NCBI GenBank assembly: GCA_903855985.1
Contig: CAIOAO010000100.1
Span: 1 to 64,000, forward strand
Length of the DNA: 64,000 nucleotides
Direction of reading: 5' to 3'
DNA from: an uncultured Opitutia bacterium
GTDB lineage: Bacteria > Verrucomicrobiota > Verrucomicrobiia > Opitutales > Opitutaceae
Each line of letters opens with the position of its first letter. Position 1 is the first letter of the stretch. The translations under genes were made by a program, and so were the position numbers. Shown here piece by piece: positions 1-64,000 of this stretch. The notes beneath the pieces are model-generated. The model did no database searches. It had not been told where the DNA came from and saw only the letters and a program-made list of their open reading frames with translations.

Positions 1-1
1 C

Positions 2-199
2 GTCGTCGACACGACCGGCGCGGGCGCTTCCTGGGCCGCGGGTTTTCTCTACGGCCACCTGCGCGGCGCCTCCCTGGCCGCGTCCGGCGCCATCGGCTCC
101 ATCCTCGGCGCCGAAACCGTCCAGCATCTCGGCGCCGCGATTCCGGATACCTTCTGGCCGCACATCCGCGCCCACGCCGAGGCGCTGGTCAAGGCCTAG
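2..199 (+). CDS. PfkB-family carbohydrate/nucleoside kinase, C-terminal fragment
   Basis: The frame is open from the window edge and encodes the last 65 residues of a ribokinase/PfkB-type sugar or nucleoside kinase. It carries the family's second signature near its start, read here as DTTGAGAS followed by WAAGFLYG. In the family this is DTxGAGD, where the last Asp is the catalytic base that deprotonates the sugar hydroxyl. Here that Asp is Ala (codon gct). The rest of the segment, an anion-hole helix and a C-terminal helix, looks intact and most resembles adenosine-kinase-like members. The substrate cannot be told from this fragment, and the loss of Asp makes activity doubtful. Confidence 0.8.
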   Translation, partial: VVDTTGAGASWAAGFLYGHLRGASLAASGAIGSILGAETVQHLGAAIPDTFWPHIRAHAEALVKA

Positions 200-226
200 C
201 GCCCGCCCGCGCGTGAGCTGGAGTGG

Positions 227-895
227 TTACGGAAACCACTTCAATAATTCCGCCGCGACCAGCTGGTGGCCGGCGAAATTGGGATGGTTGCCCGACGACA
301 TCAGCGTGGGGAGCGGCACGCCCGCCTGCACCTGTTGCTGAAACACGGCGAAACTGTCCACGAGCCCGGCGCCATGCTCCACCGCGAGCGCCTTCACCTG
401 CGCCGCATGCTGCACCAGCGGGTCCGCGGGATCCGTCAGTGAAGCCGACACATCCGGCGTCGGGGTGAGCAGCAGCACCGGGATTTTCGCCGCCTGGGCC
501 GACGTGATCATCGCGGTCCAGGCCCGCCGGGCGCGCTCCAGGCCGTCCCCGCGGTCATTCAGCGCGTAGTCCAGGGTGATGACATCCGGCCGGTGTGTCA
601 GCACGTCGGCGGCAAACCGCGCCGCGCCTTTTTCCGCCGTCTCGCCGCCAATCGCCGTCACGATCACATTGATCACGGCGTGCGGAAAGCGCCGCGCCAG
701 CGCGACGTGCAGGAGGTGGGGATAGGATTCAAACGTGCTGATCTCCGGTGTCAGGAAATACCCCGACGGCACGCTGTGCCCGTGGCAGACGACATTGAGC
801 GTGCGGTTCTGGGGCCAGTCCACCCGGGCCAGCCGGCAAAATTCTGCGAGATAGGTGCTGGGATGCGCGGGGCGGGGGGTAGTCACGCGGGCCAC
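227..895 (-). CDS. SGNH/GDSL-type hydrolase
   Basis: Probable SGNH-fold esterase or acyl hydrolase. With the GTG start chosen here it has 222 residues. Block I is GHSVPSG (nucleophile Ser about residue 41), a GGET segment fits block II, the Asn of LND fits block III, and block V is NHPNFAGH near residue 203. The Asp usually three residues before the catalytic His is Ser; related proteins with an NHPN block are known to me, so this need not inactivate it. The frame extends upstream to 1057, but that part crosses the heptamer repeat at 965-1070 and looks non-coding, so a start at 895 or 886 is preferred. No signal peptide is evident. Confidence 0.75.
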   Translation of the reverse strand: MARVTTPRPAHPSTYLAEFCRLARVDWPQNRTLNVVCHGHSVPSGYFLTPEISTFESYPHLLHVALARRFPHAVINVIVTAIGGETAEKGAARFAADVLTHRPDVITLDYALNDRGDGLERARRAWTAMITSAQAAKIPVLLLTPTPDVSASLTDPADPLVQHAAQVKALAVEHGAGLVDSFAVFQQQVQAGVPLPTLMSSGNHPNFAGHQLVAAELLKWFP

Positions 896-964
896 CGTAG
901 TAGCCCGGCGGCTAAAATCACGGAAAAACCTGCCGACCCCGCGCCGTGCGGCACGCGAAGTACC

Positions 965-1070
965 AAGTGCCCTGTACCAAGTGACAAGTGACACGAAACC
1001 AGACGTGCGCTCCGGCGCCGCTGACAATCTTGTTACTTGCCCCTTGCCCCTTGTCACTTACCCCTTCTGA
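965..1070. repeat. Two facing arrays of 7-bp repeats upstream of proA
   Basis: Positions 965-992 hold four heptamers (aagtgcc, ctgtacc, aagtgac, aagtgac). Positions 1029-1070 hold six (cttgtta, cttgccc twice, cttgtca, cttaccc, cttctga). The two arrays are roughly inverted with respect to each other, so the 5' leader of proA could fold into a long stem. The last unit ends six bases before the proA ATG. The same kind of unit recurs at several other gene boundaries in the window. Confidence 0.75.
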
Positions 1071-1076
1071 GGTCCC

Positions 1077-2351
1077 ATGTCCGCCGATCTCGTCCAGCTC
1101 GTCACCGCCCTCGCGTCGCGCGCCCGCGCCGCAGCGCTCGGGCTTGCGACCGCTCCGACCGCCGCAAAAAACGCCGCGCTGCGCCAGCTCGCCGACCTGA
1201 TCGACGCCGCCCATCCCGCCCTCCTCGCGGCCAACACCCGGGACCTCGCCTCCCCCGAGGCCGCCGCCCTCACGCCCGCCGCCCGTGACCGGCTCACCCT
1301 CACTCCCGCCCGCCTGCAGCACCTCGCCGAGTCCGTTCGCGAGGTCGCCGTCCTGCCCGACCCGGTCGGTGACATCCTCGAAGATTTTACCCGGCCCAAC
1401 GGCCTGCGCATCCGCAAGCTGCGCGTCCCGATCGGCGTCATCGGCATCATCTACGAGGCCCGCCCCAACGTCACCATCGACTGTGCCGTCCTCTGCCTGA
1501 AGAGCGGCAACGCGTGCATTCTGCGGGGCGGGAAGGAATGCTTTCACACGAACACCGCGCTGGTCGCACTCATCGGCGCGGCTCTCCAGGCCGCCGGCCT
1601 CACGGTCGACGCCGTCCAGCTCGTCCCCACCACCGACCGCGCCGCCCTGCTGACGCTGCTCAAGCTCGACTCGCTCATCCACTGTATCATCCCCCGCGGC
1701 GGCGAGAGCCTCATCCGGTTCGTCGCGGAAAACTCCACCATCCCCGTCATCAAGCACTACCGCGGCGTGTGCTTTGTTTACGTGGACGCCGCCGCCGAAC
1801 TCGCGATGGCGGAGGCCATCACGGTCAACGCCAAGGCTTCCCGCCCGAGCGCGTGCAACGCCGCCGAGCAGCTGCTGGTGCACCGCAGCGTCGCCGGGAA
1901 ATTCCTCCCCGCCGTCGCCCGCGCCCTCGCCGCACAAAAGGTCAGCCTCCGCTGCGACGCGACCAGCGCCGCGATCCTCGCCCGCGAAAAACTTCCCCAC
2001 AGCGCCGCAACCGCCGCCGACTTCACCACCGAGTTCCTGGATTACGTCATCGCCGTCCGCGTCGTCGATTCCCTCGACGCCGCCATCGCGACCATCAACC
2101 GCGACAGCTCCAACCACAGCGACGCCATCGTGACGGCCGACGCGGCCGCCGCGCGCCGCTTCCTCGCCGAGGTGGACAGCGCCACGGTGTATTGGAACGC
2201 CAGCACACGTTTCACCGACGGCTTCGAGTTTGGCTACGGCGCCGAGATCGGCATCAGCACCGACCGGCTTCACGCCCGTGGCCCGATGGGCCTGCGCGAA
2301 CTCTGCACGCACAAGTTTGTGATCGAGGGAACCGGCCAGGTGCGCGGATGA
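1077..2351 (+). CDS. proA: Glutamate-5-semialdehyde dehydrogenase (gamma-glutamyl phosphate reductase)
   Basis: Catalyses the NADPH-dependent reduction of gamma-glutamyl phosphate to glutamate-5-semialdehyde, the second step of proline synthesis, in the cytoplasm. The 424-residue length is normal for ProA. Visible family features are the IGVIGIIYEARPNVT segment, the LRGGKE loop, and the catalytic Cys260 in SACNAAEQLL. The C-terminus ends with the usual RGPMGLRELCTHKF block. The ATG at 1077 directly follows a heptamer repeat array in the leader. Its TGA overlaps the start of a small lipoprotein gene (ATGA). No proB is visible in the window. Confidence 0.97.
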   Translation: MSADLVQLVTALASRARAAALGLATAPTAAKNAALRQLADLIDAAHPALLAANTRDLASPEAAALTPAARDRLTLTPARLQHLAESVREVAVLPDPVGDILEDFTRPNGLRIRKLRVPIGVIGIIYEARPNVTIDCAVLCLKSGNACILRGGKECFHTNTALVALIGAALQAAGLTVDAVQLVPTTDRAALLTLLKLDSLIHCIIPRGGESLIRFVAENSTIPVIKHYRGVCFVYVDAAAELAMAEAITVNAKASRPSACNAAEQLLVHRSVAGKFLPAVARALAAQKVSLRCDATSAAILAREKLPHSAATAADFTTEFLDYVIAVRVVDSLDAAIATINRDSSNHSDAIVTADAAAARRFLAEVDSATVYWNASTRFTDGFEFGYGAEIGISTDRLHARGPMGLRELCTHKFVIEGTGQVRG

Positions 2352-2521
2352 CTCATCCCGGCGTGCGCTTCCGGGCCGTTTCGCGCTTCACCCCCGCCCT
2401 CGCCGTGCTGCTGACGCTCGCGACCCTCACTGGGTGCAGCACCGTCCACAGTTGGGCCCAGGCCAGCTCGGGCCATTCCCCCACGGCCGGCGCCAGTGTG
2501 AGCCTGCCCTTCGGCAAATAA
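2348..2521 (+). CDS. Small predicted lipoprotein (57 aa)
   Basis: A 57-residue product whose ATG overlaps the proA stop codon (ATGA), so it is probably translationally coupled to proA. It has a basic N-terminus, a hydrophobic stretch and a lipobox (LTGC with Cys near residue 32), followed by a short Ser/Ala-rich tail. That is the form of a small exported lipoprotein. No family was recognised. The ATGA junction and clear signal sequence make it a credible gene despite its size. Confidence 0.6.
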   Translation: MTHPGVRFRAVSRFTPALAVLLTLATLTGCSTVHSWAQASSGHSPTAGASVSLPFGK

Positions 2522-2602
2522 GACCGGCTCCGGCCGGGCGCTATTTTTGCACTTTCTGAGGGTTGCAGGGAACCCGCCCGCGGCCAAAGTGACCTGATAG
2601 CC

Positions 2603-3214
2603 ATGCCCACCACCCTTCGCGCCCTCAGGTTGATCACGGCATTGTTCGCCCTCGCTCTTGCGTCCGCCGGCCGGGCCCAGACGGCCACCCCGGCCCCGGC
2701 TGTGGATACCGCCCCACCCGCCCCGGTTGCGCCCAAGCGCGACCGCGTCATGTCGGACGAGGTGGCGTCCACGCTCGCCAGCGGGATGCCGAAGTACAAT
2801 CCGCCGCCGAAGCTGCCCGAGCCCAAGCCCGAGGAGGAACAGGCCGACCTCCGGGAAACCGACAAGCCGAAGAACAAGATCATCCGCCTGCAGAAATTCA
2901 TGGTGAAGGAGCCCAAGCCGCCCGTCTTCCGCGACCGCGACCTGGAAAGCAAATCGGGCCTGACCAACCGCGGGATGAAGAGTAACCCCGGCCTCGGGAT
3001 CGGTAATTTCGGCGGCCTGAACCGCCCCATCGGCCTGCTGATGTACGAGGAACAGGAGCGGCTCAGGAACATGGCCGACCTCAACAAGGACGCCAAGGAC
3101 GCGAAGGCCAGCGGTGACTCCACCGCCGCCGATTACATTTTGAAGGAGAACAACCGGGCCAACTACCGTCCCTCCGACTTCGGGTGGAACAGCGACAACC
3201 CGGCCGGCAAATAG
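2603..3214 (+). CDS. Hypothetical exported proline-rich protein
   Basis: A 203-residue product with a signal peptide (hydrophobic core about residues 8-22, cleavage likely after GRAQ). A Pro/Ala-rich linker follows, then a charged segment with repeated PKLPEPKPEEE-like sequence, and a Gly/Asn-rich C-terminal half. There are no cysteines in the mature part and no further membrane segment, so it is probably periplasmic. I do not recognise a family. It sits 81 bases after the small lipoprotein gene and may be co-transcribed with it. Confidence 0.7.
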   Translation: MPTTLRALRLITALFALALASAGRAQTATPAPAVDTAPPAPVAPKRDRVMSDEVASTLASGMPKYNPPPKLPEPKPEEEQADLRETDKPKNKIIRLQKFMVKEPKPPVFRDRDLESKSGLTNRGMKSNPGLGIGNFGGLNRPIGLLMYEEQERLRNMADLNKDAKDAKASGDSTAADYILKENNRANYRPSDFGWNSDNPAGK

Positions 3215-3264
3215 GCGGACGGCCCGGATCTTTTGGCCACGAAGAGGCCAAACCGGATTGCAAC

Positions 3265-3552
3265 CTACGCCTGCAACAGCTCCCGCGCGATCGCCTCGCG
3301 CTCGGCATCGAGCGTGACCGTCTTCGCCGGCGGCGTCCGGCCGGCCCGGGCGTACCAGTAGCGTGCATTGGCGAGGTCGCCTTCCTTGCGGTGCAGGTAG
3401 GCGTGCACCCAGCTGCCGGCCGCGCCCTCATCCTCCTGCGAAAGTCCGTGGGCCTTCGCCCAGTCGCCCTGCGCGTCGTGCCAGAGCGCGGCCAGCGCGG
3501 GACCGGTCCCGGCGGGCGGCGTGGCGCCGGCGATAAATTCCTCAAATGACAT
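3265..3552 (-). CDS. Conserved hypothetical small protein (95 aa)
   Basis: A soluble, acidic 95-residue protein. Its centre has an aromatic/His-rich pattern (LWHDAQGDW, WVHAYLHRKEGD, ARYWYARAG) that looks like one and a half helical hairpins, similar to tetratricopeptide-like small proteins I associate with Acidobacteria and Verrucomicrobia. It is transcribed divergently from birA, with start codons only about 10 bases apart, so the two must share an overlapping promoter region. The function is unknown. Confidence 0.65.
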   Translation of the reverse strand: MSFEEFIAGATPPAGTGPALAALWHDAQGDWAKAHGLSQEDEGAAGSWVHAYLHRKEGDLANARYWYARAGRTPPAKTVTLDAEREAIARELLQA

Positions 3553-3561
3553 TTGCCCACT

Positions 3562-4599
3562 ATGGGGGGACGCTCTCTAGTTTCAACCGTGGCCGCGCCC
3601 GCCCCTTCCCCCAGCACCGAACTCGTCATCCTGCGGGAACTGCTCGCCCGCGATCCCGGTTTCATGTCCGGCGCCGCGCTCGCCGCCAAGCTCGGCCTCA
3701 GCCGCGTCGCCGTCTGGCAGCACATGGAAAAACTCCGGGCCCAGGGCTTCGCCTTCGAGGCCGCCCGCGCCCGCGGCTACCGCATCGCGGCGCGCCCGGC
3801 CGCGCTCCATCTCGAGTTCATCCTCGCCCACCTCAAGGGCCGCGCCCGGGACTTTTCCCTCACGCTGCTCGATGAGGTGGACAGCACCAACGACGAGGCC
3901 GCGCGCCAGCTCGCCGCCGGCCGGACCGCGCCGTTTGTCATCCTCGCGCGCCGGCAGACGCGCGGCCGCGGCCGGCTCGGCCGCGCCTGGCACAGCGAGG
4001 CCAACGGCAACCTCTACGCCAGCTTCGCCTTCCGGCCCGCCCTCACCCCCGCCGGCATGCCCACGTTCACGCTCTGGATGGGCGTCAGCGTCTGCGAGCT
4101 CATCGCGAATTTCTGCGGGGTCGCCCCCGGCATCAAGTGGCCCAACGACCTCCTCTTCGACGGCCGCAAGGCCGGCGGCATGCTCACCGAGGCCCGCATT
4201 GACGCCGACCAGATCCGCGACCTCGTCTTCGGCCTCGGCCTGAACCTCAACAGCCCCGCCGGCGCGTGGCCCGCCGACCTCGCCCGCCGCGCCACCTCCC
4301 TCGCCGAGCAGACCGCCGCCCCGCTCGACCCCAACCGCTTCACCGCCGCCCTCATCGGCCGTGTGCTGCTCGCCTACACGCAGTTCGTGGACGGCGACTA
4401 CCGGAAAACCTTCGCCGACCTGTGGAACCGCCACGATGTCCTCCGCGGCCAGCCCGTCACCGTGCTGCAGGCGGATAAACGCTACGCAGGCACCGCCGCC
4501 GGCGTGGATGACGCCGGCTCCCTGCTCGTGCGCCCCACCGCCGGCGGCCGGCCCCTGCGCTTCCAGGCCGGCGAGGTCACCCTCGAAAAAAGCGCCTGA
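3562..4599 (+). CDS. birA: Bifunctional biotin-[acetyl-CoA-carboxylase] ligase / biotin operon repressor
   Basis: Attaches biotin to the carrier protein of acetyl-CoA carboxylase via biotinyl-AMP. Residues about 15-70 form a winged helix-turn-helix (LAAKLGLSRVAVWQHMEKL), so it may also repress biotin genes. The catalytic domain has the biotinyl-AMP loop GRGRLGRAW near residue 134, KWPNDLLFDGRKAGG with Lys192, and a C-terminal SH3-like domain. I chose the ATG at 3562; an in-frame TTG at 3553 and GTG at 3589 are alternatives, and the first residues are not conserved. It has about 345 residues, slightly longer than E. coli BirA. Confidence 0.95.
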   Translation: MGGRSLVSTVAAPAPSPSTELVILRELLARDPGFMSGAALAAKLGLSRVAVWQHMEKLRAQGFAFEAARARGYRIAARPAALHLEFILAHLKGRARDFSLTLLDEVDSTNDEAARQLAAGRTAPFVILARRQTRGRGRLGRAWHSEANGNLYASFAFRPALTPAGMPTFTLWMGVSVCELIANFCGVAPGIKWPNDLLFDGRKAGGMLTEARIDADQIRDLVFGLGLNLNSPAGAWPADLARRATSLAEQTAAPLDPNRFTAALIGRVLLAYTQFVDGDYRKTFADLWNRHDVLRGQPVTVLQADKRYAGTAAGVDDAGSLLVRPTAGGRPLRFQAGEVTLEKSA

Positions 4600-4665
4600 A
4601 ATCACCCGCCCCCGCCGAAACATTCGTGTTTATTCGTGTCCATCACTGATTCACCCTCTCCCTTA

Positions 4666-5652
4666 ATGCCCGATACGCCCGCCATTGAAGTCTCCCACCT
4701 GGTGAAGGCCTACGCCGGCGTGACGGCGGTCAATGACATCAACTTCAAGGTCGCGCGGGGCGAGATCCTCGGCTTCCTCGGCCCCAACGGTGCCGGCAAG
4801 TCCACCACCATGCGCATCCTGACCGGCTACCAGCCGGCCACCTCCGGCGAGGTCAACGTCTGCGGCGTGTCGGTCGCTTTGCGCCCCGACGAGGTCAAGC
4901 GGCAGATCGGCTACATGCCGGAGAACAACCCGCTGCCCGAGGACATGCGCGTGTCGGAGTACCTGTATTTCCGCGGCCGGCTGAAGGAGATCAAGCGCCG
5001 CATGCTCGGCCCGCGCATCGACGAGGTGCTGGAGCTGTGCGACCTCAAGCGCGTCCGCCACAAGATCATCGGCCAGCTGTCCAAGGGTTACCGCCAGCGC
5101 GTCGGCATCGCCGAGGCCATCCTCGCCGAGCCGCCCGTCATCATCATGGACGAGCCCACCATCGGCCTCGACCCGCACCAGATCCTCATCGTCCGCGACC
5201 TCATCGCCAGCCTGCGCGGCCGCATGACCGTCATCATCTCCTCGCACATCCTGCCCGAGATCGAGATGACCTGCGACCGCGTCCTTATCATCAACCAGGG
5301 CCGCGTCGTCGCGCAGGGCACGCCGGCCGACCTGCGCCGCGACGTGCTCGGCCACTCCACCTACCAGCTCGTGGTCGCGGGGGACACCGCCTCCCTGCCG
5401 CTCCTGCTCGCCACGATTGATCCCACGCTCACGGTCACCGCCGAGGGCGAGCCGGATGGCGAGGGCTTCCGCCGGCTCACGCTCTCCACCGAGAACGACG
5501 GCGAGCTCGGCGAGTCGCTGCTGCGCACGCTCAGCTCGCAGTCGTACCGCCTCCGCGCCCTCAGCCGCACCAACCCGACGCTCGAGGATGTGTTCCTCGC
5601 CGCGACCCGCCGCAGCTGGGACGTGAAGTCCGGCGACCTGCGCAAGAAATAA
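4666..5652 (+). CDS. ABC transporter ATP-binding protein (GldA-like, ABC-2 type)
   Basis: The 328-residue ATPase subunit of an ABC-2 exporter. Walker A is GPNGAGKST (residues 39-47), the signature is LSKGYRQR near 138, and Walker B ends in MDEPT with D162/E163; a switch His follows in SSHILPEIE. The extra C-terminal domain of about 90 residues is typical of GldA/NatA-like ATPases. The ATG at 4666 was preferred over an upstream in-frame ATG at 4636 because residues before MPDTP are not family-like. It heads a same-strand run with the permease starting two bases after its stop, so the proteins probably assemble together. Confidence 0.93.
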   Translation: MPDTPAIEVSHLVKAYAGVTAVNDINFKVARGEILGFLGPNGAGKSTTMRILTGYQPATSGEVNVCGVSVALRPDEVKRQIGYMPENNPLPEDMRVSEYLYFRGRLKEIKRRMLGPRIDEVLELCDLKRVRHKIIGQLSKGYRQRVGIAEAILAEPPVIIMDEPTIGLDPHQILIVRDLIASLRGRMTVIISSHILPEIEMTCDRVLIINQGRVVAQGTPADLRRDVLGHSTYQLVVAGDTASLPLLLATIDPTLTVTAEGEPDGEGFRRLTLSTENDGELGESLLRTLSSQSYRLRALSRTNPTLEDVFLAATRRSWDVKSGDLRKK

Positions 5653-5653
5653 C

Positions 5654-6415
5654 ATGAAGCATTTCTTCACCCTCCTCAGCCACGAGATCCGCATGCTGCT
5701 CGTCAGCCCGAGCACCTACCTCGCCGCGCTGCTGTTCCTGTCGTTCATGGGCTTCATCTTCACCACCATCCTCGAGAGCTACAGCAAGGCGCCGCTGGAG
5801 CTGTCGCCCGCCCAGGTGTTCTTCCAGCTGTTCTGGCTGCCCGTGCTCTTCATGGTGCCGATGCTGACGATGAAGTGCCTCGCGGAGGAGCGCCGGCTCG
5901 GGACGATCGAGACGCTGCTGACCACGCCCGTGACGACCACCGAGGTGGTGCTGGGTAAATACGGCGCCGCCTACCTGCTTTATCTCGCGCTCTGGGGCTC
6001 GACCGCCGGGTTCTTCCTCATCCTGCGGAAATTCTCCGGCGACGTGCGCTTCATGGATCCCGGCCCGCTTCTCGGCGGCTACCTCTTCATCGCCGTCTCC
6101 GGCCTGCTCTTCGTCGCGCTCGGCGTGTTCGCCAGCTCGCTGTCCAAAAACCAGGCCGTCGCCGGCATCCTGTGCTTCACCATGATCTTCGGGCTCATCT
6201 TCGGCCTGAGCTTCCTCGCCGGCTCGTCCATCCTCCACCGCGAGGCGCTGCAGCCCGCCCGGCAGGCCGTGGAATACGCGCAGGTGCTGACCCATCGCGA
6301 TGACTTCACCCGCGGTGTCATCGATACGCGCCAACTGCTGTTCTACCTCAGCGGCACCGTCCTCGCCCTCATCTTCAGCATCCTCGGCGTCGAGGCGAAG
6401 CTGCTGCATTCATGA
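5654..6415 (+). CDS. ABC-2 type permease (GldF-like)
   Basis: A 253-residue membrane protein with about six hydrophobic segments. The sequence pattern RRLGTIETLLTTPVTTTEVVLGKY is the conserved cytoplasmic loop of ABC-2 permeases of the GldF/NosY type. It begins immediately after the ATPase gene and is followed by a GldG-like gene, the same order as gldA-gldF-gldG. In Bacteroidetes these genes support gliding, but in other phyla the same set is widespread and its substrate is not known. A role in envelope or polymer export is inference. Confidence 0.9.
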   Translation: MKHFFTLLSHEIRMLLVSPSTYLAALLFLSFMGFIFTTILESYSKAPLELSPAQVFFQLFWLPVLFMVPMLTMKCLAEERRLGTIETLLTTPVTTTEVVLGKYGAAYLLYLALWGSTAGFFLILRKFSGDVRFMDPGPLLGGYLFIAVSGLLFVALGVFASSLSKNQAVAGILCFTMIFGLIFGLSFLAGSSILHREALQPARQAVEYAQVLTHRDDFTRGVIDTRQLLFYLSGTVLALIFSILGVEAKLLHS

Positions 6416-6484
6416 AGACCCGGGCAAATCCATCTGAGGTCATGGACCCTTGGTCATCGGTCATGGGGAATCAGTCCTCCCCGA

Positions 6485-6519
6485 CTCGTCACTCGTCACC
6501 CGTCACTCGTCACTTCTGA
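6485..6519 (+). repeat. Heptamer repeat array directly before the GldG-like gene
   Basis: Five exact 7-bp units: ctcgtca, ctcgtca, cccgtca, ctcgtca, cttctga. The last unit is identical to the last unit of the array before proA, and the array ends two bases before the ATG at 6522. It occupies the place where a ribosome-binding site would be expected. Confidence 0.75.
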
Positions 6520-6521
6520 GC

Positions 6522-8018
6522 ATGCCTTCCTTCGACAGCTTCCGCACCGCCCGCTGGATCCGCACGCTCAACCTCGTGCTGCAGGCCGTGCTGTTCATCA
6601 CGCTCTTCGGCGGGCTCAACTACCTCGCGCGCAACCACTCTTTGCGCTACGACCTCACCTCGCAGCGCCGCTATTCCCTCTCGCCCGAGACCCTCGCCTA
6701 CCTGCGCACGCTCGCGACCCCGGTCCGGATCGTGGTGACGCTCACCCCGAACTCCGAGAACGCCGACATCGCCCAGGCCTACCGCGACATCAGCTCCCTC
6801 CTGCGCGAGTACACCTACGCCACCGAGGGCAACCCCAACCGGCAGGTCACCGTGGAATACCTCGACGTGTACCAGAACCGCCGCGAGGCCGACCAGCTGG
6901 GCATCGACCAGCCCGACAGCATCGTGCTGCTGTGCGGCGACCGCCGCCGCGCCGTCGCCCTCGGTGAAGTCTACCGGCTGGAAAACGGCGTGCGAAAGGC
7001 CTTCCGCGGCGAACAGGCCTTCACCGCCGCCATCCTCGACGTCTCCAACCCCGGCAAGAAAAAGATCTACTTCCTCACCGGCCACGGCGAACTCAACCCC
7101 GAGGACGTCGATCCCGTCCGCGGGCTGTCCATGCTCCGCGACGAGCTGCGCGCGCGGAACTTCGACGTCGACCGCCTTGAACTCGCCACCGGCACCAAGA
7201 TCCCCGCCGACGCCGCCCTGCTCATCGCCGTCGCCCCGCAGGGCCGTTACACGCCCGCCGAGGAGGAACAGCTCCGCCAGTACCTCGGGGCCGGCGCCGG
7301 CCGCATGATCCTCCTGCTCGAGCCCGCGATGCCGTCCGGCCTCGGCAACCTGCTGCTCGACTGGGGCCTGCTCGTGGATGACGACATCGTCTATGACACC
7401 GGCGCCGACAACATGACCGAGGACGGCGACCTGATCGTGCGCTACTTCCTGCCCCATCCCATCACCCAGACGCTGCTCGACCGCCAGATCCCGCTGCGCA
7501 TCGGCCCCGCGCGCAGCCTGCGCCCCGACCCGGGCCGCAAGCTCGGCAACGACCTCACCGTCACCACCCTCGCCGTCACCTCCACCACCGCCTGGGGCGA
7601 GGTCGGCTACCGCCTGCGCACCGCCCCCCAATACGATGCCGGGTACGACATCCGCAACGACCGCCCCGGCCTGGAACCGCCCAACCACCTCGCCATCGCC
7701 ATGGCCTCCGAGCGCGTCTCCGCCCGCGCCGGCCTCGACTTCAGCGTGCGCGGCGGCCGGCTCGTGGTGTTCGGCACCGGCGACCTTATTGCCAACAACC
7801 GCCTCGCCGGCGCCGCCAACCTCAACGTCATCCTCGGCGCGGTGAACTGGACCGTGGACCGCGACACGCAGTTCAACATCCCCGTGCGGCCCATCGACCG
7901 CTTCTCGCTGTCCCTCAGCGCCGGCGACCTCGCCCGCCTCCGCCGCAGCCTCCTGTTCCTCCTGCCCGGCGCCGCCCTCATCCTCGGCCTCATCGTCTAC
8001 TGGACCCGGCGACGCTGA
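6522..8018 (+). CDS. GldG-family ABC transporter auxiliary protein
   Basis: A 498-residue protein with an N-terminal membrane anchor (about residues 15-35), a large extracytoplasmic domain and a C-terminal membrane helix (LLFLLPGAALILGLIVYW) followed by a basic tail. The GldG-like features are the RYSLSPETLAYLRTL start of the soluble domain, LTGHGELNP, and the late GTGDLIANN segment. It is thought to partner the GldA/GldF transporter on the outer side of the membrane. Starts upstream of 6522 would translate the heptamer array and are rejected. The DUF4340 gene follows after 120 bases that contain two more heptamer arrays. Confidence 0.9.
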   Translation: MPSFDSFRTARWIRTLNLVLQAVLFITLFGGLNYLARNHSLRYDLTSQRRYSLSPETLAYLRTLATPVRIVVTLTPNSENADIAQAYRDISSLLREYTYATEGNPNRQVTVEYLDVYQNRREADQLGIDQPDSIVLLCGDRRRAVALGEVYRLENGVRKAFRGEQAFTAAILDVSNPGKKKIYFLTGHGELNPEDVDPVRGLSMLRDELRARNFDVDRLELATGTKIPADAALLIAVAPQGRYTPAEEEQLRQYLGAGAGRMILLLEPAMPSGLGNLLLDWGLLVDDDIVYDTGADNMTEDGDLIVRYFLPHPITQTLLDRQIPLRIGPARSLRPDPGRKLGNDLTVTTLAVTSTTAWGEVGYRLRTAPQYDAGYDIRNDRPGLEPPNHLAIAMASERVSARAGLDFSVRGGRLVVFGTGDLIANNRLAGAANLNVILGAVNWTVDRDTQFNIPVRPIDRFSLSLSAGDLARLRRSLLFLLPGAALILGLIVYWTRRR

Positions 8019-8029
8019 CCATGAGTTCC

Positions 8030-8130
8030 CAGCCATCAGCTTTCAGCGCCCAGCTTCTTTCAACCATGCCCCGGTTTTACCTCACCTCTTCCGTCGTGCT
8101 GACAGCTGATCGCTGATCGCTGACCGCTTC
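8030..8130 (+). repeat. Two heptamer repeat arrays between GldG-like and DUF4340 genes
   Basis: Positions 8030-8064 hold cagccat, cagcttt, cagcgcc, cagcttc, tttcaac. Positions 8103-8130 hold cagctga, tcgctga, tcgctga, ccgcttc. All are in strict 7-bp register although the unit sequence differs from the array before proA. The second array ends eight bases before the ATG of the downstream gene. Confidence 0.7.
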
Positions 8131-8138
8131 CCTTCACC

Positions 8139-10157
8139 ATGCGCACCAAAGTCACCCTCGTCCTCGTTTTCCTGAACGTCGCGCTCTTCTTCTTCATCTT
8201 CCAGTTCGAGCGCCCCTGGCTCATCAAGGCCCGCTACATCGAGGAGCGCTCCCTCGTCCTCGGGCCCGAGGCCGCCGACATCCGCGCGCTGGAAATCACC
8301 GGCGGCGGCCCCGGCCACACCCTCGCCCTCGCCAAGCGCGCCGACACCTGGTTCGTCACCGCCCCGATCGAGTGGCCCGCGAATCCCGCGGCCGTCAGTC
8401 GCATCCTCACCGAGCTCCAGTTCCTCAAGCACGAGGCGAGCTTCAGCGTCGGTGACCTGGCGAAGAACGGCCAGTCTCTCGCCGACTATGGCCTCGACCA
8501 GCCCCGCCTCACCATCGCCATCACGTCCGGCGATCCCGCGGGCCACCCGCAGCAGACCCGCCTGCAGATCGGTGATCTCACCAAGGACGGGCTCCGGCTC
8601 TACCTGCTCTCGCCCGACGGCGAGCGCATCCACGTCGTCAGCCAGAGCCTCGCCCGCAGCCTCGGGCTCACCGCCAACGATCTCCGCGCCGACGCGCTCT
8701 TCACCATCCCCGTCTTCGAGGCCCGTTCGCTGAACCTCCAGACCGCCGCGCCCGCCAGCCTCCGCATCCGCCTCCGTCGCGACGGCAGCCGCTGGTCGTT
8801 CGAAACCCCCATCATCGCCCGGGCCAGCAAGACCGCCACCGAGCTCGCCATCAACGCCCTCAACAACCTCCGCGTCACCGCCTTCATCACCGCCAACCCG
8901 CCCGCCCTCCTGCCGTCCGCCAGCCCGTCGCTGCGCATCACCCTCGAGGGCAACAATCGCCGCGAGACGCTCATCCTGGGCAGCCTCGTCCATCCGGAAT
9001 CCCCCACCGGCCAGGACGAGTACTATGCGCAGCTGGAGGGCCGCAGCGCGCTGTTCACCGTCCGGATCCCCACCGCCCTGCCGGGCGCCGCGCAGCCCGA
9101 GCTGATGGACACCCTGCGCACCGCCCAGGTTTCGCTGCGGGAAACCCGCATCCTGGACTTTGATGTGCCCGCCGTCACCGCCATCACGCTCACCGCCCCC
9201 AACTCGCCCGAGCTCATCCTGCAGCGCCTCGAGACCGGCACGCAGTCGGCCGATAATTCCTCCTGGCAGATCGTCCGCCGGGGCGAGTCCACGGTCGGGC
9301 CGCAAACGCTCCCCGCCGACCGCGCCACGGTGCAGCGGCTGCTCGACCAGCTCTCGCGCCTGGCCGTCACCGATTTCAAGGTCGGCTTCAAGAGCGACGC
9401 CCCCACCGCCGCCGACCTCGAGTCCTGGGGCTTCAACCGTCCCGAGCGCGAGGTCTTCCTCACGCTTGGCGGCGGCGCGGCTCCGCTCTCCCTCCAGCTC
9501 GGCACGGATGCGAAGCACAATGTCTACGCCCGCCTCGGTCCCGCGGCCAACCCCGGTTCGTCCATCTACGCCGTGGATGCCGGCATCCTCCGGGAACTGC
9601 CCGTGGCCCCGCGCGCGTGGCGCGACCGCCTGCTGCGCGAACTTCCCGCCGGCGCCCGCCTCACCGCCCTCAAGCTCACCGACCTCGCCAACGGCAACCA
9701 GGTCGTGCTCGACGTCGCCCTCGATGAGACCGGTCATCCGTCCACCGACACCAAGAACGCCGCGGCCATCTCGGCCGTGCTCACCTCGCTCCGCACCCTC
9801 CGCGCGAAGGAGTTCATCCTCGACCAGTTCGCCGACAAGGTGACCGTCGCCGGCGAGGAGCGCCCCTGGCGCTACCGCCTCGAGGCCACCGCCACGCTCG
9901 TCGGCGGCGCCGGCGAACAGACCAGCGTGACCAAGCTCTTCCTCACCGGCCGCGTCGGCGGTGACCAGCAGCTCGCGGGCTCGCCCGCCAACGAGTACAA
10001 CGCCGTGTTTTCCATCGAACAGCCGCTGCTCGACGCCCTCTGGACCCTCACCGAGGCCCCGCGCGATCCCGGTCCGCCCCCCGCGACCGACCCCGTGCCC
10101 GCCCCGGTTCCGGCCAAGACGCCCGCCCCCGCGCCGGCGGTGGAGCCCAGAAAATAA
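8139..10157 (+). CDS. DUF4340 domain-containing protein
   Basis: A 672-residue protein with an N-terminal signal anchor (about residues 5-25) and then an exported region containing at least two copies of a beta-rich DUF4340-type module. The pattern WFVTAPIEWPANPAAVSRIL near residue 70, with a second copy after residue 390, is typical. The C-terminal 40 residues are Pro/Ala-rich. DUF4340 genes regularly follow gldG-like genes, so it probably acts with the ABC system on the outer face of the inner membrane. The molecular role is not established. Confidence 0.88.
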   Translation: MRTKVTLVLVFLNVALFFFIFQFERPWLIKARYIEERSLVLGPEAADIRALEITGGGPGHTLALAKRADTWFVTAPIEWPANPAAVSRILTELQFLKHEASFSVGDLAKNGQSLADYGLDQPRLTIAITSGDPAGHPQQTRLQIGDLTKDGLRLYLLSPDGERIHVVSQSLARSLGLTANDLRADALFTIPVFEARSLNLQTAAPASLRIRLRRDGSRWSFETPIIARASKTATELAINALNNLRVTAFITANPPALLPSASPSLRITLEGNNRRETLILGSLVHPESPTGQDEYYAQLEGRSALFTVRIPTALPGAAQPELMDTLRTAQVSLRETRILDFDVPAVTAITLTAPNSPELILQRLETGTQSADNSSWQIVRRGESTVGPQTLPADRATVQRLLDQLSRLAVTDFKVGFKSDAPTAADLESWGFNRPEREVFLTLGGGAAPLSLQLGTDAKHNVYARLGPAANPGSSIYAVDAGILRELPVAPRAWRDRLLRELPAGARLTALKLTDLANGNQVVLDVALDETGHPSTDTKNAAAISAVLTSLRTLRAKEFILDQFADKVTVAGEERPWRYRLEATATLVGGAGEQTSVTKLFLTGRVGGDQQLAGSPANEYNAVFSIEQPLLDALWTLTEAPRDPGPPPATDPVPAPVPAKTPAPAPAVEPRK

Positions 10158-10182
10158 TCCCGCGACCGGTCCGGTGGCAGCG

Positions 10183-12948
10183 ATGAAATCCTGGTTCAAC
10201 CTCTGCGGGCAGGGCGCCCGGCTTTGCGGCCGCGGCGTGCTGCGCCTCGTCCTGTGGACCCTGTGGCTCGCCCTCGGCCTGCTGCTGGCGTTCGAGGTCT
10301 GGATCGCCACCGCCCACGAACTCGCCGTGCCCGGCTTTGTCCTGCGGGAACTGGAGGCCCGCCTCGCCGCCTCCCACGTGCAGGTGAAGTTCGGCTCCGC
10401 CCACTTTGACCCCACCGGCCGCATCCTCGTCGAGGACCTGCGCGTGTTCCTCCCCGCGTTCCACGAGCCCGTCGTCCACACCTCGTCCGCCTTCTTCGAG
10501 ATCGACCCGTGGGCCCTCGCCGCCGGCCACTTCGAGCCGCGCAGCCTCCACCTCACGGGCGTCAGCCTCGCCATCCCCGCGATGCTCTCGACCACCGGCC
10601 GGGCCGAGGAAATTGTCCGCGACCTCGATACCACCCTCCGGCTGGGCGAAAACGAGCTGATCATCGACCACCTGACGGCGCGGATCGCCGGCATCGCTGT
10701 TTCCGTCCGCGGCGCCGTGCACCTGACCCCGCAGCCCGCCACCAAGGTCGAGCCACTCCCAATCGCGGATTACCTCTCCGGCCATTACCCCGAGCTCTGC
10801 CGCCAGCTCCTCCGCGTGTCCGAGCGGCTCGCCTTGCTCGACCAGCCGCAACTCGAGCTGGTGCTCACCCCGTCCAACACCCGCGGCGCCCTCGCCACCG
10901 TCACGGTGCTCGCCCGCAGCCTGAAACTCGAGTCACCCGTCGCCCTGTCGGCGAGCGGGCTCCGCCTCACCACGCGTTTTCCGCTGCAGGGCAAGGACCC
11001 GGTGATGTCGCCGCTCACCCTGACGGTGGAAGACCTGCGGCTGCCCGGCGGGGTGACCGTGACGGATGTGCGCGCCCGGTTGCGGGGTTCGTTCAAGCCC
11101 GATGTCTACACCTACAATCCGATTGAGGTGCTGCTCAGCGCCAGCCGGCTGTCCGCGCAGGGTTTCACGCTCACGAATCTCGTCAGCCGGCTCAAACCCG
11201 GTCCGTTGCCGCAGGTGTCCGGCGACGTGGTCGCGGAGGCCGCCGGCCTGCCGCTCGCCGTCCGCGGCTCGGCCGACCTGGCTTCGGGCACCGCCACCGT
11301 CCGCTTCGACGGCGCGCTGTCCCCGGCGCTGCAAAAACCCCTGGGCGAGGCGATCCACCGCGACCTCCGGCCGTTCGTCCTGCTGGCCACCCCGCTGGTG
11401 CTGAGCGCGGATGCCACCTTCGACGCCGGCTGGAAATTCTCCCGGGCCTCTGGGCGGTTCCGCACCGGGCACATCGACACCTACCACGTGCCGATTGATG
11501 GCGGCCACGCCGAGTTCGAGTTCGACGGCCGCAATTTCGTCGCCCGCCACGCCTTCGCCCAGCTCGGGGAAAACTACGCCACCGGCAGCTTCTTCAATGA
11601 CTTCGCCACCGGTGAGCACCGCTTCCTGCTCGAGGGCCGGCTGCGCCCGCTCGTCATCGGGCCCTGGTTCGGGAAATGGTGGCCGGGCTTCTTCAAGGAC
11701 TATGAGTTCCCCGTCGCGCCGCCCGACGCCAACGTGGACGTCAAGGGCAACTGGCACGGCGGCCGCCGCAACACCGTCTTCGTTTACGCCGACAGCATCG
11801 CGCCGGTCATCCACGGGGTGAAGTTCGATCACGCCCGCACGCTGATGTTCATCCGGCCCAACTTTTTCGACGGGCTGGAGGTTTTTGTCACCCTGGGCTC
11901 CGGCTCGGCCCGGGGGACGTTCGCCCGCCAGGTCGAGTTCTCGACGCTCGATATGATCAGCCTCGACCTGAACTTCGATGCCACCCTCCCGATCGACATC
12001 CCCGGCCGGATCTTCGGACCCGTGGTGGCCGATGTGCTCGCGCCTTACTGGTTCGCCAACCCGCCCACGGTCAACCTGCTCATGCACTTCGATGGCGCGG
12101 CCTCCCCCGACGGCGCCCACCAGCTCGCCTCGATTACGGCGTCATCGGTCGGGGCCTTCACCTTCCATGATTTCCCCCTCAGCAACCTGTCGTTCCACGC
12201 CAAGGTCCACGACGACGAGGTCCTCCTCGACCGGGTCGAGGTCGGTTTTGCCGGCGGCATCAGCACCGGCTCGGCCCGGGTCTGGGGCACCGACGCCAAG
12301 CGCCGGCTGGGCTTCGACTACGTGCTGCGCAACGCCAGCCTCGGCCAGGCCGTCAGCACGGTGGAGGCGTACACCGCCAAGCGGAACGGCCAGCCGCCGC
12401 CGGTGCCCGGGAAATTCGTCAAGGACAAGGCCAGCGTGAAGCTCAACCTCGCCGTCTCGGCCGAGGGACTCTACGACGACCCGTACAGCTACAAGGGCTC
12501 GGGTAATGCCAGCCTGACCGGCGAAACCCTCGGCGAGGTGAACATGCTCGGGTTGCTGTCGGAGCTGCTGTCCTTCACCTCGCTCCGCTTTACGTCGGCG
12601 CTCGCCAGCTTCAAGGTCGACGGCCCCAAGCTGGACTTCACCCAGATCAACATGACCGGCGCGAATTCCGCGATCGACGCCCACGGCAGTTACAACCTGG
12701 ACAAGCACGAGCTCGATTTCACCGCCCGCGTGAATCCGTTCCAGGAAAGCACCTTCCTGCCGATGGCCCTGGTCGGCGCCGTGCTCTCGCCGTTCTCCTC
12801 CGTGCTCGAGGTGAAACTCACCGGGCAGCTCGAAAAACCGTCGTGGGCATTCGTCAACGGCCCGACCAACTTCCTGCGCAACCTCGCCAAGCCCGCGCCG
12901 CCCGCCGCCCCGGCCCCCGCGACCCCGCCGCCAACGCCGAAGCGCTGA
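10183..12948 (+). CDS. Large AsmA/TamB-like envelope protein
   Basis: A 921-residue protein with one N-terminal membrane segment (about residues 20-45, LRLVLWTLWLALGLLLAFEVW) and a long beta-rich exported body. The C-terminal region (ASLTGETLGEVNMLGLLSELLS through ANSAIDAHGSYNLDKHELDF) looks like the AsmA C-terminal fold, and the tail is Pro/Ala-rich. Such proteins bridge the periplasm and are implicated in lipid transport between membranes. The ATG at 10183 follows the DUF4340 stop by 25 bases, so it is probably in the same transcript. Assignment to AsmA-like is from overall pattern, not a single motif. Confidence 0.72.
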   Translation: MKSWFNLCGQGARLCGRGVLRLVLWTLWLALGLLLAFEVWIATAHELAVPGFVLRELEARLAASHVQVKFGSAHFDPTGRILVEDLRVFLPAFHEPVVHTSSAFFEIDPWALAAGHFEPRSLHLTGVSLAIPAMLSTTGRAEEIVRDLDTTLRLGENELIIDHLTARIAGIAVSVRGAVHLTPQPATKVEPLPIADYLSGHYPELCRQLLRVSERLALLDQPQLELVLTPSNTRGALATVTVLARSLKLESPVALSASGLRLTTRFPLQGKDPVMSPLTLTVEDLRLPGGVTVTDVRARLRGSFKPDVYTYNPIEVLLSASRLSAQGFTLTNLVSRLKPGPLPQVSGDVVAEAAGLPLAVRGSADLASGTATVRFDGALSPALQKPLGEAIHRDLRPFVLLATPLVLSADATFDAGWKFSRASGRFRTGHIDTYHVPIDGGHAEFEFDGRNFVARHAFAQLGENYATGSFFNDFATGEHRFLLEGRLRPLVIGPWFGKWWPGFFKDYEFPVAPPDANVDVKGNWHGGRRNTVFVYADSIAPVIHGVKFDHARTLMFIRPNFFDGLEVFVTLGSGSARGTFARQVEFSTLDMISLDLNFDATLPIDIPGRIFGPVVADVLAPYWFANPPTVNLLMHFDGAASPDGAHQLASITASSVGAFTFHDFPLSNLSFHAKVHDDEVLLDRVEVGFAGGISTGSARVWGTDAKRRLGFDYVLRNASLGQAVSTVEAYTAKRNGQPPPVPGKFVKDKASVKLNLAVSAEGLYDDPYSYKGSGNASLTGETLGEVNMLGLLSELLSFTSLRFTSALASFKVDGPKLDFTQINMTGANSAIDAHGSYNLDKHELDFTARVNPFQESTFLPMALVGAVLSPFSSVLEVKLTGQLEKPSWAFVNGPTNFLRNLAKPAPPAAPAPATPPPTPKR

Positions 12949-13038
12949 GCATCTGACCGCGCGGACCCGTCAGCAATTCCACCCCGCGAAACTCGTTACA
13001 CGCCCGGGGCTTGAACGCTTAACCAGCGTATCCCCTCC

Positions 13039-16986
<3,948 letters not shown>

Positions 16987-17073
16987 GGCCTGGAGCACAG
17001 AGTTCACGCAGGGGGCCCCGCGGCCACTGAGTGTGTCTCCGTGTCCTCTGTAACCAATCCAAGCTTCAGTTCC

Positions 17074-17100
17074 TTTCGTGTGTTTCGGGTCTTTCGTGGT
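17074..17100. repeat. Short 9-bp repeat array (half-site of the hairpin family)
   Basis: Three 9-bp units: tttcgtgtg, tttcgggtc, tttcgtggt. They match the right arms of the large inverted repeats at 18531-18616 and 20798-20879, but no left arm is present here. The array lies between the kinase gene and the amidohydrolase gene, which are on the same strand. Confidence 0.6.
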
Positions 17101-17156
17101 GACCTCCCCTCCCGCGGGCTTGCGCCTCCCTCCCCGCCCAACACCATGGACCCCGC

Positions 17157-18506
17157 ATGAAACTCCCCGCCCGCCTGTTTCTCGCCCTGCTCCTCGCCCT
17201 GCCGCTCGCGCTCTGCGCCGCCGCACCGGCCCCGAAGAAAACCGCCCTCGTCGGCGGCCGCCTGATCGACGGCTGGGGCGGCGCCCCCGTCAACCGCAGC
17301 GTCATCCTCATTGACGGCGAACGCATCACCGCCGTCGGCACCGAGGACACCCTGCCCGTCCCCGCCGGCTATGAGATCATCTCCACCACCGGCATGTCCG
17401 TCCTGCCGGGTCTCTGGGACTCGCACGTGCACACCATGCTGCTCGGGCACTCCGACTACACGCACTGGGACAAGACCTACCCGAAGCGCCTCGCCTCCGA
17501 GGTCATGCCCGCCGCCGCGCACCAACTGCTCCTGGCCGGCGTCACCAGCGCCGTGGACCTCGGCGCGTCGCTCGAGGACAGCCTGAGCATCCGCGACCGC
17601 ATCACGCGCGGCGAAGTTCCCGGCCCCACGCTCTACGTCTCCGGCCCGTTCCTGCAGCACGCGCCCTATCCCGGCACCGAGGCCTTCCGCTGGGGCATCA
17701 GCGGCGCCGCCGACGCCCGCGCCAAGGTCAAGCAGCTCGCCGACGCCGGTGTGAACGAGATCAAGCTCATCGACCAGGACCAGATGACCGAGGAGGAGGT
17801 CCAGGCCGTCGTGGACGAGGCCCACGCCCGCAAACTCCCCGTCGTCGCCCATGCACACCGGCCCAACGAAATCCGCATCGGCCTCAAGGCCGGCGTGGAC
17901 CGCTTCGAGCACACCGGCCTCGCCGCCGCCCCCGAGTATCCCGCCGATGTCATCGCGGCGATCCAGGAGCGCACCGCCAAGATGTCGCTCGGGCCGCTTT
18001 TCTGGTGCCCGACCATCGAGGGCTTCTTCAACTACGAATACCAGGTCAACAACCCGATGCACATCGAGGACACCGGCTGGCAGCTCGACGTCCCCGCCGA
18101 CATCGTCGCCGACATCAAGGCCTCGCTGAAGCACCCCGGCTGGCTCGCCTACTACCAGATCACCCCGCTCCGCGCCCAGACCAGCGCCGCGAAGTTCGCC
18201 CAGCTGCGCAAGACCGGCGTCGTGCTCCTCATCGGCACCGACAGCGGCATCCCGATGAAATTCCACAACCAGTCCACCTGGCGGGAACTCGACATCTGGG
18301 TGAACAAGCTCGGCATGTCGTCCATGGACACCATCCGCGCCGCCACCTACTGGCCGAGCGTGATGATGAAGGTCGACAAGGACGTCGGCACCGTGAGCGA
18401 GGGCAAGTACGCCGACATCATCGCCGTGAAGGGCGACGTCCTCCGCTACATCGACCTCCTCCAGCGCGTGGACCTCGTGATGAAGCACGGCGTCCGCTAC
18501 AAGTAA
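17157..18506 (+). CDS. Exported amidohydrolase (imidazolonepropionase-like metal-dependent hydrolase)
   Basis: A 449-residue member of the amidohydrolase superfamily with a signal peptide (cleavage about residue 22). Metal ligands are visible as HVH in LWDSHVHTM (H90, H92), further His residues in VVAHAH and FEHTG, and the catalytic Asp in LIGTDSG. The late GKYADIIAV block is typical of amidohydrolases with a composite beta-sandwich. Exported members of this group often act on peptides or amide-linked small molecules, but the substrate cannot be deduced. A long perfect inverted repeat follows its stop codon. Confidence 0.9.
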   Translation: MKLPARLFLALLLALPLALCAAAPAPKKTALVGGRLIDGWGGAPVNRSVILIDGERITAVGTEDTLPVPAGYEIISTTGMSVLPGLWDSHVHTMLLGHSDYTHWDKTYPKRLASEVMPAAAHQLLLAGVTSAVDLGASLEDSLSIRDRITRGEVPGPTLYVSGPFLQHAPYPGTEAFRWGISGAADARAKVKQLADAGVNEIKLIDQDQMTEEEVQAVVDEAHARKLPVVAHAHRPNEIRIGLKAGVDRFEHTGLAAAPEYPADVIAAIQERTAKMSLGPLFWCPTIEGFFNYEYQVNNPMHIEDTGWQLDVPADIVADIKASLKHPGWLAYYQITPLRAQTSAAKFAQLRKTGVVLLIGTDSGIPMKFHNQSTWRELDIWVNKLGMSSMDTIRAATYWPSVMMKVDKDVGTVSEGKYADIIAVKGDVLRYIDLLQRVDLVMKHGVRYK

Positions 18507-18530
18507 GCCGCCACTGTATCCGGATTATTA

Positions 18531-18616
18531 ACCACGAAATACACGAAAAACACGAAAGCCGATCCTCGATCCTTTGAGTACAGATCGGCTTTCGTGTTTT
18601 TCGTGTATTTCGTGGT
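18531..18616. terminator. Perfect 34-bp inverted repeat between convergent genes
   Basis: The left arm 18531-18564 and right arm 18583-18616 are exact reverse complements with an 18-base loop. The arms are built from 9-bp units of the form cacgaaaNN. The structure lies between two convergent genes and its right arm touches the stop codon of the minus-strand gene. That suits a bidirectional terminator, although there is no run of T after the stem; function is inference. Confidence 0.65.
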
Positions 18617-19903
18617 CTAAACCATCCGCCTCAGCTTCTCGATCTCCCCCGACCTCGCCGGATCCCCGGCGAGGTTTTTCATTTCCAGCGGGTCATGCTC
18701 CAAATCGAAGAACAGCCAGGGCGTGCCGTCCTGGGTAAGCACCAGCTTCCGCGTTTTCGTCCGCACGCCCCGCCACATCCGGTCGCACTGGTACGGCAGC
18801 GCCACCACCGAAGGCATCGAAATCAAGGTAGGGCGGGTCTCCGACCCGCCATTTCGGGGAGAAGGCGGATCAAAGACCCGCCCTACCCCGGATTCCGCCC
18901 ACTGCTTCGTCCACTCCCCCACCTCCACGAGTGACACTGGCGTCTCCTCCTTCCGCGCCGCCACGCCCGGCGCCCGGACCAGCAGCGGCACGCGCACACT
19001 CTCCTCGTGCGGCCAGCCTTTGCGGAACAGCCCGTGCGCCCCGTGCATGTCCCCGTGCACACTGGTAAACACCACAATCGTGTCGCGCCCGTCTCCGTCG
19101 CTTGTCACTTGATCCTTGTCACTTGTCACTTGGCGCCAAAGGCGCCCAATCGCCCGGTCCGTCGCCTCGATGTGGGCGTAATAACCCGCGAGTTCCTGGC
19201 GCACCTTGCCTTCCGACTCCCCGCCGCGCGGCACATTGGCCGGTAGCACCAGCCGCAACGGGTCGCGAACCGCCACGCCCGCTGCCGGCGCGGCATACGG
19301 CGGATGCGGCGCCTCCAGGCTCACCATGCAGAACCATGGCGTCCGCTCCAGGCGCAGCCACTGCTGGGCGTTCTCGACCACGACGTCGCTCTGGTAGCCC
19401 TTCATCTGCGTGGGCTGCGGCAAACGCGTCCCGTGCAGCCAGGGATCGTTGAGCAGGAACCCGCCCTCGAATCCCTCCCAGAAATCAAACCCGCCCCGCG
19501 CCGCCGGCGGAATCAGGGTCTTGGCATGGCCCTCCCCGACCAGCGGGGCCGAGGAATCACGTTTCCCGAGGTGCCACTTCCCGAAGAACGCCGTCGCATA
19601 ACCCCGCTCCTTCATCGCGTGCGCCACCGTCCGCGCCGTCGCCGGCAGCGGATCAAAATAATCCCGCACCCCGTTCTCCGGCGAGGGCACGCCCGTCAGC
19701 AGCGCCGCCCGCGCGAACGGCCCGAACGGATGCGGCGTCACCGCCTGCGTGTAGTTCACGCTCTCCGCCGCCAGCGCGTCGAGGTTCGGCGTCCGCGCAT
19801 TGACGTCCCCCGCATACCCCGTCGCCGACGCCCGCCACTGCGTCGTGACGATCCAGAGAATGTTGGGTTTGGCTGGCAGGCTTTTCATCAAAATACTTGT
19901 CAC
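18617..19903 (-). CDS. Sulfatase-fold protein lacking catalytic residues (pseudo-sulfatase), with in-frame repeat insertions
   Basis: A 428-residue homologue of type I sulfatases, recognisable by NILWIVTTQW, ARTPNLDALAAESV, FFGKWHLGK and the SVHGDMHGAHGLFRKG block. The key residues are lost. The metal-binding Asp of the usual TDQ is Thr21. The Cys/Ser that becomes formylglycine is Gly61 and its Pro is Phe63 (GPFARAALLTG where C-x-P-x-R is expected). The metal Asp before HGD is Val282. Residues about 257-268 are encoded by a heptamer array and about 339-359 by a GC-rich hairpin repeat, both in frame. It lacks a signal peptide. It is either a decaying gene or a non-catalytic binding protein. 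Confidence 0.85.
   Translation of the reverse strand: MTSILMKSLPAKPNILWIVTTQWRASATGYAGDVNARTPNLDALAAESVNYTQAVTPHPFGPFARAALLTGVPSPENGVRDYFDPLPATARTVAHAMKERGYATAFFGKWHLGKRDSSAPLVGEGHAKTLIPPAARGGFDFWEGFEGGFLLNDPWLHGTRLPQPTQMKGYQSDVVVENAQQWLRLERTPWFCMVSLEAPHPPYAAPAAGVAVRDPLRLVLPANVPRGGESEGKVRQELAGYYAHIEATDRAIGRLWRQVTSDKDQVTSDGDGRDTIVVFTSVHGDMHGAHGLFRKGWPHEESVRVPLLVRAPGVAARKEETPVSLVEVGEWTKQWAESGVGRVFDPPSPRNGGSETRPTLISMPSVVALPYQCDRMWRGVRTKTRKLVLTQDGTPWLFFDLEHDPLEMKNLAGDPARSGEIEKLRRMV
18827..18887. repeat. GC-rich hairpin repeat inserted in the sulfatase-like frame
   Basis: A 61-bp element bounded by a perfect 14-bp inverted repeat (18827-18840 and 18874-18887), with smaller internal hairpins. The motif gtagggcggg recurs at 43544. 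It keeps the reading frame open and adds a GRVFDPPSPRNGGSETRPT-like stretch not expected in sulfatases. Confidence 0.7.
19101..19135. repeat. Heptamer array inside the sulfatase-like frame
   Basis: Five 7-bp units: cttgtca, cttgatc, cttgtca, cttgtca, cttggcg. On the coding strand they read QVTSDKDQVTSD-like residues directly before the VVFTSVHGD block. The same units occur upstream of proA and inside parC. Confidence 0.75.
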
Positions 19904-19993
19904 GTCGCAGTGCCGGCCCGGCGGGACGAAGACGGATTCGGCGTGCGCGGGCTCATGCGGCGGTGTTACCTAACCTCCGACGCTCTTCGCACC

Positions 19994-20782
19994 ATGACAA
20001 TCATAGACAGTGAATTCACCGACCTGACCACGCCCACCGGACCGATGCGGACCTATGTGTTCCGCCCCGCCGCGCCCGGCAAATATCCCGGCATCCTCCT
20101 CTACTCGGAGATTTTCCAGGTCACCGGCCCCATCCGCCGCACCGCGGCCTTCCTCGCCGGCCATGGCTTTGTCGTCGCCGTGCCGGAGATCTACCACGAG
20201 TTCGAACCCGCCGGCAAAGTCCTCGCCTACGACCAGCCCGGCGCCACCCGCGGCAATGAGCTCAAGTTCGTCAAGGCGCTCGCCGCCTACGACACCGATG
20301 CGCGCGCCGTCTTTGCCTTCCTGGCCTCGCACCCGCACTGCACGGGCAAACTCGGCACCATGGGCATCTGCATCGGCGGACACCTCTCCTTCCGCGCCGC
20401 CGCAAACCCCGGCGTCCTCGCCGCCGTGTGTTTCTACGCGACCGGCCTGCACAATGGGGAACTCGGCTCGGGCAAAAACGCCGACTCCCTCGCCCGCACG
20501 CCCGAGATCAAGGGCGAGCTGCTCATGATCTGGGGCCGCCAGGATCCGCACGTGCCGCTCGAGGGCCGCGCCAAGGTCCAGGCCGCGCTCGCCGCCGCGA
20601 ATTCCAACTTCACCTGGCACGAGTTCAACGGCGCCCACGCCTTCCTCCGCGACGAGGGCACCCGCTACGATCCCGAGCTGGCCTACATCGGCCTCGGCCT
20701 CGCCGTCAGCCTCTTCCGCCGCAAGCTCGGCCAGGGCGACCTCAGCGCCGCCTCCACCGGCCCGACCGAGACGAAGCACTGA
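19994..20782 (+). CDS. Dienelactone hydrolase family protein
   Basis: A 262-residue alpha/beta hydrolase. The nucleophile is Cys126 in GICIGG, with acid Asp184 in GRQDPHVP and His215 in NGAHAF, and a Glu in LYSEIFQ, the arrangement of dienelactone hydrolase. It has no signal peptide, so it is cytoplasmic. The ATG at 19994 fits the fold start (IDSEFTDLTTPTGPMRTYVF). It is divergent from the sulfatase homologue, with 90 bases between them. Family members hydrolyse lactones or esters; no aromatic degradation genes are nearby, so the real substrate is open. Confidence 0.9.
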   Translation: MTIIDSEFTDLTTPTGPMRTYVFRPAAPGKYPGILLYSEIFQVTGPIRRTAAFLAGHGFVVAVPEIYHEFEPAGKVLAYDQPGATRGNELKFVKALAAYDTDARAVFAFLASHPHCTGKLGTMGICIGGHLSFRAAANPGVLAAVCFYATGLHNGELGSGKNADSLARTPEIKGELLMIWGRQDPHVPLEGRAKVQAALAAANSNFTWHEFNGAHAFLRDEGTRYDPELAYIGLGLAVSLFRRKLGQGDLSAASTGPTETKH

Positions 20783-20797
20783 GCCGCCGGACTTTTA

Positions 20798-20879
20798 ACC
20801 ACGAAAAACACGAAAGACACGAAAGCAGAACCTACCTGAGGATTTTTTAGACTTTCGCGTCTTTCGTGTTTTTCGTGGT
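20798..20879. terminator. 28-bp inverted repeat between convergent genes
   Basis: The arms 20798-20825 and 20852-20879 are complementary except for one G-T type mismatch, with a 26-base loop containing a run of six T. The arms consist of 9-bp cacgaaaNN units and are nearly identical in sequence to the element at 18531-18616. It again sits between convergent genes, which supports a bidirectional terminator role. Confidence 0.65.
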
Positions 20880-20884
20880 CACCC

Positions 20885-22276
20885 TCACTGCAGCTTGAGC
20901 GGCAGCTGCCGCACGCGGGTGGCGAGGTCGTTCAGCAGTGTGGCGGAATGCTGGGCTTTCACATCGTCGCCGGTCCGGAGCGTTTTCTGCGGCAGGAAAT
21001 TCGTCACGAGCGCGCAGAAGTCGCTGTTGACCATGATGCCGAGCAGCTCGCCCGTCTTGCTCAGCACGAGGTCGCCGCGCGAGGGCGCGAAGTCGCCAAA
21101 CAGCCGCTTGAACAGCCGGTTGTCCACGCGCACATAGCTCGGCTGCGACGCATCCAGCTTGAAGCCGACCTCGCCGTAGCCCTTGCCCCCGCCGTTCACG
21201 AGCACCGCCTCGGGAAACTTGAAGGGCTCGAGCGCGATCGGGTAAACCTTCACACCCAGCGCGGCCGCCTGCGCCGGGTCCACCGGCAGCACCAGCACCC
21301 GCGGGTCGAGCGAGAGGAACTGCAGCGCCGGCACGCGGCTGCGGTACGCGGGAGGCTTCGTGAGCTCGGCCGTGATCTTCTCCCAGTCGAGGCTGTTCTC
21401 GCTGAGCGGGAACGGCGTGTCGTCGAGGTGCAGCAGCGCGTAGATCTTCTCCCCGTCGGTGACGAGCACCGTGCCCGACTCCTTCTCCCGCGTGGCCGGG
21501 CCGAGTACGCCCGCGCGCACCGCGGTGAACTTCACGGCCACCCGGTTGGCGAGAAAATCGTTGAACATCACGTTCACGTTGATCGGGCGGTTGTCGCGGA
21601 TCTCCTTCGTCAGCTCGCCGGACTTCTCCGCGAGCTGGCCCACGCCCTGCGCCAGCTGCGTCGTCGCCGCCTGCGCCTTGATCCGGTCCGACCGCTCCGC
21701 CTCCACCTGCGTCTTCAGGGCCTCGGCCGACTCGCGCAGCAGCTGCTTTTCCTGCTCCGCGACCTTCACCTGCACGGAAAGGCCCTCGATTTTCGAGCGC
21801 GCCTCGGCCTGCGCCTGCGTGAGCGCGGCCAGCGCCTGCCGCTGGCGCTCGGCCTCGGCCCGCTTGTCCTCCAGCTGGCGCTGGATGCGGGCGAGCTCCT
21901 CCTTGGTCATCGTCGCATCCTGGGTGGCCGCGGCCACCTTCGCGGACAGGTCTGCCGCGGTGCGCTGCGTGGCGCTCAGCGTCGCCGCGAGCTTCGTCTG
22001 GTCGGCCTGGAGCTGGGTGACATTCTGCTCGCGCTGGGCGAGCGTGGTCTCGGTGGTGGAAAGTTTCTGGGTCAGCTGCTCGCGCGTGGTGCGCTCGTCC
22101 GCGAGCGAGAGCTTCATCGCCTCGACCAGGTCCTGGTCCTTCGTGGCGGCGTTCGCCGCCAGCTGCGGCACGGGCGGCTGCTTGACGCGCGCCGGCTCCG
22201 CCTTCTCCCAGCGCGTGAGCGCGAGGAGGTTCAGCAGGAGGAAATCGCAGAGGATGAGCAGCAGGGTCTTGTTCAT
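20885..22276 (-). CDS. Membrane-anchored coiled-coil protein with C-terminal beta domain
   Basis: A 463-residue protein of no recognised family. A short N-terminal membrane helix (residues 4-20, LLLILCDFLLLNLLAL) is followed by a long coiled coil of about residues 45-225, rich in Glu/Gln/Ala/Lys. The rest is a beta-rich domain. Its segment SRGDLVLSKTGELLGIMVN at about 399-417 resembles the GDSGGP-to-GxLVGI region of trypsin-fold proteases but lacks the catalytic Ser, so this could be a non-catalytic protease-like domain (inference). Its ATG overlaps the stop of the upstream membrane-protein gene (ATGA), which indicates coupled translation and joint function. Confidence 0.7.
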   Translation of the reverse strand: MNKTLLLILCDFLLLNLLALTRWEKAEPARVKQPPVPQLAANAATKDQDLVEAMKLSLADERTTREQLTQKLSTTETTLAQREQNVTQLQADQTKLAATLSATQRTAADLSAKVAAATQDATMTKEELARIQRQLEDKRAEAERQRQALAALTQAQAEARSKIEGLSVQVKVAEQEKQLLRESAEALKTQVEAERSDRIKAQAATTQLAQGVGQLAEKSGELTKEIRDNRPINVNVMFNDFLANRVAVKFTAVRAGVLGPATREKESGTVLVTDGEKIYALLHLDDTPFPLSENSLDWEKITAELTKPPAYRSRVPALQFLSLDPRVLVLPVDPAQAAALGVKVYPIALEPFKFPEAVLVNGGGKGYGEVGFKLDASQPSYVRVDNRLFKRLFGDFAPSRGDLVLSKTGELLGIMVNSDFCALVTNFLPQKTLRTGDDVKAQHSATLLNDLATRVRQLPLKLQ

Positions 22277-23937
22277 GACGCGATCTTCACACCCGTCTGG
22301 ACCTGGCTCTCGAGGATGAGCTGGCGCTTGTAGGGCCGCACGCTGCGGATCTTCACGAGCGCGACGCAGGTGATGCCGAAGAGGTTGGAGGAATAGGCGG
22401 CGAGCAGGTTGGGCTCGATGACGCCCAGCACCTGCAGCACCAGCGCGGTGGCGGTGCCGCCGATGCCGACGTAGAGGCCGCCGTCAAAGAGGTTCTCCTC
22501 GTTTTCCATCAGCCGGAGCTTGGTGAGCGGGGGCAGCGGGGAGCGGGCGACCTCGGCGATCTTGCGGAGGCAGATGACATACATGGCGATTTGCAGGCAG
22601 GCAAAAAAGCCGATCGAGATGAGGGTGGATGAATCCATGGTGGGAGTGGGATGAATCTTGGGGACGGCAGGCGGTGTGGAAGAGGAAATGAGGACGGGTA
22701 AAACGAGCCGCACCCGGTACTCGGAGAGCGGCGCGGCCTTGAGCAGGAAGGGTTCGGTCGCGACGACGAGCAGCGCCGCGAACAGCAGCGCCAGCACGCC
22801 GCTTTTCATGTGGGGCAGGCCGAGGGCCGGGTCGGAGCCAGGGGTGACGATCCAGCGGTCGAGGCCCCGGAAGATGAAAAACACCCCGAGCAGGTAGCCG
22901 AGGTACTTCACCGCGAGCATCACGTGGGGGTGAAACAGCACCAGCGACGCCGCCATGCCGAGCCCGGAACCCGCGCCGTGGTTCACCGGCACCTGCCGGA
23001 GCATCAACTGGCGCACCGCCCCCTGCCCGCTCGCCAGCGCGAGCCGCAGGTCTTCAAGCCCGGGCTTGCCGTATTGGATCGAATAAGAAGCCACCTGGTC
23101 GGCCGAGCCGGAAAACAGCGCCGCCGTGTAGATCACCGGCAGCTGGTCGGGAGCGACGCGGGCGAGATGCGCAAACTCCCCGACGGTCTTCGTATTCTCC
23201 GTGCCGCGGAGGAGCTCGCCCAGCTGCGCCCAGTCGAGGCGCTTCCCGAGCGAAAGCAGGTCGAGGTAGAACGGCTCCAGCGCCCCCAGGTCCTTCTGGC
23301 TCGTCGCCGTGTCCGCGAGTCCGCGGAGTTCGCGCTGCAGGGACGGGGAGAAATGTTCGCCCTGGTAGAGCAGCGCGCTGAGCAGGATGACCGCGTCGAG
23401 CGGCTGGCCGCCGGGTTCCTTCGCCGGCACAAAGCGCCCGGTCGCCGTCAGCTCGCGAGTGCGGAGCAGCGACTGCACGCCCAGTGAGCGCGTTTTTTCC
23501 AGGTAGGCCCGCAGCGTTTCCCGGGCCTTCTCGGTGATGAAGAACGTCAGCACCGGGGTGCTCTCCGCGTGGCCCTTGTTCTCGCGCAGGTTGAACAGCG
23601 GGTCGAGAAACGGATCCCACCCGCCCCAGGCGACCAGCTCCGGCGCATGGGCGGACAGATTGCCCAGTGCGGTGTCGAGTGCGGCCGCGCCGGGATCGTT
23701 GATCGCCCGCGCCGCCGCGAGGGTCAGCGTGGCGGGGCCGATCTTCTCGGAATCCACCAATTGGCGGCCAAACGTCGCCACCGAGGGCGTGCCCGCACCC
23801 GCTTCGCGCAGCAAGGCGGGGCTGAGCGACTTCAGGTTCGCCGGCAGCGACCAGGCCGCAAAGACCAGCAGCAGGCCCGCCACCGCGACCAAAGGCGCGG
23901 TGAGTCGCTGTTGGGCTGATTGGGCCGTTGCGCTCAT
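22273..23937 (-). CDS. Uncharacterised multi-pass membrane protein (554 aa)
   Basis: An N-terminal membrane segment (about residues 13-35) precedes a large helical extracytoplasmic region of some 270 residues. At least five further hydrophobic segments follow (for example YLGYLLGVFFIFRGL, VLALLFAALLVVATEPFLL, LISIGFFACLQIAMYVICL). The ATG at 23937 was chosen because upstream residues in frame are not protein-like. It overlaps the coiled-coil gene downstream by an ATGA junction. I do not recognise the family. With its partner it forms an inner-membrane unit with one long soluble arm on each protein, next to divergent def. Confidence 0.7.
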   Translation of the reverse strand: MSATAQSAQQRLTAPLVAVAGLLLVFAAWSLPANLKSLSPALLREAGAGTPSVATFGRQLVDSEKIGPATLTLAAARAINDPGAAALDTALGNLSAHAPELVAWGGWDPFLDPLFNLRENKGHAESTPVLTFFITEKARETLRAYLEKTRSLGVQSLLRTRELTATGRFVPAKEPGGQPLDAVILLSALLYQGEHFSPSLQRELRGLADTATSQKDLGALEPFYLDLLSLGKRLDWAQLGELLRGTENTKTVGEFAHLARVAPDQLPVIYTAALFSGSADQVASYSIQYGKPGLEDLRLALASGQGAVRQLMLRQVPVNHGAGSGLGMAASLVLFHPHVMLAVKYLGYLLGVFFIFRGLDRWIVTPGSDPALGLPHMKSGVLALLFAALLVVATEPFLLKAAPLSEYRVRLVLPVLISSSTPPAVPKIHPTPTMDSSTLISIGFFACLQIAMYVICLRKIAEVARSPLPPLTKLRLMENEENLFDGGLYVGIGGTATALVLQVLGVIEPNLLAAYSSNLFGITCVALVKIRSVRPYKRQLILESQVQTGVKIAS

Positions 23938-23998
23938 GGACCGGGAGTATTTATTTGCGGGACGCAGATAGCAATCCACGCTTGCGGCACACCGACCG

Positions 23999-24571
23999 AT
24001 GTCCCTCCCCATTGTTCACTATAACGACCCTGTTTTGCGTAAGAAGGGTGAGAAAATCACCGTCTTCGACGCCGCCCTCCTGAAACTGGCCAACCAGATG
24101 GTCGTGTCCATGCACGCCGCCGAGGGCATCGGCCTCGCCGCCCAGCAGGTCGGCAAGGCCCTGCAGCTGTGCGTCCTGGATCTGCGCCCGTCCGACGCGG
24201 ATTTCAAGTGGGAGCTCGATGGCGCCAAGCCGCCGCTCGACCTCTTCATGCCCATGGCCATGACCAATCCCAAGATCACCCCGATGGCCGGCACCGACGA
24301 ACTGGTCTACGAGGAGGGCTGCCTGTCGTTTCCCAAGATCCGCGGCGACATCGTGCGGCCCGACGCCATCACGGTCACCTACCAGGACGAAAACGGCGTG
24401 CCCCACACCCTGCGCTGCGACGGCCTGCTCTCCCGCTGCGTGCAGCACGAGGCCGACCACCTGAACGGCGTGCTGTTCATTGACCGCATGGAGAAGAAGG
24501 TCCGCGCGACCGTCGAGGACGCCATCAAGGCCCTCGCCAAGGAAACCCGCGCCGCCGCCAAGAAGCCATGA
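23999..24571 (+). CDS. def: Peptide deformylase
   Basis: Removes the N-formyl group from nascent proteins in the cytoplasm. All three signature motifs are present: GIGLAAQQ (about residues 43-50), EGCLSFP with the metal ligand Cys108, and QHEADHLNG with H150, E151 and H154. The 190-residue length is usual. An ATGA overlap joins it to the downstream adenosyltransferase gene, so the two are probably one transcript. It is divergent from the uncharacterised membrane-protein gene. Confidence 0.97.
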   Translation: MSLPIVHYNDPVLRKKGEKITVFDAALLKLANQMVVSMHAAEGIGLAAQQVGKALQLCVLDLRPSDADFKWELDGAKPPLDLFMPMAMTNPKITPMAGTDELVYEEGCLSFPKIRGDIVRPDAITVTYQDENGVPHTLRCDGLLSRCVQHEADHLNGVLFIDRMEKKVRATVEDAIKALAKETRAAAKKP

Positions 24572-25104
24572 GCTCCGGCCCTTCAATTGCCACGCGCACC
24601 GGCGATGACGGCACCACCAGCCTGCTCTACGGCCAGCGCGTCGCGAAGGATCACCCGCAGATCGAGGCCGTCGGCGCCTTCGACGAACTCAATGCCGCCA
24701 TCGGCTTTGCCAAGGCCACCACGCCGGACCCGGCCCAACGGACCCTGCTCGAGCTGATCCAGAAGGACCTCGTCGCCCTGATGGGCGAGCTCGCCTGCGC
24801 CGAGTCCGACGCCGCCCGGTACGCCGAATCGAAATTCCAGAAGATCGGCGAACCCGAGCTGGCCCGCCTCGATGCCGCCCTCGCCGCCCTCGAAGCCCGG
24901 GCGATGAAGTACGACGGCTGGGCCACCCCCGGCGCCAATCTCCCCGCCGCCGCCCTCGATCTCGCCCGCACCGCCGGCCGCCGCGCCGAGCGCCGCCTCG
25001 TCGCCCTGCCCGCGCAGGGCCGCAGCGTGCGCCCGGTCCTGCTGCAGTTCGTCAACCGGGTGTCCGACCTGCTCTGGCTGCTGGCCCGCGCCGCGGAGTC
25101 GTAA
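24568..25104 (+). CDS. pduO: Cob(I)alamin adenosyltransferase, PduO type
   Basis: Transfers adenosyl from ATP to cob(I)alamin to make the B12 coenzyme. The 178-residue protein begins with the ATP-binding motif TRTGDDGTTSLLYG (normally TKxGDxGxT) and continues with VGAFDELNAAIGFAK and the late RTAGRRAERRLV and FVNRVSDLLWLLAR helices typical of the PduO trimer. Its ATG overlaps the def stop. A DUF6580 membrane protein follows after 116 bases. No cobalamin riboswitch was recognised in front of it. Confidence 0.95.
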   Translation: MSSGPSIATRTGDDGTTSLLYGQRVAKDHPQIEAVGAFDELNAAIGFAKATTPDPAQRTLLELIQKDLVALMGELACAESDAARYAESKFQKIGEPELARLDAALAALEARAMKYDGWATPGANLPAAALDLARTAGRRAERRLVALPAQGRSVRPVLLQFVNRVSDLLWLLARAAES

Positions 25105-25220
25105 GCCGGGCGACCCCCGCGGTCGGACAGGGTTCGGTGAGCCGCCGGCCAAAATACGCGCACTCTTTCCACCCTGCCGGAGTCTTGTAATCACCGCGTT
25201 TTCCCGCCAATTTCACCCGC

Positions 25221-25796
25221 ATGTTCCTCGCCGTCCTCATGCTCATCCTCGCCGCCGGCTACCGTGTGGTCGCCGCGTGGGAACCCTCCCTCGCCAATTT
25301 CGCCCCGCTGATGGCGCTGACTTTCTGCGCCGGCGTGTATTTCCGCGACCGCCGTCTGTGGCTCGTCCCCTTTCTCGCCCTCGTGGCGTCGGATCTCTAC
25401 CTCGACCACTACTACGCCACGCAGTTCGGCTACAACTGGAACGTCGCGGGTGCCGTGGTTCGCGCCCTGTGCTTCGGCGCCGCGCTGCTGCTCGGCCGCG
25501 TCGTCGCGCAGCACAAGTCGTGGCTCAACCTCTTCGCCGGCACGCTCGGCGGCGCGGTGTTTTTCTACCTCGTGACCAACACCCAATCGTGGGCGTCCGA
25601 CCTCGGCTACGCCAAGTCCGCCGCCGGCTGGTGGCAGGCAATGACGGTGGGCCATCCGCAATTCGCCCCGACGCTGTTCTTCTTCCGCAACTCCCTCGCG
25701 AGCGACCTGTTTTTCACCGCCGCCTTCGTGCTGGTGATGGAATACCGCGCGCTGCGTATCGCACAGCCGAGCCTGCTCAAGCGTTCGATGGCCTGA
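25221..25796 (+). CDS. DUF6580-like integral membrane protein
   Basis: A 191-residue protein with about five or six membrane segments. The pattern ANFAPLMALTFCAGVYFRDRR, LVASDLYLDH, VTNTQSWAS and FFRNSLASDLFFTAAF matches the DUF6580 family as I know it (NFSPVxALALFxGAYF, SDL, TNFxxW, FFxNTLxGDLxF). That family looks like a small substrate-binding ECF-type membrane protein. Its position behind a B12 adenosyltransferase suggests, without proof, a corrinoid or precursor transport role. A strong terminator follows. Confidence 0.8.
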   Translation: MFLAVLMLILAAGYRVVAAWEPSLANFAPLMALTFCAGVYFRDRRLWLVPFLALVASDLYLDHYYATQFGYNWNVAGAVVRALCFGAALLLGRVVAQHKSWLNLFAGTLGGAVFFYLVTNTQSWASDLGYAKSAAGWWQAMTVGHPQFAPTLFFFRNSLASDLFFTAAFVLVMEYRALRIAQPSLLKRSMA

Positions 25797-25829
25797 AGCC
25801 CGCCGGGCGGCCCTCAACCGAATCTTTCC

Positions 25830-25859
25830 GGCGCAGGCCCCGCGGCCTGCGCCTTTTTT
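25830..25859 (+). terminator. Rho-independent terminator after the DUF6580 gene
   Basis: A 10-bp perfect stem (25830-25839 with 25844-25853), a four-base loop and six T at 25854-25859. It ends the plus-strand def/pduO/DUF6580 run and lies just before the stop of the convergent gene. Confidence 0.9.
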
Positions 25860-25874
25860 CTGCCCCGACCCCGG

Positions 25875-27512
25875 TCACTTGGCGTCGGGCGACGGGAAAT
25901 ACGCCTGCAATTCCGGCGCGTGGCGGAGCAGCGTGTCGGCGGCTTCCACCGAGCAATTCAGCCAGTTGAGCTCCGGCTGGACCTGGCGGAGGTGGGTCGG
26001 AATCTCGCCGCCCCCAAAGTAGCGCTGCGCCACCGTCAGCGTCGTGGCGAGGGCCACGGCCTTCGCCTGGTAGTCGCGCCGCCCCGTGGCCTTGTAGCCG
26101 GCGAGCCACGCCTCGATCAGATCCGCACTGGAGGAATTGAGCGGCGTGAAAAACGCATACTGCTCGACGGCCGCGGGCAGGAACCAGTCGAGCCCAAAGT
26201 CCGGGTCGAACCCGCTCCACCGGCTGCCCGGCTTGAACAGCGGCTCCCGCGTCACGGCGTCGCTCGCCTCCCAGACGACAAACCCGTCCTCCGCGAAGCG
26301 CAGCAACTCCTCCGCCTGCGCAATGTCGCCGGGCGCGCCCCGCTGGAACAACAGGGTCGCCATCAGCACGGGCTCGCGGTGACTCAGGTTGCGAAAGGCT
26401 TCCTTGGGCCGGGTGTCCTCGAATTGGGCGTCCCAGCGCATCGTCTGCAGCGGTCCCTGCTCGCAGTAGCGCATCGCCCGGTCGCGGGCTGCAGTGTAAT
26501 CCGTGCGTCCATACTGCGCGATCAGCCGGTTGAACAGCCGCAGCGCTGCAATCGGCACGACTAGGGCGGACTCCTTCGGCCGGCCCGTGGCGCGCTCGAG
26601 CCAGAGCGGCCAGGTCCCGTTCGGCCGCTGCAGTCGCACCAGCGTGTCCGCCACCCCGGTGGCGAAGCCGAGATCGGCCGGTTCGCGGGTCAGGTCATAC
26701 AGGTCCAGATACGCGCGGGCCGCCTCCGCCGGACTCGTGCTCATGATCTGGTCCTGAAATCCCGGTTGGATGTCCTTCTGCGCGCCTTCCCAATACGTGC
26801 GCGGCCAGCCGGCCAGCGGGGCGCCCGGGGGTTCCCGCAGTGACATCAGGAAATCCGCCGCCCGACGCGCCACCAGCAGCGCCTCGGCCCGCTCGTGCTT
26901 GTCCTCGGTGTAGCGCGCCAGCGTGGCCATGCCCTGGACCGTCGCCGAAGCCATCAGGCCGGGATAAATCCATTTGGGATAATAGCGGTCCGGCTGGCCC
27001 TCCGTGAGCCAGGACGCAACCTTCCGCTGGCGCAGCAGGTCCCGGAGCCCGCGGAGACCACTCTCGGCAAACGGATATGCCGGCTCCCCGGTAACCCCAG
27101 AAAACGCCGGACTTTTCACAAAGCTGCGCTCGCCCACCTGTACGGCTCCACTACTGGTGAGCGCCTCGATTTTCACCACGGCCTTGCCCGGCGGCAGGGC
27201 CGGCCAGATGGGCGACAGCGGCCGCCAGGGTTTGTCGGCGGTGAAGGTCAGCACCTGATCGCGGCCCGCTTCGGTCACCGTGAACCGATACTCCCGCGCG
27301 CCGGGAATCTCCGCGAACTCGAAGGCCGGGGCCCAGATGAACCGGCGCGCCGAATGATTCCAAAAGGGCGTCTTCCCGGGCTCGCCGGGCCGGATCGGAA
27401 TCCCCAGGTCCTCCGCCGGCGCCGGATTGCCCGACAGCGCGCAGGCCAGTGACAGCCAGAGACAGGCTCCCGTCCAACGCCTCGTGCCCAGTCTGGGCAG
27501 AAGTGAAATCAT
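25875..27512 (-). CDS. Exported hypothetical protein with six-hairpin (alpha/alpha) glycosidase-like domain
   Basis: A 545-residue exported protein: signal peptide to about residue 33 (LWLSLACALSGNPAPA), a beta-sandwich-like region (about 45-135), then a helical domain with regularly spaced paired helices (about 150-520) of the kind seen in alpha/alpha-toroid glycosidases and uronate lyases. Conserved-looking spots are YYPKWIYPGLMASATVQGMA and GFDPDFGLDWFLPAAVEQ. No catalytic residues could be assigned. A role in polysaccharide breakdown is plausible. It is convergent with the DUF6580 gene and lies just downstream of the PhoH gene on the same strand. Confidence 0.7.
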   Translation of the reverse strand: MISLLPRLGTRRWTGACLWLSLACALSGNPAPAEDLGIPIRPGEPGKTPFWNHSARRFIWAPAFEFAEIPGAREYRFTVTEAGRDQVLTFTADKPWRPLSPIWPALPPGKAVVKIEALTSSGAVQVGERSFVKSPAFSGVTGEPAYPFAESGLRGLRDLLRQRKVASWLTEGQPDRYYPKWIYPGLMASATVQGMATLARYTEDKHERAEALLVARRAADFLMSLREPPGAPLAGWPRTYWEGAQKDIQPGFQDQIMSTSPAEAARAYLDLYDLTREPADLGFATGVADTLVRLQRPNGTWPLWLERATGRPKESALVVPIAALRLFNRLIAQYGRTDYTAARDRAMRYCEQGPLQTMRWDAQFEDTRPKEAFRNLSHREPVLMATLLFQRGAPGDIAQAEELLRFAEDGFVVWEASDAVTREPLFKPGSRWSGFDPDFGLDWFLPAAVEQYAFFTPLNSSSADLIEAWLAGYKATGRRDYQAKAVALATTLTVAQRYFGGGEIPTHLRQVQPELNWLNCSVEAADTLLRHAPELQAYFPSPDAK

Positions 27513-27546
27513 GGCGGGCGAACCAATCGGGGCGGCGGCGCCCGGT

Positions 27547-29082
27547 TCAGAGCAGATCCGCCGCCAGCTCCGCCAGCTTCGAACGCTCGCCCTTGGTGAG
27601 CTTCACGTGCGCGGCGACGGCCTGGCCCTTCATGCGGTTGTGGCAGTAGACGAGGCCGTTGCTGCGCGAGTCCACGTAGGGATTGTCGATCTGCGCCGGG
27701 TCGCCGATCAGGACGATCTTGGAACCCTCGGAAATGCGCGTGATCACCGTCTTCACCTCGTGGGGCGTGAGTTGCTGCGCCTCGTCGAGGATGAAGAAGC
27801 GGCGGGCAATCGAGCGGCCGCGGATGAACGCCAGCGCCTCGATCTCCACCAAGCCGCTCTTGAGCAGACGCTCGTAGGGCTTCACCAGCGGCAGGGAGCC
27901 GTGGCTGCCGCCCGAGCTGACGTGCGGCGGCTGCGGGGCGTTCATCGCCAGGAAGCGCTCGTCGTGCTTCTTGTGCTTCTTCTTGGAAACCTTCTTCGCG
28001 GCGAACTGCGGCTCCTTCTGCGGCTTCGAGGGAATCAGCACCTCCAGCGCATCATAGTAGGGCTGCAGCCAGGGCTTCATCTTTTCCTCGAGCGTGCCGG
28101 GGAGAAAACCGATGTCCTTGCCCAGTGCGATCACGGGGCGGGAAATGGACACGCCGTCGTAGCGCGACTGGTCGTCATGCGTCTGGTGCAGCGCGGCGGC
28201 GATGGAGAGGAGCGTCTTGCCCGTGCCCGCCTTGCCGAAGCAGGTCAGCATGTGGATGCTATCATCCAGCAGCGCATCGAGGAAGAACTGTTGCTCGAGG
28301 TTGCGGGGGCGGATCGAGATGCCGCCGGGGGCCTTGACGAAATCGGGGAGCTTCAGCCGGCGCACAATGCCCTCGCCATAGTAGCGGGCGGGCATCGTCT
28401 TGCCCTCGTCGGAGCGGAGCAGGACGTATTCGTTGAGGTACAGCGGCTTCGACGCGTCCGGGCCGAGGTCAAACTCCCCCTCGGAACAGAAACGCTGCAG
28501 CTCGTACAGGTTGACCGGGAGCTCGTGATAGCTGGCCTCGTCGTCCACCTCGGGAACCTTGTCGTTGAGGTAATCCTCCGACTCCAAGCCGACGGCGCGG
28601 GCCTTCAGCTGCACGTTGACGTCCTTGGTGACGAGGATGGTCGGCGGCGGAAACTGTTCCTGCACGAAGAGCGCCGCGGCGATGATGCGGTTGTCCTTCT
28701 TCGAGAGGTCGGGCAGGATGGCGCGCAGCCGGTCCATCGCCGGCGAGGAGCGGCCGCCCTCGACGAGATAGGGATTGATGATGATCGAGAGCGTGCCGCC
28801 GTTGGCCAGCTTCACGCCCTCGTGCATCGAGCGCGAGTCGGGCAGGAGTTCCTGCAGGATGCGGTGCACGCGGCGGGCGTTGCGGCCGCGCTCGGTGGAC
28901 TGCTCGCCCTTGATGGCGTCGAGTTCCTCGAGCACCTCCACGGGAATGGCGAGGTTGTTGTCCTCGAATTTATAAATCGATTGCGGGTCGTGGAGGAGGA
29001 CGTTCGTGTCGAGCACGAAGGTCTTCACTTTTGCCGCCACCCTGATCCCCGAAGTTGGGGCGAACGCCCCGCTCAGTTTTTC
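27547..29082 (-). CDS. PIN domain-PhoH family ATPase (PhoH2-like)
   Basis: A 511-residue fusion of an N-terminal PIN-type RNase domain (TFVLDTNVLLHD with Asp26; further acidic residues in EVLEELDAIK and VTKDVNV) with a C-terminal PhoH ATPase/helicase. Walker A is GKAGTGKT near residue 281 and Walker B is FFILDEAQQ near 429, followed by IGDPAQID. PhoH2 proteins are described as RNA helicase-nucleases. A Lys/His-rich insertion (KKVSKKKHKKHDE) lies between the ATPase motifs. The ATG at 29082 was chosen over 29124 because the extra residues are not conserved-looking. Confidence 0.93.
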   Translation of the reverse strand, partial: EKLSGAFAPTSGIRVAAKVKTFVLDTNVLLHDPQSIYKFEDNNLAIPVEVLEELDAIKGEQSTERGRNARRVHRILQELLPDSRSMHEGVKLANGGTLSIIINPYLVEGGRSSPAMDRLRAILPDLSKKDNRIIAAALFVQEQFPPPTILVTKDVNVQLKARAVGLESEDYLNDKVPEVDDEASYHELPVNLYELQRFCSEGEFDLGPDASKPLYLNEYVLLRSDEGKTMPARYYGEGIVRRLKLPDFVKAPGGISIRPRNLEQQFFLDALLDDSIHMLTCFGKAGTGKTLLSIAAALHQTHDDQSRYDGVSISRPVIALGKDIGFLPGTLEEKMKPWLQPYYDALEVLIPSKPQKEPQFAAKKVSKKKHKKHDERFLAMNAPQPPHVSSGGSHGSLPLVKPYERLLKSGLVEIEALAFIRGRSIARRFFILDEAQQLTPHEVKTVITRISEGSKIVLIGDPAQIDNPYVDSRSNGLVYCHNRMKGQAVAAHVKLTKGERSKLAELAADLL

Positions 29083-29422
29083 CATCGTGTGGATGTGGAT
29101 ATCTTGTGAGCAACTCTGCACCAACCGTGCCAGTTGTCGATGTTAGAGTTATGCAATTGGGAAATTTTCACGCATCCGTGACATCGCGCGCCGCCTGCGG
29201 CGCCCGAAAAAAGGAAGGCGGGCCGTGTACCCCTACACGGCCCGCCTATTACTTTCTTAGTTACCCGCTTCGTCTGCTAAGCGGACGAAGTAGGCGCAGG
29301 CTGGGACGGGGAATTTCAGGGAAAGTTCCCGCCCGATCCCAAATTTTCGTGGGGTGAACCAAGTACTACGGCCGCGTCTCCAGGCCTCAGGCGCAGGTGG
29401 GCGGGCTCGCCACGCCGAAGCT
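29083..29422. other. 340-bp non-coding interval with promoter side of phoH and a terminator
   Basis: It lies between two minus-strand genes. It holds the leader of the PhoH gene (about 29083-29190, noticeably less GC-rich), the terminator at 29200-29247, a second hairpin around 29270-29292 (cttcgtc with gacgaag), and a GC-rich stretch to 29422. A minus-strand frame ending at 29257 has a plausible C-terminus but no convincing start. No known RNA family was recognised. Confidence 0.5.
29200..29247 (-). terminator. Strong minus-strand rho-independent terminator
   Basis: A perfect 14-bp stem (29216-29229 with 29234-29247) with a cccc loop. Read on the minus strand it is followed by TTCCTTTTTT. 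It would end transcripts coming from the gene at 29423-29722, or a small RNA transcribed from about 29400. Confidence 0.85.
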
Positions 29423-29722
29423 TCAAGCGGAGGCGGGCTTCTTCGGCCGCGGCGCCACCCACAGCCGGAGCACATGCTCCGCCAGGTTCTTCATGCTCGT
29501 CCGCCCCAGCCCCTCCCGGGCCACCGCGTCACGGAAAGCCGGGACCACCGCGCTCCGCTCCTTGTAATAATGCCAGAATTCCGCCTCGAGCCGGTGCGCC
29601 GCCGCATGGGGGTCCACCAGGGCCGCGGCGATACTTTGAACCTTGGATTGCCAGTACTGTCTCTCCTCGGCGTGACCCTGGAGATAGTCAAAAATCCTCT
29701 GTTCCGTGCGGTTGAGACTCAC
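29423..29722 (-). CDS. Hypothetical helical protein (99 aa)
   Basis: A 99-residue, mostly helical soluble protein rich in Arg, Glu and His (RTEQRIFDYLQGHAEERQYW, AEFWHYYKERSAVV), with a Pro/Lys-rich tail. I do not recognise it. It is divergent from the coiled-coil membrane protein gene and is followed on its own strand by a 166-base gap and a strong terminator, which supports it as a separately transcribed small gene. Confidence 0.6.
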   Translation of the reverse strand: MSLNRTEQRIFDYLQGHAEERQYWQSKVQSIAAALVDPHAAAHRLEAEFWHYYKERSAVVPAFRDAVAREGLGRTSMKNLAEHVLRLWVAPRPKKPASA

Positions 29723-29836
29723 GGCGCCAACCTGCCCCGCCAGAGCTGAAAAACAACCGCAAAGCCCCGTCCCAACGCATTATTGCATTTCCCACCCGTC
29801 CTGCTCACACTCACCTCCCATAACCCCTCCTCGTCC

Positions 29837-30649
29837 ATGTGGCAAAAACTCAAAGAACAGCTCCCTACCGTCATTCTCACCGCCCTCCTGATCACGGGAG
29901 CCGCGTTCTGGCTGCACCAGAAGACCGTCAATGACATGGCTGCCCGGGAGCAGGCCGAGCTGGCCCCCCTCCGGGACCAGAACGAGGCGCTGAAGCTCTC
30001 CGCCGACGAAAACCGCCGGCAGATCGAGGCCACCAACAAGCTGCTCAAGGACGCCATTTCGAAGCGCCAGGCCGACATGTTCATGACCGACGACGAGGTC
30101 AACAAGCTCAACGCCGACAAGATCAACGCCCTCGCCGAGGCCGTCGCCAAGAAGGTCCAGCCCTACAATCCCCTCCCAAAGACCCCCGAGGAAGCCGAGA
30201 AGATGCAGAACGAGCAGGTGGACAAGGTTTCCGGCCGCATGGCGGACAAGATCAAGCCCATCCTCGACGAGATGGCCAACGACCAGCACCTCACCCGCGA
30301 CTCGATCAACGCCTACAGCCAGAAGATTTCCGACCAGGTCGGCAACGTCCTCACCAGCGAACTGGCGAAGAACCAGCAGCTGCAGAACAACCTGGTCGCC
30401 ACGCAGACCGTCGCGCAGGACTCGCTCAAGCTCTCCCACGAGCTGACCGCGCTCTACCTGAGCTCGTTCAAGGACGAAGGCATCCTCACCCGCCTCCTCA
30501 TGCTGCCCGCCAACGTCGTCAAGGACGCCGCCAGCCTCAGCATCGTCTCCGGCAGCGACCGCAAGAAGGTCGAACAGGACCTCGTGAACCGCATGAACGA
30601 GATGGACAAGCGCCTCGCCGCCATCGCCGCCCAGGCGCCGAAGAAGTAA
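29837..30649 (+). CDS. Membrane-anchored coiled-coil hypothetical protein
   Basis: A 270-residue protein with an N-terminal membrane helix (residues about 9-25, PTVILTALLITGAAFWL) and an extended helical body with coiled-coil character (about 35-80 and 225-265), rich in Lys, Asp, Asn and Gln. The ATG at 29837 places a clean signal anchor at the start; the in-frame upstream ATG at 29783 adds unrelated residues. No family was recognised; it is probably anchored in the inner membrane with its body in the periplasm. A terminator follows its stop. Confidence 0.75.
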   Translation: MWQKLKEQLPTVILTALLITGAAFWLHQKTVNDMAAREQAELAPLRDQNEALKLSADENRRQIEATNKLLKDAISKRQADMFMTDDEVNKLNADKINALAEAVAKKVQPYNPLPKTPEEAEKMQNEQVDKVSGRMADKIKPILDEMANDQHLTRDSINAYSQKISDQVGNVLTSELAKNQQLQNNLVATQTVAQDSLKLSHELTALYLSSFKDEGILTRLLMLPANVVKDAASLSIVSGSDRKKVEQDLVNRMNEMDKRLAAIAAQAPKK

Positions 30650-30685
30650 GTCCGGGTAGCGGTCAGTCAGGCCGCCAAACCCTTC

Positions 30686-30714
30686 AAGCCACGCCCCACC
30701 AGCGTGGCTTTTCT
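30686..30714 (+). terminator. Terminator after the coiled-coil membrane protein gene
   Basis: A 9-bp perfect stem (30686-30694 with 30702-30710), seven-base loop and a short T-rich tail (ttttct). It lies between convergent genes and should stop plus-strand transcription before the HNH gene. Confidence 0.75.
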
Positions 30715-30727
30715 GTGCCCGGCTTTA

Positions 30728-31597
30728 CTAACCTTTGAACTTATTCTCTCGATGCCACCTCAAGAACACACTGTGGGGAGCGGCATTACGGATACTCGGT
30801 AGGCGGATACTTCCTTCTGGATTGAGCAGTCGCTTTACAGGATCGGGCACCAATTTGGCTGCCTGAAGGATAGAGCCGTTGTCTTCGACCGATAGAAAAC
30901 CACGATCAAATAGCCAATGAACAGTGCGGCAGAGTGCTAGACCGTTACGAGGCGAGTCAGGGCCGTCATCCTCCACAGGACGAATATGAGCGGCCTCAAT
31001 CTCACAGCGGCCGCCACCATTTACCAAATGTAGTCCTGTCATTGCGCAGGTTCTATCATATGCGTTCCTCACTATCCGTGCGAAGGCCGCATCTCTCAGA
31101 GGTCGTGCAGTCAGCACTGATGGCCGAGGGCCAGAGTATTCAGACTGAGTCTCTGCCACAGCCTCTTCTGGCTTAATGTTTGTATCTTCCAAGGCCGGAG
31201 CCATTCCGAGCCGGCAGATATGCTCGAATTCATTTCGTGGTAATATTCTAACTGCGGTTCGGTTTGTTGCGCTGTTGATGGAGCCGTTAGGCAACTGCAA
31301 AGAGGATTCCAAGTACGACCCTTCTGTTCGGAAAGCTACAGGAGCCGGGAATTCGATATAATCGCTAATACGGGCGTAGTAGTGGCCAGATCTTTTAAGA
31401 TCTGGTTCAACTCGGAGTACGCGTGCCATCGCGAAATACACCTTACGACCACCATCACTTCGCGGTTCGTAGTAGATAATCCAATCTCCAACTGTCTGTT
31501 CAATCCGCGACCGATACATTTTCGGGAAGTGGTAACGCTCCTCGACGGCGTCATCGTAATCCGGATTAATCTTGGCGATGAATACCGCGTTAGCCAC
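30728..31597 (-). CDS. HNH endonuclease with N-terminal PUA/EVE-like domain (putative restriction enzyme)
   Basis: A 289-residue nuclease of the HNH_2 type (COG3440-like predicted restriction endonucleases). The HNH residues are H204 in EAAHIRP, N218 in SPRNGLALC and H227 in TVHWLFDRGFL. The first 125 residues form a separate beta-rich domain (FPKMYRSRIEQTVGDWIIYYEP) that resembles the PUA/EVE folds reading modified bases in type IV restriction enzymes; this is inference. Base composition is much less GC-rich than on either side, also in the 180 bases upstream, so horizontal acquisition is likely. No methylase gene is adjacent, consistent with solitary or modification-dependent restriction. 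Confidence 0.85.
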   Translation of the reverse strand: MANAVFIAKINPDYDDAVEERYHFPKMYRSRIEQTVGDWIIYYEPRSDGGRKVYFAMARVLRVEPDLKRSGHYYARISDYIEFPAPVAFRTEGSYLESSLQLPNGSINSATNRTAVRILPRNEFEHICRLGMAPALEDTNIKPEEAVAETQSEYSGPRPSVLTARPLRDAAFARIVRNAYDRTCAMTGLHLVNGGGRCEIEAAHIRPVEDDGPDSPRNGLALCRTVHWLFDRGFLSVEDNGSILQAAKLVPDPVKRLLNPEGSIRLPSIRNAAPHSVFLRWHRENKFKG

Positions 31598-31776
31598 GGA
31601 ACCTGGATAGTGTCGGGCAAACTGAAAGCAATAATAGGTATTCAGCCTAACGAATTCGGATCAGCGCCTACATACTGATCTGATGAAAACCGAACCAAGC
31701 AATCGAGTGATGTATTCGACGCGAGGAAGAGTGGCGTTTGTGGCACCGCCGTTGGGAGCGCTTAAAGTGAGGCCGC

Positions 31777-33966
31777 CTACTTCAGCGCCAGGTCGTTCCG
31801 CTTCACTTCCTTGATCGACCACTTCGTCACCGTGAGACCTTTCGAAGTTCTCGTGCTGACCGGCACAGGCGTCAGGTCGAAGTCGAATTCGCGGACGCGA
31901 GCGCCGCTGCGGCCGTCGAGGCTGATGTGCACGCTCTTCGGCATGTCCTTCTCCTTGTCGGCGATGTCGAGGTAGACGAGCTTGGATCCCTCGCTCTTCG
32001 CCAGGGGATAGAGCTTGTCGCGGCTCAGGCCGCCGATCTGGAACTTCTTGGCGTACGATTTCCCCTCCGGGCCGTCCCGGTAGATCATCGTGTAGAACTT
32101 CGTGTCGCCTTCCTTCGGCCAGACCGAGACGTAACGGATGTCACGGCCCATGAAGGTCTTGTCGGCCACCTTCGTGACCTTCAGCGAGGCGTCGCCCATG
32201 ATCGTCAGCACGCTGTCCAGGATCGTGCACTCGGTCACGAACTCGTGCTGCCGCCAGTTCAGGCCGATGAAGCCGTCCTCGCGGTTCACGTACAGGCGCT
32301 GGTTGGCCGACACGACCGCCGACGCGTCAATCTGCTCGATCTCGTCGTAGCTGGTCTTCCGCTTGATGCCCTTGCCGTACTTCTCCTGCAGCATCTCGAA
32401 CCACGCGATCGCGTACTCGGTGAGCTTCTTGAGGTTGGCCTTCGTCTCCTTGATCCCCTCCTCGATCTTCGCAATGGCTTCGTCGGCCTGGAAGCGGTTG
32501 TAGGCGGAGATGCGCTTGATGCGGATTTCGGTCAGCCGGACGATGTCGTCGTCCGTCACCTCGCGGCGGAGCTGCTTGAGGAACGGCTTCAGGCCGCCGC
32601 GGATCTCGGCGAGCACGCTGTCCCAGGTCTTCGACTTCTCGATCAGCCGGTAGATGCGCTCCTCGATGAAGATGCGCTCGAGCGAGTCCCAGTGCCACTG
32701 CTGCTCCAACTCGGCCAGCTTGATCTCCAGCTCACGCTTGAGGAGTTCCTTCGTGGCCTCGGCGCTCGTCTTGAGGATGTCGCGGACGCCGACAAACTGC
32801 GGCTTGTCGTCGCCGGTCTTCGGGTTGCGGACGATGACGCACGCCGCGGGGTTCAGCTGCACCTGGCAGCTGGTGAAAACGTAAAGCTGCTGGATGACCT
32901 TGTCGGGCTCCGCGCCCTGCGGCAGGTGCACGAGGATCTCGACCTTGTCGGCCGTGTTGTCGTCCACGTGCTTGACCTTGATCTTGCCCTTCGCGTTGGC
33001 CGCGAGAATCGACTCGATCAGCGACTCCGTCGTGACGCCGTAGGGCAGCTCGGTGATGGCGAGGAGGTACTTGGAGCGCTCCTCGATCTTCGCGCGAACC
33101 TTCACCTTGCCGCCGCGCTCGCCGTCGTTGTATTCCGCGAAGTCGGCGGTGCCGCCCGTGGGAAAGTCCGGGAGGATGCGGAAGGTTTTTCCCTGCAGGT
33201 GGTTGATGGCCGCGCGGCAGAGGTCGTTGAAGTTGTGCGGGAGGATCTTGGTCGAGAGGCCGACGGCGATGCCGTCCGCGCCCTCGAGGAGGACGATCGG
33301 GAACTTGGCCGGGAGCGTGATCGGCTCCTTGTTGCGGCCGTCGTAGCTCAGCTGCCACGTCGTGGTCTTCGGGTTGAAGAGCACGTCCTTCGCGAAGTTC
33401 GTCAGGCGGGCCTCAATGTAACGGGGCGCGGCGGCATCGTCACCGGTGAGCACGTTGCCGTAGTTGCCCTGCGGCTCGATGAGCCACGCGCGCTGGCCGA
33501 TGGCCACGAGGGCGGCGCCGATGGAGGCGTCGCCGTGCGGGTGGAGCTTCATCGTCGCACCGACGACGTTGGCCACCTTGTGGAAACGGCCGTCGTCCAT
33601 GTCCCAGAGCGTGTGCAGCACGCGGCGCTGCACGGGCTTCAGGCCGTCGTCAATGTGCGGGACGGCGCGGTCGAGGATGACGTAGCTCGCGTAGTCGAGA
33701 AACCAGTTGCGGTAGGCGGCCGCGAGGGGCGCCGGGTCGTCCTGGACCTTCTGGCCCTTCTTGCGCTTGGGGGCATCGGCCGCCGGGTCGCCGGCGGTCG
33801 GGCTCGGGGCGATCGGCGAAGGGCGAGAGGAACCGGACGGCTCGGCCGCCGGACTCTTGTCACTTGTCACTGGTCCCTTGTCACTGGCCGCTGCCGCCGC
33901 CGCTGGCGCGGCATCGAGCGGGAGCTCCGCCTGGTCGCTTTTCTTGGAGGATTTCTTCTTGGCCAT
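31777..33966 (-). CDS. parC: DNA topoisomerase IV subunit A
   Basis: The DNA-cleaving subunit of a type IIA topoisomerase, 729 residues. The active Tyr183 lies in AAPRYIEARL, and the segments DRAVPHIDDGLKPVQRR and HPHGDASIG are diagnostic. The pattern DDGRFHKVANVVGATMKLHPHGDASIG is closer to Bacteroidetes-type ParC than to GyrA, and the C-terminal wrapping domain is short, so ParC is preferred. The first 70 residues are a low-complexity Lys/Ala/Pro tail in which residues 26-37 are encoded by a heptamer array. parE lies just upstream, separated by an 8-bp-unit inverted repeat. Confidence 0.92.
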   Translation of the reverse strand: MAKKKSSKKSDQAELPLDAAPAAAAAASDKGPVTSDKSPAAEPSGSSRPSPIAPSPTAGDPAADAPKRKKGQKVQDDPAPLAAAYRNWFLDYASYVILDRAVPHIDDGLKPVQRRVLHTLWDMDDGRFHKVANVVGATMKLHPHGDASIGAALVAIGQRAWLIEPQGNYGNVLTGDDAAAPRYIEARLTNFAKDVLFNPKTTTWQLSYDGRNKEPITLPAKFPIVLLEGADGIAVGLSTKILPHNFNDLCRAAINHLQGKTFRILPDFPTGGTADFAEYNDGERGGKVKVRAKIEERSKYLLAITELPYGVTTESLIESILAANAKGKIKVKHVDDNTADKVEILVHLPQGAEPDKVIQQLYVFTSCQVQLNPAACVIVRNPKTGDDKPQFVGVRDILKTSAEATKELLKRELEIKLAELEQQWHWDSLERIFIEERIYRLIEKSKTWDSVLAEIRGGLKPFLKQLRREVTDDDIVRLTEIRIKRISAYNRFQADEAIAKIEEGIKETKANLKKLTEYAIAWFEMLQEKYGKGIKRKTSYDEIEQIDASAVVSANQRLYVNREDGFIGLNWRQHEFVTECTILDSVLTIMGDASLKVTKVADKTFMGRDIRYVSVWPKEGDTKFYTMIYRDGPEGKSYAKKFQIGGLSRDKLYPLAKSEGSKLVYLDIADKEKDMPKSVHISLDGRSGARVREFDFDLTPVPVSTRTSKGLTVTKWSIKEVKRNDLALK
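33856..33890. repeat. Heptamer array inside the parC reading frame
   Basis: Five 7-bp units: cttgtca, cttgtca, ctggtcc, cttgtca, ctggccg. On the coding strand they give the SDKGPVTSDKSP stretch in the disordered N-terminal tail of ParC. The first units are identical to those at 1050, 19101 and 19115. Confidence 0.75.
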
Positions 33967-33986
33967 TTACAAAAGGGGATTTGGTT

Positions 33987-34097
33987 TCACGCAGAGGCGC
34001 AGAGACGCGGAGATGGAGGCAGACACTGGAATAAAGCGGCAACGATCTGAACCGAATAAACATCCAGATTTCTCTGCGTCTCTGCGTCTCGGCGTGA
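33987..34097. repeat. Inverted repeat of 8-bp units between parE and parC
   Basis: The arms 33987-34010 and 34074-34097 are complementary over 24 bases with three mismatches. They are made of 8-bp units (gcagaggc, gcagagac on the left; tctctgcg twice on the right). The 63-base centre is AT-richer than its surroundings. The element fills nearly all of the parE-parC spacer and could reduce read-through from parE into parC. Confidence 0.65.
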
Positions 34098-34108
34098 GCT
34101 CATCATAA

Positions 34109-35950
34109 TCACGCCTCGATCAGGTCCTTCTCGACCTTGAGGTTGTCGATGATGAAGTCCTGCCGCTCCGGGGTGTTCTTGCCCATGAAGAACGAGAGCA
34201 GCTCGTCGCTGCTGTAGAGGTGGTGGAGGTTCACCGGGTCGAGGCGGATGTTCTCGCCGATGAAGTCCTTGAACTCGCCGGCGGAGATCTCGCCGAGGCC
34301 CTTGAAGCGCGTGATCTCGTGCGTGGCGCCGAGCTCGGCCACCGCGGCCTGCTTCTCCGCCTCGGAGTAGCAGTACATCGTCTTCTTCTTGTTCCGCACG
34401 CGGAAGAGCGGCGTGTCCAGGATGAAGAGGTGGTTGTTGCGGATCAGGTCGGGGAAAAACTGCAGGAAGAACGAGATCAGCAGCAGGCGGATGTGCATGC
34501 CGTCCACGTCGGCGTCGGTCGCGATGACGACCTTGTTGTAGCGCAGGCTGTCGAGCCCCTCCTCGATGTTGAGGGCGGACTGGAGCAGGTGGAATTCCTC
34601 GTTCTCGTAGATGACCTTCTTCGACAGGCCGTAGGTGTTGAGCGGCTTGCCCTTCAGCGCGAAGACGGCCTGCGTCTGCACGTCGCGCGTCGCGGTGAGC
34701 GAACCGGCGGCGGAGTCGCCCTCGACGATGAACAGCGTGCTCTCCTCGGCGCGCTCGTTGCGGTCGCCGAGGTGCAGGCGGCAGTCGCGGAGCTTGCGGT
34801 TGTGCAGGGAGGCCTTTTTCGCGCGGTCGCGGGCAAGGTTGCGGATGCCGGCGAGCTCCTTGCGCTCCAGTTCGCTCTCCTCAATGCGCGACTTGATGCG
34901 GTCGGCGGTCTCCTTGTTCTTGTGCAGGTAGCCGTCGAGCGACTGCTGCACGAACTTGCCGATGAATTCCTTGATCGTCAGGCCGCCCGGCGCGATCTCG
35001 CTGGAGCCAAGCTTGGTCTTGGTCTGCGACTCGAAGACCGGCTCCTGCACGCGGACGGAGATGGCGGCGAAGATGGACTGGCGGACGTCGGCGGCGTCGT
35101 AGTCCTTCTTGAAAAAATTGCGGACGGTCTCGACGAGAGCCTCGCGGAAGGCCGCGAGGTGCGTGCCGCCCATCGTGGTGTGCTGGCCGTTGACGAAGGA
35201 GAAATACTCCTCGCCGTAGTGCGCGCCGTGGGTGAAGGCGATTTCGATGTCCTCGCCCTCGAGGTGGATCACCGGGTAGAGCGGCTCGCCGCTGAGCTCC
35301 TTCTCGAGCAGGTCCTTCAGGCCGTGCTCGGACTTGAACGCCTTGCCGTTGAACGTGAGCGTGAGCCCGCGGTTGAGGAAGGCGTAGTTCCAGAGCATGT
35401 CCTCGATGAACTCCGCGCGGAACTTGAAATCCTTGCCGAAGAGCGCCTCGTCCGGCGTGAACTCGATGAGGGTGCCGTTGCGCTCGTCGCTCTTGGTGAC
35501 CTTGTAGTCCTTCTTCAGCTTGCCCTTCTCAAACTCGACCACCTTGGTGTCGCCCTCGCGCACGGACTGCGCGCGGAAGCTGGAGGAGAGGGCGTTGACG
35601 GCCTTCTGGCCGACGCCGTTGAGGCCGACGGACTTCTGGAAGGTCTGGCTGTCGTACTTGGCGCCGGTGTTGATGATCGAGACGCAGTCGATGAGCTTGC
35701 CGAGCGGGATGCCGCGGCCGTAGTCGCGCACGCGCAGGGTGCGCTCGGTCAGCTCGATCTCGATCTTCTTGCCCTGCCCCATCGCGAATTCGTCGATGGA
35801 GTTGTCGATGGTCTCCTTGAGCAGGACGTAGATGCCGTCCTCGGCGTGAGTGCCGTTGCCGAGGCGCCCGATGTACATGCCGGGACGCAGGCGGATGTGC
35901 TCGAGGGACGAGAGGGTCTTGATGCTGGCTTCGGTGTAAGCTTGGGCCAT
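34109..35950 (-). CDS. parE: DNA topoisomerase IV subunit B
   Basis: The ATPase subunit of the type IIA topoisomerase, 613 residues. The GHKL ATP site shows [10 protein letters not shown] and RDYGRGIP, and the transducer and TOPRIM domains follow with VEGDSAAGS and [10 protein letters not shown]. The C-terminus ends with the conserved RFKGLGEIS and [10 protein letters not shown]-type segments. It lacks the long insertion of proteobacterial GyrB, in keeping with ParE. The ATG at 35950 gives [20 protein letters not shown]; upstream in-frame codons to 36130 are not conserved. Together with parC it should decatenate replicated chromosomes. Confidence 0.94.
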
Positions 35951-36119
35951 GTGGGGGTGTTGGGCGCACGCTGTCCCGGTGCAGCGCGGCGTGACAAGCG
36001 AAATTCCCGGCGGGACGGCGGGGAAATTTTTCCGCGGGTCCGGCCGGCGGGGACCCGCAACGGGGACTTTCGCCGCATTTGCATCGACGGCGCGCGGGCG
36101 GCGCGTTGCGCTGGAAGGC

Positions 36120-36782
36120 ATGAAAATCACCTATTACCTGGAGGTCCTTTCATCGTGGTGCACGTGGGTCGAACCCACCTGGGACGCGCTCAAGGCGCGG
36201 TACGCGGGACGCGCGGAGTTCGAATGGAAAATCGCGCTGATGAACCCGGGTGACTTCCCCGTGTCGCGCGAACAGTGCGACTGGTTTTACCGCCGCAGCG
36301 GCGGGACGGTGATGGGCTCGCCGTTCATGCTGAACTCCGGCTGGTTCGAGGCGTCGCGCAAGGGCGTGTATCACGCGCCGAACCTCGTCGCCGAGGCCGG
36401 GCGGGATTTTGGCTTTTCCGGTGACGAACTTCGCCGGGCGATCGCCCACGCCGCCGTGCGCGAAGGCAAGAAGGTCGGCGACATGACCGTGGCAGTCGCG
36501 GTGGCAGCCAAGGCCGGCCGACTCAACCCGAAGAAACTCCGGGCCGCGGCCGAATCCGCCGCGGTGCTGGCACGCGTCCAGGCGAGCACGCAGGAGTTTT
36601 TCGCCCACCAGATCAGCCAGCGCCCCGCCTTTATCATCACCGACGCCATCGGGGACAAAGCCGTGTTCTCCGGCCTCGTGCGCCCCGAACCTCTCATCGC
36701 TACGATCGACAGCATGCTCAGCGACACCGCCGCCTACGCCGCCCACGCCGCGCACCACAAGCCATATGGGGTCAGCCCCTAA
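36120..36782 (+). CDS. DsbA-family (2-hydroxychromene-2-carboxylate isomerase-like) thioredoxin-fold protein; C-terminus ends in a RAYT element
   Basis: A 220-residue cytoplasmic protein with thioredoxin fold and helical insertion. The start [15 protein letters not shown] has the usual strand plus a single Cys instead of CxxC, and ISQRPAFII contains the cis-Pro of the fold. This fits the DsbA/FrnE/HCCA isomerase group, probably a glutathione-dependent isomerase or transferase. The last codons (GVSP, then TAA) are encoded by the terminal inverted repeat of the transposase element that begins at 36768, so the original C-terminus may have been replaced. It is divergent from parE. Confidence 0.75.
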
Positions 36783-37817
36783 CTCTTGTGGTCAGCCTGT
36801 CGATTACTAATTGTGCTTCAGGCCTTTGTGATTTCTTTAGCTCACCGACATAACGACTCACTGCATCGGGTGGCCCCATGCCCAGGTGGTTGGTTAGCCA
36901 GCGGTTGCTGACGCTGCTGCGCTGCTTCAGCCAGGCGGCCACCGCAATTTTCCACGGCGCCGACTTGGGCTCCGCATGGGCCATCGCCAGATCGCGCTCC
37001 AAGGTGCGCAGGGCCCGGTCGAGGAGCTTCTTCCATTCGATCCGGTTGATTTCCCCGATCTCTGTGCCGCCCCAATCCTGGGCATTGGGCATCCGTTTGA
37101 ACTTGCCCAGCAGGTTTTTCTGGAAGGCGTCGCCGCCGTAGACCCAGCCGCGGCTCATGCGCTCAAAGGCCGCGTCCTTCTGCCGGCCTTCGTCCGCCAT
37201 CAGCCACGCGAGATGGTCGTGATAGGTTCGCCAGCCTTGCGGCGTGTCGGTGAGCCCGCCCTTCTCCTGCAACCAAGCCTCACAGAGGAGAAATGGCGGA
37301 CGGGCGGCTGTGTCCCGCAGGAAATACCGGTAACTCGACCAGCGGAATTGCGCGAGCTGGTCCAGCGTCACGACCTTGGCCCGCACGGGATTGAGGTGGA
37401 TGTAATCAACCAGCTGCGCCAGGTGCCGGCCGGGTTCCACGAGGATGGCCTGGTAGCGCCCCTGAAACGCGCGGCCATGCTCCCCGCGGAAACGGTTGAA
37501 GCGGTTCCCAAACGTGCTCTGCAGCCAGTGCACGCCCGTCACCAGGTTTCCCTGCGGCGTCTCCACCGCGAGGTGATAGTGATTCCGCATCAGGCAGAAC
37601 GCATGCAGCCGCCAGCCCATGCGCTCGCAGGTTTGAAACAGGCACTCGATAAACGCCTGCGCCGCCCCGGCGGAATCGAACAGATCCGCCTTATAATTGC
37701 CCCGGTTCAGTACGTGGTAAATTGCACCGGCGAACTCTATGCGGGGCTTTCGAGCCATAAACCACTAACATCATGCCACTAGCATAAGTACAACCACAAA
37801 GGTTAGGGGCTGACCCC
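36768..37817 (-). mobile_element. RAYT-type element with 25-bp terminal inverted repeats
   Basis: A 1050-bp unit bounded by inverted repeats 36768-36792 and 37793-37817. The outer 16 bases are identical and the remaining nine differ at two positions. Each outer end folds as a small hairpin (gggg, tcag loop, cccc). It encodes one REP-associated tyrosine transposase. Both ends lie within coding sequence of the flanking convergent genes and supply their stop codons. No target-site duplication is apparent. Confidence 0.8.
36772..37758 (-). CDS. REP-associated tyrosine transposase (RAYT, IS200-like Y1 family)
   Basis: A 328-residue Y1 transposase. The HUH motif is NHYHL (H60, H62) and the catalytic Tyr is Y119 in VDYIHLNPVRAKVV, with the conserved AFCLMRNHYHLAVETP context. 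The last 130 residues hold a helical extension with a helix-turn-helix-like segment (WLKQRSSVSNRWLTNHLGM), common in planctomycete and verrucomicrobial RAYTs. Its TGA lies in the terminal hairpin of the element. RAYTs cut at palindromic sites next to their gene and are thought to be domesticated movers of REP hairpins. The gene looks intact. Confidence 0.92.
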   Translation of the reverse strand: MARKPRIEFAGAIYHVLNRGNYKADLFDSAGAAQAFIECLFQTCERMGWRLHAFCLMRNHYHLAVETPQGNLVTGVHWLQSTFGNRFNRFRGEHGRAFQGRYQAILVEPGRHLAQLVDYIHLNPVRAKVVTLDQLAQFRWSSYRYFLRDTAARPPFLLCEAWLQEKGGLTDTPQGWRTYHDHLAWLMADEGRQKDAAFERMSRGWVYGGDAFQKNLLGKFKRMPNAQDWGGTEIGEINRIEWKKLLDRALRTLERDLAMAHAEPKSAPWKIAVAAWLKQRSSVSNRWLTNHLGMGPPDAVSRYVGELKKSQRPEAQLVIDRLTTRVRG

Positions 37818-38714
37818 GTGGCCTTTGTAGTTCTTCTCGCCGGCGGTGATGGCGATGGGGAGCTGGTTTTCCTTGGGGGGCAAGGGGCAGGTCGCGAAGG
37901 GGGTGAAGGCACAGGGCGGGTTCTGCGCCTTGTTGAAATCGAGGATGACTTTGCCGTCTCCGGGATGGTCGGCGTACAGGAATCGCGCCGCGGCATACGT
38001 GGTGTCCCCGCTCGTCCGGTCGGAGATGATAAAAAACAGCGGCGCATCCGGGTCCTCCTGGATCGGCAGCAGCTCATAGGTGTGGCCGTCCCGGGTAAAG
38101 ACCGCCTTCCCGAGGATCATCGCCGGCGCCACATGGCCCAGGATGTTCCGGATCGGGACTTCGCGCGGCTTTTCAAACGGCACCCACTGCGCCTCGATCC
38201 GCCACGAGGGATCGATCGGATAAAAGTCGAGCCCGAGGAAATGCGTCCGCGCGTCCGCCTCGCTGTCCTTCACCCGCAGCGCCTTTTTCCCGTCCCGTTC
38301 GATCACAAACAGGCTGACCGTCCCCACCGTCACCAGCGATGGCTGGCCATGCGTGTCGTCCCGCAGGTTCACCGAGAGCACCGGCTGGTCATCCACCTTC
38401 ACCTCGATGCCGGGATTGAACGCCGCCTTCACCAGCCCGTTCGGCCCCAGCGTGAACGCCCCGAGGTGCGCCGGTCCCTTCGCCAGCACCACGGAATTGT
38501 CCGCCGCCGAGCCCACGGTGTTTTCCCCGGGCGCCAGGAAATGCAGCCCGATCAGCGTCAGCCAGCCGTTCGGCTTCGTCAGGTTCGCGGCGCGCTGCGC
38601 CTGCCAGGCCTGGATCTCCTGCACGTAGGGATCCGGCGCGACGTCGGCCGCCGCCAAACCCGCCACGCCCACCAGCAATCCCGCCGCCCACCCTGCCCAA
38701 GTCGTGAATTTCAT
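37803..38714 (-). CDS. DUF1684 domain-containing exported protein; C-terminus ends in a RAYT element
   Basis: A 303-residue protein with signal peptide (about residues 1-23) and a DUF1684 domain ([22 protein letters not shown] near the start; [31 protein letters not shown] at the end). The family ends at about AGEKxY, so little has been lost, but the final GVSP and TAA come from the right end of the adjacent transposase element, exactly as in the DsbA-like gene on the other side. The function of DUF1684 is unknown. An aldo/keto reductase gene is divergent. Confidence 0.88.
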
Positions 38715-38814
38715 GGTGCCGCACGGTACGCATCCCAGCGCCCGCCGCCAGTCCGGAAGATATTTTCCACCCCGGCATTTTACTTTGCCCCCGTGCCGCC
38801 TACCCTGTCCGCAC

Positions 38815-39804
38815 ATGAAGTCACGCGCCCTCGGGAAAAACGGCCCCCTCGTCTCCGCCCTCGGCCTTGGCTGCATGGGCATGTCGGATTTCTACGGGGC
38901 GCGCGATGACGCGGAGTCCGCCGCCACGATCCACCGGGCCCTCGACCGCGGGCTCACCTTCCTCGACACCGCCGACATGTACGGCTTCGGCGACAATGAG
39001 GAACTCGTCGGCCGCGCCATCGCCGGCCGCCGCCACCAGGTGTTTCTCGCCACCAAGTTCGGCATCGTGCGCAGCCGCACCGACGCGACCGTCCGCGGCA
39101 TCAACGGGAAGCCCGACTACGTGCGCGCCGCCTGCGACGCCAGTCTGCGGCGCCTCGGCGTCGAAACCATCGACCTCTACTACCAGCACCGCGTGGACCC
39201 CACCACACCGATTGAGGAAACCGTGGGCGTGATGGCGGAGCTCGTCCGCGCCGGCAAGGTCCGCCATCTCGGTCTCTCCGAGGCCGGCCCCGACACGATC
39301 CGCCGCGCCCACGCCGTGCATCCCATCACCGCGCTGCAATCGGAATACTCCCTGTGGACGCGCGATCCGGAGGACGGCGTGCTGGCCACCCTGCGCGAGC
39401 TGGGCATTGCCCTCGTCGCCTACAGCCCGCTCGGCCGCGGTTTTCTCACCGGCCAGATCAAGCGCTTTGAGGATTTCGCCGCGGATGACTACCGGCGCCA
39501 GTCCCCGCGTTTCCAGGGCACCAACTTCCAGCTCAACCTCGAGCTCGTCGCGCGCGTCGGCCAGCTCGCCGCCGCCAAGCACTGCACGCCCGGCCAGCTC
39601 GCGCTCGCATGGGTCCTCGCGCAGGGCGGCGACATCGTGCCGATTCCCGGCACCAAGCGCCGCACCTACCTCGACGAAAACCTCGGCGCGCTCGACGTCA
39701 CCCTCACCCCCGCCGACCTCGCATTGATCGGTTCCAGCTTCCCGAAAAACGCCGCCGCCGGGTTGCGTTATCCCGCGCCCATGATGAGCGCCGTCGGGCG
39801 TTGA
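38815..39804 (+). CDS. Aldo/keto reductase
   Basis: A 329-residue NADPH-dependent oxidoreductase with the full catalytic tetrad: Asp51 and Tyr56 in DTADMYG, Lys81 in ATKFG and His125 in YYQHRVD. It has the typical barrel, the [11 protein letters not shown] loop and the [13 protein letters not shown] cofactor segment near the end. The sequence is close to the general YakC/AKR13 type that reduces small aldehydes and ketones. The ATG at 38815 gives the normal start ([17 protein letters not shown]). Confidence 0.95.
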
Positions 39805-39885
39805 GCCGGGCGGTTGGGTGGGGACCCGATTCCGCCCCGCCCATGCCGGGGCCTGCCGCGGGCCCCGCCTCGTGCGCCCGTGCGC

Positions 39886-41133
39886 CTACGGCACAGCCGC
39901 CGGCACCGTGGTGGTCCCCGCATCCTTCCGGAAAGTGCGCAGGGCCAGGTAGAGCGCGAGGCCGGTGATAAGCGCCCCCATGTAGAAAGAGGAACCGGCG
40001 AGCCACGGGAAAGTTTGGGGCCCGACGGCCCACGCCAGGATGAACGTGCCGATCAGCGGGCCGGGAATGCCGGCAAGGCTCGCGAGGCCGCCGTACACCC
40101 CTTGCACCGCACCCTGCTCATTCGCGGGCACATGCTTCGTGATGTAGGCCTGAAGCGCGGGCTGGCTGATGCCGGCAAACGCCCCGAAACCGAGGATCGC
40201 ATATATCATCCAGCCCTGCGTCGCGAGGCCGTAGGCGATCTGCGTGACGATCGAGATGACCAAACCGATGACCACCGCGCGGGTTTCACCGATGCGCGGC
40301 ACGATCTTCTTGACGAGCGTCGCCTGCACGAGCCCCGAAAGCACCCCGATGGCCATGAGGGAAATCCCGACCTGCAGCGGGCCCCAGTGATAGCGGGCGT
40401 CCGTGTAGAGCGCCCAGGTGGATTGCAGCATGGTCTGCGCGAGCATCATGATGAAATAACTGCCCGCGAGCGCGAGGACGGTGGGCAGGTGCCGCAGGGC
40501 CAGCAGGGCCCCGACGGGATTGGCGCGGCTCCATTGGAAGGCCCGGCGGTTCTCCGGTTTGAGCGATTCCGGCAGGACGAAGTAGCCCCACAGCCAGTTG
40601 AGCGCGGAACAGCCGGCCGCGACCCAAAAAGGCAGGCGGAGGTCAATGTGACCGAGCACGCCGCCGAGGACAGGGCCGATCACGAAACCAATGCCGAAGG
40701 CCGCACCCAGGATGCCGAACGACTGGGCCCGCTTCTCCGGCGGCGTCACGTCGGCGATGTAAGCATTGGCGGTCGAAAGCACGCCCGCGGTGAAACCGGC
40801 GATGATCCGGGCGACAAACAGCCAGCTGAGGTTGGGGGCATTCGCCATGATCACGTAGTCAATGGCTGAACCGGCGGTCGCGATCAGGATGATGCGCCGG
40901 CGGCCGAAGCGGTCCGACAGCGATCCCATGATCGGCGAGCCGACAAACTGCATCAGGGCGTACGTGCTGATGATCCAGCCGTAGGCGTGTGAGCCGGCGG
41001 AGACATCACCGCCCCGGAACTCCTTGACCAACGAAGGGAGCACCGGGATCAGCAAACCAAAGCCCACCACCGAGAGGACCAGGGTCACAAAGATGAAACT
41101 GATGGCGGGCTTCCGGGCTGACAGGTTGCTCAT
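39886..41133 (-). CDS. MFS transporter, TetA/TCR-like
   Basis: A 415-residue 12-helix major facilitator. The loop after helix 2 has the family motif GSLSDRFGRRR, and GFTAGVLSTANAYIADVTPPEKRAQSFGILGAAFG matches the helix 4-5 region of tetracycline-type antiporters. The most likely role is drug or metabolite/proton antiport. The ATG at 41133 starts directly before the first helix (AISFIFVTLVLSVVGFGLLIPVLP); the frame continues upstream to 41235 without convincing sequence. Two tiny membrane-protein genes are divergent from it. Confidence 0.92.
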   Translation of the reverse strand: MSNLSARKPAISFIFVTLVLSVVGFGLLIPVLPSLVKEFRGGDVSAGSHAYGWIISTYALMQFVGSPIMGSLSDRFGRRRIILIATAGSAIDYVIMANAPNLSWLFVARIIAGFTAGVLSTANAYIADVTPPEKRAQSFGILGAAFGIGFVIGPVLGGVLGHIDLRLPFWVAAGCSALNWLWGYFVLPESLKPENRRAFQWSRANPVGALLALRHLPTVLALAGSYFIMMLAQTMLQSTWALYTDARYHWGPLQVGISLMAIGVLSGLVQATLVKKIVPRIGETRAVVIGLVISIVTQIAYGLATQGWMIYAILGFGAFAGISQPALQAYITKHVPANEQGAVQGVYGGLASLAGIPGPLIGTFILAWAVGPQTFPWLAGSSFYMGALITGLALYLALRTFRKDAGTTTVPAAVP

Positions 41134-41282
41134 GCCGTCATCTTTGGGGCCGACCGGGGCTTGGCGAGCCTGCAAACACCCGGCCCGTCCGCGAAAGCCG
41201 GGAACCCGAACGGTTTTGCCGCTACCATGCTGCAACCCACCGCGGGACCTTGGCCCCGCCCCACCTCAACCCACTCCCGAAC

Positions 41283-41408
41283 ATGATCACCCTTCTCACC
41301 CTGCCGCCCGTGGCGGCCATCGGTTATTCCCTCATCTACCTTATCCTCGGCGGCGGACTCTTCGGCGCCGTGGTCATTTTTATCGTCGCGAAGATTTTCC
41401 GGAAATAA
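41283..41408 (+). CDS. Tiny single-pass membrane protein (41 aa)
   Basis: A 41-residue product. A hydrophobic segment (about residues 11-36, with a GGG turn) is followed by a short basic tail (AKIFRK). ATG at 41283 and TAA at 41406-41408. The composition is that of a real small membrane peptide. It precedes another tiny membrane protein by 32 bases, and the two may be co-transcribed. No family was recognised. Confidence 0.5.
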   Translation: MITLLTLPPVAAIGYSLIYLILGGGLFGAVVIFIVAKIFRK

Positions 41409-41440
41409 GGCCGGCGGCGGCCCGGTCCCCGACCCCCACC

Positions 41441-41572
41441 ATGAGCTTCGACAAAAATGACGGCGCCCCGATCGTGAATGTCCACAAGCGGACGACCAAG
41501 GTGAACATCTGGATGGTCATCGTGATCGTGGCCTTCATCGGCTTCGGCATCTTCTCCTTCCTGACCCTGTGA
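41441..41572 (+). CDS. Tiny single-pass membrane protein (43 aa)
   Basis: A 43-residue product with a polar N-terminus (SFDKNDGAPIVNVHKRTTK) and a C-terminal membrane helix (WMVIVIVAFIGFGIFSFL), the topology of a tail-anchored peptide. It starts 32 bases after the preceding tiny gene. The balanced charge pattern and clean helix favour a real gene. The function is unknown. Confidence 0.55.
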   Translation: MSFDKNDGAPIVNVHKRTTKVNIWMVIVIVAFIGFGIFSFLTL

Positions 41573-41700
41573 GGCGGCTCCCGCGGCCGCACCGCGGTTT
41601 CCGGTAAAAAAACGCCGGAGGATGAGACCTCGCGGCCTGGCCGGCGTCATTGACTCCGATGGAACACTTTCCCCGAATTATCCGTCCCAAGGATCCGACC

Positions 41701-42213
41701 ATGAATACTGCCAAAACCTTCCTAACCGCCCTCGCCCTCACCGGCCTCCTGACCGGCTGTGTCGGCACGGGTCCCAACACCCAGCAGGGCGTCGTCGGTG
41801 GCGCCGCCCTTGGCGCGCTCGCCGGTGCCATCATCGGCAACAACAGCGGCAACCACAACGGTGCCTCCGGGGCGCTCATCGGTGCCGCCGCCGGCGGCCT
41901 GCTTGGCGGCACGATCGGCAACAGCCTCGATCACGAGCGCGGCACACTGTACACGTCGCCGGAGCAGGCCACGACCAACGTCGTCATGGTCCAGCCCCCG
42001 CCGGCCCCGCCCCCGCGTCGGGAAGTGGTCGTTTATCAACCGGGCCCGGGCTTTGTGTGGATCAACGGGTATTGGGCCTTTGACGGCGCCCAATATGTCT
42101 GGATCGAAGGGCGTTGGGTGCGTCCGCCGCACCGCCGGTATCATTCGTATTACGCGCCCCACTGGGAACACCGCGGCGGGAGCTACGTGTACATCCAGGG
42201 CTACTGGCGCTGA
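41701..42213 (+). CDS. Glycine-zipper lipoprotein with YXWXXGXW-type repeats (paralogue 1)
   Basis: A 170-residue predicted lipoprotein with lipobox LTGC (Cys about residue 20), a glycine-zipper domain (about 35-75; GAALGALAGAIIGNNSG and GAAAGGLLGGTIGN), a Pro-rich linker, and aromatic motifs WINGYW, WIEGRW, YIQGYW at regular spacing. Such proteins are probably anchored in the outer membrane. The N-terminal 65 residues are nearly identical to those of the protein at 48053-48577, so the two are paralogues. The ATG at 41701 is the start nearest the signal peptide. Confidence 0.88.
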   Translation: MNTAKTFLTALALTGLLTGCVGTGPNTQQGVVGGAALGALAGAIIGNNSGNHNGASGALIGAAAGGLLGGTIGNSLDHERGTLYTSPEQATTNVVMVQPPPAPPPRREVVVYQPGPGFVWINGYWAFDGAQYVWIEGRWVRPPHRRYHSYYAPHWEHRGGSYVYIQGYWR

Positions 42214-42228
42214 GCCTCGCTCCGGATT

Positions 42229-42259
42229 GAAATAAAAAGCCCCGCCTCACGGCGGGGCT
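42229..42259 (-). terminator. Terminator between convergent genes
   Basis: A 9-bp perfect stem (42238-42246 with 42251-42259) with a tcac loop. On the minus strand it is followed by TTTTATTTC, so it mainly serves the DUF1059-like gene. Confidence 0.85.
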
Positions 42260-42285
42260 CGCGTGGCACCCAACAGCCGGGGGGT

Positions 42286-42552
42286 TTATTTCTTCGGCTC
42301 GGTGACCTTCACCATCGCCTCGGCCTCCGTGTCGCTCAGCACCAGCCCGCTGTGATGGGCCTTGGCGTGCTCCTGCAGGAGCGCGACCACCTCCGTCTTG
42401 TCGTGGCTTTTCACGCTGAAGCTGCAGGGCGACTTGCACTTGGCCGAGTACATCGGCGGCTTGGGTTCATCGGACTTGGCGGCGACGGCGAGCGTCGTGG
42501 CGGCGAGGCCGCCGGCCAGCGCGAGCAGCGCGGCGATCAGGTTTCTCTTCAT
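42286..42552 (-). CDS. Exported DUF1059-like small protein
   Basis: An 88-residue protein with a signal peptide (about residues 1-25). The mature part, YSAKCKSPCSFSVKSHDK followed by EVVALLQEHAKAHHSG, resembles the DUF1059 pattern (C-x-x-C-x-F-x-V-x-S-H-D then a helix with HAKxxH). The two Cys and two His might bind metal. Exported members are less usual than cytoplasmic ones. It has its own terminator, so it is probably monocistronic. Confidence 0.75.
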   Translation of the reverse strand: MKRNLIAALLALAGGLAATTLAVAAKSDEPKPPMYSAKCKSPCSFSVKSHDKTEVVALLQEHAKAHHSGLVLSDTEAEAMVKVTEPKK

Positions 42553-42719
42553 GGTCTTTCTCCTTGGGTTTGTTTGGGGTTTTGGCGGCGCGAGGGCCGC
42601 CGGGTTGACTGCAACTGAGGACCGGTGAGCCGACAGACACTGGACACGCACCGGCCTTTACTGCCGGCCATGTTTCGTGATGCTGGGGTCACCGGGGAGA
42701 TTACCCGCGTAATTATTCT

Positions 42720-43547
42720 GTGATTATCTGCCTCGTAACCGACATGGAGGGACTCGCCGGCGTCAGCGACTGGGAGCAGTGCTACGCGCCGGATGACCAC
42801 GCGCCGGAGTACCGCCACGGGCTCGCGCAGCTCGCCGCCGACACCAACGCCACCATCGCCGGCTGCTTCGACGCCGGCGCCACCGAAGTGAGGGTGTGGG
42901 ATGGACACGGCCGCAACCGCCAGTCGGCCTTCACCCGCGTCCCGCTCGATCCGCGCGCCTCCCTGCGGAAGCTGGAGCCCGCGGTGCCCCTCCGGTTCGG
43001 CGGCCTGGATGAGTCCGTCGCCGGCGTCATGATGGTCGGCCAGCATGCGATGGCAGGCACGGTGAACGGATTCCTGGACCACACCCAGATTCCCAAGGAG
43101 CTCTGCCGCTTCCGGATCAACGGCGACGAACATGGCGAGCTGAGCCAGTTCGCGCTGTTCACGGGCGCGTTCGGGGTGCCGCTGCTGCACGTGTCCGGCG
43201 ACGAGGCGCTCTGCACCGAGGCCCACCGGCTGTTCCCGTGGGTGGCGGCCACCGCCACCAAGCGCGGCACCGGCTGGGCGACCTGTGAACTTTACCCGGT
43301 CGCTGACGTGCGCGCGAACATCCGGCGCGATGTCGCCGCCGCGATCGTGAACCGTGCCGCCGCCCGCCCGTGGCGGCTGCCCATGCCGGCCGAGGTGTCG
43401 GTCGAATTCGCCTACAGCGGACTCGCCGACCCGCTCGCCGCGATCCCGGGCGTCCGGCGGCCGCACGCGCGCACGGTGGCGTGGAACATCCCCGACGCGC
43501 GCTTCATCTACAACTGGCCCGCCGCGGACTGGCACCCGGAAAAGTAG
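42720..43547 (+). CDS. M55 family metallopeptidase (D-aminopeptidase DppA-like)
   Basis: A 275-residue zinc aminopeptidase. The metal ligands of the DppA family are present: D8 and E10 in TDMEGLAG, H63 in WDGHGRN, H109 in GQHAM and a Glu in NGDEHGE (E137 or E140). DppA-type enzymes release D-amino acids from D-peptides and may help recycle peptidoglycan peptides in the cytoplasm. The start is GTG at 42720, where the conserved IICLVTDMEG strand begins. A small imperfect palindrome (attacccgcgtaat) lies just upstream. The stop codon overlaps a hairpin repeat. Confidence 0.92.
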   Translation: MIICLVTDMEGLAGVSDWEQCYAPDDHAPEYRHGLAQLAADTNATIAGCFDAGATEVRVWDGHGRNRQSAFTRVPLDPRASLRKLEPAVPLRFGGLDESVAGVMMVGQHAMAGTVNGFLDHTQIPKELCRFRINGDEHGELSQFALFTGAFGVPLLHVSGDEALCTEAHRLFPWVAATATKRGTGWATCELYPVADVRANIRRDVAAAIVNRAAARPWRLPMPAEVSVEFAYSGLADPLAAIPGVRRPHARTVAWNIPDARFIYNWPAADWHPEK

Positions 43548-43570
43548 GGCGGGCCTTCGACCCGCCCTAC
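43544..43570. repeat. Hairpin repeat at the M55 stop codon
   Basis: A 10-bp perfect stem (gtagggcggg at 43544-43553 with cccgccctac at 43561-43570) and a seven-base loop. It starts at the TAG of the M55 gene, nine bases before the stop of the convergent gene. The same gtagggcggg motif bounds the insertion at 18827-18887. Confidence 0.7.
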
Positions 43571-43579
43571 CCCAGCAGC

Positions 43580-45709
43580 TCACCGCCGCTTCGCCGCGAG
43601 CTGGTCGACCAGCACCGCCACGTACGACGTGAAGCCGTGGTTGCAGCTCACGGTCTTCTGGAAGAGCTCCCAGAGCGTGCCCGTCGTCTTCGCCATCGGC
43701 AGGTAGCTCTTCATCAGCTCGCGGCGCGCGGCCGCGAACTCGCCGTTTTCAATCAGCAGCTGGAAGCGCATGATTTTCCCGACGAAAACGTTGGCCGGAT
43801 GGAGGGTGCCGTAGTCGGCCCGCACCAGCCGCTGCCACAGCGCCTGCTCCCGGAGCGGCGACGCGAGCCCCGTGAAAAAGGCGTAGTACTGGCACACCTC
43901 GGTGGCGTCGTTGCGGACGACGAGCTGGCCCTGGTGGTCGCGGACCGCATGGTCGAGGAACACGCCGTCGCGCCAGGACAGCTCGCGGATCGTCGCATCG
44001 ATCCGCGCCGCCTGCGCGGCGAGCTTCGGCTCGCGCAACAAGCGCGCGGCCGAGCGCAGCGTCATCGCGTAGAGCATGTTCGTCGGGAAATTGACCTCCT
44101 TGACGAAGTCATTCGCCTTCGACCACTCGACGAAGATCCAGCTTTCCAGTTTTTCGAGGAGCCCGCGCTCGTTCTCGAACCTCCGGAAATAGCGCAGCAA
44201 GCCTTCCACGCAGCGCCGGATCTGCGGCTGCCACTCCGCGGGCAGCCGGCGGACGCGCCGGGCCTCGTCGAGCTGGATGACCAGGAACATCGCCCAGTTC
44301 GGGATGAACTGCTTTTGCAGCGCCTCCGCCGGGTAGCACATCGGCACCATGCCCTTCGGCAGGTCGGCGAAGGCGGCCGGCACCAGGTAGTTTTCCAGGA
44401 AGGCCCGCTCGATCTTGTTGTCGCCCGTCAGGTGCCACTCGGCGCGCGCGGTGAACAGGCTGTCACAGAGCCACCCGGCGCGCTCCCGCCCGGGGCAGTC
44501 CATGAAAATATCGAGGGCGTTCTGCCGGAAGCTCGCCAGCGCCGCCCCGCGCACCCGCGCCGCGGCGGGCGTCAGCGAACGGGGCCCGTCGCGCAGCGTC
44601 GTGCCGTTCTGGTAATGGCGCAGGCGGAGGTCCGAGACCTCCACCGTGCCCGACCAGGCGATGACCTGCAGGTGCTGGAACGTGTAGGGTTCGAACGCCT
44701 CAAAATCCACCGTGGCGCCGGGCGCCAGGTCGAACCAGATCACGTTTTCACAGGACGAGCGGTCGAACTTGATCTGGCCGTCCACCAGGATCTCGTCGAA
44801 CACGAGCAGCAGGCGCGCGCCTTTCCGGCTGCTGGCGCGCACCGCGGGAAAGCCCGTGCAGTCCCGGCCAAAGTCCGCACGCACCCACGTGCGCGGACGC
44901 AGCGTGAGGGGCACCCCTGACTTCAGCTTGGCCGTCCCCGTGGACTGGAACGTCGTGCCGGCGAGCGGCGTGTACACCGGCCAGTCCAGCTGCGGGATCG
45001 TATAGCCGGGGGAAGTCTTGGGGACGTCGAAGATGTGCCGCCACTTCTCGGCCTTGGCGAACACCGCCGCGCTAAACGGCCGGGCCCGCCCGGTCACCGC
45101 GGCGGGCCGGGGGCGGATCACGGTCAGGTCCGGATTCGCCACGCCCCGGGCCAGCCAGGTCCGGGCAAAGCTCACCCGGGCCAGCGGCAACGGGCGCTTC
45201 GGCGCGTAACCCGGCTCGCGCCAGGTGAGCCCCGCGGCGCCAAACCGGTAGGCCTCGGCAAAGGCGCGCTGATAGCTGAACCGCTCGACCTTCTGCACGC
45301 GCTCCTTGCGCTGCTCGGCCATGAAGCCGCCGTCACGCGGGGCGGTCCACGCCACGACTTTCCTGCCCTGCACCACTTCCGCGCAGCAAAACGCGGGCTC
45401 ATTCGTCGAGCAGAACGTCGGCACGCCGTATTCCATCACCTCGATGACGAGACGCAGCAGTCCGGTGGCGTCGGCCGACACCGGCCACTCATCCACGCGG
45501 GCATGCCGGTGCGCCGTGCGCGCCGGGCCGCGGCCGATGACCACGCCGTTCGCCCACACGCGATAGGCCTGGGCCGCGGCGACGCGCAGCGTGGCACGCG
45601 AACCGGAGAGTTCCACGCGGGCGTGGAAGCTCACCCAGGTGTTCATCCGGCCGGCGAGTTGGGCCGGCCAGACGGAAATTGCGCGGGCAAAGGGGCGGTA
45701 GGATTTCAT
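43580..45709 (-). CDS. Alpha-L-rhamnosidase-like glycoside hydrolase (GH78-like)
   Basis: A 709-residue multidomain protein: an N-terminal beta-sandwich with ANGVVIGRGPARTAHRHARVDEW, further beta domains, and an (alpha/alpha)6 barrel from about residue 390. The block DIFMDCPGRERAGWLCDS matches the catalytic DCPxRERxGWxGD region of GH78, and NWAMFLVIQLDEARR fits the barrel. No signal peptide is visible, so it would act in the cytoplasm on imported oligosaccharides or glycosides. Rhamnosidase is the best guess, but GH78-like proteins include other specificities. Confidence 0.82.
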   Translation of the reverse strand: MKSYRPFARAISVWPAQLAGRMNTWVSFHARVELSGSRATLRVAAAQAYRVWANGVVIGRGPARTAHRHARVDEWPVSADATGLLRLVIEVMEYGVPTFCSTNEPAFCCAEVVQGRKVVAWTAPRDGGFMAEQRKERVQKVERFSYQRAFAEAYRFGAAGLTWREPGYAPKRPLPLARVSFARTWLARGVANPDLTVIRPRPAAVTGRARPFSAAVFAKAEKWRHIFDVPKTSPGYTIPQLDWPVYTPLAGTTFQSTGTAKLKSGVPLTLRPRTWVRADFGRDCTGFPAVRASSRKGARLLLVFDEILVDGQIKFDRSSCENVIWFDLAPGATVDFEAFEPYTFQHLQVIAWSGTVEVSDLRLRHYQNGTTLRDGPRSLTPAAARVRGAALASFRQNALDIFMDCPGRERAGWLCDSLFTARAEWHLTGDNKIERAFLENYLVPAAFADLPKGMVPMCYPAEALQKQFIPNWAMFLVIQLDEARRVRRLPAEWQPQIRRCVEGLLRYFRRFENERGLLEKLESWIFVEWSKANDFVKEVNFPTNMLYAMTLRSAARLLREPKLAAQAARIDATIRELSWRDGVFLDHAVRDHQGQLVVRNDATEVCQYYAFFTGLASPLREQALWQRLVRADYGTLHPANVFVGKIMRFQLLIENGEFAAARRELMKSYLPMAKTTGTLWELFQKTVSCNHGFTSYVAVLVDQLAAKRR

Positions 45710-45782
45710 GGGGAAAACAGGAAACTGGGCCGCGTCCCGCGAAATTTCCGCGGTCGCGTCCGGGCAGCTGCGCCGGCCGGCC

Positions 45783-46817
45783 TCAGGCCTTCACCAGCTT
45801 CAGCGGGCCGGAGTTCGACGGCAGCTCGGCGACGTACTGGTAGGACGGCTCGCGGGCCTGGCGCTGCAGGACGGAGATGATGTGGCGCCAGGTTGCGACC
45901 AGGCCGTCGGGCGCAGGCGGCACGTCGTAGCGGATGGCCTGGTGGAGCTGCTTGAGGTTGTAGCAGGGCACCGCGGCGAACATGTGGTGCTCCATGTGGT
46001 AGTTCATCTGCCAGAACAGAAACGCCGTCACGGGATTCAGCAGCACGGTGCGGCAGCACAGGCGGAAATCCGGCACCTTGTCCTGCAGGCCGATGTGCTG
46101 GGTGTTGTTGCAGAGGAAAAACAGCCAGCCGCCGTACGCCGGCGTGAGCGAGGTCAGCACCGGGATGATCCACAGCCCGTAATAGAGCGAAACCGCGGCG
46201 ATCAGCACGTGGCCGGCGAGCACGACGCGCGCCCAGCGGATCGGGAGGCGGCGCGTCTGCAGCTGCTCGGGCGGATAGCACACGAGTTCCCACGCGCCGG
46301 TGAACCGGCCGCAGGCCAGGCGCAGCGTGTAGAGGAACATCCATTTCATCCCGCGCGGATTGAACACCGCCTGCTCGAGGAAATGCTTCACCATCAGCTT
46401 CGTCGGCAGCACCACTTCCTGATCGTCGGGCGGGTGCAGCGTGTAGCGGTGGTGCCGCTGGTGGCTGGCGGTGAACACGTCCGGGTGCAGCCAGCCGAGG
46501 AACGAGATCAGGCGGAGGAAAAATTCGTTGAAGAACTTCGTCTTGAACACCGTGCCGTGCCCGAGCTCGTGCATGGCGTTGGTGAGGAAGCTCGCCACCG
46601 TGCCGTGGGCGAAGACGAGCAGCACCGTGAGGTACCAGGGCGCGTGGTGCCGCCACGACAGGAAGGCCAGCGTGGCCGTGGTCGCGTAAACCGCGAGGTA
46701 GCCGAGCGTGTAGACGAACGCCTTGGCGTCGCTCCGCTGGTGCAACCGTTTGAAGACGTCCGTCGGGATCGGCGTGCGGTACCAGTCAACGACGGGTGGG
46801 GTGTGCGGCTCGGCCAT
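45783..46817 (-). CDS. Fatty acid desaturase family protein
   Basis: A 344-residue di-iron membrane enzyme with the three histidine boxes of acyl-lipid desaturases and hydroxylases: HELGHG (residues 83-88), HQRHH (119-123) and HMEHH near residue 275, between four or more membrane segments. It probably introduces a double bond or hydroxyl into a membrane lipid or carotenoid-like substrate. The ATG at 46817 is preferred because the frame upstream, out to 47189, runs antisense through the next gene. It lies downstream of the DTW gene with 71 bases between. Confidence 0.9.
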   Translation of the reverse strand: MAEPHTPPVVDWYRTPIPTDVFKRLHQRSDAKAFVYTLGYLAVYATTATLAFLSWRHHAPWYLTVLLVFAHGTVASFLTNAMHELGHGTVFKTKFFNEFFLRLISFLGWLHPDVFTASHQRHHRYTLHPPDDQEVVLPTKLMVKHFLEQAVFNPRGMKWMFLYTLRLACGRFTGAWELVCYPPEQLQTRRLPIRWARVVLAGHVLIAAVSLYYGLWIIPVLTSLTPAYGGWLFFLCNNTQHIGLQDKVPDFRLCCRTVLLNPVTAFLFWQMNYHMEHHMFAAVPCYNLKQLHQAIRYDVPPAPDGLVATWRHIISVLQRQAREPSYQYVAELPSNSGPLKLVKA

Positions 46818-46888
46818 ACGGTGTCGGGTATTGGCAACGCCGCCATGCATGGCAAGCCCGTTGCCGCTGAATAAACTCGCCGCCTCGC

Positions 46889-47569
46889 CTAGGCCTCGGC
46901 GTCCCGCGCACGGTGCCGGGCGAGCTCGTCGAGCAGCTCGGGAAACGCCGCGCGCACGGGCGATTCCGCCAGGTATTCCGCCGCCTTCGCCTTGGCGCCG
47001 CGCGAGCAAAGCCCCGCATACACGTGGAGCTCGAACTGGAGCCGCAGCCGCGCGTGCACCTGCGTCAGGCCGAGTGCCGCCAGCAGGAACAACAGCGCCT
47101 CCATCGTGCAAAATTTCCCCTCCCCCGCCTGGGAACGGAGCCAGTAACGGCTCGCGCCGGTCATGGGCAGGGCGATCCGCCGCCCCCACGACTCAACCCC
47201 GCGCATCATCTCGCCCGCCTGCCGCCACGTGCCGTCGAGCAGCAGCACCTGCAGGTCCGCGGGTGGCGGATGATCCAGCGGGAGCGGCTCGCCGAGCGGG
47301 TGCAGGATCCAGAGGGTCTTGCCGGGCTGAAGGATCGTCGCCGGCTCGAGCGGACGCTCGCGCCGGTACAGGTGCACGTGCGCGGTCGGGATCACCCGCT
47401 GGATGAGATGGCCCGTGCTGCTCGGCCGCCAGTTTTCCATGTGGTGCATGAGCACGTCCACCTTGACCGGGCAGTCCACCGCCTCGACGCCGGCACAGAT
47501 GCACCACCGGGGCGGCAGCTGGCAGCGGCCGCATCGCAGGCTTTTTTTGAGGACCACGCTTCGTGCCAT
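46889..47569 (-). CDS. DTW domain-containing protein (tRNA-uridine aminocarboxypropyltransferase-like)
   Basis: A 226-residue protein with an N-terminal zinc-binding set (C13, C16, C23, C25 in CGRCQLPPRWCIC) and the DGTW motif (D112-W115) with WRQA after it. DTW proteins such as TapT transfer an aminocarboxypropyl group to uridine in tRNA (acp3U). The intermediate MHHMENWRPSSTGHLI and TLWILHPLGE segments are typical. It is cytoplasmic and divergent from the DUF3892 gene. Confidence 0.9.
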   Translation of the reverse strand: MARSVVLKKSLRCGRCQLPPRWCICAGVEAVDCPVKVDVLMHHMENWRPSSTGHLIQRVIPTAHVHLYRRERPLEPATILQPGKTLWILHPLGEPLPLDHPPPADLQVLLLDGTWRQAGEMMRGVESWGRRIALPMTGASRYWLRSQAGEGKFCTMEALLFLLAALGLTQVHARLRLQFELHVYAGLCSRGAKAKAAEYLAESPVRAAFPELLDELARHRARDAEA

Positions 47570-47704
47570 CGGGCCCCATCCGGCAAGACATTGCCCCGCC
47601 GGTCAACCCGGAGTTCGCCGGCGCGGAGGTTTAATTCGCTAATGCCGCAATCCGCGAATACGGTGCGGGCTCCCGCAGAGATATATTTCAACGAAATCAC
47701 TCCC

Positions 47705-47995
47705 ATGGCCCGCCCCGTTCACCGCCGCACCATCACTTTTGCCCAAAAGGCCTACAGCTACGATCCGCATGAGCGCATCGAGTCCATCGGCGGGCTCAAC
47801 TCCGACAAGAGCCGCTGGAAGCTGTCCCAGCAGGCCGCCATCTCCGCGATCGAGTCGGGCACGGACGAGTTTGTCGTCGTCACCAAGGAGCGCACCGAGC
47901 GCATTGTCGTGGTGACCTACGCCGGCCAGAAATATCTCAAGACGGAGCACGAGGGCAAGGGGCCGGACAGCCTGCTCGCCCTGCCCTCCAGCTGA
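47705..47995 (+). CDS. DUF3892 domain-containing protein
   Basis: A 96-residue basic protein. The segment AISAIESGTDEFVVVTKERTERIVVV and the end KYLKTEHEGKGPDSLLALPS match DUF3892, a small beta-rich domain of unknown role. An in-frame ATG at 47642 would add 21 residues; 47705 is preferred because the longer form has an unrelated N-terminus. It is divergent from the DTW gene and followed by a hairpin that also serves the next gene on the other strand. Confidence 0.8.
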   Translation: MARPVHRRTITFAQKAYSYDPHERIESIGGLNSDKSRWKLSQQAAISAIESGTDEFVVVTKERTERIVVVTYAGQKYLKTEHEGKGPDSLLALPSS

Positions 47996-48032
47996 CAATA
48001 AAACGCGGCGGCCCTGAACGGGCACCGCCGCG
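47995..48032 (-). terminator. Hairpin terminator between convergent genes
   Basis: Stem cgcggcgg/ccgccgcg (48004-48011 with 48025-48032), extended by a three-base inner stem. On the minus strand it is followed by TTTTATTGTC, which fits a terminator of the lipoprotein gene. Confidence 0.75.
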
Positions 48033-48052
48033 TCGCAAAGCAGCGCGGGGGC

Positions 48053-48577
48053 TCAGCGCCAGGAACCGCGCACGAACACGTACACGTTGTCGCGGGTTTC
48101 CCAGTGGGCGGCGACATAGCTCGTGCTCATCGGCGGCGGGATTTCCCAGCGCCCGGCGGTCCAGGTATAGCCCGCGCCGTTGAAATCCCAGTAGTCCGGG
48201 ATCCACAGCGCGTTGGCGGCCGGGGCGGGCGGAACCACCTCGGTGATCGGTGCCGGCGCCGCGGGGGGACCCTGCCGGACCACCTCGGTGCGGTAATAAC
48301 CGCGCCGCTGCGGCTGCTGGTACGTGTAGAGGGTGCCTTCCTCGTTGTCCTTGGCGTTGCCCAGCGTGCCGCCGGCCAGGGCCCCGGCCAGGGCGCCGAT
48401 GGCCGCCCCGCCCGCGCCATTGTGGCTGCCGCTGTTGTTGCCAATGATTGCGCCCGCGAGCGCGCCCAGCGCGGCGCCGCCGACGGCGCCCTGCTGGGTA
48501 TTAGGCCCGGTGCCCACACAACCGGTCAGGAGGGCGGACAGCGCGAGGGAGGAAAGAAGGATACTTTTGCGATGCAT
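48053..48577 (-). CDS. Glycine-zipper lipoprotein (paralogue 2)
   Basis: A 174-residue predicted lipoprotein: lipobox LTGC, a glycine-zipper domain (GAALGALAGAIIGNNSG then GAIGALAGALAGGTLGN-like), a Pro-rich linker and late aromatic motifs WIPDYW, WTAGRW, FVRGSW. The first 65 residues are almost the same as in the gene at 41701-42213, including CVGTGPNTQQG, while the linker has diverged. It is thus a duplicate about 6 kb away and on the opposite strand. The ATG at 48577 is at the signal peptide. Confidence 0.87.
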   Translation of the reverse strand: MHRKSILLSSLALSALLTGCVGTGPNTQQGAVGGAALGALAGAIIGNNSGSHNGAGGAAIGALAGALAGGTLGNAKDNEEGTLYTYQQPQRRGYYRTEVVRQGPPAAPAPITEVVPPAPAANALWIPDYWDFNGAGYTWTAGRWEIPPPMSTSYVAAHWETRDNVYVFVRGSWR

Positions 48578-48626
48578 GGTGAGGAGAGTTACCTGAACGA
48601 CGTTGAGGGTTGCCGCCAAGTTACCG

Positions 48627-49208
48627 TCAGTGACGGCCGTGACCGCCGCCGTGGCCGCCCCGCCAGCCGCCACCGCCATGCCAGCCGGAGTGGTAGCCGA
48701 TCCCAAAGCCGACGCTCAGCGCGACCGGCGCATACCATCCGTTGTAATAGGAAGGATAGTAGAAGGGGTCGTAGTAATAGACCGGCGCCGGGGCGGGCTC
48801 GGGGGCGTAATAGACGACCTGCGTGGTGGGGGCCGGGGCATAAACCACCTGCGGAGCCGGCGTGGCCGGGGCTGAAACCGTGGCCGGGACCGGGATCACG
48901 GGGCCGCCGGCCGACGGCAGCAGCACATAGGCGACGGTGTTCGTCTGCCCGCTGGCGTTGCGATAAACCACCGTCATCTGCGACGTGGTCTGCACAATTT
49001 TGTCAATGGTCAGGCCTTGGGCGCCAGCCACGTTGGTGAGCTCGACCGCCGAGGGCAACCGGGGCGAGTAGACGAGCTGGCTGGGTTGCAGCGCAGCCTG
49101 GGTGTCCGCCGCCGGCGCGAGCGGCGTGGGCGTGGCCACCTGGGCGCTGGCGCCGAGGGTGATGAAACCCGCCGCGAGGACAAATGCAGGGAAAAGTTTG
49201 GTTTTCAT
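48627..49208 (-). CDS. Exported hypothetical protein with Tyr/Pro- and Gly/His-rich tail
   Basis: A 193-residue protein: signal peptide (cleavage after ASAQ, about residue 22), a small folded-looking domain (about 40-100, with VELTNVAGAQGLTIDKIVQTT), then a Pro/Ala/Tyr-rich stretch, a YYYDPFYYPSYYNGWY patch, and a Gly/His-rich tail ending HGGGHGRH that may bind metal. It is probably a cell-envelope protein. It lies 49 bases upstream of the glycine-zipper gene on the same strand, so it may be co-transcribed. No family was recognised. Confidence 0.72.
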   Translation of the reverse strand: MKTKLFPAFVLAAGFITLGASAQVATPTPLAPAADTQAALQPSQLVYSPRLPSAVELTNVAGAQGLTIDKIVQTTSQMTVVYRNASGQTNTVAYVLLPSAGGPVIPVPATVSAPATPAPQVVYAPAPTTQVVYYAPEPAPAPVYYYDPFYYPSYYNGWYAPVALSVGFGIGYHSGWHGGGGWRGGHGGGHGRH

Positions 49209-49376
49209 GGTGGAGAGGAATGGACCGATACTTCGATCGGGACCGTGGGAAAGTTTAAAAAGTGCCGTGATTTTTTTAAGCGGAAGGGGCCGGATGGCCG
49301 GTTGATCCCAATTTAGTCCCGCCCGGGGGTTTTGCAAATCCCCGCTGGCGCACGCCGTTACCCAATTACCCTACCC

Positions 49377-49541
49377 TCAGGCCGAGGTGAGGTGCCAGTG
49401 CTGGCAGAGCGGACAGAGATAGGCTTTCCGCTGCCTCTCCGTTCCGGCCAGCATGGCGGCATCGAGGGCATCACCCTGGCTGCGGTACCTCCGCTTGCTC
49501 GTGCACTGGCGTTTTTTCTCCCCGGCGGTGGGCTTTTTCAT
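49377..49541 (-). CDS. Small zinc-ribbon-like hypothetical protein (54 aa)
   Basis: A 54-residue basic protein with one Cys in the first half (KKRQCTSKRRY) and CPLCQHWH near the end, a pattern that could bind zinc. The helix DALDAAMLAGTERQRKAY links them. The ATG at 49541 is the first start that avoids the low-complexity upstream region. Function unknown; a small nucleic-acid-binding protein is possible. Confidence 0.55.
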   Translation of the reverse strand: MKKPTAGEKKRQCTSKRRYRSQGDALDAAMLAGTERQRKAYLCPLCQHWHLTSA

Positions 49542-49683
49542 GGTCGGAGCGGCAAACCCAAGCTGTCCCGCCCCGCCCCACGGCACAAGCCGGGCCTTAT
49601 TTAACCCCCCCCCGGCCCAACCAACCTCCCTTTTGGGTGTCCAAGCCACGTCCCCCAACCTCCCCCCTCAACCTCCCCGCCCC

Positions 49684-49839
49684 ATGGCTCTACTCTTCCT
49701 CGCAATCTTCCTGATCGTCTTCGGCCTGAATATCATCGTGGGCCTGTCCATCCCGATGTGGGTCATCGGCATCCTCGCCCTGGTCGCCGGACTCCTGCTG
49801 ATCATGGACCACTTCCGGGTCCGCGTGGACAAGAAATAG
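49684..49839 (+). CDS. Small two-helix membrane protein (51 aa)
   Basis: A 51-residue product with two membrane segments (FLAIFLIVFGLNIIVGL and MWVIGILALVAGLLLIM) separated by a short turn, and a basic tail (FRVRVDKK). The form is typical of small inner-membrane peptides. It is convergent with the PAP2 gene; the two stop codons are only a few bases apart. Confidence 0.6.
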   Translation: MALLFLAIFLIVFGLNIIVGLSIPMWVIGILALVAGLLLIMDHFRVRVDKK

Positions 49840-49842
49840 CCC

Positions 49843-50514
49843 TCACGCCGCCCGCGGCTGTAGTCGCAGGTGCACGGCCGCGACCACCGCGCCGAGCGCC
49901 GCCCCGGCCAGGACGTCGAGCGCGACGTGCTGGCGCGTGGCGATCGTGGAATAGAGAATCCCCAGGAACCAGAGCCAGTTGAGCCCCCGGGCTAATTTCC
50001 CGGCCCGCATCTCGCCCAGCAGGCGGTGAAACCAGCAGGCGGTGAAAACCGCGAACGCCACGTGCAGCGAAGGACACGCGTTGCCCGAGGCATCCACCTG
50101 CTTGAGCATCCCGAAAAACGGATGCGGCGGCCAGTCCTGCGCCGAAATGGGCACCGCCGTCGGCCAGAACAGAAAAATCCCCAACCCAATCACGCTGAGC
50201 ACGGTCGCCGCCAGCAGGTACGAGATGAGCTCGCGGCGCCCGGTCAGCAGCGCCGGCGCGAGCGAGACGTAAAACCACAGCGACACATACAGCACCAGCG
50301 CATCGGGCGCGAAGGCGATCCACCGGTCCACCACCGTCAGCGGCATGGTCGTGATCGGGAAGACCGGGTGGTACAGCAGCTGGAAATAAACGGCGAAAAA
50401 CGCCGTCATGCCGAGCGTCGTGCCGAGGCACTTCGCCACCCAGCGCGTGCGCAGGCGGGGTCCAAGCTGGCGAAGCCAGCTGGCGCGGGGTGAGGGCAAG
50501 TCCGGCGAGTCCAT
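49843..50514 (-). CDS. PAP2-family membrane phosphatase
   Basis: A 223-residue protein with about six membrane segments. The phosphatase motifs are CPSLHVAFAV (the PSxH core) and RQHVALDVLAG (third motif with His and Asp). The layout is like the inositolphosphotransferase/Aur1-type PAP2 group. It probably removes phosphate from a lipid such as undecaprenyl pyrophosphate or phosphatidic acid, or moves a head group. The ATG at 50514 gives a cytoplasmic N-terminus before the first helix. Confidence 0.88.
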   Translation of the reverse strand: MDSPDLPSPRASWLRQLGPRLRTRWVAKCLGTTLGMTAFFAVYFQLLYHPVFPITTMPLTVVDRWIAFAPDALVLYVSLWFYVSLAPALLTGRRELISYLLAATVLSVIGLGIFLFWPTAVPISAQDWPPHPFFGMLKQVDASGNACPSLHVAFAVFTACWFHRLLGEMRAGKLARGLNWLWFLGILYSTIATRQHVALDVLAGAALGAVVAAVHLRLQPRAA

Positions 50515-50594
50515 GAACCAGCCCGCAGTAGGCGCACCCGCCGGGCCCACGGCAAGCGCGCAGGCAGTCATGCGGCGCCGCCTCCGCCCTCCAA

Positions 50595-50622
50595 CTTTCA
50601 GCTCTTCACTTTCAGCTTTCGC
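50595..50622. repeat. Heptamer array at the decarboxylase stop codon
   Basis: Four 7-bp units: ctttcag, ctcttca, ctttcag, ctttcgc. The TGA of the minus-strand decarboxylase gene (50612-50614) is formed within the array, so the last codons of that gene are repeat-derived. Confidence 0.65.
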
Positions 50623-51961
50623 GCGCCGCCCGCACAATCGCCACCACGCTGCGGTCCACATCCGCCTCGGTCGTGGCCCACGACGACACGCTGATGCGCA
50701 TCGCGGTCCGGCCCTGCCAGATGGTGACGCCGCACCAGCACGTGCCGTCGGCCTGCACGGCGGCGATGACGCGGTTGGTTTTCTCCGCGTCGCCAAACGC
50801 CACGAGCACCTGGTTGAGCACGACCTCGTTGAGAATCTCGCAACCCGCCGCGGCCAGTTTCGCTGCGAAGCGCTGCGCCTGCGTGCAATTGGCCTCGATC
50901 ATCCGGGCGATGCCGTCGCGGCCGAGCGAACGCAGCGCCGCCCAGACCTCGACGCCGCGGGCGCGCCGGGAAAGCTCCGGCGTGAAGTCCGCCGGGTTGC
51001 GAAACTCACTCTGCGTGGGGAGATATTCCGCCGTGATCGCCATCGCCGCCTGCAGCGCCAGCGGGTCGCGCACCAGCGCCAGCCCGCAGTCGTAGGGCAC
51101 GTTCAGCCACTTGTGCGCGTCCGTCGCCCACGAATCCGCCCCCGCGATCCCCGCCGCCAGATGCCGGCGCGCCGGCGTGGCCGCGGCCCACAGGCCGAAC
51201 GCGCCATCCACGTGCACCCACGCCCCCGCGGCGTGCGCCGTGCGGCAGACCTGCTCGATGGGATCGAACGCGCCGGTGTTCACGTTGCCGGCCTGCACGA
51301 CGACGATCGTGGGCCCCGAAATCTTCGGGAGCTGGTCCGCACGCATCCGGCCCTGGCCGTCCACCGGCACCTTGACGACGCGGGAACGCCCGAGCCCGAG
51401 GATGCCCAGCGACTTGGTCACCGAGGGATGCACCTCTGCACCGACAATGACCGTGATCGGAGGCGCACCGAACAGGCCCTGCGCCTCGACGTTCCAGCCC
51501 GCAGCCTTGAGCACGGCATGACGCGCCGCCGCCAGCGCGCAGAGATTCGCCACCGTCGCACCCGTCACAAAGGCTCCGCTGCAGTCCGGCGGCAGTTGCA
51601 GGACATCGAGCAACCACCGCAGCGCCACCTGCTCGACAAAGGCCGTGCTGGGCGTGGCGCGATAATAGGCGGTGTTCTGGTCCCATGCGCCCGCGAGCCA
51701 GTTCGCCGCGAGCGAGACGGGCAGCGAGCCGCCGATGACAAAGCCAAAGAATCGCGGACCCGCCATCGCCATCGTCGCCGGGGAGCCCACCTCATCGAGC
51801 AGCCGCAGGGTCTCGGCCGGGTCGCCCGCCTGCGCCGGCAGCGGTTCATCCAGCACGCTCAGGTGCGCCATCGCCGCAGCGGAGGGCGCAACCGCCCGCG
51901 TTTCCAAACCCTCGAGATAACGGATCGCGCGCCCGGCGGCATCGGTCAGGATTTCTTTCAT
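50612..51961 (-). CDS. PLP-dependent group II decarboxylase-like protein
   Basis: A 449-residue pyridoxal-phosphate enzyme of the aromatic-L-amino-acid/glutamate decarboxylase fold. The PLP lysine is Lys284 in TDAHKWLNVPYDCG, preceded by WVHVDGAFGLWAA with the cofactor-binding Asp. The N-terminal FFGFVIGGSLPVSLAANWLAGAWDQN segment is typical of this family. The amine product is not predictable. It is cytoplasmic. The stop codon lies within a heptamer array. Confidence 0.9.
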   Translation of the reverse strand: MKEILTDAAGRAIRYLEGLETRAVAPSAAAMAHLSVLDEPLPAQAGDPAETLRLLDEVGSPATMAMAGPRFFGFVIGGSLPVSLAANWLAGAWDQNTAYYRATPSTAFVEQVALRWLLDVLQLPPDCSGAFVTGATVANLCALAAARHAVLKAAGWNVEAQGLFGAPPITVIVGAEVHPSVTKSLGILGLGRSRVVKVPVDGQGRMRADQLPKISGPTIVVVQAGNVNTGAFDPIEQVCRTAHAAGAWVHVDGAFGLWAAATPARRHLAAGIAGADSWATDAHKWLNVPYDCGLALVRDPLALQAAMAITAEYLPTQSEFRNPADFTPELSRRARGVEVWAALRSLGRDGIARMIEANCTQAQRFAAKLAAAGCEILNEVVLNQVLVAFGDAEKTNRVIAAVQADGTCWCGVTIWQGRTAMRISVSSWATTEADVDRSVVAIVRAARES

Positions 51962-52059
51962 GCGGGCAAATATCCCGCCCCGCTAGGGGTGCGTCAATCC
52001 GTAGGGCGCCGGGGTTGTCCGCCGGCTTCCGGGGCAATTTTCCCGGTCCGATAGGGTGG

Positions 52060-52080
52060 GCGGGCACGTCCCGTGCCCGC
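52060..52080. repeat. GC-rich hairpin repeat at the end of the flavin oxidoreductase gene
   Basis: A 9-bp perfect stem (gcgggcacg at 52060-52068 with cgtgcccgc at 52072-52080) and a three-base loop, ending one base before the stop codon of the minus-strand gene at 52082. The same 21 bases occur at 57410-57430 and a shorter form at 55115. Confidence 0.7.
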
Positions 52081-52081
52081 A

Positions 52082-53077
52082 CTATTTCGCCAGCGCCTCG
52101 CGGGCCTGCGCGACGAGTTCGAATGAGCGCAGCCGCGCCGCCTGGTCGTAAACCGCCGCGGTCACCATCAGCTCATCCACGCCCGTCCGCTCGAGGAACG
52201 CCGTGATCCCGCGCTGCACCGTCGCCGGCGAACCGATCACCGCCTCGCGGAAGGTGTGCTCGACCCCCGCCCGCTCGACCGGCGTCCAGAGTTTATCCAT
52301 GGCTTTGACCGGCGGCGGCAACGGGCCTGGCGTGCCGCGGCGGAGGTTGAGGAAATTCTGCTGGAGCGACGTGAACAGGTGCGCGGCCTCCGCGTCCGTG
52401 TCGGCGGCGTAAACCGCGATCGCCGCCATCGCATACGGTTTTTTCAACGCCGCGGACGGGCGGAAATCGTGGCGGTAAAGCTTGAGCGCGTGGGCGAGGT
52501 CGTTCGGGGCGAAATGGGAGGCGAACGCAAAGGGCAGTCCCAGCGCCGCGGCGAGCTGGGCGCTGTACAGGCTCGAGCCCAGCAGCCAGACGGGCACGTC
52601 CTGCCCTGCGCCCGGCACCGCCTGCACGATCTGGCCCGCCACCGCCGGATGAAAATACGACTGCAACTCCACGACGTCCTGCGGAAACGTGTCCACGGGG
52701 TCCGGTCGGCCGCGGCGCAATGCCCGCGCCGTGGGCTGGTCCGTGCCCGGCGCGCGGCCGATGCCGAGGTCAATGCGCCCGGGGAACAGCGCGTTCAGCG
52801 TGCCGAACTGCTCGGCGATCACGAGCGGCGCATGATTGGGCAGCATGATGCCGCCGGAGCCGACGCGGATCGTGGATGTGCCCCCGGCAACGTGGCCGAT
52901 CACGACGGCGGTCGCCGCACTCGCGATGCCGGGCATGTTGTGGTGCTCCGCGAGCCAGTAGCGGCGGAAGCCCAGGCGCTCGGCGTGCTGCGCGAGTTCC
53001 AGGGTGCGCTGCAGCGCCTGCGTGGCCGTGCCACCCTGGATGATCGGGGAAAGGTCGAGGACCGAGAAGGGAACCAT
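52082..53077 (-). CDS. LLM-class flavin-dependent oxidoreductase
   Basis: A 331-residue luciferase-like monooxygenase fold enzyme that uses FMN. The start ([20 protein letters not shown]), [20 protein letters not shown] and [25 protein letters not shown] are the hallmark segments of the MsnO8/YhbW-type subgroup. It is cytoplasmic. Such enzymes oxidise varied small molecules and the substrate is unknown. A hairpin repeat abuts its stop codon. The next gene upstream (53134-53901) is on the same strand 56 bases away. Confidence 0.93.
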
Positions 53078-53133
53078 CCTGTACTATGTCCGGATGCGGC
53101 AAATTGCCAACGACACGACGGCGGGAGCCCTGC

Positions 53134-53901
53134 TCACGCCGGCGTCGGCCCGCCCACCCAGCGGGCGAGGTCCCCGTCGAAACCGCGGGATTCGATGCGG
53201 CGCGCGACCGCGTAGTAGAAATCGGGATGCTTGAAGCCCTTCTGCACCGGCAGGAATTCCTTCCGGGCGGCGGCCAGCGCGGGGGAATTGCGGCGCACGA
53301 GGTCGGCGTTGAGATCGAGGTAGATCGCGGAATTCCACGGGGCGGACTGGCGCACGTCGCGGTTGCTCTTCAGCGCGGTGTAGGAGAGCGCCACGACGGT
53401 GGTGAGCAGGCCGACGTGGTAGAGCACAAACGGGTCGAACGTGCCCGCCGCGGGGTTTTCGCGCGCAAACAGGAGCGCCACCAGCAGCGTGCCACCCCAG
53501 GCGTAGGCGAGCGAGGTGACGTAACGCGTCGGCGAGAACCACGGGAGATGCTGGAGCTTCGCATTCGGCACGCAGCGGCCGAACATCTCGGCCACGGCGT
53601 TGTGCGGGTATTCCCGCCCGCCGATCAGGATCGGGGCGTTCGAGCCGCGGGTGCGGCGGAGGATCTCATGCGTCCGAAAAAACGTCGCCGGCCCCTCGAG
53701 GAATTTCCGCCGGTCCTGCTGCTTCAGGTTGAAAAAGGTGATGGAGCCGCCCGCCAGGATCTCCGCCACGAGGGGATTTTCCGCCGCCTCGTGGGTGAAA
53801 TACGTCACCTTGTGCGAGGTGATTTCCGCGGCCTGCTCCGCCGTGAAGGGCGGGGCGTGGTGTTTGTCGGCGGAGCGGCAAAGCGTGTAGAGGGTGTCCA
53901 T
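53134..53901 (-). CDS. Hypothetical protein with central membrane helices (255 aa)
   Basis: A 255-residue protein of no recognised family. The first 125 residues are soluble and mixed, with conserved-looking spots [16 protein letters not shown] and [20 protein letters not shown]. Two membrane segments follow (about 130-147 and 160-180), then a soluble C-terminal part ([27 protein letters not shown]). It may be an inner-membrane protein with both ends in the cytoplasm. It is upstream of and same-strand with the flavin oxidoreductase gene. Confidence 0.65.
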
Positions 53902-54077
53902 GCGAGGGGTGAACTCCTGTCAGCGGACCGGGTGTTGAACTGAAAGGCAGCCAGCGGCCGCGACCTTTGCGGGCGCGCCGCAGCAGCGCAAGGCGCTTCC
54001 GGCGCACGCGCCAAAAACCGGCGGGATTCCGCCCGGCCGTTTGCAAACCCGGGGCGGACTCGCATGTTGGTGGCGCC

Positions 54078-54503
54078 ATGAAACGCTCCGCCTCCGCCGT
54101 CTGGAACGGCTCCCTCAAAACCGGCACCGGCAGTCTCACGACGCCCGGAGGTGCCTTGTCCTCCACGCCCTATTCCTTCAACTCGCGCTTCGCGTCCGGC
54201 CCCGGCACGAATCCCGAGGAAATGATCGCCGCCGCCCACTCCGGCTGCTTCGCCATGGCCCTGTCCGCCACCCTCGGCGAGGCCGGGATCACCCCGGAGA
54301 AAATCGAGGTCACCGCCGAGGTCACCCTCGACAACGTCCCGCCCGCCGGCTGGACCGTCACCGCCTCGCATCTCATCCTCACCGCGAAGATCCCCGGCAT
54401 CGACGACACGAAATTCCAGGAAATCGCCGCCAAGGCGAAGGCCGGCTGCCCGATTTCCCGGCTGCTCAACGCCCAGATCACGCTCAGCGCCACGCTGGCC
54501 TGA
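54078..54503 (+). CDS. OsmC family peroxiredoxin-like protein
   Basis: A 141-residue OsmC/Ohr-fold protein. The two redox cysteines are C57 in AAAHSGCFAM and C124 in AGCPISRLL, as in OsmC proteins that reduce organic hydroperoxides. The GPGTNPEEMIAAAH segment and length match OsmC rather than Ohr. The ATG at 54078 starts at the first strand (KRSASAVWNGSLKTG). It is divergent from the hypothetical membrane protein. Confidence 0.93.
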   Translation: MKRSASAVWNGSLKTGTGSLTTPGGALSSTPYSFNSRFASGPGTNPEEMIAAAHSGCFAMALSATLGEAGITPEKIEVTAEVTLDNVPPAGWTVTASHLILTAKIPGIDDTKFQEIAAKAKAGCPISRLLNAQITLSATLA

Positions 54504-54568
54504 GCAAAATCATCCGGCCGGGTCCTTTGCCCTCGCCCTGACCGCCCCCGGCCCGCTAGCTCTGGGGG

Positions 54569-55090
<522 letters not shown>

Positions 55091-55114
55091 GCCTGGCAAT
55101 GGCCTGAGGTGGCA

Positions 55115-55234
55115 GGCACGTCCCGTGCCGGCATGAATGAAATGAGCCGCGGTGCCCTCACCGCGGATAAACTCGCGACGCGGCGAGGGCGCCACATCCC
55201 CAACAAAACCATGCGGGCAGCGGGACCTGCCCGC
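55115..55234. repeat. Pair of GC-rich hairpin repeats between convergent genes
   Basis: A small hairpin at 55115-55129 (ggcacg, loop tcc, cgtgcc) and an 8-bp-stem hairpin at 55213-55234 (gcgggcag with ctgcccgc) enclose about 83 bases. The same two hairpin types, in the same order, enclose 31 bases at 57410-57477. Confidence 0.6.
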
Positions 55235-55239
55235 CCACT

Positions 55240-55443
55240 TCAGGGATGATCCGCCCCGCGGCCCCCCTGCTCCGCCTCAACCTGCCGGCGCAGCGCCGCC
55301 ATGTTGTCCACGAGATTGGGATAACGGCGCTTCGCCGCTTTCGCCCGGGCCTTGGCCCAGGCAATGCTCGCCGGCGTGAGCTTCACCTTGGCGCCGCTTT
55401 TCGGGCGGGGTTTTCTCCAGGGAGGGATGCGATGGGTGGCCAT
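55240..55443 (-). CDS. Small basic hypothetical protein (67 aa)
   Basis: A 67-residue, strongly basic protein (WRKPRPKSGAKVKLTPASIAWAKARAKAAKRRYPNL split by a short linker, then a helix NMAALRRQVEAEQ). The composition suggests nucleic-acid binding. It is convergent with the SEC-C gene. Its last residues touch the second hairpin repeat. No family was recognised. Confidence 0.5.
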   Translation of the reverse strand: MATHRIPPWRKPRPKSGAKVKLTPASIAWAKARAKAAKRRYPNLVDNMAALRRQVEAEQGGRGADHP

Positions 55444-55462
55444 GAGTAAGTCTGTCTCTCCA

Positions 55463-55497
55463 CTTCTTCCTTCTTAATTCTGACTTCTCACTTTCCG
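55463..55497. repeat. Heptamer array at the Gfo/Idh/MocA stop codon
   Basis: Five 7-bp units: cttcttc, cttctta, attctga, cttctca, ctttccg. The TGA of the minus-strand oxidoreductase gene (55488-55490) lies inside the array, as for the decarboxylase gene at 50612. Confidence 0.65.
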
Positions 55498-56567
55498 CCT
55501 GCCCAGTCCATCGGCGCCGGCGGCACGAAGTTTGAGCTGACCGCCACCGGCCCGCCATCGCGCATCGAGGTGCCCATGGCCTCGAGAATCTCCACGACAT
55601 GCGCCGCCTGCGCGCCGCTCGCCCGCTGCGGCCGGCCGGCGATCATCGCCTCCGCCATCTCCTCCACCGCGCGCGCGAACTCGGTGCCCTTGAAGCCCGG
55701 GCGCACCAGCGGAACGTTTTCAAACGCCGCCCCGAGCGGCGCGTACTCCACCGTCGCATCAAAGCCCTGGAAATCCCCGAGGTACACGCTGCCGAGGTCG
55801 CCCGAGAACTCGAGGCCGCCCCGCTGCTTGCCGCCCTGCACGTAGAAATTTGCCGAGAGGCGCGCGGTCAGGCCCTCCTCGAACTCCAGCATCGCCAGCA
55901 CGAAGTCCGGCGTGGTGATGCTGAACTTCCGGCCCTCCTTGGTGACGCGATCCGGGTAAACCACCTTGCCCGTCGCCGTCACGCGCCGCACCGGGCCGAA
56001 CATCGTGGTCAGCAGGGTCAGCGGGTACACGCCCACATCCCACTGGATGCCGACCGCATAAAACGGCTCCGGATTCGGATGCCACGCCTCGATGCGGCCA
56101 TGGTTGATGTCGGCGTAAACCAGCCGCACCCGGCCGGTTTTCCCGCTGCGCAAGATCCGCCACGCCGTCTGCTGGGCTTCGCCCATGTACGTGATCGGCG
56201 CACTGCCGAGCCGCAGCCCGCGCGCGGCAGCCAGCTCCACCAGTTCCTTCGCCTCGCTGTAGCGGATCGCGAGCGGCTTTTCCGTGTGCACGTGCTTCCC
56301 GGCCAGCAGGCACTGCTTCACGACTTCGTAGTGCGCAAAGTGGATCGTGAGGTTGACCACGAGTTCGATGGTCGGGTCCGCGAGCAACTCCGTGAGGCTC
56401 GCGTAGGCCCGGCCGCCGTATTTTGCGGCGAAGTCCTTCGCCCGCGCCGGGTCGAGGTCGGAGAAACCCACGAGCTCGCAGGCGGCGTAGGTCTGGATGC
56501 GGTCGGCGTAGCGGTTGGCAATGTTGCCGCAGCCGACGATGGCGACACGGATTTTTCGGGAGGACAT
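55488..56567 (-). CDS. Gfo/Idh/MocA family oxidoreductase
   Basis: A 359-residue NAD(P)-dependent sugar or inositol dehydrogenase-like protein. The Rossmann motif is VAIVGCGNIANRY near the start and the catalytic Lys is in HTEKPLA near residue 96, followed by the alpha/beta substrate domain. It has no Tat or signal sequence, so it is cytoplasmic. It lies 39 bases downstream of a sugar phosphate isomerase/epimerase gene on the same strand, a common pair in sugar catabolism. The final codons fall in a heptamer array. Confidence 0.94.
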   Translation of the reverse strand: MSSRKIRVAIVGCGNIANRYADRIQTYAACELVGFSDLDPARAKDFAAKYGGRAYASLTELLADPTIELVVNLTIHFAHYEVVKQCLLAGKHVHTEKPLAIRYSEAKELVELAAARGLRLGSAPITYMGEAQQTAWRILRSGKTGRVRLVYADINHGRIEAWHPNPEPFYAVGIQWDVGVYPLTLLTTMFGPVRRVTATGKVVYPDRVTKEGRKFSITTPDFVLAMLEFEEGLTARLSANFYVQGGKQRGGLEFSGDLGSVYLGDFQGFDATVEYAPLGAAFENVPLVRPGFKGTEFARAVEEMAEAMIAGRPQRASGAQAAHVVEILEAMGTSMRDGGPVAVSSNFVPPAPMDWAGGK

Positions 56568-56606
56568 GGGGAGGAACAGGAGGGTGAGAAAGTGAAAGGG
56601 AGAAAT

Positions 56607-57347
56607 CTAGCGGAGCGCGGCGGCGACTTTCTGCACACAGTGCGCGAGGGCCGGACCGGGGTCGGCGATGTCGCCCTCGTACTCGATGATGACGCTGGCC
56701 GTGGGTTCATTCGCCGACAGCAGCGCCAGCAGCTTCGGCAGGTTGAGATTGCCGTCGCCGAGGATGACATCCGCCGGGCGCCCGGTCCGGTCGAAGACGA
56801 AGTCCTTGAGGTGCACGCCATACAGCCGGTCGGCGAATTTCTCCGCCATTGCCACCGGATCCTCATGCGCGTCGAGGGCCCAGGCGGTGTCGAGGCAGAG
56901 GCCGATGCGCGGCGAGGTGCTGGCGAAGACCTGCGCGAGCATCTGCGAGTTGCCGAGCCAGTGACGTCCGCCGTGGTTGTGGATCGCGAGACGCAGGTCG
57001 AACTCGTCGGCGACCCGCTCGGCGGCCCGCCAGACCTCGGGCCCGGCGTCCGGGGCGAAATCCACGGCGATCACCGACGCGCCCGCCGCGCGCATGAATT
57101 CCGCGAGCTTCCGCTCCCGGGCGAGGTTGCCGGCAAATCGCTCCACGCCGATGCTGGCGATGCGCACCCCGGCCGCGCGGCACGCCGCGATGATCGCGCC
57201 GGCGTCACGGGTAAAGTCGCCATGCACGCCGCTGAGCTCGACGGTGGCGACGCCGCAGGCCTTCAGCCGCGGCAGCACCTCGGCGAGGGTTTTGAAACCG
57301 CGGAAACAATAGCTCTGGATGCCGATCTGGGCCGCGAGGTTTTTCAT
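56607..57347 (-). CDS. Sugar phosphate isomerase/epimerase (xylose isomerase-like TIM barrel)
   Basis: A 246-residue AP-endonuclease-2-fold isomerase. The sequence starts AAQIGIQSYCFRGFKTLAEVLPRL and shows VELSGVHGDF, the metal-binding IHNHGG, GLCLDTAW and VIIEYEGD segments in order, with Glu, His and Asp ligands where the family has them. It probably interconverts keto sugars together with the downstream Gfo/Idh/MocA enzyme. The ATG at 57347 begins the first barrel strand; the open frame upstream runs through repeat sequence. Confidence 0.93.
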   Translation of the reverse strand: MKNLAAQIGIQSYCFRGFKTLAEVLPRLKACGVATVELSGVHGDFTRDAGAIIAACRAAGVRIASIGVERFAGNLARERKLAEFMRAAGASVIAVDFAPDAGPEVWRAAERVADEFDLRLAIHNHGGRHWLGNSQMLAQVFASTSPRIGLCLDTAWALDAHEDPVAMAEKFADRLYGVHLKDFVFDRTGRPADVILGDGNLNLPKLLALLSANEPTASVIIEYEGDIADPGPALAHCVQKVAAALR

Positions 57348-57409
57348 GGGGGAATGAAAGCGGGTTGGTGCTACCATGTTCCGTCCCGCTTGCAATCCCG
57401 CCAGGGTGG

Positions 57410-57477
57410 GCGGGCACGTCCCGTGCCCGCATGGGCTGGTCGCCTCGAAAACGGAACTGCCGGCAGCGGGACCTGCC
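57410..57477. repeat. Pair of GC-rich hairpin repeats in a divergent promoter region
   Basis: A 9-bp-stem hairpin at 57410-57430 and a smaller one at 57462-57477 (ggcag with ctgcc). The first is identical to 52060-52080; the order of the two matches 55115-55234. Here the pair lies between divergent genes, so a terminator role is less likely at this site. Confidence 0.65.
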
Positions 57478-57537
57478 CGCCCGCCAAATTCAGTTCCCCG
57501 CCTTGCCTGATGCGAGCGTGCGCGCACACTTCCCGCC

Positions 57538-57834
57538 ATGGCCAAGAGCGCGCAGTTTCCCGGGAAGAGCAGCGAGGACGGGGAATTTGAGCGGCAGGAG
57601 GATGCGTTTCGCGGCTGGGTCCGGGCCGACGCGGTCTACCACGGCCACTTCAAGTGCAACCTGCGCCGCATCGCCGACTACCCGAACCTCCGGCGTCTCC
57701 TGCGGGATCTCGACCAGACCCCCGGCATCGCCGAGACCGTCAATTTCGACCACATCAAGCGCCACTACTACGTCACCCACACCGAGATCAACCCTACCCA
57801 AATTGTCCCCATCGGTCCCGATCCCTATTTATGA
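57538..57834 (+). CDS. Internally deleted glutathionyl-hydroquinone reductase (Xi-class GST remnant)
   Basis: The 98-residue frame joins two separated parts of a glutathionyl-hydroquinone reductase (YqjG/ECM4 type, normally about 310-330 residues). Residues 1-31 match the N-terminus (EDGEFERQEDAFRGWVRAD). Residues 32-98 match the C-terminus (AVYHGHFKCNLRRIADYPNL, then VNFDHIKRHYYVTH and INPTQIVPIGP). The central 220 or so residues, including the catalytic CPWAHR and the thioredoxin fold, are missing with the frame kept. It cannot be an active reductase. Its TGA overlaps the ATG of the epimerase gene. It may survive as a coupled leader for that gene or be a recent deletion. Confidence 0.82.
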   Translation: MAKSAQFPGKSSEDGEFERQEDAFRGWVRADAVYHGHFKCNLRRIADYPNLRRLLRDLDQTPGIAETVNFDHIKRHYYVTHTEINPTQIVPIGPDPYL

Positions 57835-58853
57835 AAACACTCATCATTGGCGGCACGGGGCTCATCTCCACGGGCATAGTGAAGGCGCTGCTGAAACGCG
57901 GGGCGGACATCACGGTATTTAACCGCGGCCAGACCGATGACCGGCTGGGCGGCGGGGTGAAGCACCTCGCCGGCGATCGCAACGATTTCGCCGCCTTCGC
58001 AGCCGCCATGGCCGCCGCCGGCCCGTGGGATGTCGTCATCGACATGATCTGCTTCCGCCCCGACCAGGCGGAAAGCGACGTGCGCGCCTTCGCCGGGCGC
58101 TGCGGGCACTTTATCTTCTGCAGCACCGTCTGCACTTACGGCAACACGCAGACCATCCTCCCCACCCTCGAAACCACGCCGCAGGCGCCCCTCTCGGCGT
58201 ACGGCCGGGACAAGGTCGCCTGCGAACAGGTTTTCCTGCGCGCCCATGCCGCGAAAAAAATGCCCGTCACGATTTTCCGCCCGTCGCACACCTACGGCCC
58301 GGGCGGCAATGTCATCAACAACCTCGGCTGGGAGGCGACCTTCATTGCCCGCCTGCGCCAGGGCCGGCCGATCGTCGTCAGCGGCGACGGCCACGGGCTG
58401 TGGCAGAGTGCTTACTCCGAGGATGTGGGCGTGGGATTCGCCCATGCCGCGGGCCAACCCATCTGCTTTGGCGAGGCCTACAACATTGTCGGCGACGAGA
58501 TCGTGACGTGGGACGAGTACACCCAGCGCACCGCGGCGGCCATCGGCGCACCGGCGCCGCGCCTCGTGCACATCCCCACCGACCTGCTGCTGACGCTCGA
58601 CCGTCCGCGCTACGCCGCGCTCGAGGAAATCTTCCGCTTTCACGGCGTCTACTCCAGCGCGAAGCTGAAGCGCGACGTGCCCGAGTACCGCTCCGCCATG
58701 CCGTATGCCGAGGGCGTGCGCCGCACCGTCGCGTGGATGGATCAGCACAAAAAAATCGCGCCAGCCGACAGCGACCCGCAGGAGGACCGCCTGGTCGCGG
58801 TGTGGGACCAGCTCTCCCGCGACCTGCAAAAACAACTGGCAACCCAGGCGTAA
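57831..58853 (+). CDS. NAD-dependent epimerase/dehydratase family protein
   Basis: A 340-residue short-chain-dehydrogenase-like protein. The nucleotide-binding motif is IIGGTGLISTG near the start and the active site is YGRDK (Tyr and Lys) preceded by CSTVCTYG. It resembles atypical SDRs that act on nucleotide sugars or isoflavone-like substrates. Starting at the ATG overlapped by the stop of the deleted reductase, its translation is probably coupled to that frame. It is convergent with the RNB gene. Confidence 0.92.
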   Translation: MKTLIIGGTGLISTGIVKALLKRGADITVFNRGQTDDRLGGGVKHLAGDRNDFAAFAAAMAAAGPWDVVIDMICFRPDQAESDVRAFAGRCGHFIFCSTVCTYGNTQTILPTLETTPQAPLSAYGRDKVACEQVFLRAHAAKKMPVTIFRPSHTYGPGGNVINNLGWEATFIARLRQGRPIVVSGDGHGLWQSAYSEDVGVGFAHAAGQPICFGEAYNIVGDEIVTWDEYTQRTAAAIGAPAPRLVHIPTDLLLTLDRPRYAALEEIFRFHGVYSSAKLKRDVPEYRSAMPYAEGVRRTVAWMDQHKKIAPADSDPQEDRLVAVWDQLSRDLQKQLATQA

Positions 58854-58880
58854 CCCGCACTCTGCGCCCCGCTCCGGCGC

Positions 58881-60353
58881 TTAACCCGTGGCCTCGAGGT
58901 CAATGTAACCGCGAAACACGTCCGTGTAGACCAGCTGCACGCGGAGGCGGTCGCCGACTTTCAAACCGGCAAAGCCGTTGACCAGCTTTCCCTCCACCGG
59001 CGGGTGGGCCAGGCGGACAAACGTGCCCTTACCGGACGCGCCGGTGACGGTGGCGTCGAATTTGTCCCCAATGTGCGGGGCGAGCAGCATCGCGGCCGCA
59101 GACTTCACCACGTGCCGCTCCACTTTCTTCGCGGCGTCCTCCTGCTCGGTGCAGTGCAGGGCCAGGGCGGTCAATTCGTCGTTCGGATAGGGCACGGGCT
59201 GGTGCGCCAGCGCCGCCTTGAGCAGCCGCTGCGTCAACAAATCCGGAAACCGGCGGTTCGGCGCAGTCGAGTGCGCGTAGTTTTTCACCGCGAGGCCGAA
59301 GTGCCCCGGCGCCGTGCCGCCGGGAAATTCCACGACGTATTCCCCCGCGCCCAGCAGCTTGATCACGCTGAGCGACAGGTCCGGGAAATACGCCGGGTCC
59401 GCGTCCCGCGCCGCCAGCAGGAATTTTTCCAGCGCGATGCCGTCGGCCGCCTTGGGCAGGGTGAAGTTCCGCGCCGCAGCCAGCTCGACGATCCGGTCCC
59501 AGTGCGCGGGCGTGCGCACCACGCGCCGGACCGAGGGAAATTTCCGGGCGGCCAGGAACAGCGCCGTCACGCCGTTGGCCGCGACCATCAGCTCCTCGAT
59601 CAGGTTCTTGGCGACGTTGCTCTCGTCCGCCCGCAGGTCCTGCAGGATGTCGCCGACAAACACCGGCCGCGCCTCGATCGTCTGGAGCGAGAGCGCGCCG
59701 CGCATGTGGCGGCGCGTGCGCAGCAGCTGCGCCGTGCGGTGCTGGAGCTGGAGGTTTTCCTCGAGCCCGGGCACGGCGCCGATCGCGGGCGGCCGGGGTC
59801 CGGTGCCGTCGAGCCACGCGGCCACGCTGTTGTATGCCAGCTTGGCCTGGTTGCGCACGACCGCCTCGAACACGTCCGACCGCACCAGCTCGCCTTCGGG
59901 CGAGAACACCATTTCCACGATCACCGCGAGCCGTTCGGTGCCGAAATTGAGCGAGGTCAGGTTCGTCGACAGCTTCTCCGGCAGCATCGGGAAGATCTGG
60001 CCCGCGGTGTAAACCGAGGTGGTGTTTTCCCGGGCGTGTGCGTCGATCGCCGAATTCTGCCTGACCAGCGCGGCCACGTCCGCAATCGCGACCCGCAACA
60101 TCACTTCGCCGCCGGGTAGCGCCTCGGCGACGGAGAGCTGGTCCAGATCGAGCGAGTCATCGTTGTCGATCGAACACCACAGCAGCGCCCGCAGGTCGCG
60201 CGTCGCGGCGGTTTTCACCGCCGGGCCGTGGATCGCGGCCAGCTCGAGCAACGCCGCGGGGAAAAAATCCGGCTCCAGGCCCCGCTCGATCATCACGCGG
60301 TGGGCAATCCGTTGCAAAACGACGCGGGACTGTCCGGTGGAGTGGGTGGTCAT
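58881..60353 (-). CDS. RNB domain-containing ribonuclease (RNase II-like)
   Basis: A 490-residue exoribonuclease-like protein. The RNB catalytic loop reads SIDNDDSLDLDQLSVAEAL, with the metal Asp residues in D-x6-D-x-D register; the last Asp of the RNase II DxDD is Gln here, as in a known RNB subgroup with DLDQL. Later blocks EKLSTNLTSLNFGTERLAV, YAHSTAPNRRFPDLLTQRLL and a C-terminal S1-like segment (GDKFDATVTGASGKGTFVRL) complete the enzyme. No N-terminal cold-shock domain is present. It probably degrades RNA 3' to 5' in the cytoplasm. Confidence 0.92.
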   Translation of the reverse strand: MTTHSTGQSRVVLQRIAHRVMIERGLEPDFFPAALLELAAIHGPAVKTAATRDLRALLWCSIDNDDSLDLDQLSVAEALPGGEVMLRVAIADVAALVRQNSAIDAHARENTTSVYTAGQIFPMLPEKLSTNLTSLNFGTERLAVIVEMVFSPEGELVRSDVFEAVVRNQAKLAYNSVAAWLDGTGPRPPAIGAVPGLEENLQLQHRTAQLLRTRRHMRGALSLQTIEARPVFVGDILQDLRADESNVAKNLIEELMVAANGVTALFLAARKFPSVRRVVRTPAHWDRIVELAAARNFTLPKAADGIALEKFLLAARDADPAYFPDLSLSVIKLLGAGEYVVEFPGGTAPGHFGLAVKNYAHSTAPNRRFPDLLTQRLLKAALAHQPVPYPNDELTALALHCTEQEDAAKKVERHVVKSAAAMLLAPHIGDKFDATVTGASGKGTFVRLAHPPVEGKLVNGFAGLKVGDRLRVQLVYTDVFRGYIDLEATG

Positions 60354-60567
60354 GGGGGGGTATTTCCTGAGTGTCAGCTGCCGCAGGCGTGGTCAATGAG
60401 GGCGTTTGCTTGGTCCCGGCTGCGCTGGAAAGGTTGCGGCCGGGGTGAGTTCCTTCCGCCCGGTGACCCGCCCGCGCGGCTGGGGTTCCGTCCGCGCGGA
60501 TTGACAGGGGCGGGGGCGGACCGGTTGGCTGCTGTGGTCAGGAGCCCAGCGTGGTCCCCCCTCCCGC

Positions 60568-61665
60568 ATGTACCAAACCCGCCGCACCTTCCTGAAGCAC
60601 GCCTCCCTGCTCGCGGCCACCGTGCCGCTGGCGCACCTGGGCCTTACCGCCGCCGCGCCCGCGCCCCGGCGCCGGCCGGTGATCACCGGCAGCTTTCTCG
60701 ACATCCAACACGTCAACTACTGGGACGCCCAATACTGGATCGACGAGTGCCGCGAGTGGCGGGACGAAAACTGGACCGCGCTCATCGCCGAAATGAAGGC
60801 CGCGGGACTCGACACCGCCATCCTGACCAACTGCGCCCTGTGGGGCCGGCCGCTTTATCCCGCGAACGCCCGGACCGTCGGCCGGCAGCTGCCCCTGCCG
60901 TGTCCGGATCCCGTGGGCGCGATCGTCCGCGCCTGCGAGCAGCACGGCCTCGGGCTTTACCTCGGGCTCGGCGCCTTCGGCCGTTACTCGCTCAACGCCA
61001 ATCCCGACGTCACCCCCGAGCACGACACCTGGCTGGCCGCCATGGCGGAGGACCTGCGCGAAAAATACGGGGCCTCACCCGCGTGGCGGGGCTTTTATCT
61101 TTCCGCCGAGGCACACGCGGTGAAAGGCGGCGGCCTGTTCGAGCCGGCGGACTGCGCGAAGACCGCGCGTTTCGTGAAATCCATCCGGGAGCGCGTCCCG
61201 GGCGCGAAGCTCATGATGTCCCCCGCCCACCTCGGCCGCCCACGGCCGGAGCAGCTCGACCCGCTCCAGCGCCAGCTGGAGCAGCTCAACGTGGACATCG
61301 TCGCCTACCAGGACCACGCGGGTTTCGAGAAACTCTACCCGGACCTGGATTTCAACGAGGCGGCGGCCGGCTACGCGCTGATCAAGCCCCTCCATGAAAA
61401 AGCCGGCCAGCAGCTGTGGGTGAACTGCGAGGTGTTCGAGTACACCGAGAAACGCCCCGATGGCCGCCGCGTCTGCACGCCCTGTCAGTTTGAGCGCCTC
61501 GAGCGCCAGCTGCTCGCCGCGGCGCCGGTCGCGGACAAGCTCATCATTTACCAGTACCAGGGCCTCATGAACCTGCGGTCCGAAAAAGTGAACATCGGCG
61601 CCCCGGGCTCGGTTGAGCTGCACGACGCCTACCTGAAATTCCGCACCGCCCAGCTCGCCTCCTGA
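60568..61665 (+). CDS. Tat-exported DUF4434-like protein
   Basis: A 365-residue protein with a twin-arginine leader (YQTRRTFLKHASLLAATVPL) and a TIM-barrel-like body. The early ITGSFLDIQHVNYWDAQYW and later GLGLYLGLGAFGRYS, RGFYLSAEAH and MMSPAHLGRPRP segments fit DUF4434, a glycosidase-like family. It is probably periplasmic. The neighbouring gene 10 bases downstream has a very similar leader but a different body, and the two are likely co-transcribed. Substrate unknown. Confidence 0.82.
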   Translation: MYQTRRTFLKHASLLAATVPLAHLGLTAAAPAPRRRPVITGSFLDIQHVNYWDAQYWIDECREWRDENWTALIAEMKAAGLDTAILTNCALWGRPLYPANARTVGRQLPLPCPDPVGAIVRACEQHGLGLYLGLGAFGRYSLNANPDVTPEHDTWLAAMAEDLREKYGASPAWRGFYLSAEAHAVKGGGLFEPADCAKTARFVKSIRERVPGAKLMMSPAHLGRPRPEQLDPLQRQLEQLNVDIVAYQDHAGFEKLYPDLDFNEAAAGYALIKPLHEKAGQQLWVNCEVFEYTEKRPDGRRVCTPCQFERLERQLLAAAPVADKLIIYQYQGLMNLRSEKVNIGAPGSVELHDAYLKFRTAQLAS

Positions 61666-61675
61666 CCACTCCGCC

Positions 61676-63172
61676 ATGAACCAGACCCGCCGCCGCTTTC
61701 TCCAAGCCTCCACCCTGCTCGCGGCGGCGCTGCCGCTGGCGAAGCTCCGGCTCGACGGCGCCGGGCCTGCGCCCGCGCCGGCCGTGGTCCCGCCGGCAGG
61801 GACGCAGGCGGGGCCGTTGCGCGAGATCCTCTTCACCCCCGGCAACACCGCAGAGCGGAAAAACAGCTATGACCGCTTCGAGCCGATGCAGAAATCCGCC
61901 CTCAATCCCGTCTTCACCGCCGAACAGCCGTGGGAGGAGAGCGGCCTCGACTGGGGGAGCGTGATCCGCTCGCGGCTCGACGGGAAATTCAAGTTTTTCT
62001 ACAGCACCGAGTTTCCCGGCCACGTCGAGGGCGCCGTCCTCATCGACAATTCGATGCAGGGCAAAAAACACTGCGTCGTGTGCTACGCCGAGTCGGACGA
62101 CGGCCTGCACTGGCGCCGCCCGGCGCTGAACCGGCACTTCGCGGACCGGTTTCCCGGCAACAACATCATCCTCCACTGGCCCGCCTACTTCAACGACTCC
62201 GTCTCCGTCATCGAGGACTGGCACGAGCGCGACCCCGCGCGACGCTACAAGATGCTGATGTACCACCACGACGTGAAGGACCTCGACCAGCGCGGCGGCT
62301 GCCTGCTGGTCTCGCCCGACGGGCTGCAATGGACGCCCACCGGCACCGTCCTGCCGTCGCAGGACGCGGAGTCGCTCTGGCAGGATCCGGCGGGCCGCTA
62401 CTACGGCTTCCTCAAGGACCGCCTCGCCGACCAGCGCAGCCGGATGCTGGTGCACAGCGACGATTTCAAGACCTGGAGCGAGCCGCAGTGGGTCATTACG
62501 CCCGACCACGGCGACAACGCCGGCACGAACTTCTACAACCAGACCGCCTTCACCCTGGCCGGCCGCACGCTGGGTTTTCTCAACGTGTTCGACGTCGCGA
62601 GCCAGACCACGTGGATCGAGCTCCTGGAAAGCGGTGACAATCTCAACTGGCGCCGCATGCCGTCGCGTCCCCGTCTGCTCGGGCCCGGCGCCCCCGGCTC
62701 CTACGATGGCGGCGGGACCTACCTCGGGCTGGCCGAGCCCATCCTCGTCGGTGACGAGCACCGTTATTATTATTACGCGTCAGCCGACCGGCATGACGCC
62801 GCCGCCGCCGGGCAGCTCGCCGCGCTGAAACCGTCGCTCGCCTTCGCCACCTTCAAAAAGAACCGCCTCGTCGGCCAGCAGACCGAGGGCGACGGCTATT
62901 TTTCGACCCTGCCCTTCATCTGCCCGGGCGGAAAACTCTTCCTCAATTTCGTCGCTGCCGGGGACGTCACCGTGTCCGTCAAGCGCGCCGGCTACGGCAT
63001 CGAGTACGAGGGTTTTGCCCAGCCGGACTGCCATCCCGTCACCGGGGACCAGCCGCATGCCGCGATCACGTGGAAAACGAAGGCCAGCCTCGACGAACTC
63101 ACGGGCAAGTACATCCGCCTCCGCGTGCACGGCCGGAACCTCTCGGCCTACAGCGCCGTGTTCGAGGCCTGA
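61676..63172 (+). CDS. Tat-exported five-bladed beta-propeller protein (GH43/GH32-like)
   Basis: A 498-residue protein with a twin-arginine leader (NQTRRRFLQASTLLAAALPL). The body has repeated beta-blade signatures (FKFFYSTEF, HCVVCYAESDDGLHWRRP, RYKMLMYHHDVKDLDQRGG, LVSPDGLQWTPTGTVLPSQDAESLWQDPAGRYYGF), as in glycoside hydrolase clans with five-bladed propellers, and a C-terminal beta domain. Catalytic acids could not be assigned firmly. It follows the DUF4434 gene by 10 bases. The pair probably works on an exported or periplasmic glycan (inference). Confidence 0.8.
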   Translation: MNQTRRRFLQASTLLAAALPLAKLRLDGAGPAPAPAVVPPAGTQAGPLREILFTPGNTAERKNSYDRFEPMQKSALNPVFTAEQPWEESGLDWGSVIRSRLDGKFKFFYSTEFPGHVEGAVLIDNSMQGKKHCVVCYAESDDGLHWRRPALNRHFADRFPGNNIILHWPAYFNDSVSVIEDWHERDPARRYKMLMYHHDVKDLDQRGGCLLVSPDGLQWTPTGTVLPSQDAESLWQDPAGRYYGFLKDRLADQRSRMLVHSDDFKTWSEPQWVITPDHGDNAGTNFYNQTAFTLAGRTLGFLNVFDVASQTTWIELLESGDNLNWRRMPSRPRLLGPGAPGSYDGGGTYLGLAEPILVGDEHRYYYYASADRHDAAAAGQLAALKPSLAFATFKKNRLVGQQTEGDGYFSTLPFICPGGKLFLNFVAAGDVTVSVKRAGYGIEYEGFAQPDCHPVTGDQPHAAITWKTKASLDELTGKYIRLRVHGRNLSAYSAVFEA

Positions 63173-63182
63173 CCGCCCCGGA

Positions 63183-63878
63183 TCACGAGATCCAGTGGGC
63201 GATCGCAAACGCCGCCGCCGCCGCCAGGCCGCCGATGATCGTGGTCTGCAGCGCGCTGCGGACGACCGGCACACCCGTGAAGCGGCCCTTGATCCCGCCA
63301 AAGATCGCCAGCGCCAGCAGTGTCACGGTCACCGAGACCTTCAACGCGGCGTGCGCGTCCGACAGGACCAGGTAGGCGCTGAGCGGGATGACGCCACCGA
63401 CGATGTACGCGCTGGCAATCGTCAGCGCGCTCTTCCACGCGCGATGGGGATTCGGCTCCTCCAGCCCGAGTTCAAAGCGCATCATGAAGGTCACCCAGTC
63501 CTTCGGCCGCTTCCGCAGCGACTCGACGACCGTGTGGCATTCCTCGTGGGTGAGGCCGTAAGTCAGGAAAATGTCGCGCACTTCCTGGGCCTCGTCCTCG
63601 GCCCGCGTGATGATCTCGGTTTCCTCGCGCACCTTCTCGCTCGCATAATGCTCGGCATCGCCGCGCGCCGCGAGATAGCCGCCGAGGCCCATCGCAATCG
63701 AGCCCGCCGCGATCTCGGCGAAGCCGGCCGTGACGATCAGTTGCGTCGAGGAAATCGCGCCGGTGAGTCCGGCCGCGAGGGCGAACGGCACCGTCAGGCC
63801 GTCGGACATGCCGATGACGATATCCCGGACGGCCTCGCCGGCCGTGAAATGCTTCTCGATATGTGGTTCGCTGGACAT
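63183..63878 (-). CDS. VIT1/CCC1-family iron/manganese transporter
   Basis: A 231-residue membrane protein of the VIT1/CCC1 family. The start IEKHFTAGEAVRDIVIGMSDGLTVPFALAAGLTGA is characteristic, followed by GSIAMGLGGYLAARGDAEHYASE and a charged cytoplasmic loop with Glu/His metal sites (EETEIITRAEDEAQEVRDIF, THEECHTVVESL). Three more membrane segments close the protein. It probably exports ferrous iron or manganese. The ATG at 63878 matches the family start. An ATG at 63995 on the other strand may begin the next gene, cut by the window edge. Confidence 0.93.
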   Translation of the reverse strand: MSSEPHIEKHFTAGEAVRDIVIGMSDGLTVPFALAAGLTGAISSTQLIVTAGFAEIAAGSIAMGLGGYLAARGDAEHYASEKVREETEIITRAEDEAQEVRDIFLTYGLTHEECHTVVESLRKRPKDWVTFMMRFELGLEEPNPHRAWKSALTIASAYIVGGVIPLSAYLVLSDAHAALKVSVTVTLLALAIFGGIKGRFTGVPVVRSALQTTIIGGLAAAAAFAIAHWIS

Positions 63879-64000
63879 GGCGCAGGATGAGCCGGGGGCG
63901 GAAGGCATGGCAAGCGGCCAGACTCGGGGCCCGCATTTTTTCGCCGCCAGTTCGAGGCTGACTCGGGCGGCGGTCCCGCCGTAGTTTCCCGCCCATGAGC

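What the first reader, a model, noticed from the sequence alone, without database searches (positions are those of the whole stretch)
57538..57834. In-frame internal deletion of a glutathionyl-hydroquinone reductase
A 98-residue frame fuses the first ~31 and last ~67 residues expected of a YqjG/ECM4-type enzyme and removes the active-site middle. The junction lies at VRAD/AVY, where N-terminal GWVRAD and the C-terminal RFDAVY of normal enzymes share similar codons, consistent with a short-homology deletion. The frame stays open and overlaps the next gene by ATGA, so it may be kept for translational coupling.
Basis: partly seen in the sequence, partly recalled or inferred. Interest (0 to 1): 0.62.

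Follow-up and report, generated by a model that had tools for sequence, protein, structure and literature searches.

The report
Decayed reductase gene, reading frame intact
A bacterial detoxification enzyme gene has lost its middle two thirds, including the catalytic site, in one 618-base deletion and is now most likely a drifting pseudogene that happens to remain readable, which is an ordinary kind of gene loss.

Summary
ORF 57538-57834 (98 aa) fuses residues 1-30 and the last 68 residues of a glutathionyl-hydroquinone reductase (GHR). A same-genus genome (G003) keeps the intact 304-aa gene at the same place. The deletion is 618 bp (206 codons), lies at a 5-bp exact repeat inside a 12-bp imperfect repeat, and removes the CPWA catalytic motif. 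No second copy was found in the assembly.

The remnant behaves as a pseudogene. On its branch it has 5 nonsynonymous to 2 synonymous changes; the intact G003 gene has 0:5 and the neighbouring epimerase 6:18. A sister species, G005, destroyed the same gene independently by two other in-frame deletions. Three glutathione-synthesis families were not detected in G000, G003 or G005.

The open frame needs no special explanation. In these GC-rich genes short direct repeats lie in codon phase about half the time (GHR), 74-100% (osmC) or 66-79% (other window genes), so repeat-mediated deletions tend to be in frame. Eight of eight internal deletions in GHR and the nearby osmC are in frame: joint chance about 0.04 with this bias, not 0.00015. 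The ATGA overlap with the next gene is also present beside the intact gene. Coupling may add mild selection for the frame; nothing here requires it.

The parts
57538..57834 (+). 98-aa remnant ORF of glutathionyl-hydroquinone reductase: residues 1-30 plus the last 68 of a 304-aa enzyme
57627..57631 (+). deletion junction: CGACG exact 5-bp microhomology within a 12-bp imperfect direct repeat; 618 bp missing
   Evidence: alignment to G003:C70; against G009, trimmed to a common end, also 618 bp, with 3 bp exact homology
57831..57834 (+). ATGA overlap: GHR stop / epimerase start, shared with intact G003 and eroded G005; a 72-bp gap replaces it in G009
57831..58853 (+). intact 340-aa NAD-dependent epimerase/dehydratase downstream
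   Evidence: PF01370, E 1.2e-26; 11 of 12 same-genus genomes match at E<=1e-100
56607..57347 (-). divergent neighbour: xylose-isomerase-like TIM-barrel protein; left flank of the locus also in G003, G009 and G011
   Evidence: PF01261; the start at 57347 is by inspection of the sequence
54078..54503 (+). OsmC-like gene, intact here (141 aa), independently eroded by in-frame deletions in G003 (54+87 bp) and G005 (177+69+42 bp)
   Evidence: PF02566

Best explanation
The ORF is a decayed allele of a GHR gene. A single 618-bp deletion between two short imperfect direct repeats (inferred mechanism: replication slippage or RecA-independent misalignment) removed the catalytic Cys-Pro-Trp-Ala motif, the rest of the thioredoxin-like domain and most of the helical domain. 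Because of codon-position base composition, short repeats in this GC-rich gene lie in codon phase about half the time, so an in-frame outcome was likely and the frame stayed open. The remnant now drifts. The gene was probably dispensable; one possible reason is that glutathione synthesis is not detectable in this genome (inferred). Shown: the anatomy, the junction, single copy in the assembly, relaxed substitutions, parallel loss in G005, the phase bias of repeats. Inferred: the slippage mechanism, the reason for dispensability, absence of function.
For: Same locus and flanks as the intact gene in G003. Clean 618-bp deletion at a short repeat. The CPWA motif with its catalytic cysteine lies in the deleted part; no Pfam GST domain is found in the 98-aa ORF, against GST_N_2 and GST_C_2 in the intact protein. 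Branch changes N:S: remnant 5:2, G005 remnant 10:0, intact G003 0:5, epimerase 6:18 (window) and 5:16 (G005); pooled remnants 15:2 against epimerase 11:34, Fisher P 7e-6; window alone against its epimerase P 0.037. Independent, non-nested deletions of the same gene in G005. Of 252 family genomes 51 have GHR matches, 44 of them near full length; only G000 and G005 show an open N+C fusion. GSH synthesis: GCS2 in 2 of 12 genus genomes (G006, G009), GSH-S_ATP 0 of 12, Glu_cys_ligase 0 of 12. In-phase fraction of short direct repeats 0.39-0.55 in GHR and 0.66-0.79 in other mid-size window gene calls; shuffles that keep codon-position composition reproduce the excess (0.51-0.85), full shuffles do not (0.29-0.37).
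Against: The intact G003 gene is under purifying selection (0N:5S) although G003 also lacks the tested GSH-synthesis families, so lack of glutathione alone does not explain the loss. The window branch carries only seven changes. All eight deletions in GHR and osmC being in frame is at the lucky end even with the phase bias (about 0.04), which leaves room for weak selection on the frame. Not every junction in the set has a convincing repeat: in 2 of 9 the longest in-register run is only 4 bp (chance 0.12 and 0.16), and in 1 it is 5 bp with chance 0.06.
Confidence: 0.86

Rival explanations
1. The remnant's translation is selected for, because ribosomes terminating at the ATGA overlap reinitiate on the epimerase; only frame-keeping deletions were tolerated.
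For: ATGA overlap is kept in G000, G003 and G005; no Shine-Dalgarno match before the epimerase; 8 of 8 internal deletions in GHR and osmC in frame, no stop inside any of the four remnants.
Against: 22 of 32 window gene calls also lack a Shine-Dalgarno match. In-phase repeats explain most of the in-frame excess. osmC, which does not overlap its neighbour, shows the same in-frame erosion, as does an HtrA-like protease gene in G003. Lack of stops has probability about 0.36 under random substitution, small indels not modelled.
Confidence: 0.2
2. The 98-aa product is a functional small protein made of the N-terminal arm and the last helices of the enzyme.
For: The frame is open and the C-terminal part is still 92% identical to G003.
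Against: N:S on the branch is 5:2 against 0:5 for the intact gene. No other genome among 252 in the family shows the same form; the G005 remnant keeps different residues. Of the 80 public loci kept from a capped scan none is an N+C fusion.
Confidence: 0.04
3. Assembly collapse: the genome really has the full gene.
For: Draft assembly of 110 contigs; reads not available.
Against: The exact repeat at the junction is only 5 bp, far below assembler word sizes (general knowledge). The missing part was not found elsewhere in the assembly. Relaxed substitutions in the remnant imply time without function. The sister species also lost the gene.
Confidence: 0.04

Closest known systems
Xi-class glutathione transferase / glutathionyl-hydroquinone reductase (YqjG, ECM4, PcpF)
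   Same: Retained N-terminal arm and last 68 residues align with the family; intact orthologue at the same locus in G003.
   Different: Catalytic CPWA motif, thioredoxin-like domain and most of the helical domain are deleted.
Bacterial pseudogenes formed by internal deletion between short direct repeats (kind named from general knowledge)
   Same: Deletion at a short repeat, relaxed substitutions, parallel loss in a relative.
   Different: Frame stays open, so it looks like a short gene to an annotator.

Membership tests
Glutathionyl-hydroquinone reductase (functional enzyme) | Catalytic cysteine in the strictly conserved CPWA motif | tested here: not met
   Motif lies within the deleted 206 codons; motif and catalytic cysteine as stated in passages of PMC5063366.
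Glutathionyl-hydroquinone reductase (functional enzyme) | Thioredoxin-like N domain plus all-helical C domain | tested here: not met
   No GST domain in Pfam for the 98-aa ORF; the intact G003 protein has both.
Glutathionyl-hydroquinone reductase (functional enzyme) | Reduces glutathionyl-hydroquinones | not testable with these tools
   Needs an assay.
Pseudogene (GHR-derived) | Homologous to a functional-looking gene at the same locus in a relative | tested here: met
   G003 and G009 intact, conserved flanks.
Pseudogene (GHR-derived) | Relaxed selection | tested here: met
   5N:2S against 0:5 in the intact gene, P 0.027, and 6:18 in the epimerase, P 0.037; small counts.
Pseudogene (GHR-derived) | No product or function | not testable with these tools
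   Needs expression data.
Conserved small-protein family | The same short form in several genomes | tested here: not met

The most novel reading that the evidence does not exclude
In GC-rich bacteria gene decay runs preferentially through in-frame deletions, because codon-position composition puts short direct repeats in codon phase. It leaves 'open-frame pseudogenes' (start plus end of the protein) that gene callers report as short genes, and that keep downstream coupled genes translated by default. In this genus GHR, osmC and an HtrA-like protease each show it, the first two in two lineages independently.
Probability: 0.35. Interest if true: 0.45.

Novelty: new member of a known kind. Interest (0 to 1): 0.22.

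Why it matters
Short open frames of this sort are likely to be annotated as small proteins although they are gene remnants. The repeat-phase control shows that an intact frame after a large deletion is weak evidence for retained function in GC-rich genes. The three-species set (GHR intact in one, eroded differently in two) is a clean example of parallel loss of a glutathione-dependent enzyme.

Tried and rejected
Selection for the frame as the main cause: the first count (8 of 8 in frame, naive chance 1/6561) looked striking, but the codon-phase control raised the expectation to about 0.04 (with rounded rates of 0.5 and 0.8 that I chose). Left out of that count: an 89-bp and a 23-bp replacement that straddle the stop of osmC in G005, and the loss of most of a membrane-phosphatase-like gene at 49850-50482 (633 bp in G003; 658 or 703 bp in G005, depending on the alignment).

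Strict in-frame erosion as a rule of this genus: rejected. The scans of further stretches listed 12 in-gene gaps of 30 bp or more, 9 of them multiples of three (4 of 5, about 244 kb aligned, G000-G003; 5 of 7, about 128 kb aligned G005-G000 and 223 kb G005-G003). The three others are 331 bp in a gamma-glutamyltransferase-like gene (name recalled from its sequence) that in G005 also carries frameshifts and stops, 34 bp in a doubtful 5' extension, and 140 bp in a doubtful 134-aa call. Among the nine, the 66-bp and 270-bp gaps also lie in what look like doubtful N-terminal extensions, one 39-bp gap was listed for both G003 and G005 in the same gene, and the 51-bp gap repeats one already counted in GHR. 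The scans are not exhaustive: they did not list the 618-bp and 648-bp GHR gaps or the G005 osmC gaps (probably hidden by overlapping ORF calls), and caught the G003 osmC gaps only through an antisense call. Gaps crossing gene ends and gaps with poor flanks were left out.

Shared ancestral deletion of G000 and G005: rejected, because each keeps residues that the other lost. Missing Shine-Dalgarno as proof of coupling: rejected. Literature: searches showed in the rows listed (15 of 21 and 15 of 174 papers) no title on codon-phased repeats and frame-preserving decay; searches returned no papers. I saw listings only, apart from passages of PMC5063366. Searches were used as listings only.

Full report
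What is there. The window lies in contig C100 of a 2.94-Mb, 110-contig draft genome, G000. ORF 57538-57834 codes for 98 residues and ends in ATGA, which overlaps the start of a 340-aa NAD-epimerase. To the left, on the other strand, lie a xylose-isomerase-like gene and a Gfo/Idh oxidoreductase, and further left, on the plus strand, a YchJ-like gene and an OsmC-like gene. The order osmC, ychJ, gfo, isomerase, GHR, epimerase, RNase II is the same in G003 and G009 of the same genus. G011 has the order without osmC and GHR. At this locus G005 lacks gfo and the isomerase.

The deletion. Compared with the intact 304-aa GHR of G003, the window lacks exactly 618 bp, 206 codons. The junction lies within CGACG, in the imperfect repeat TCCGG(GC/TT)CGACG. 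Exact homology of 5 bp or more at the breakpoint occurs in 0.9% of random breakpoint pairs in that gene; by a looser in-register measure the chance is 3.4%. The removed part holds the CPWA motif, described as strictly conserved in GHRs with a catalytic cysteine (passages of PMC5063366). Pfam finds no GST domain in the 98-aa ORF, against both GST domains in the intact protein. No other copy or piece was found in the assembly.

Parallel loss. In G005 the same gene is 71 codons long and has two other deletions, 51 and 648 bp. Each remnant keeps residues that the other lost, so the losses are independent. The OsmC-like gene is intact in the window and in G009, but carries two deletions in G003 (54, 87 bp; 94 aa left) and three in G005 (177, 69, 42 bp; 45 aa left). 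An HtrA-like protease gene (332 aa in G000; Pfam Trypsin_2 and PDZ_2) is reduced to 76 aa in G003 by a 768-bp in-frame deletion at a repeat that reads CCGGCGGTGG on both sides. Of these nine junctions six have an in-register exact run of 5 to 10 bp that is unusual for the gene (chance 0.0001 to 0.034), one has 5 bp at chance 0.06, and two have only 4 bp (chance 0.12 and 0.16).

Spread. GHR matches occur in 51 of 252 family genomes: 44 near full length; G196 and G263 split by a frame change; G033 and G266 at contig ends; G089 a weak match with a stop; and G000 and G005, the only open internal-deletion forms.

Selection. Changes on each branch, with G003 (or the window) and G009 as references: window remnant 5 nonsynonymous and 2 synonymous; G005 remnant 10 and 0; intact G003 gene 0 and 5; epimerase 6:18 (window), 5:16 (G005), 7:18 (G003). 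Fisher one-sided P is 0.037 for the window remnant against its epimerase, 0.027 against the intact G003 gene, and 7e-6 for both remnants pooled against the epimerase. The counts for the window alone are small.

Why the frame is open. In the intact GHR 39-55% of short direct repeats lie in the same codon phase, in osmC 74-100%, over the window's mid-size gene-79%, and in the protease 59-63%. Shuffles of the three genes that keep base composition at each codon position give 51-85%; full shuffles give 29-37%. So an in-frame outcome is the likely one for repeat-mediated deletions here. With rounded rates of 0.5 for three GHR events and 0.8 for five osmC events the chance that all eight are in frame is 0.041, against 0.00015 for one third each (arithmetic). 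Adding the protease event gives 0.026. Lack of stop codons in the four remnants has probability 0.36 under random substitution; small indels were not modelled. In further stretches 9 of 12 listed gaps are in frame; the exceptions, doubtful rows and limits of that scan are told under Tried and rejected. G005 also holds an ordinary frameshifted pseudogene of a gamma-glutamyltransferase-like gene (name recalled).

Coupling. The ATGA overlap is present in G003 with an intact GHR; in G009 a 72-bp gap separates the two genes. The epimerase start has no Shine-Dalgarno match, but 22 of 32 window gene calls tested have none either (gene starts there are mechanical). Coupling is possible and would add weak selection for the frame; it was not shown.

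Why the gene may be dispensable. Glutathione-synthesis families: GCS2 in G006 and G009 only, GSH-S_ATP in 0 of 12, Glu_cys_ligase in 0 of 12 same-genus genomes. Other routes to glutathione or another thiol were not tested. Against this as the full reason, G003 has none of the three and still keeps a constrained GHR. Five of the 12 genus genomes have no GHR match at all.

Verdict. A real, independently repeated, ordinary gene loss with an open frame. The most interesting residue is the general point about codon-phased repeats.

Noticed in passing
L193:6580-7578 (G000:C1) and reverse complement of L192 near 15135 (G003:C20): HtrA-like protease gene intact in G000 (332 aa) and reduced to a 76-aa open remnant in G003 by a 768-bp in-frame deletion at a 10-bp repeat.
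   Followed up: partly
L261:5700-7400 (G005:C9) against L246 (G000:C34): Gamma-glutamyltransferase-like gene (name recalled), 597 aa in G000, is a classical pseudogene in G005 with frameshifts, stops and a 331-bp out-of-frame deletion.
   Followed up: partly
49843-50796: A membrane-phosphatase-like ORF (PAP2 type, recalled from sequence) on the minus strand; 633 bp of it are missing in G003 and about 660-700 bp in G005, while G009 keeps the stretch at 77% identity.
   Followed up: partly
18520-18905: Short dispersed repeats with many matches on both strands in G003 and G005 contigs, probably palindromic interspersed repeats.
   Followed up: no
L195 and L199 (G000:C3, C7) against L188 (G003:C16): About 13 kb is 99% identical between G000 and G003, against 83-96% in the other rows; looks recently shared or strongly conserved.
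   Followed up: no
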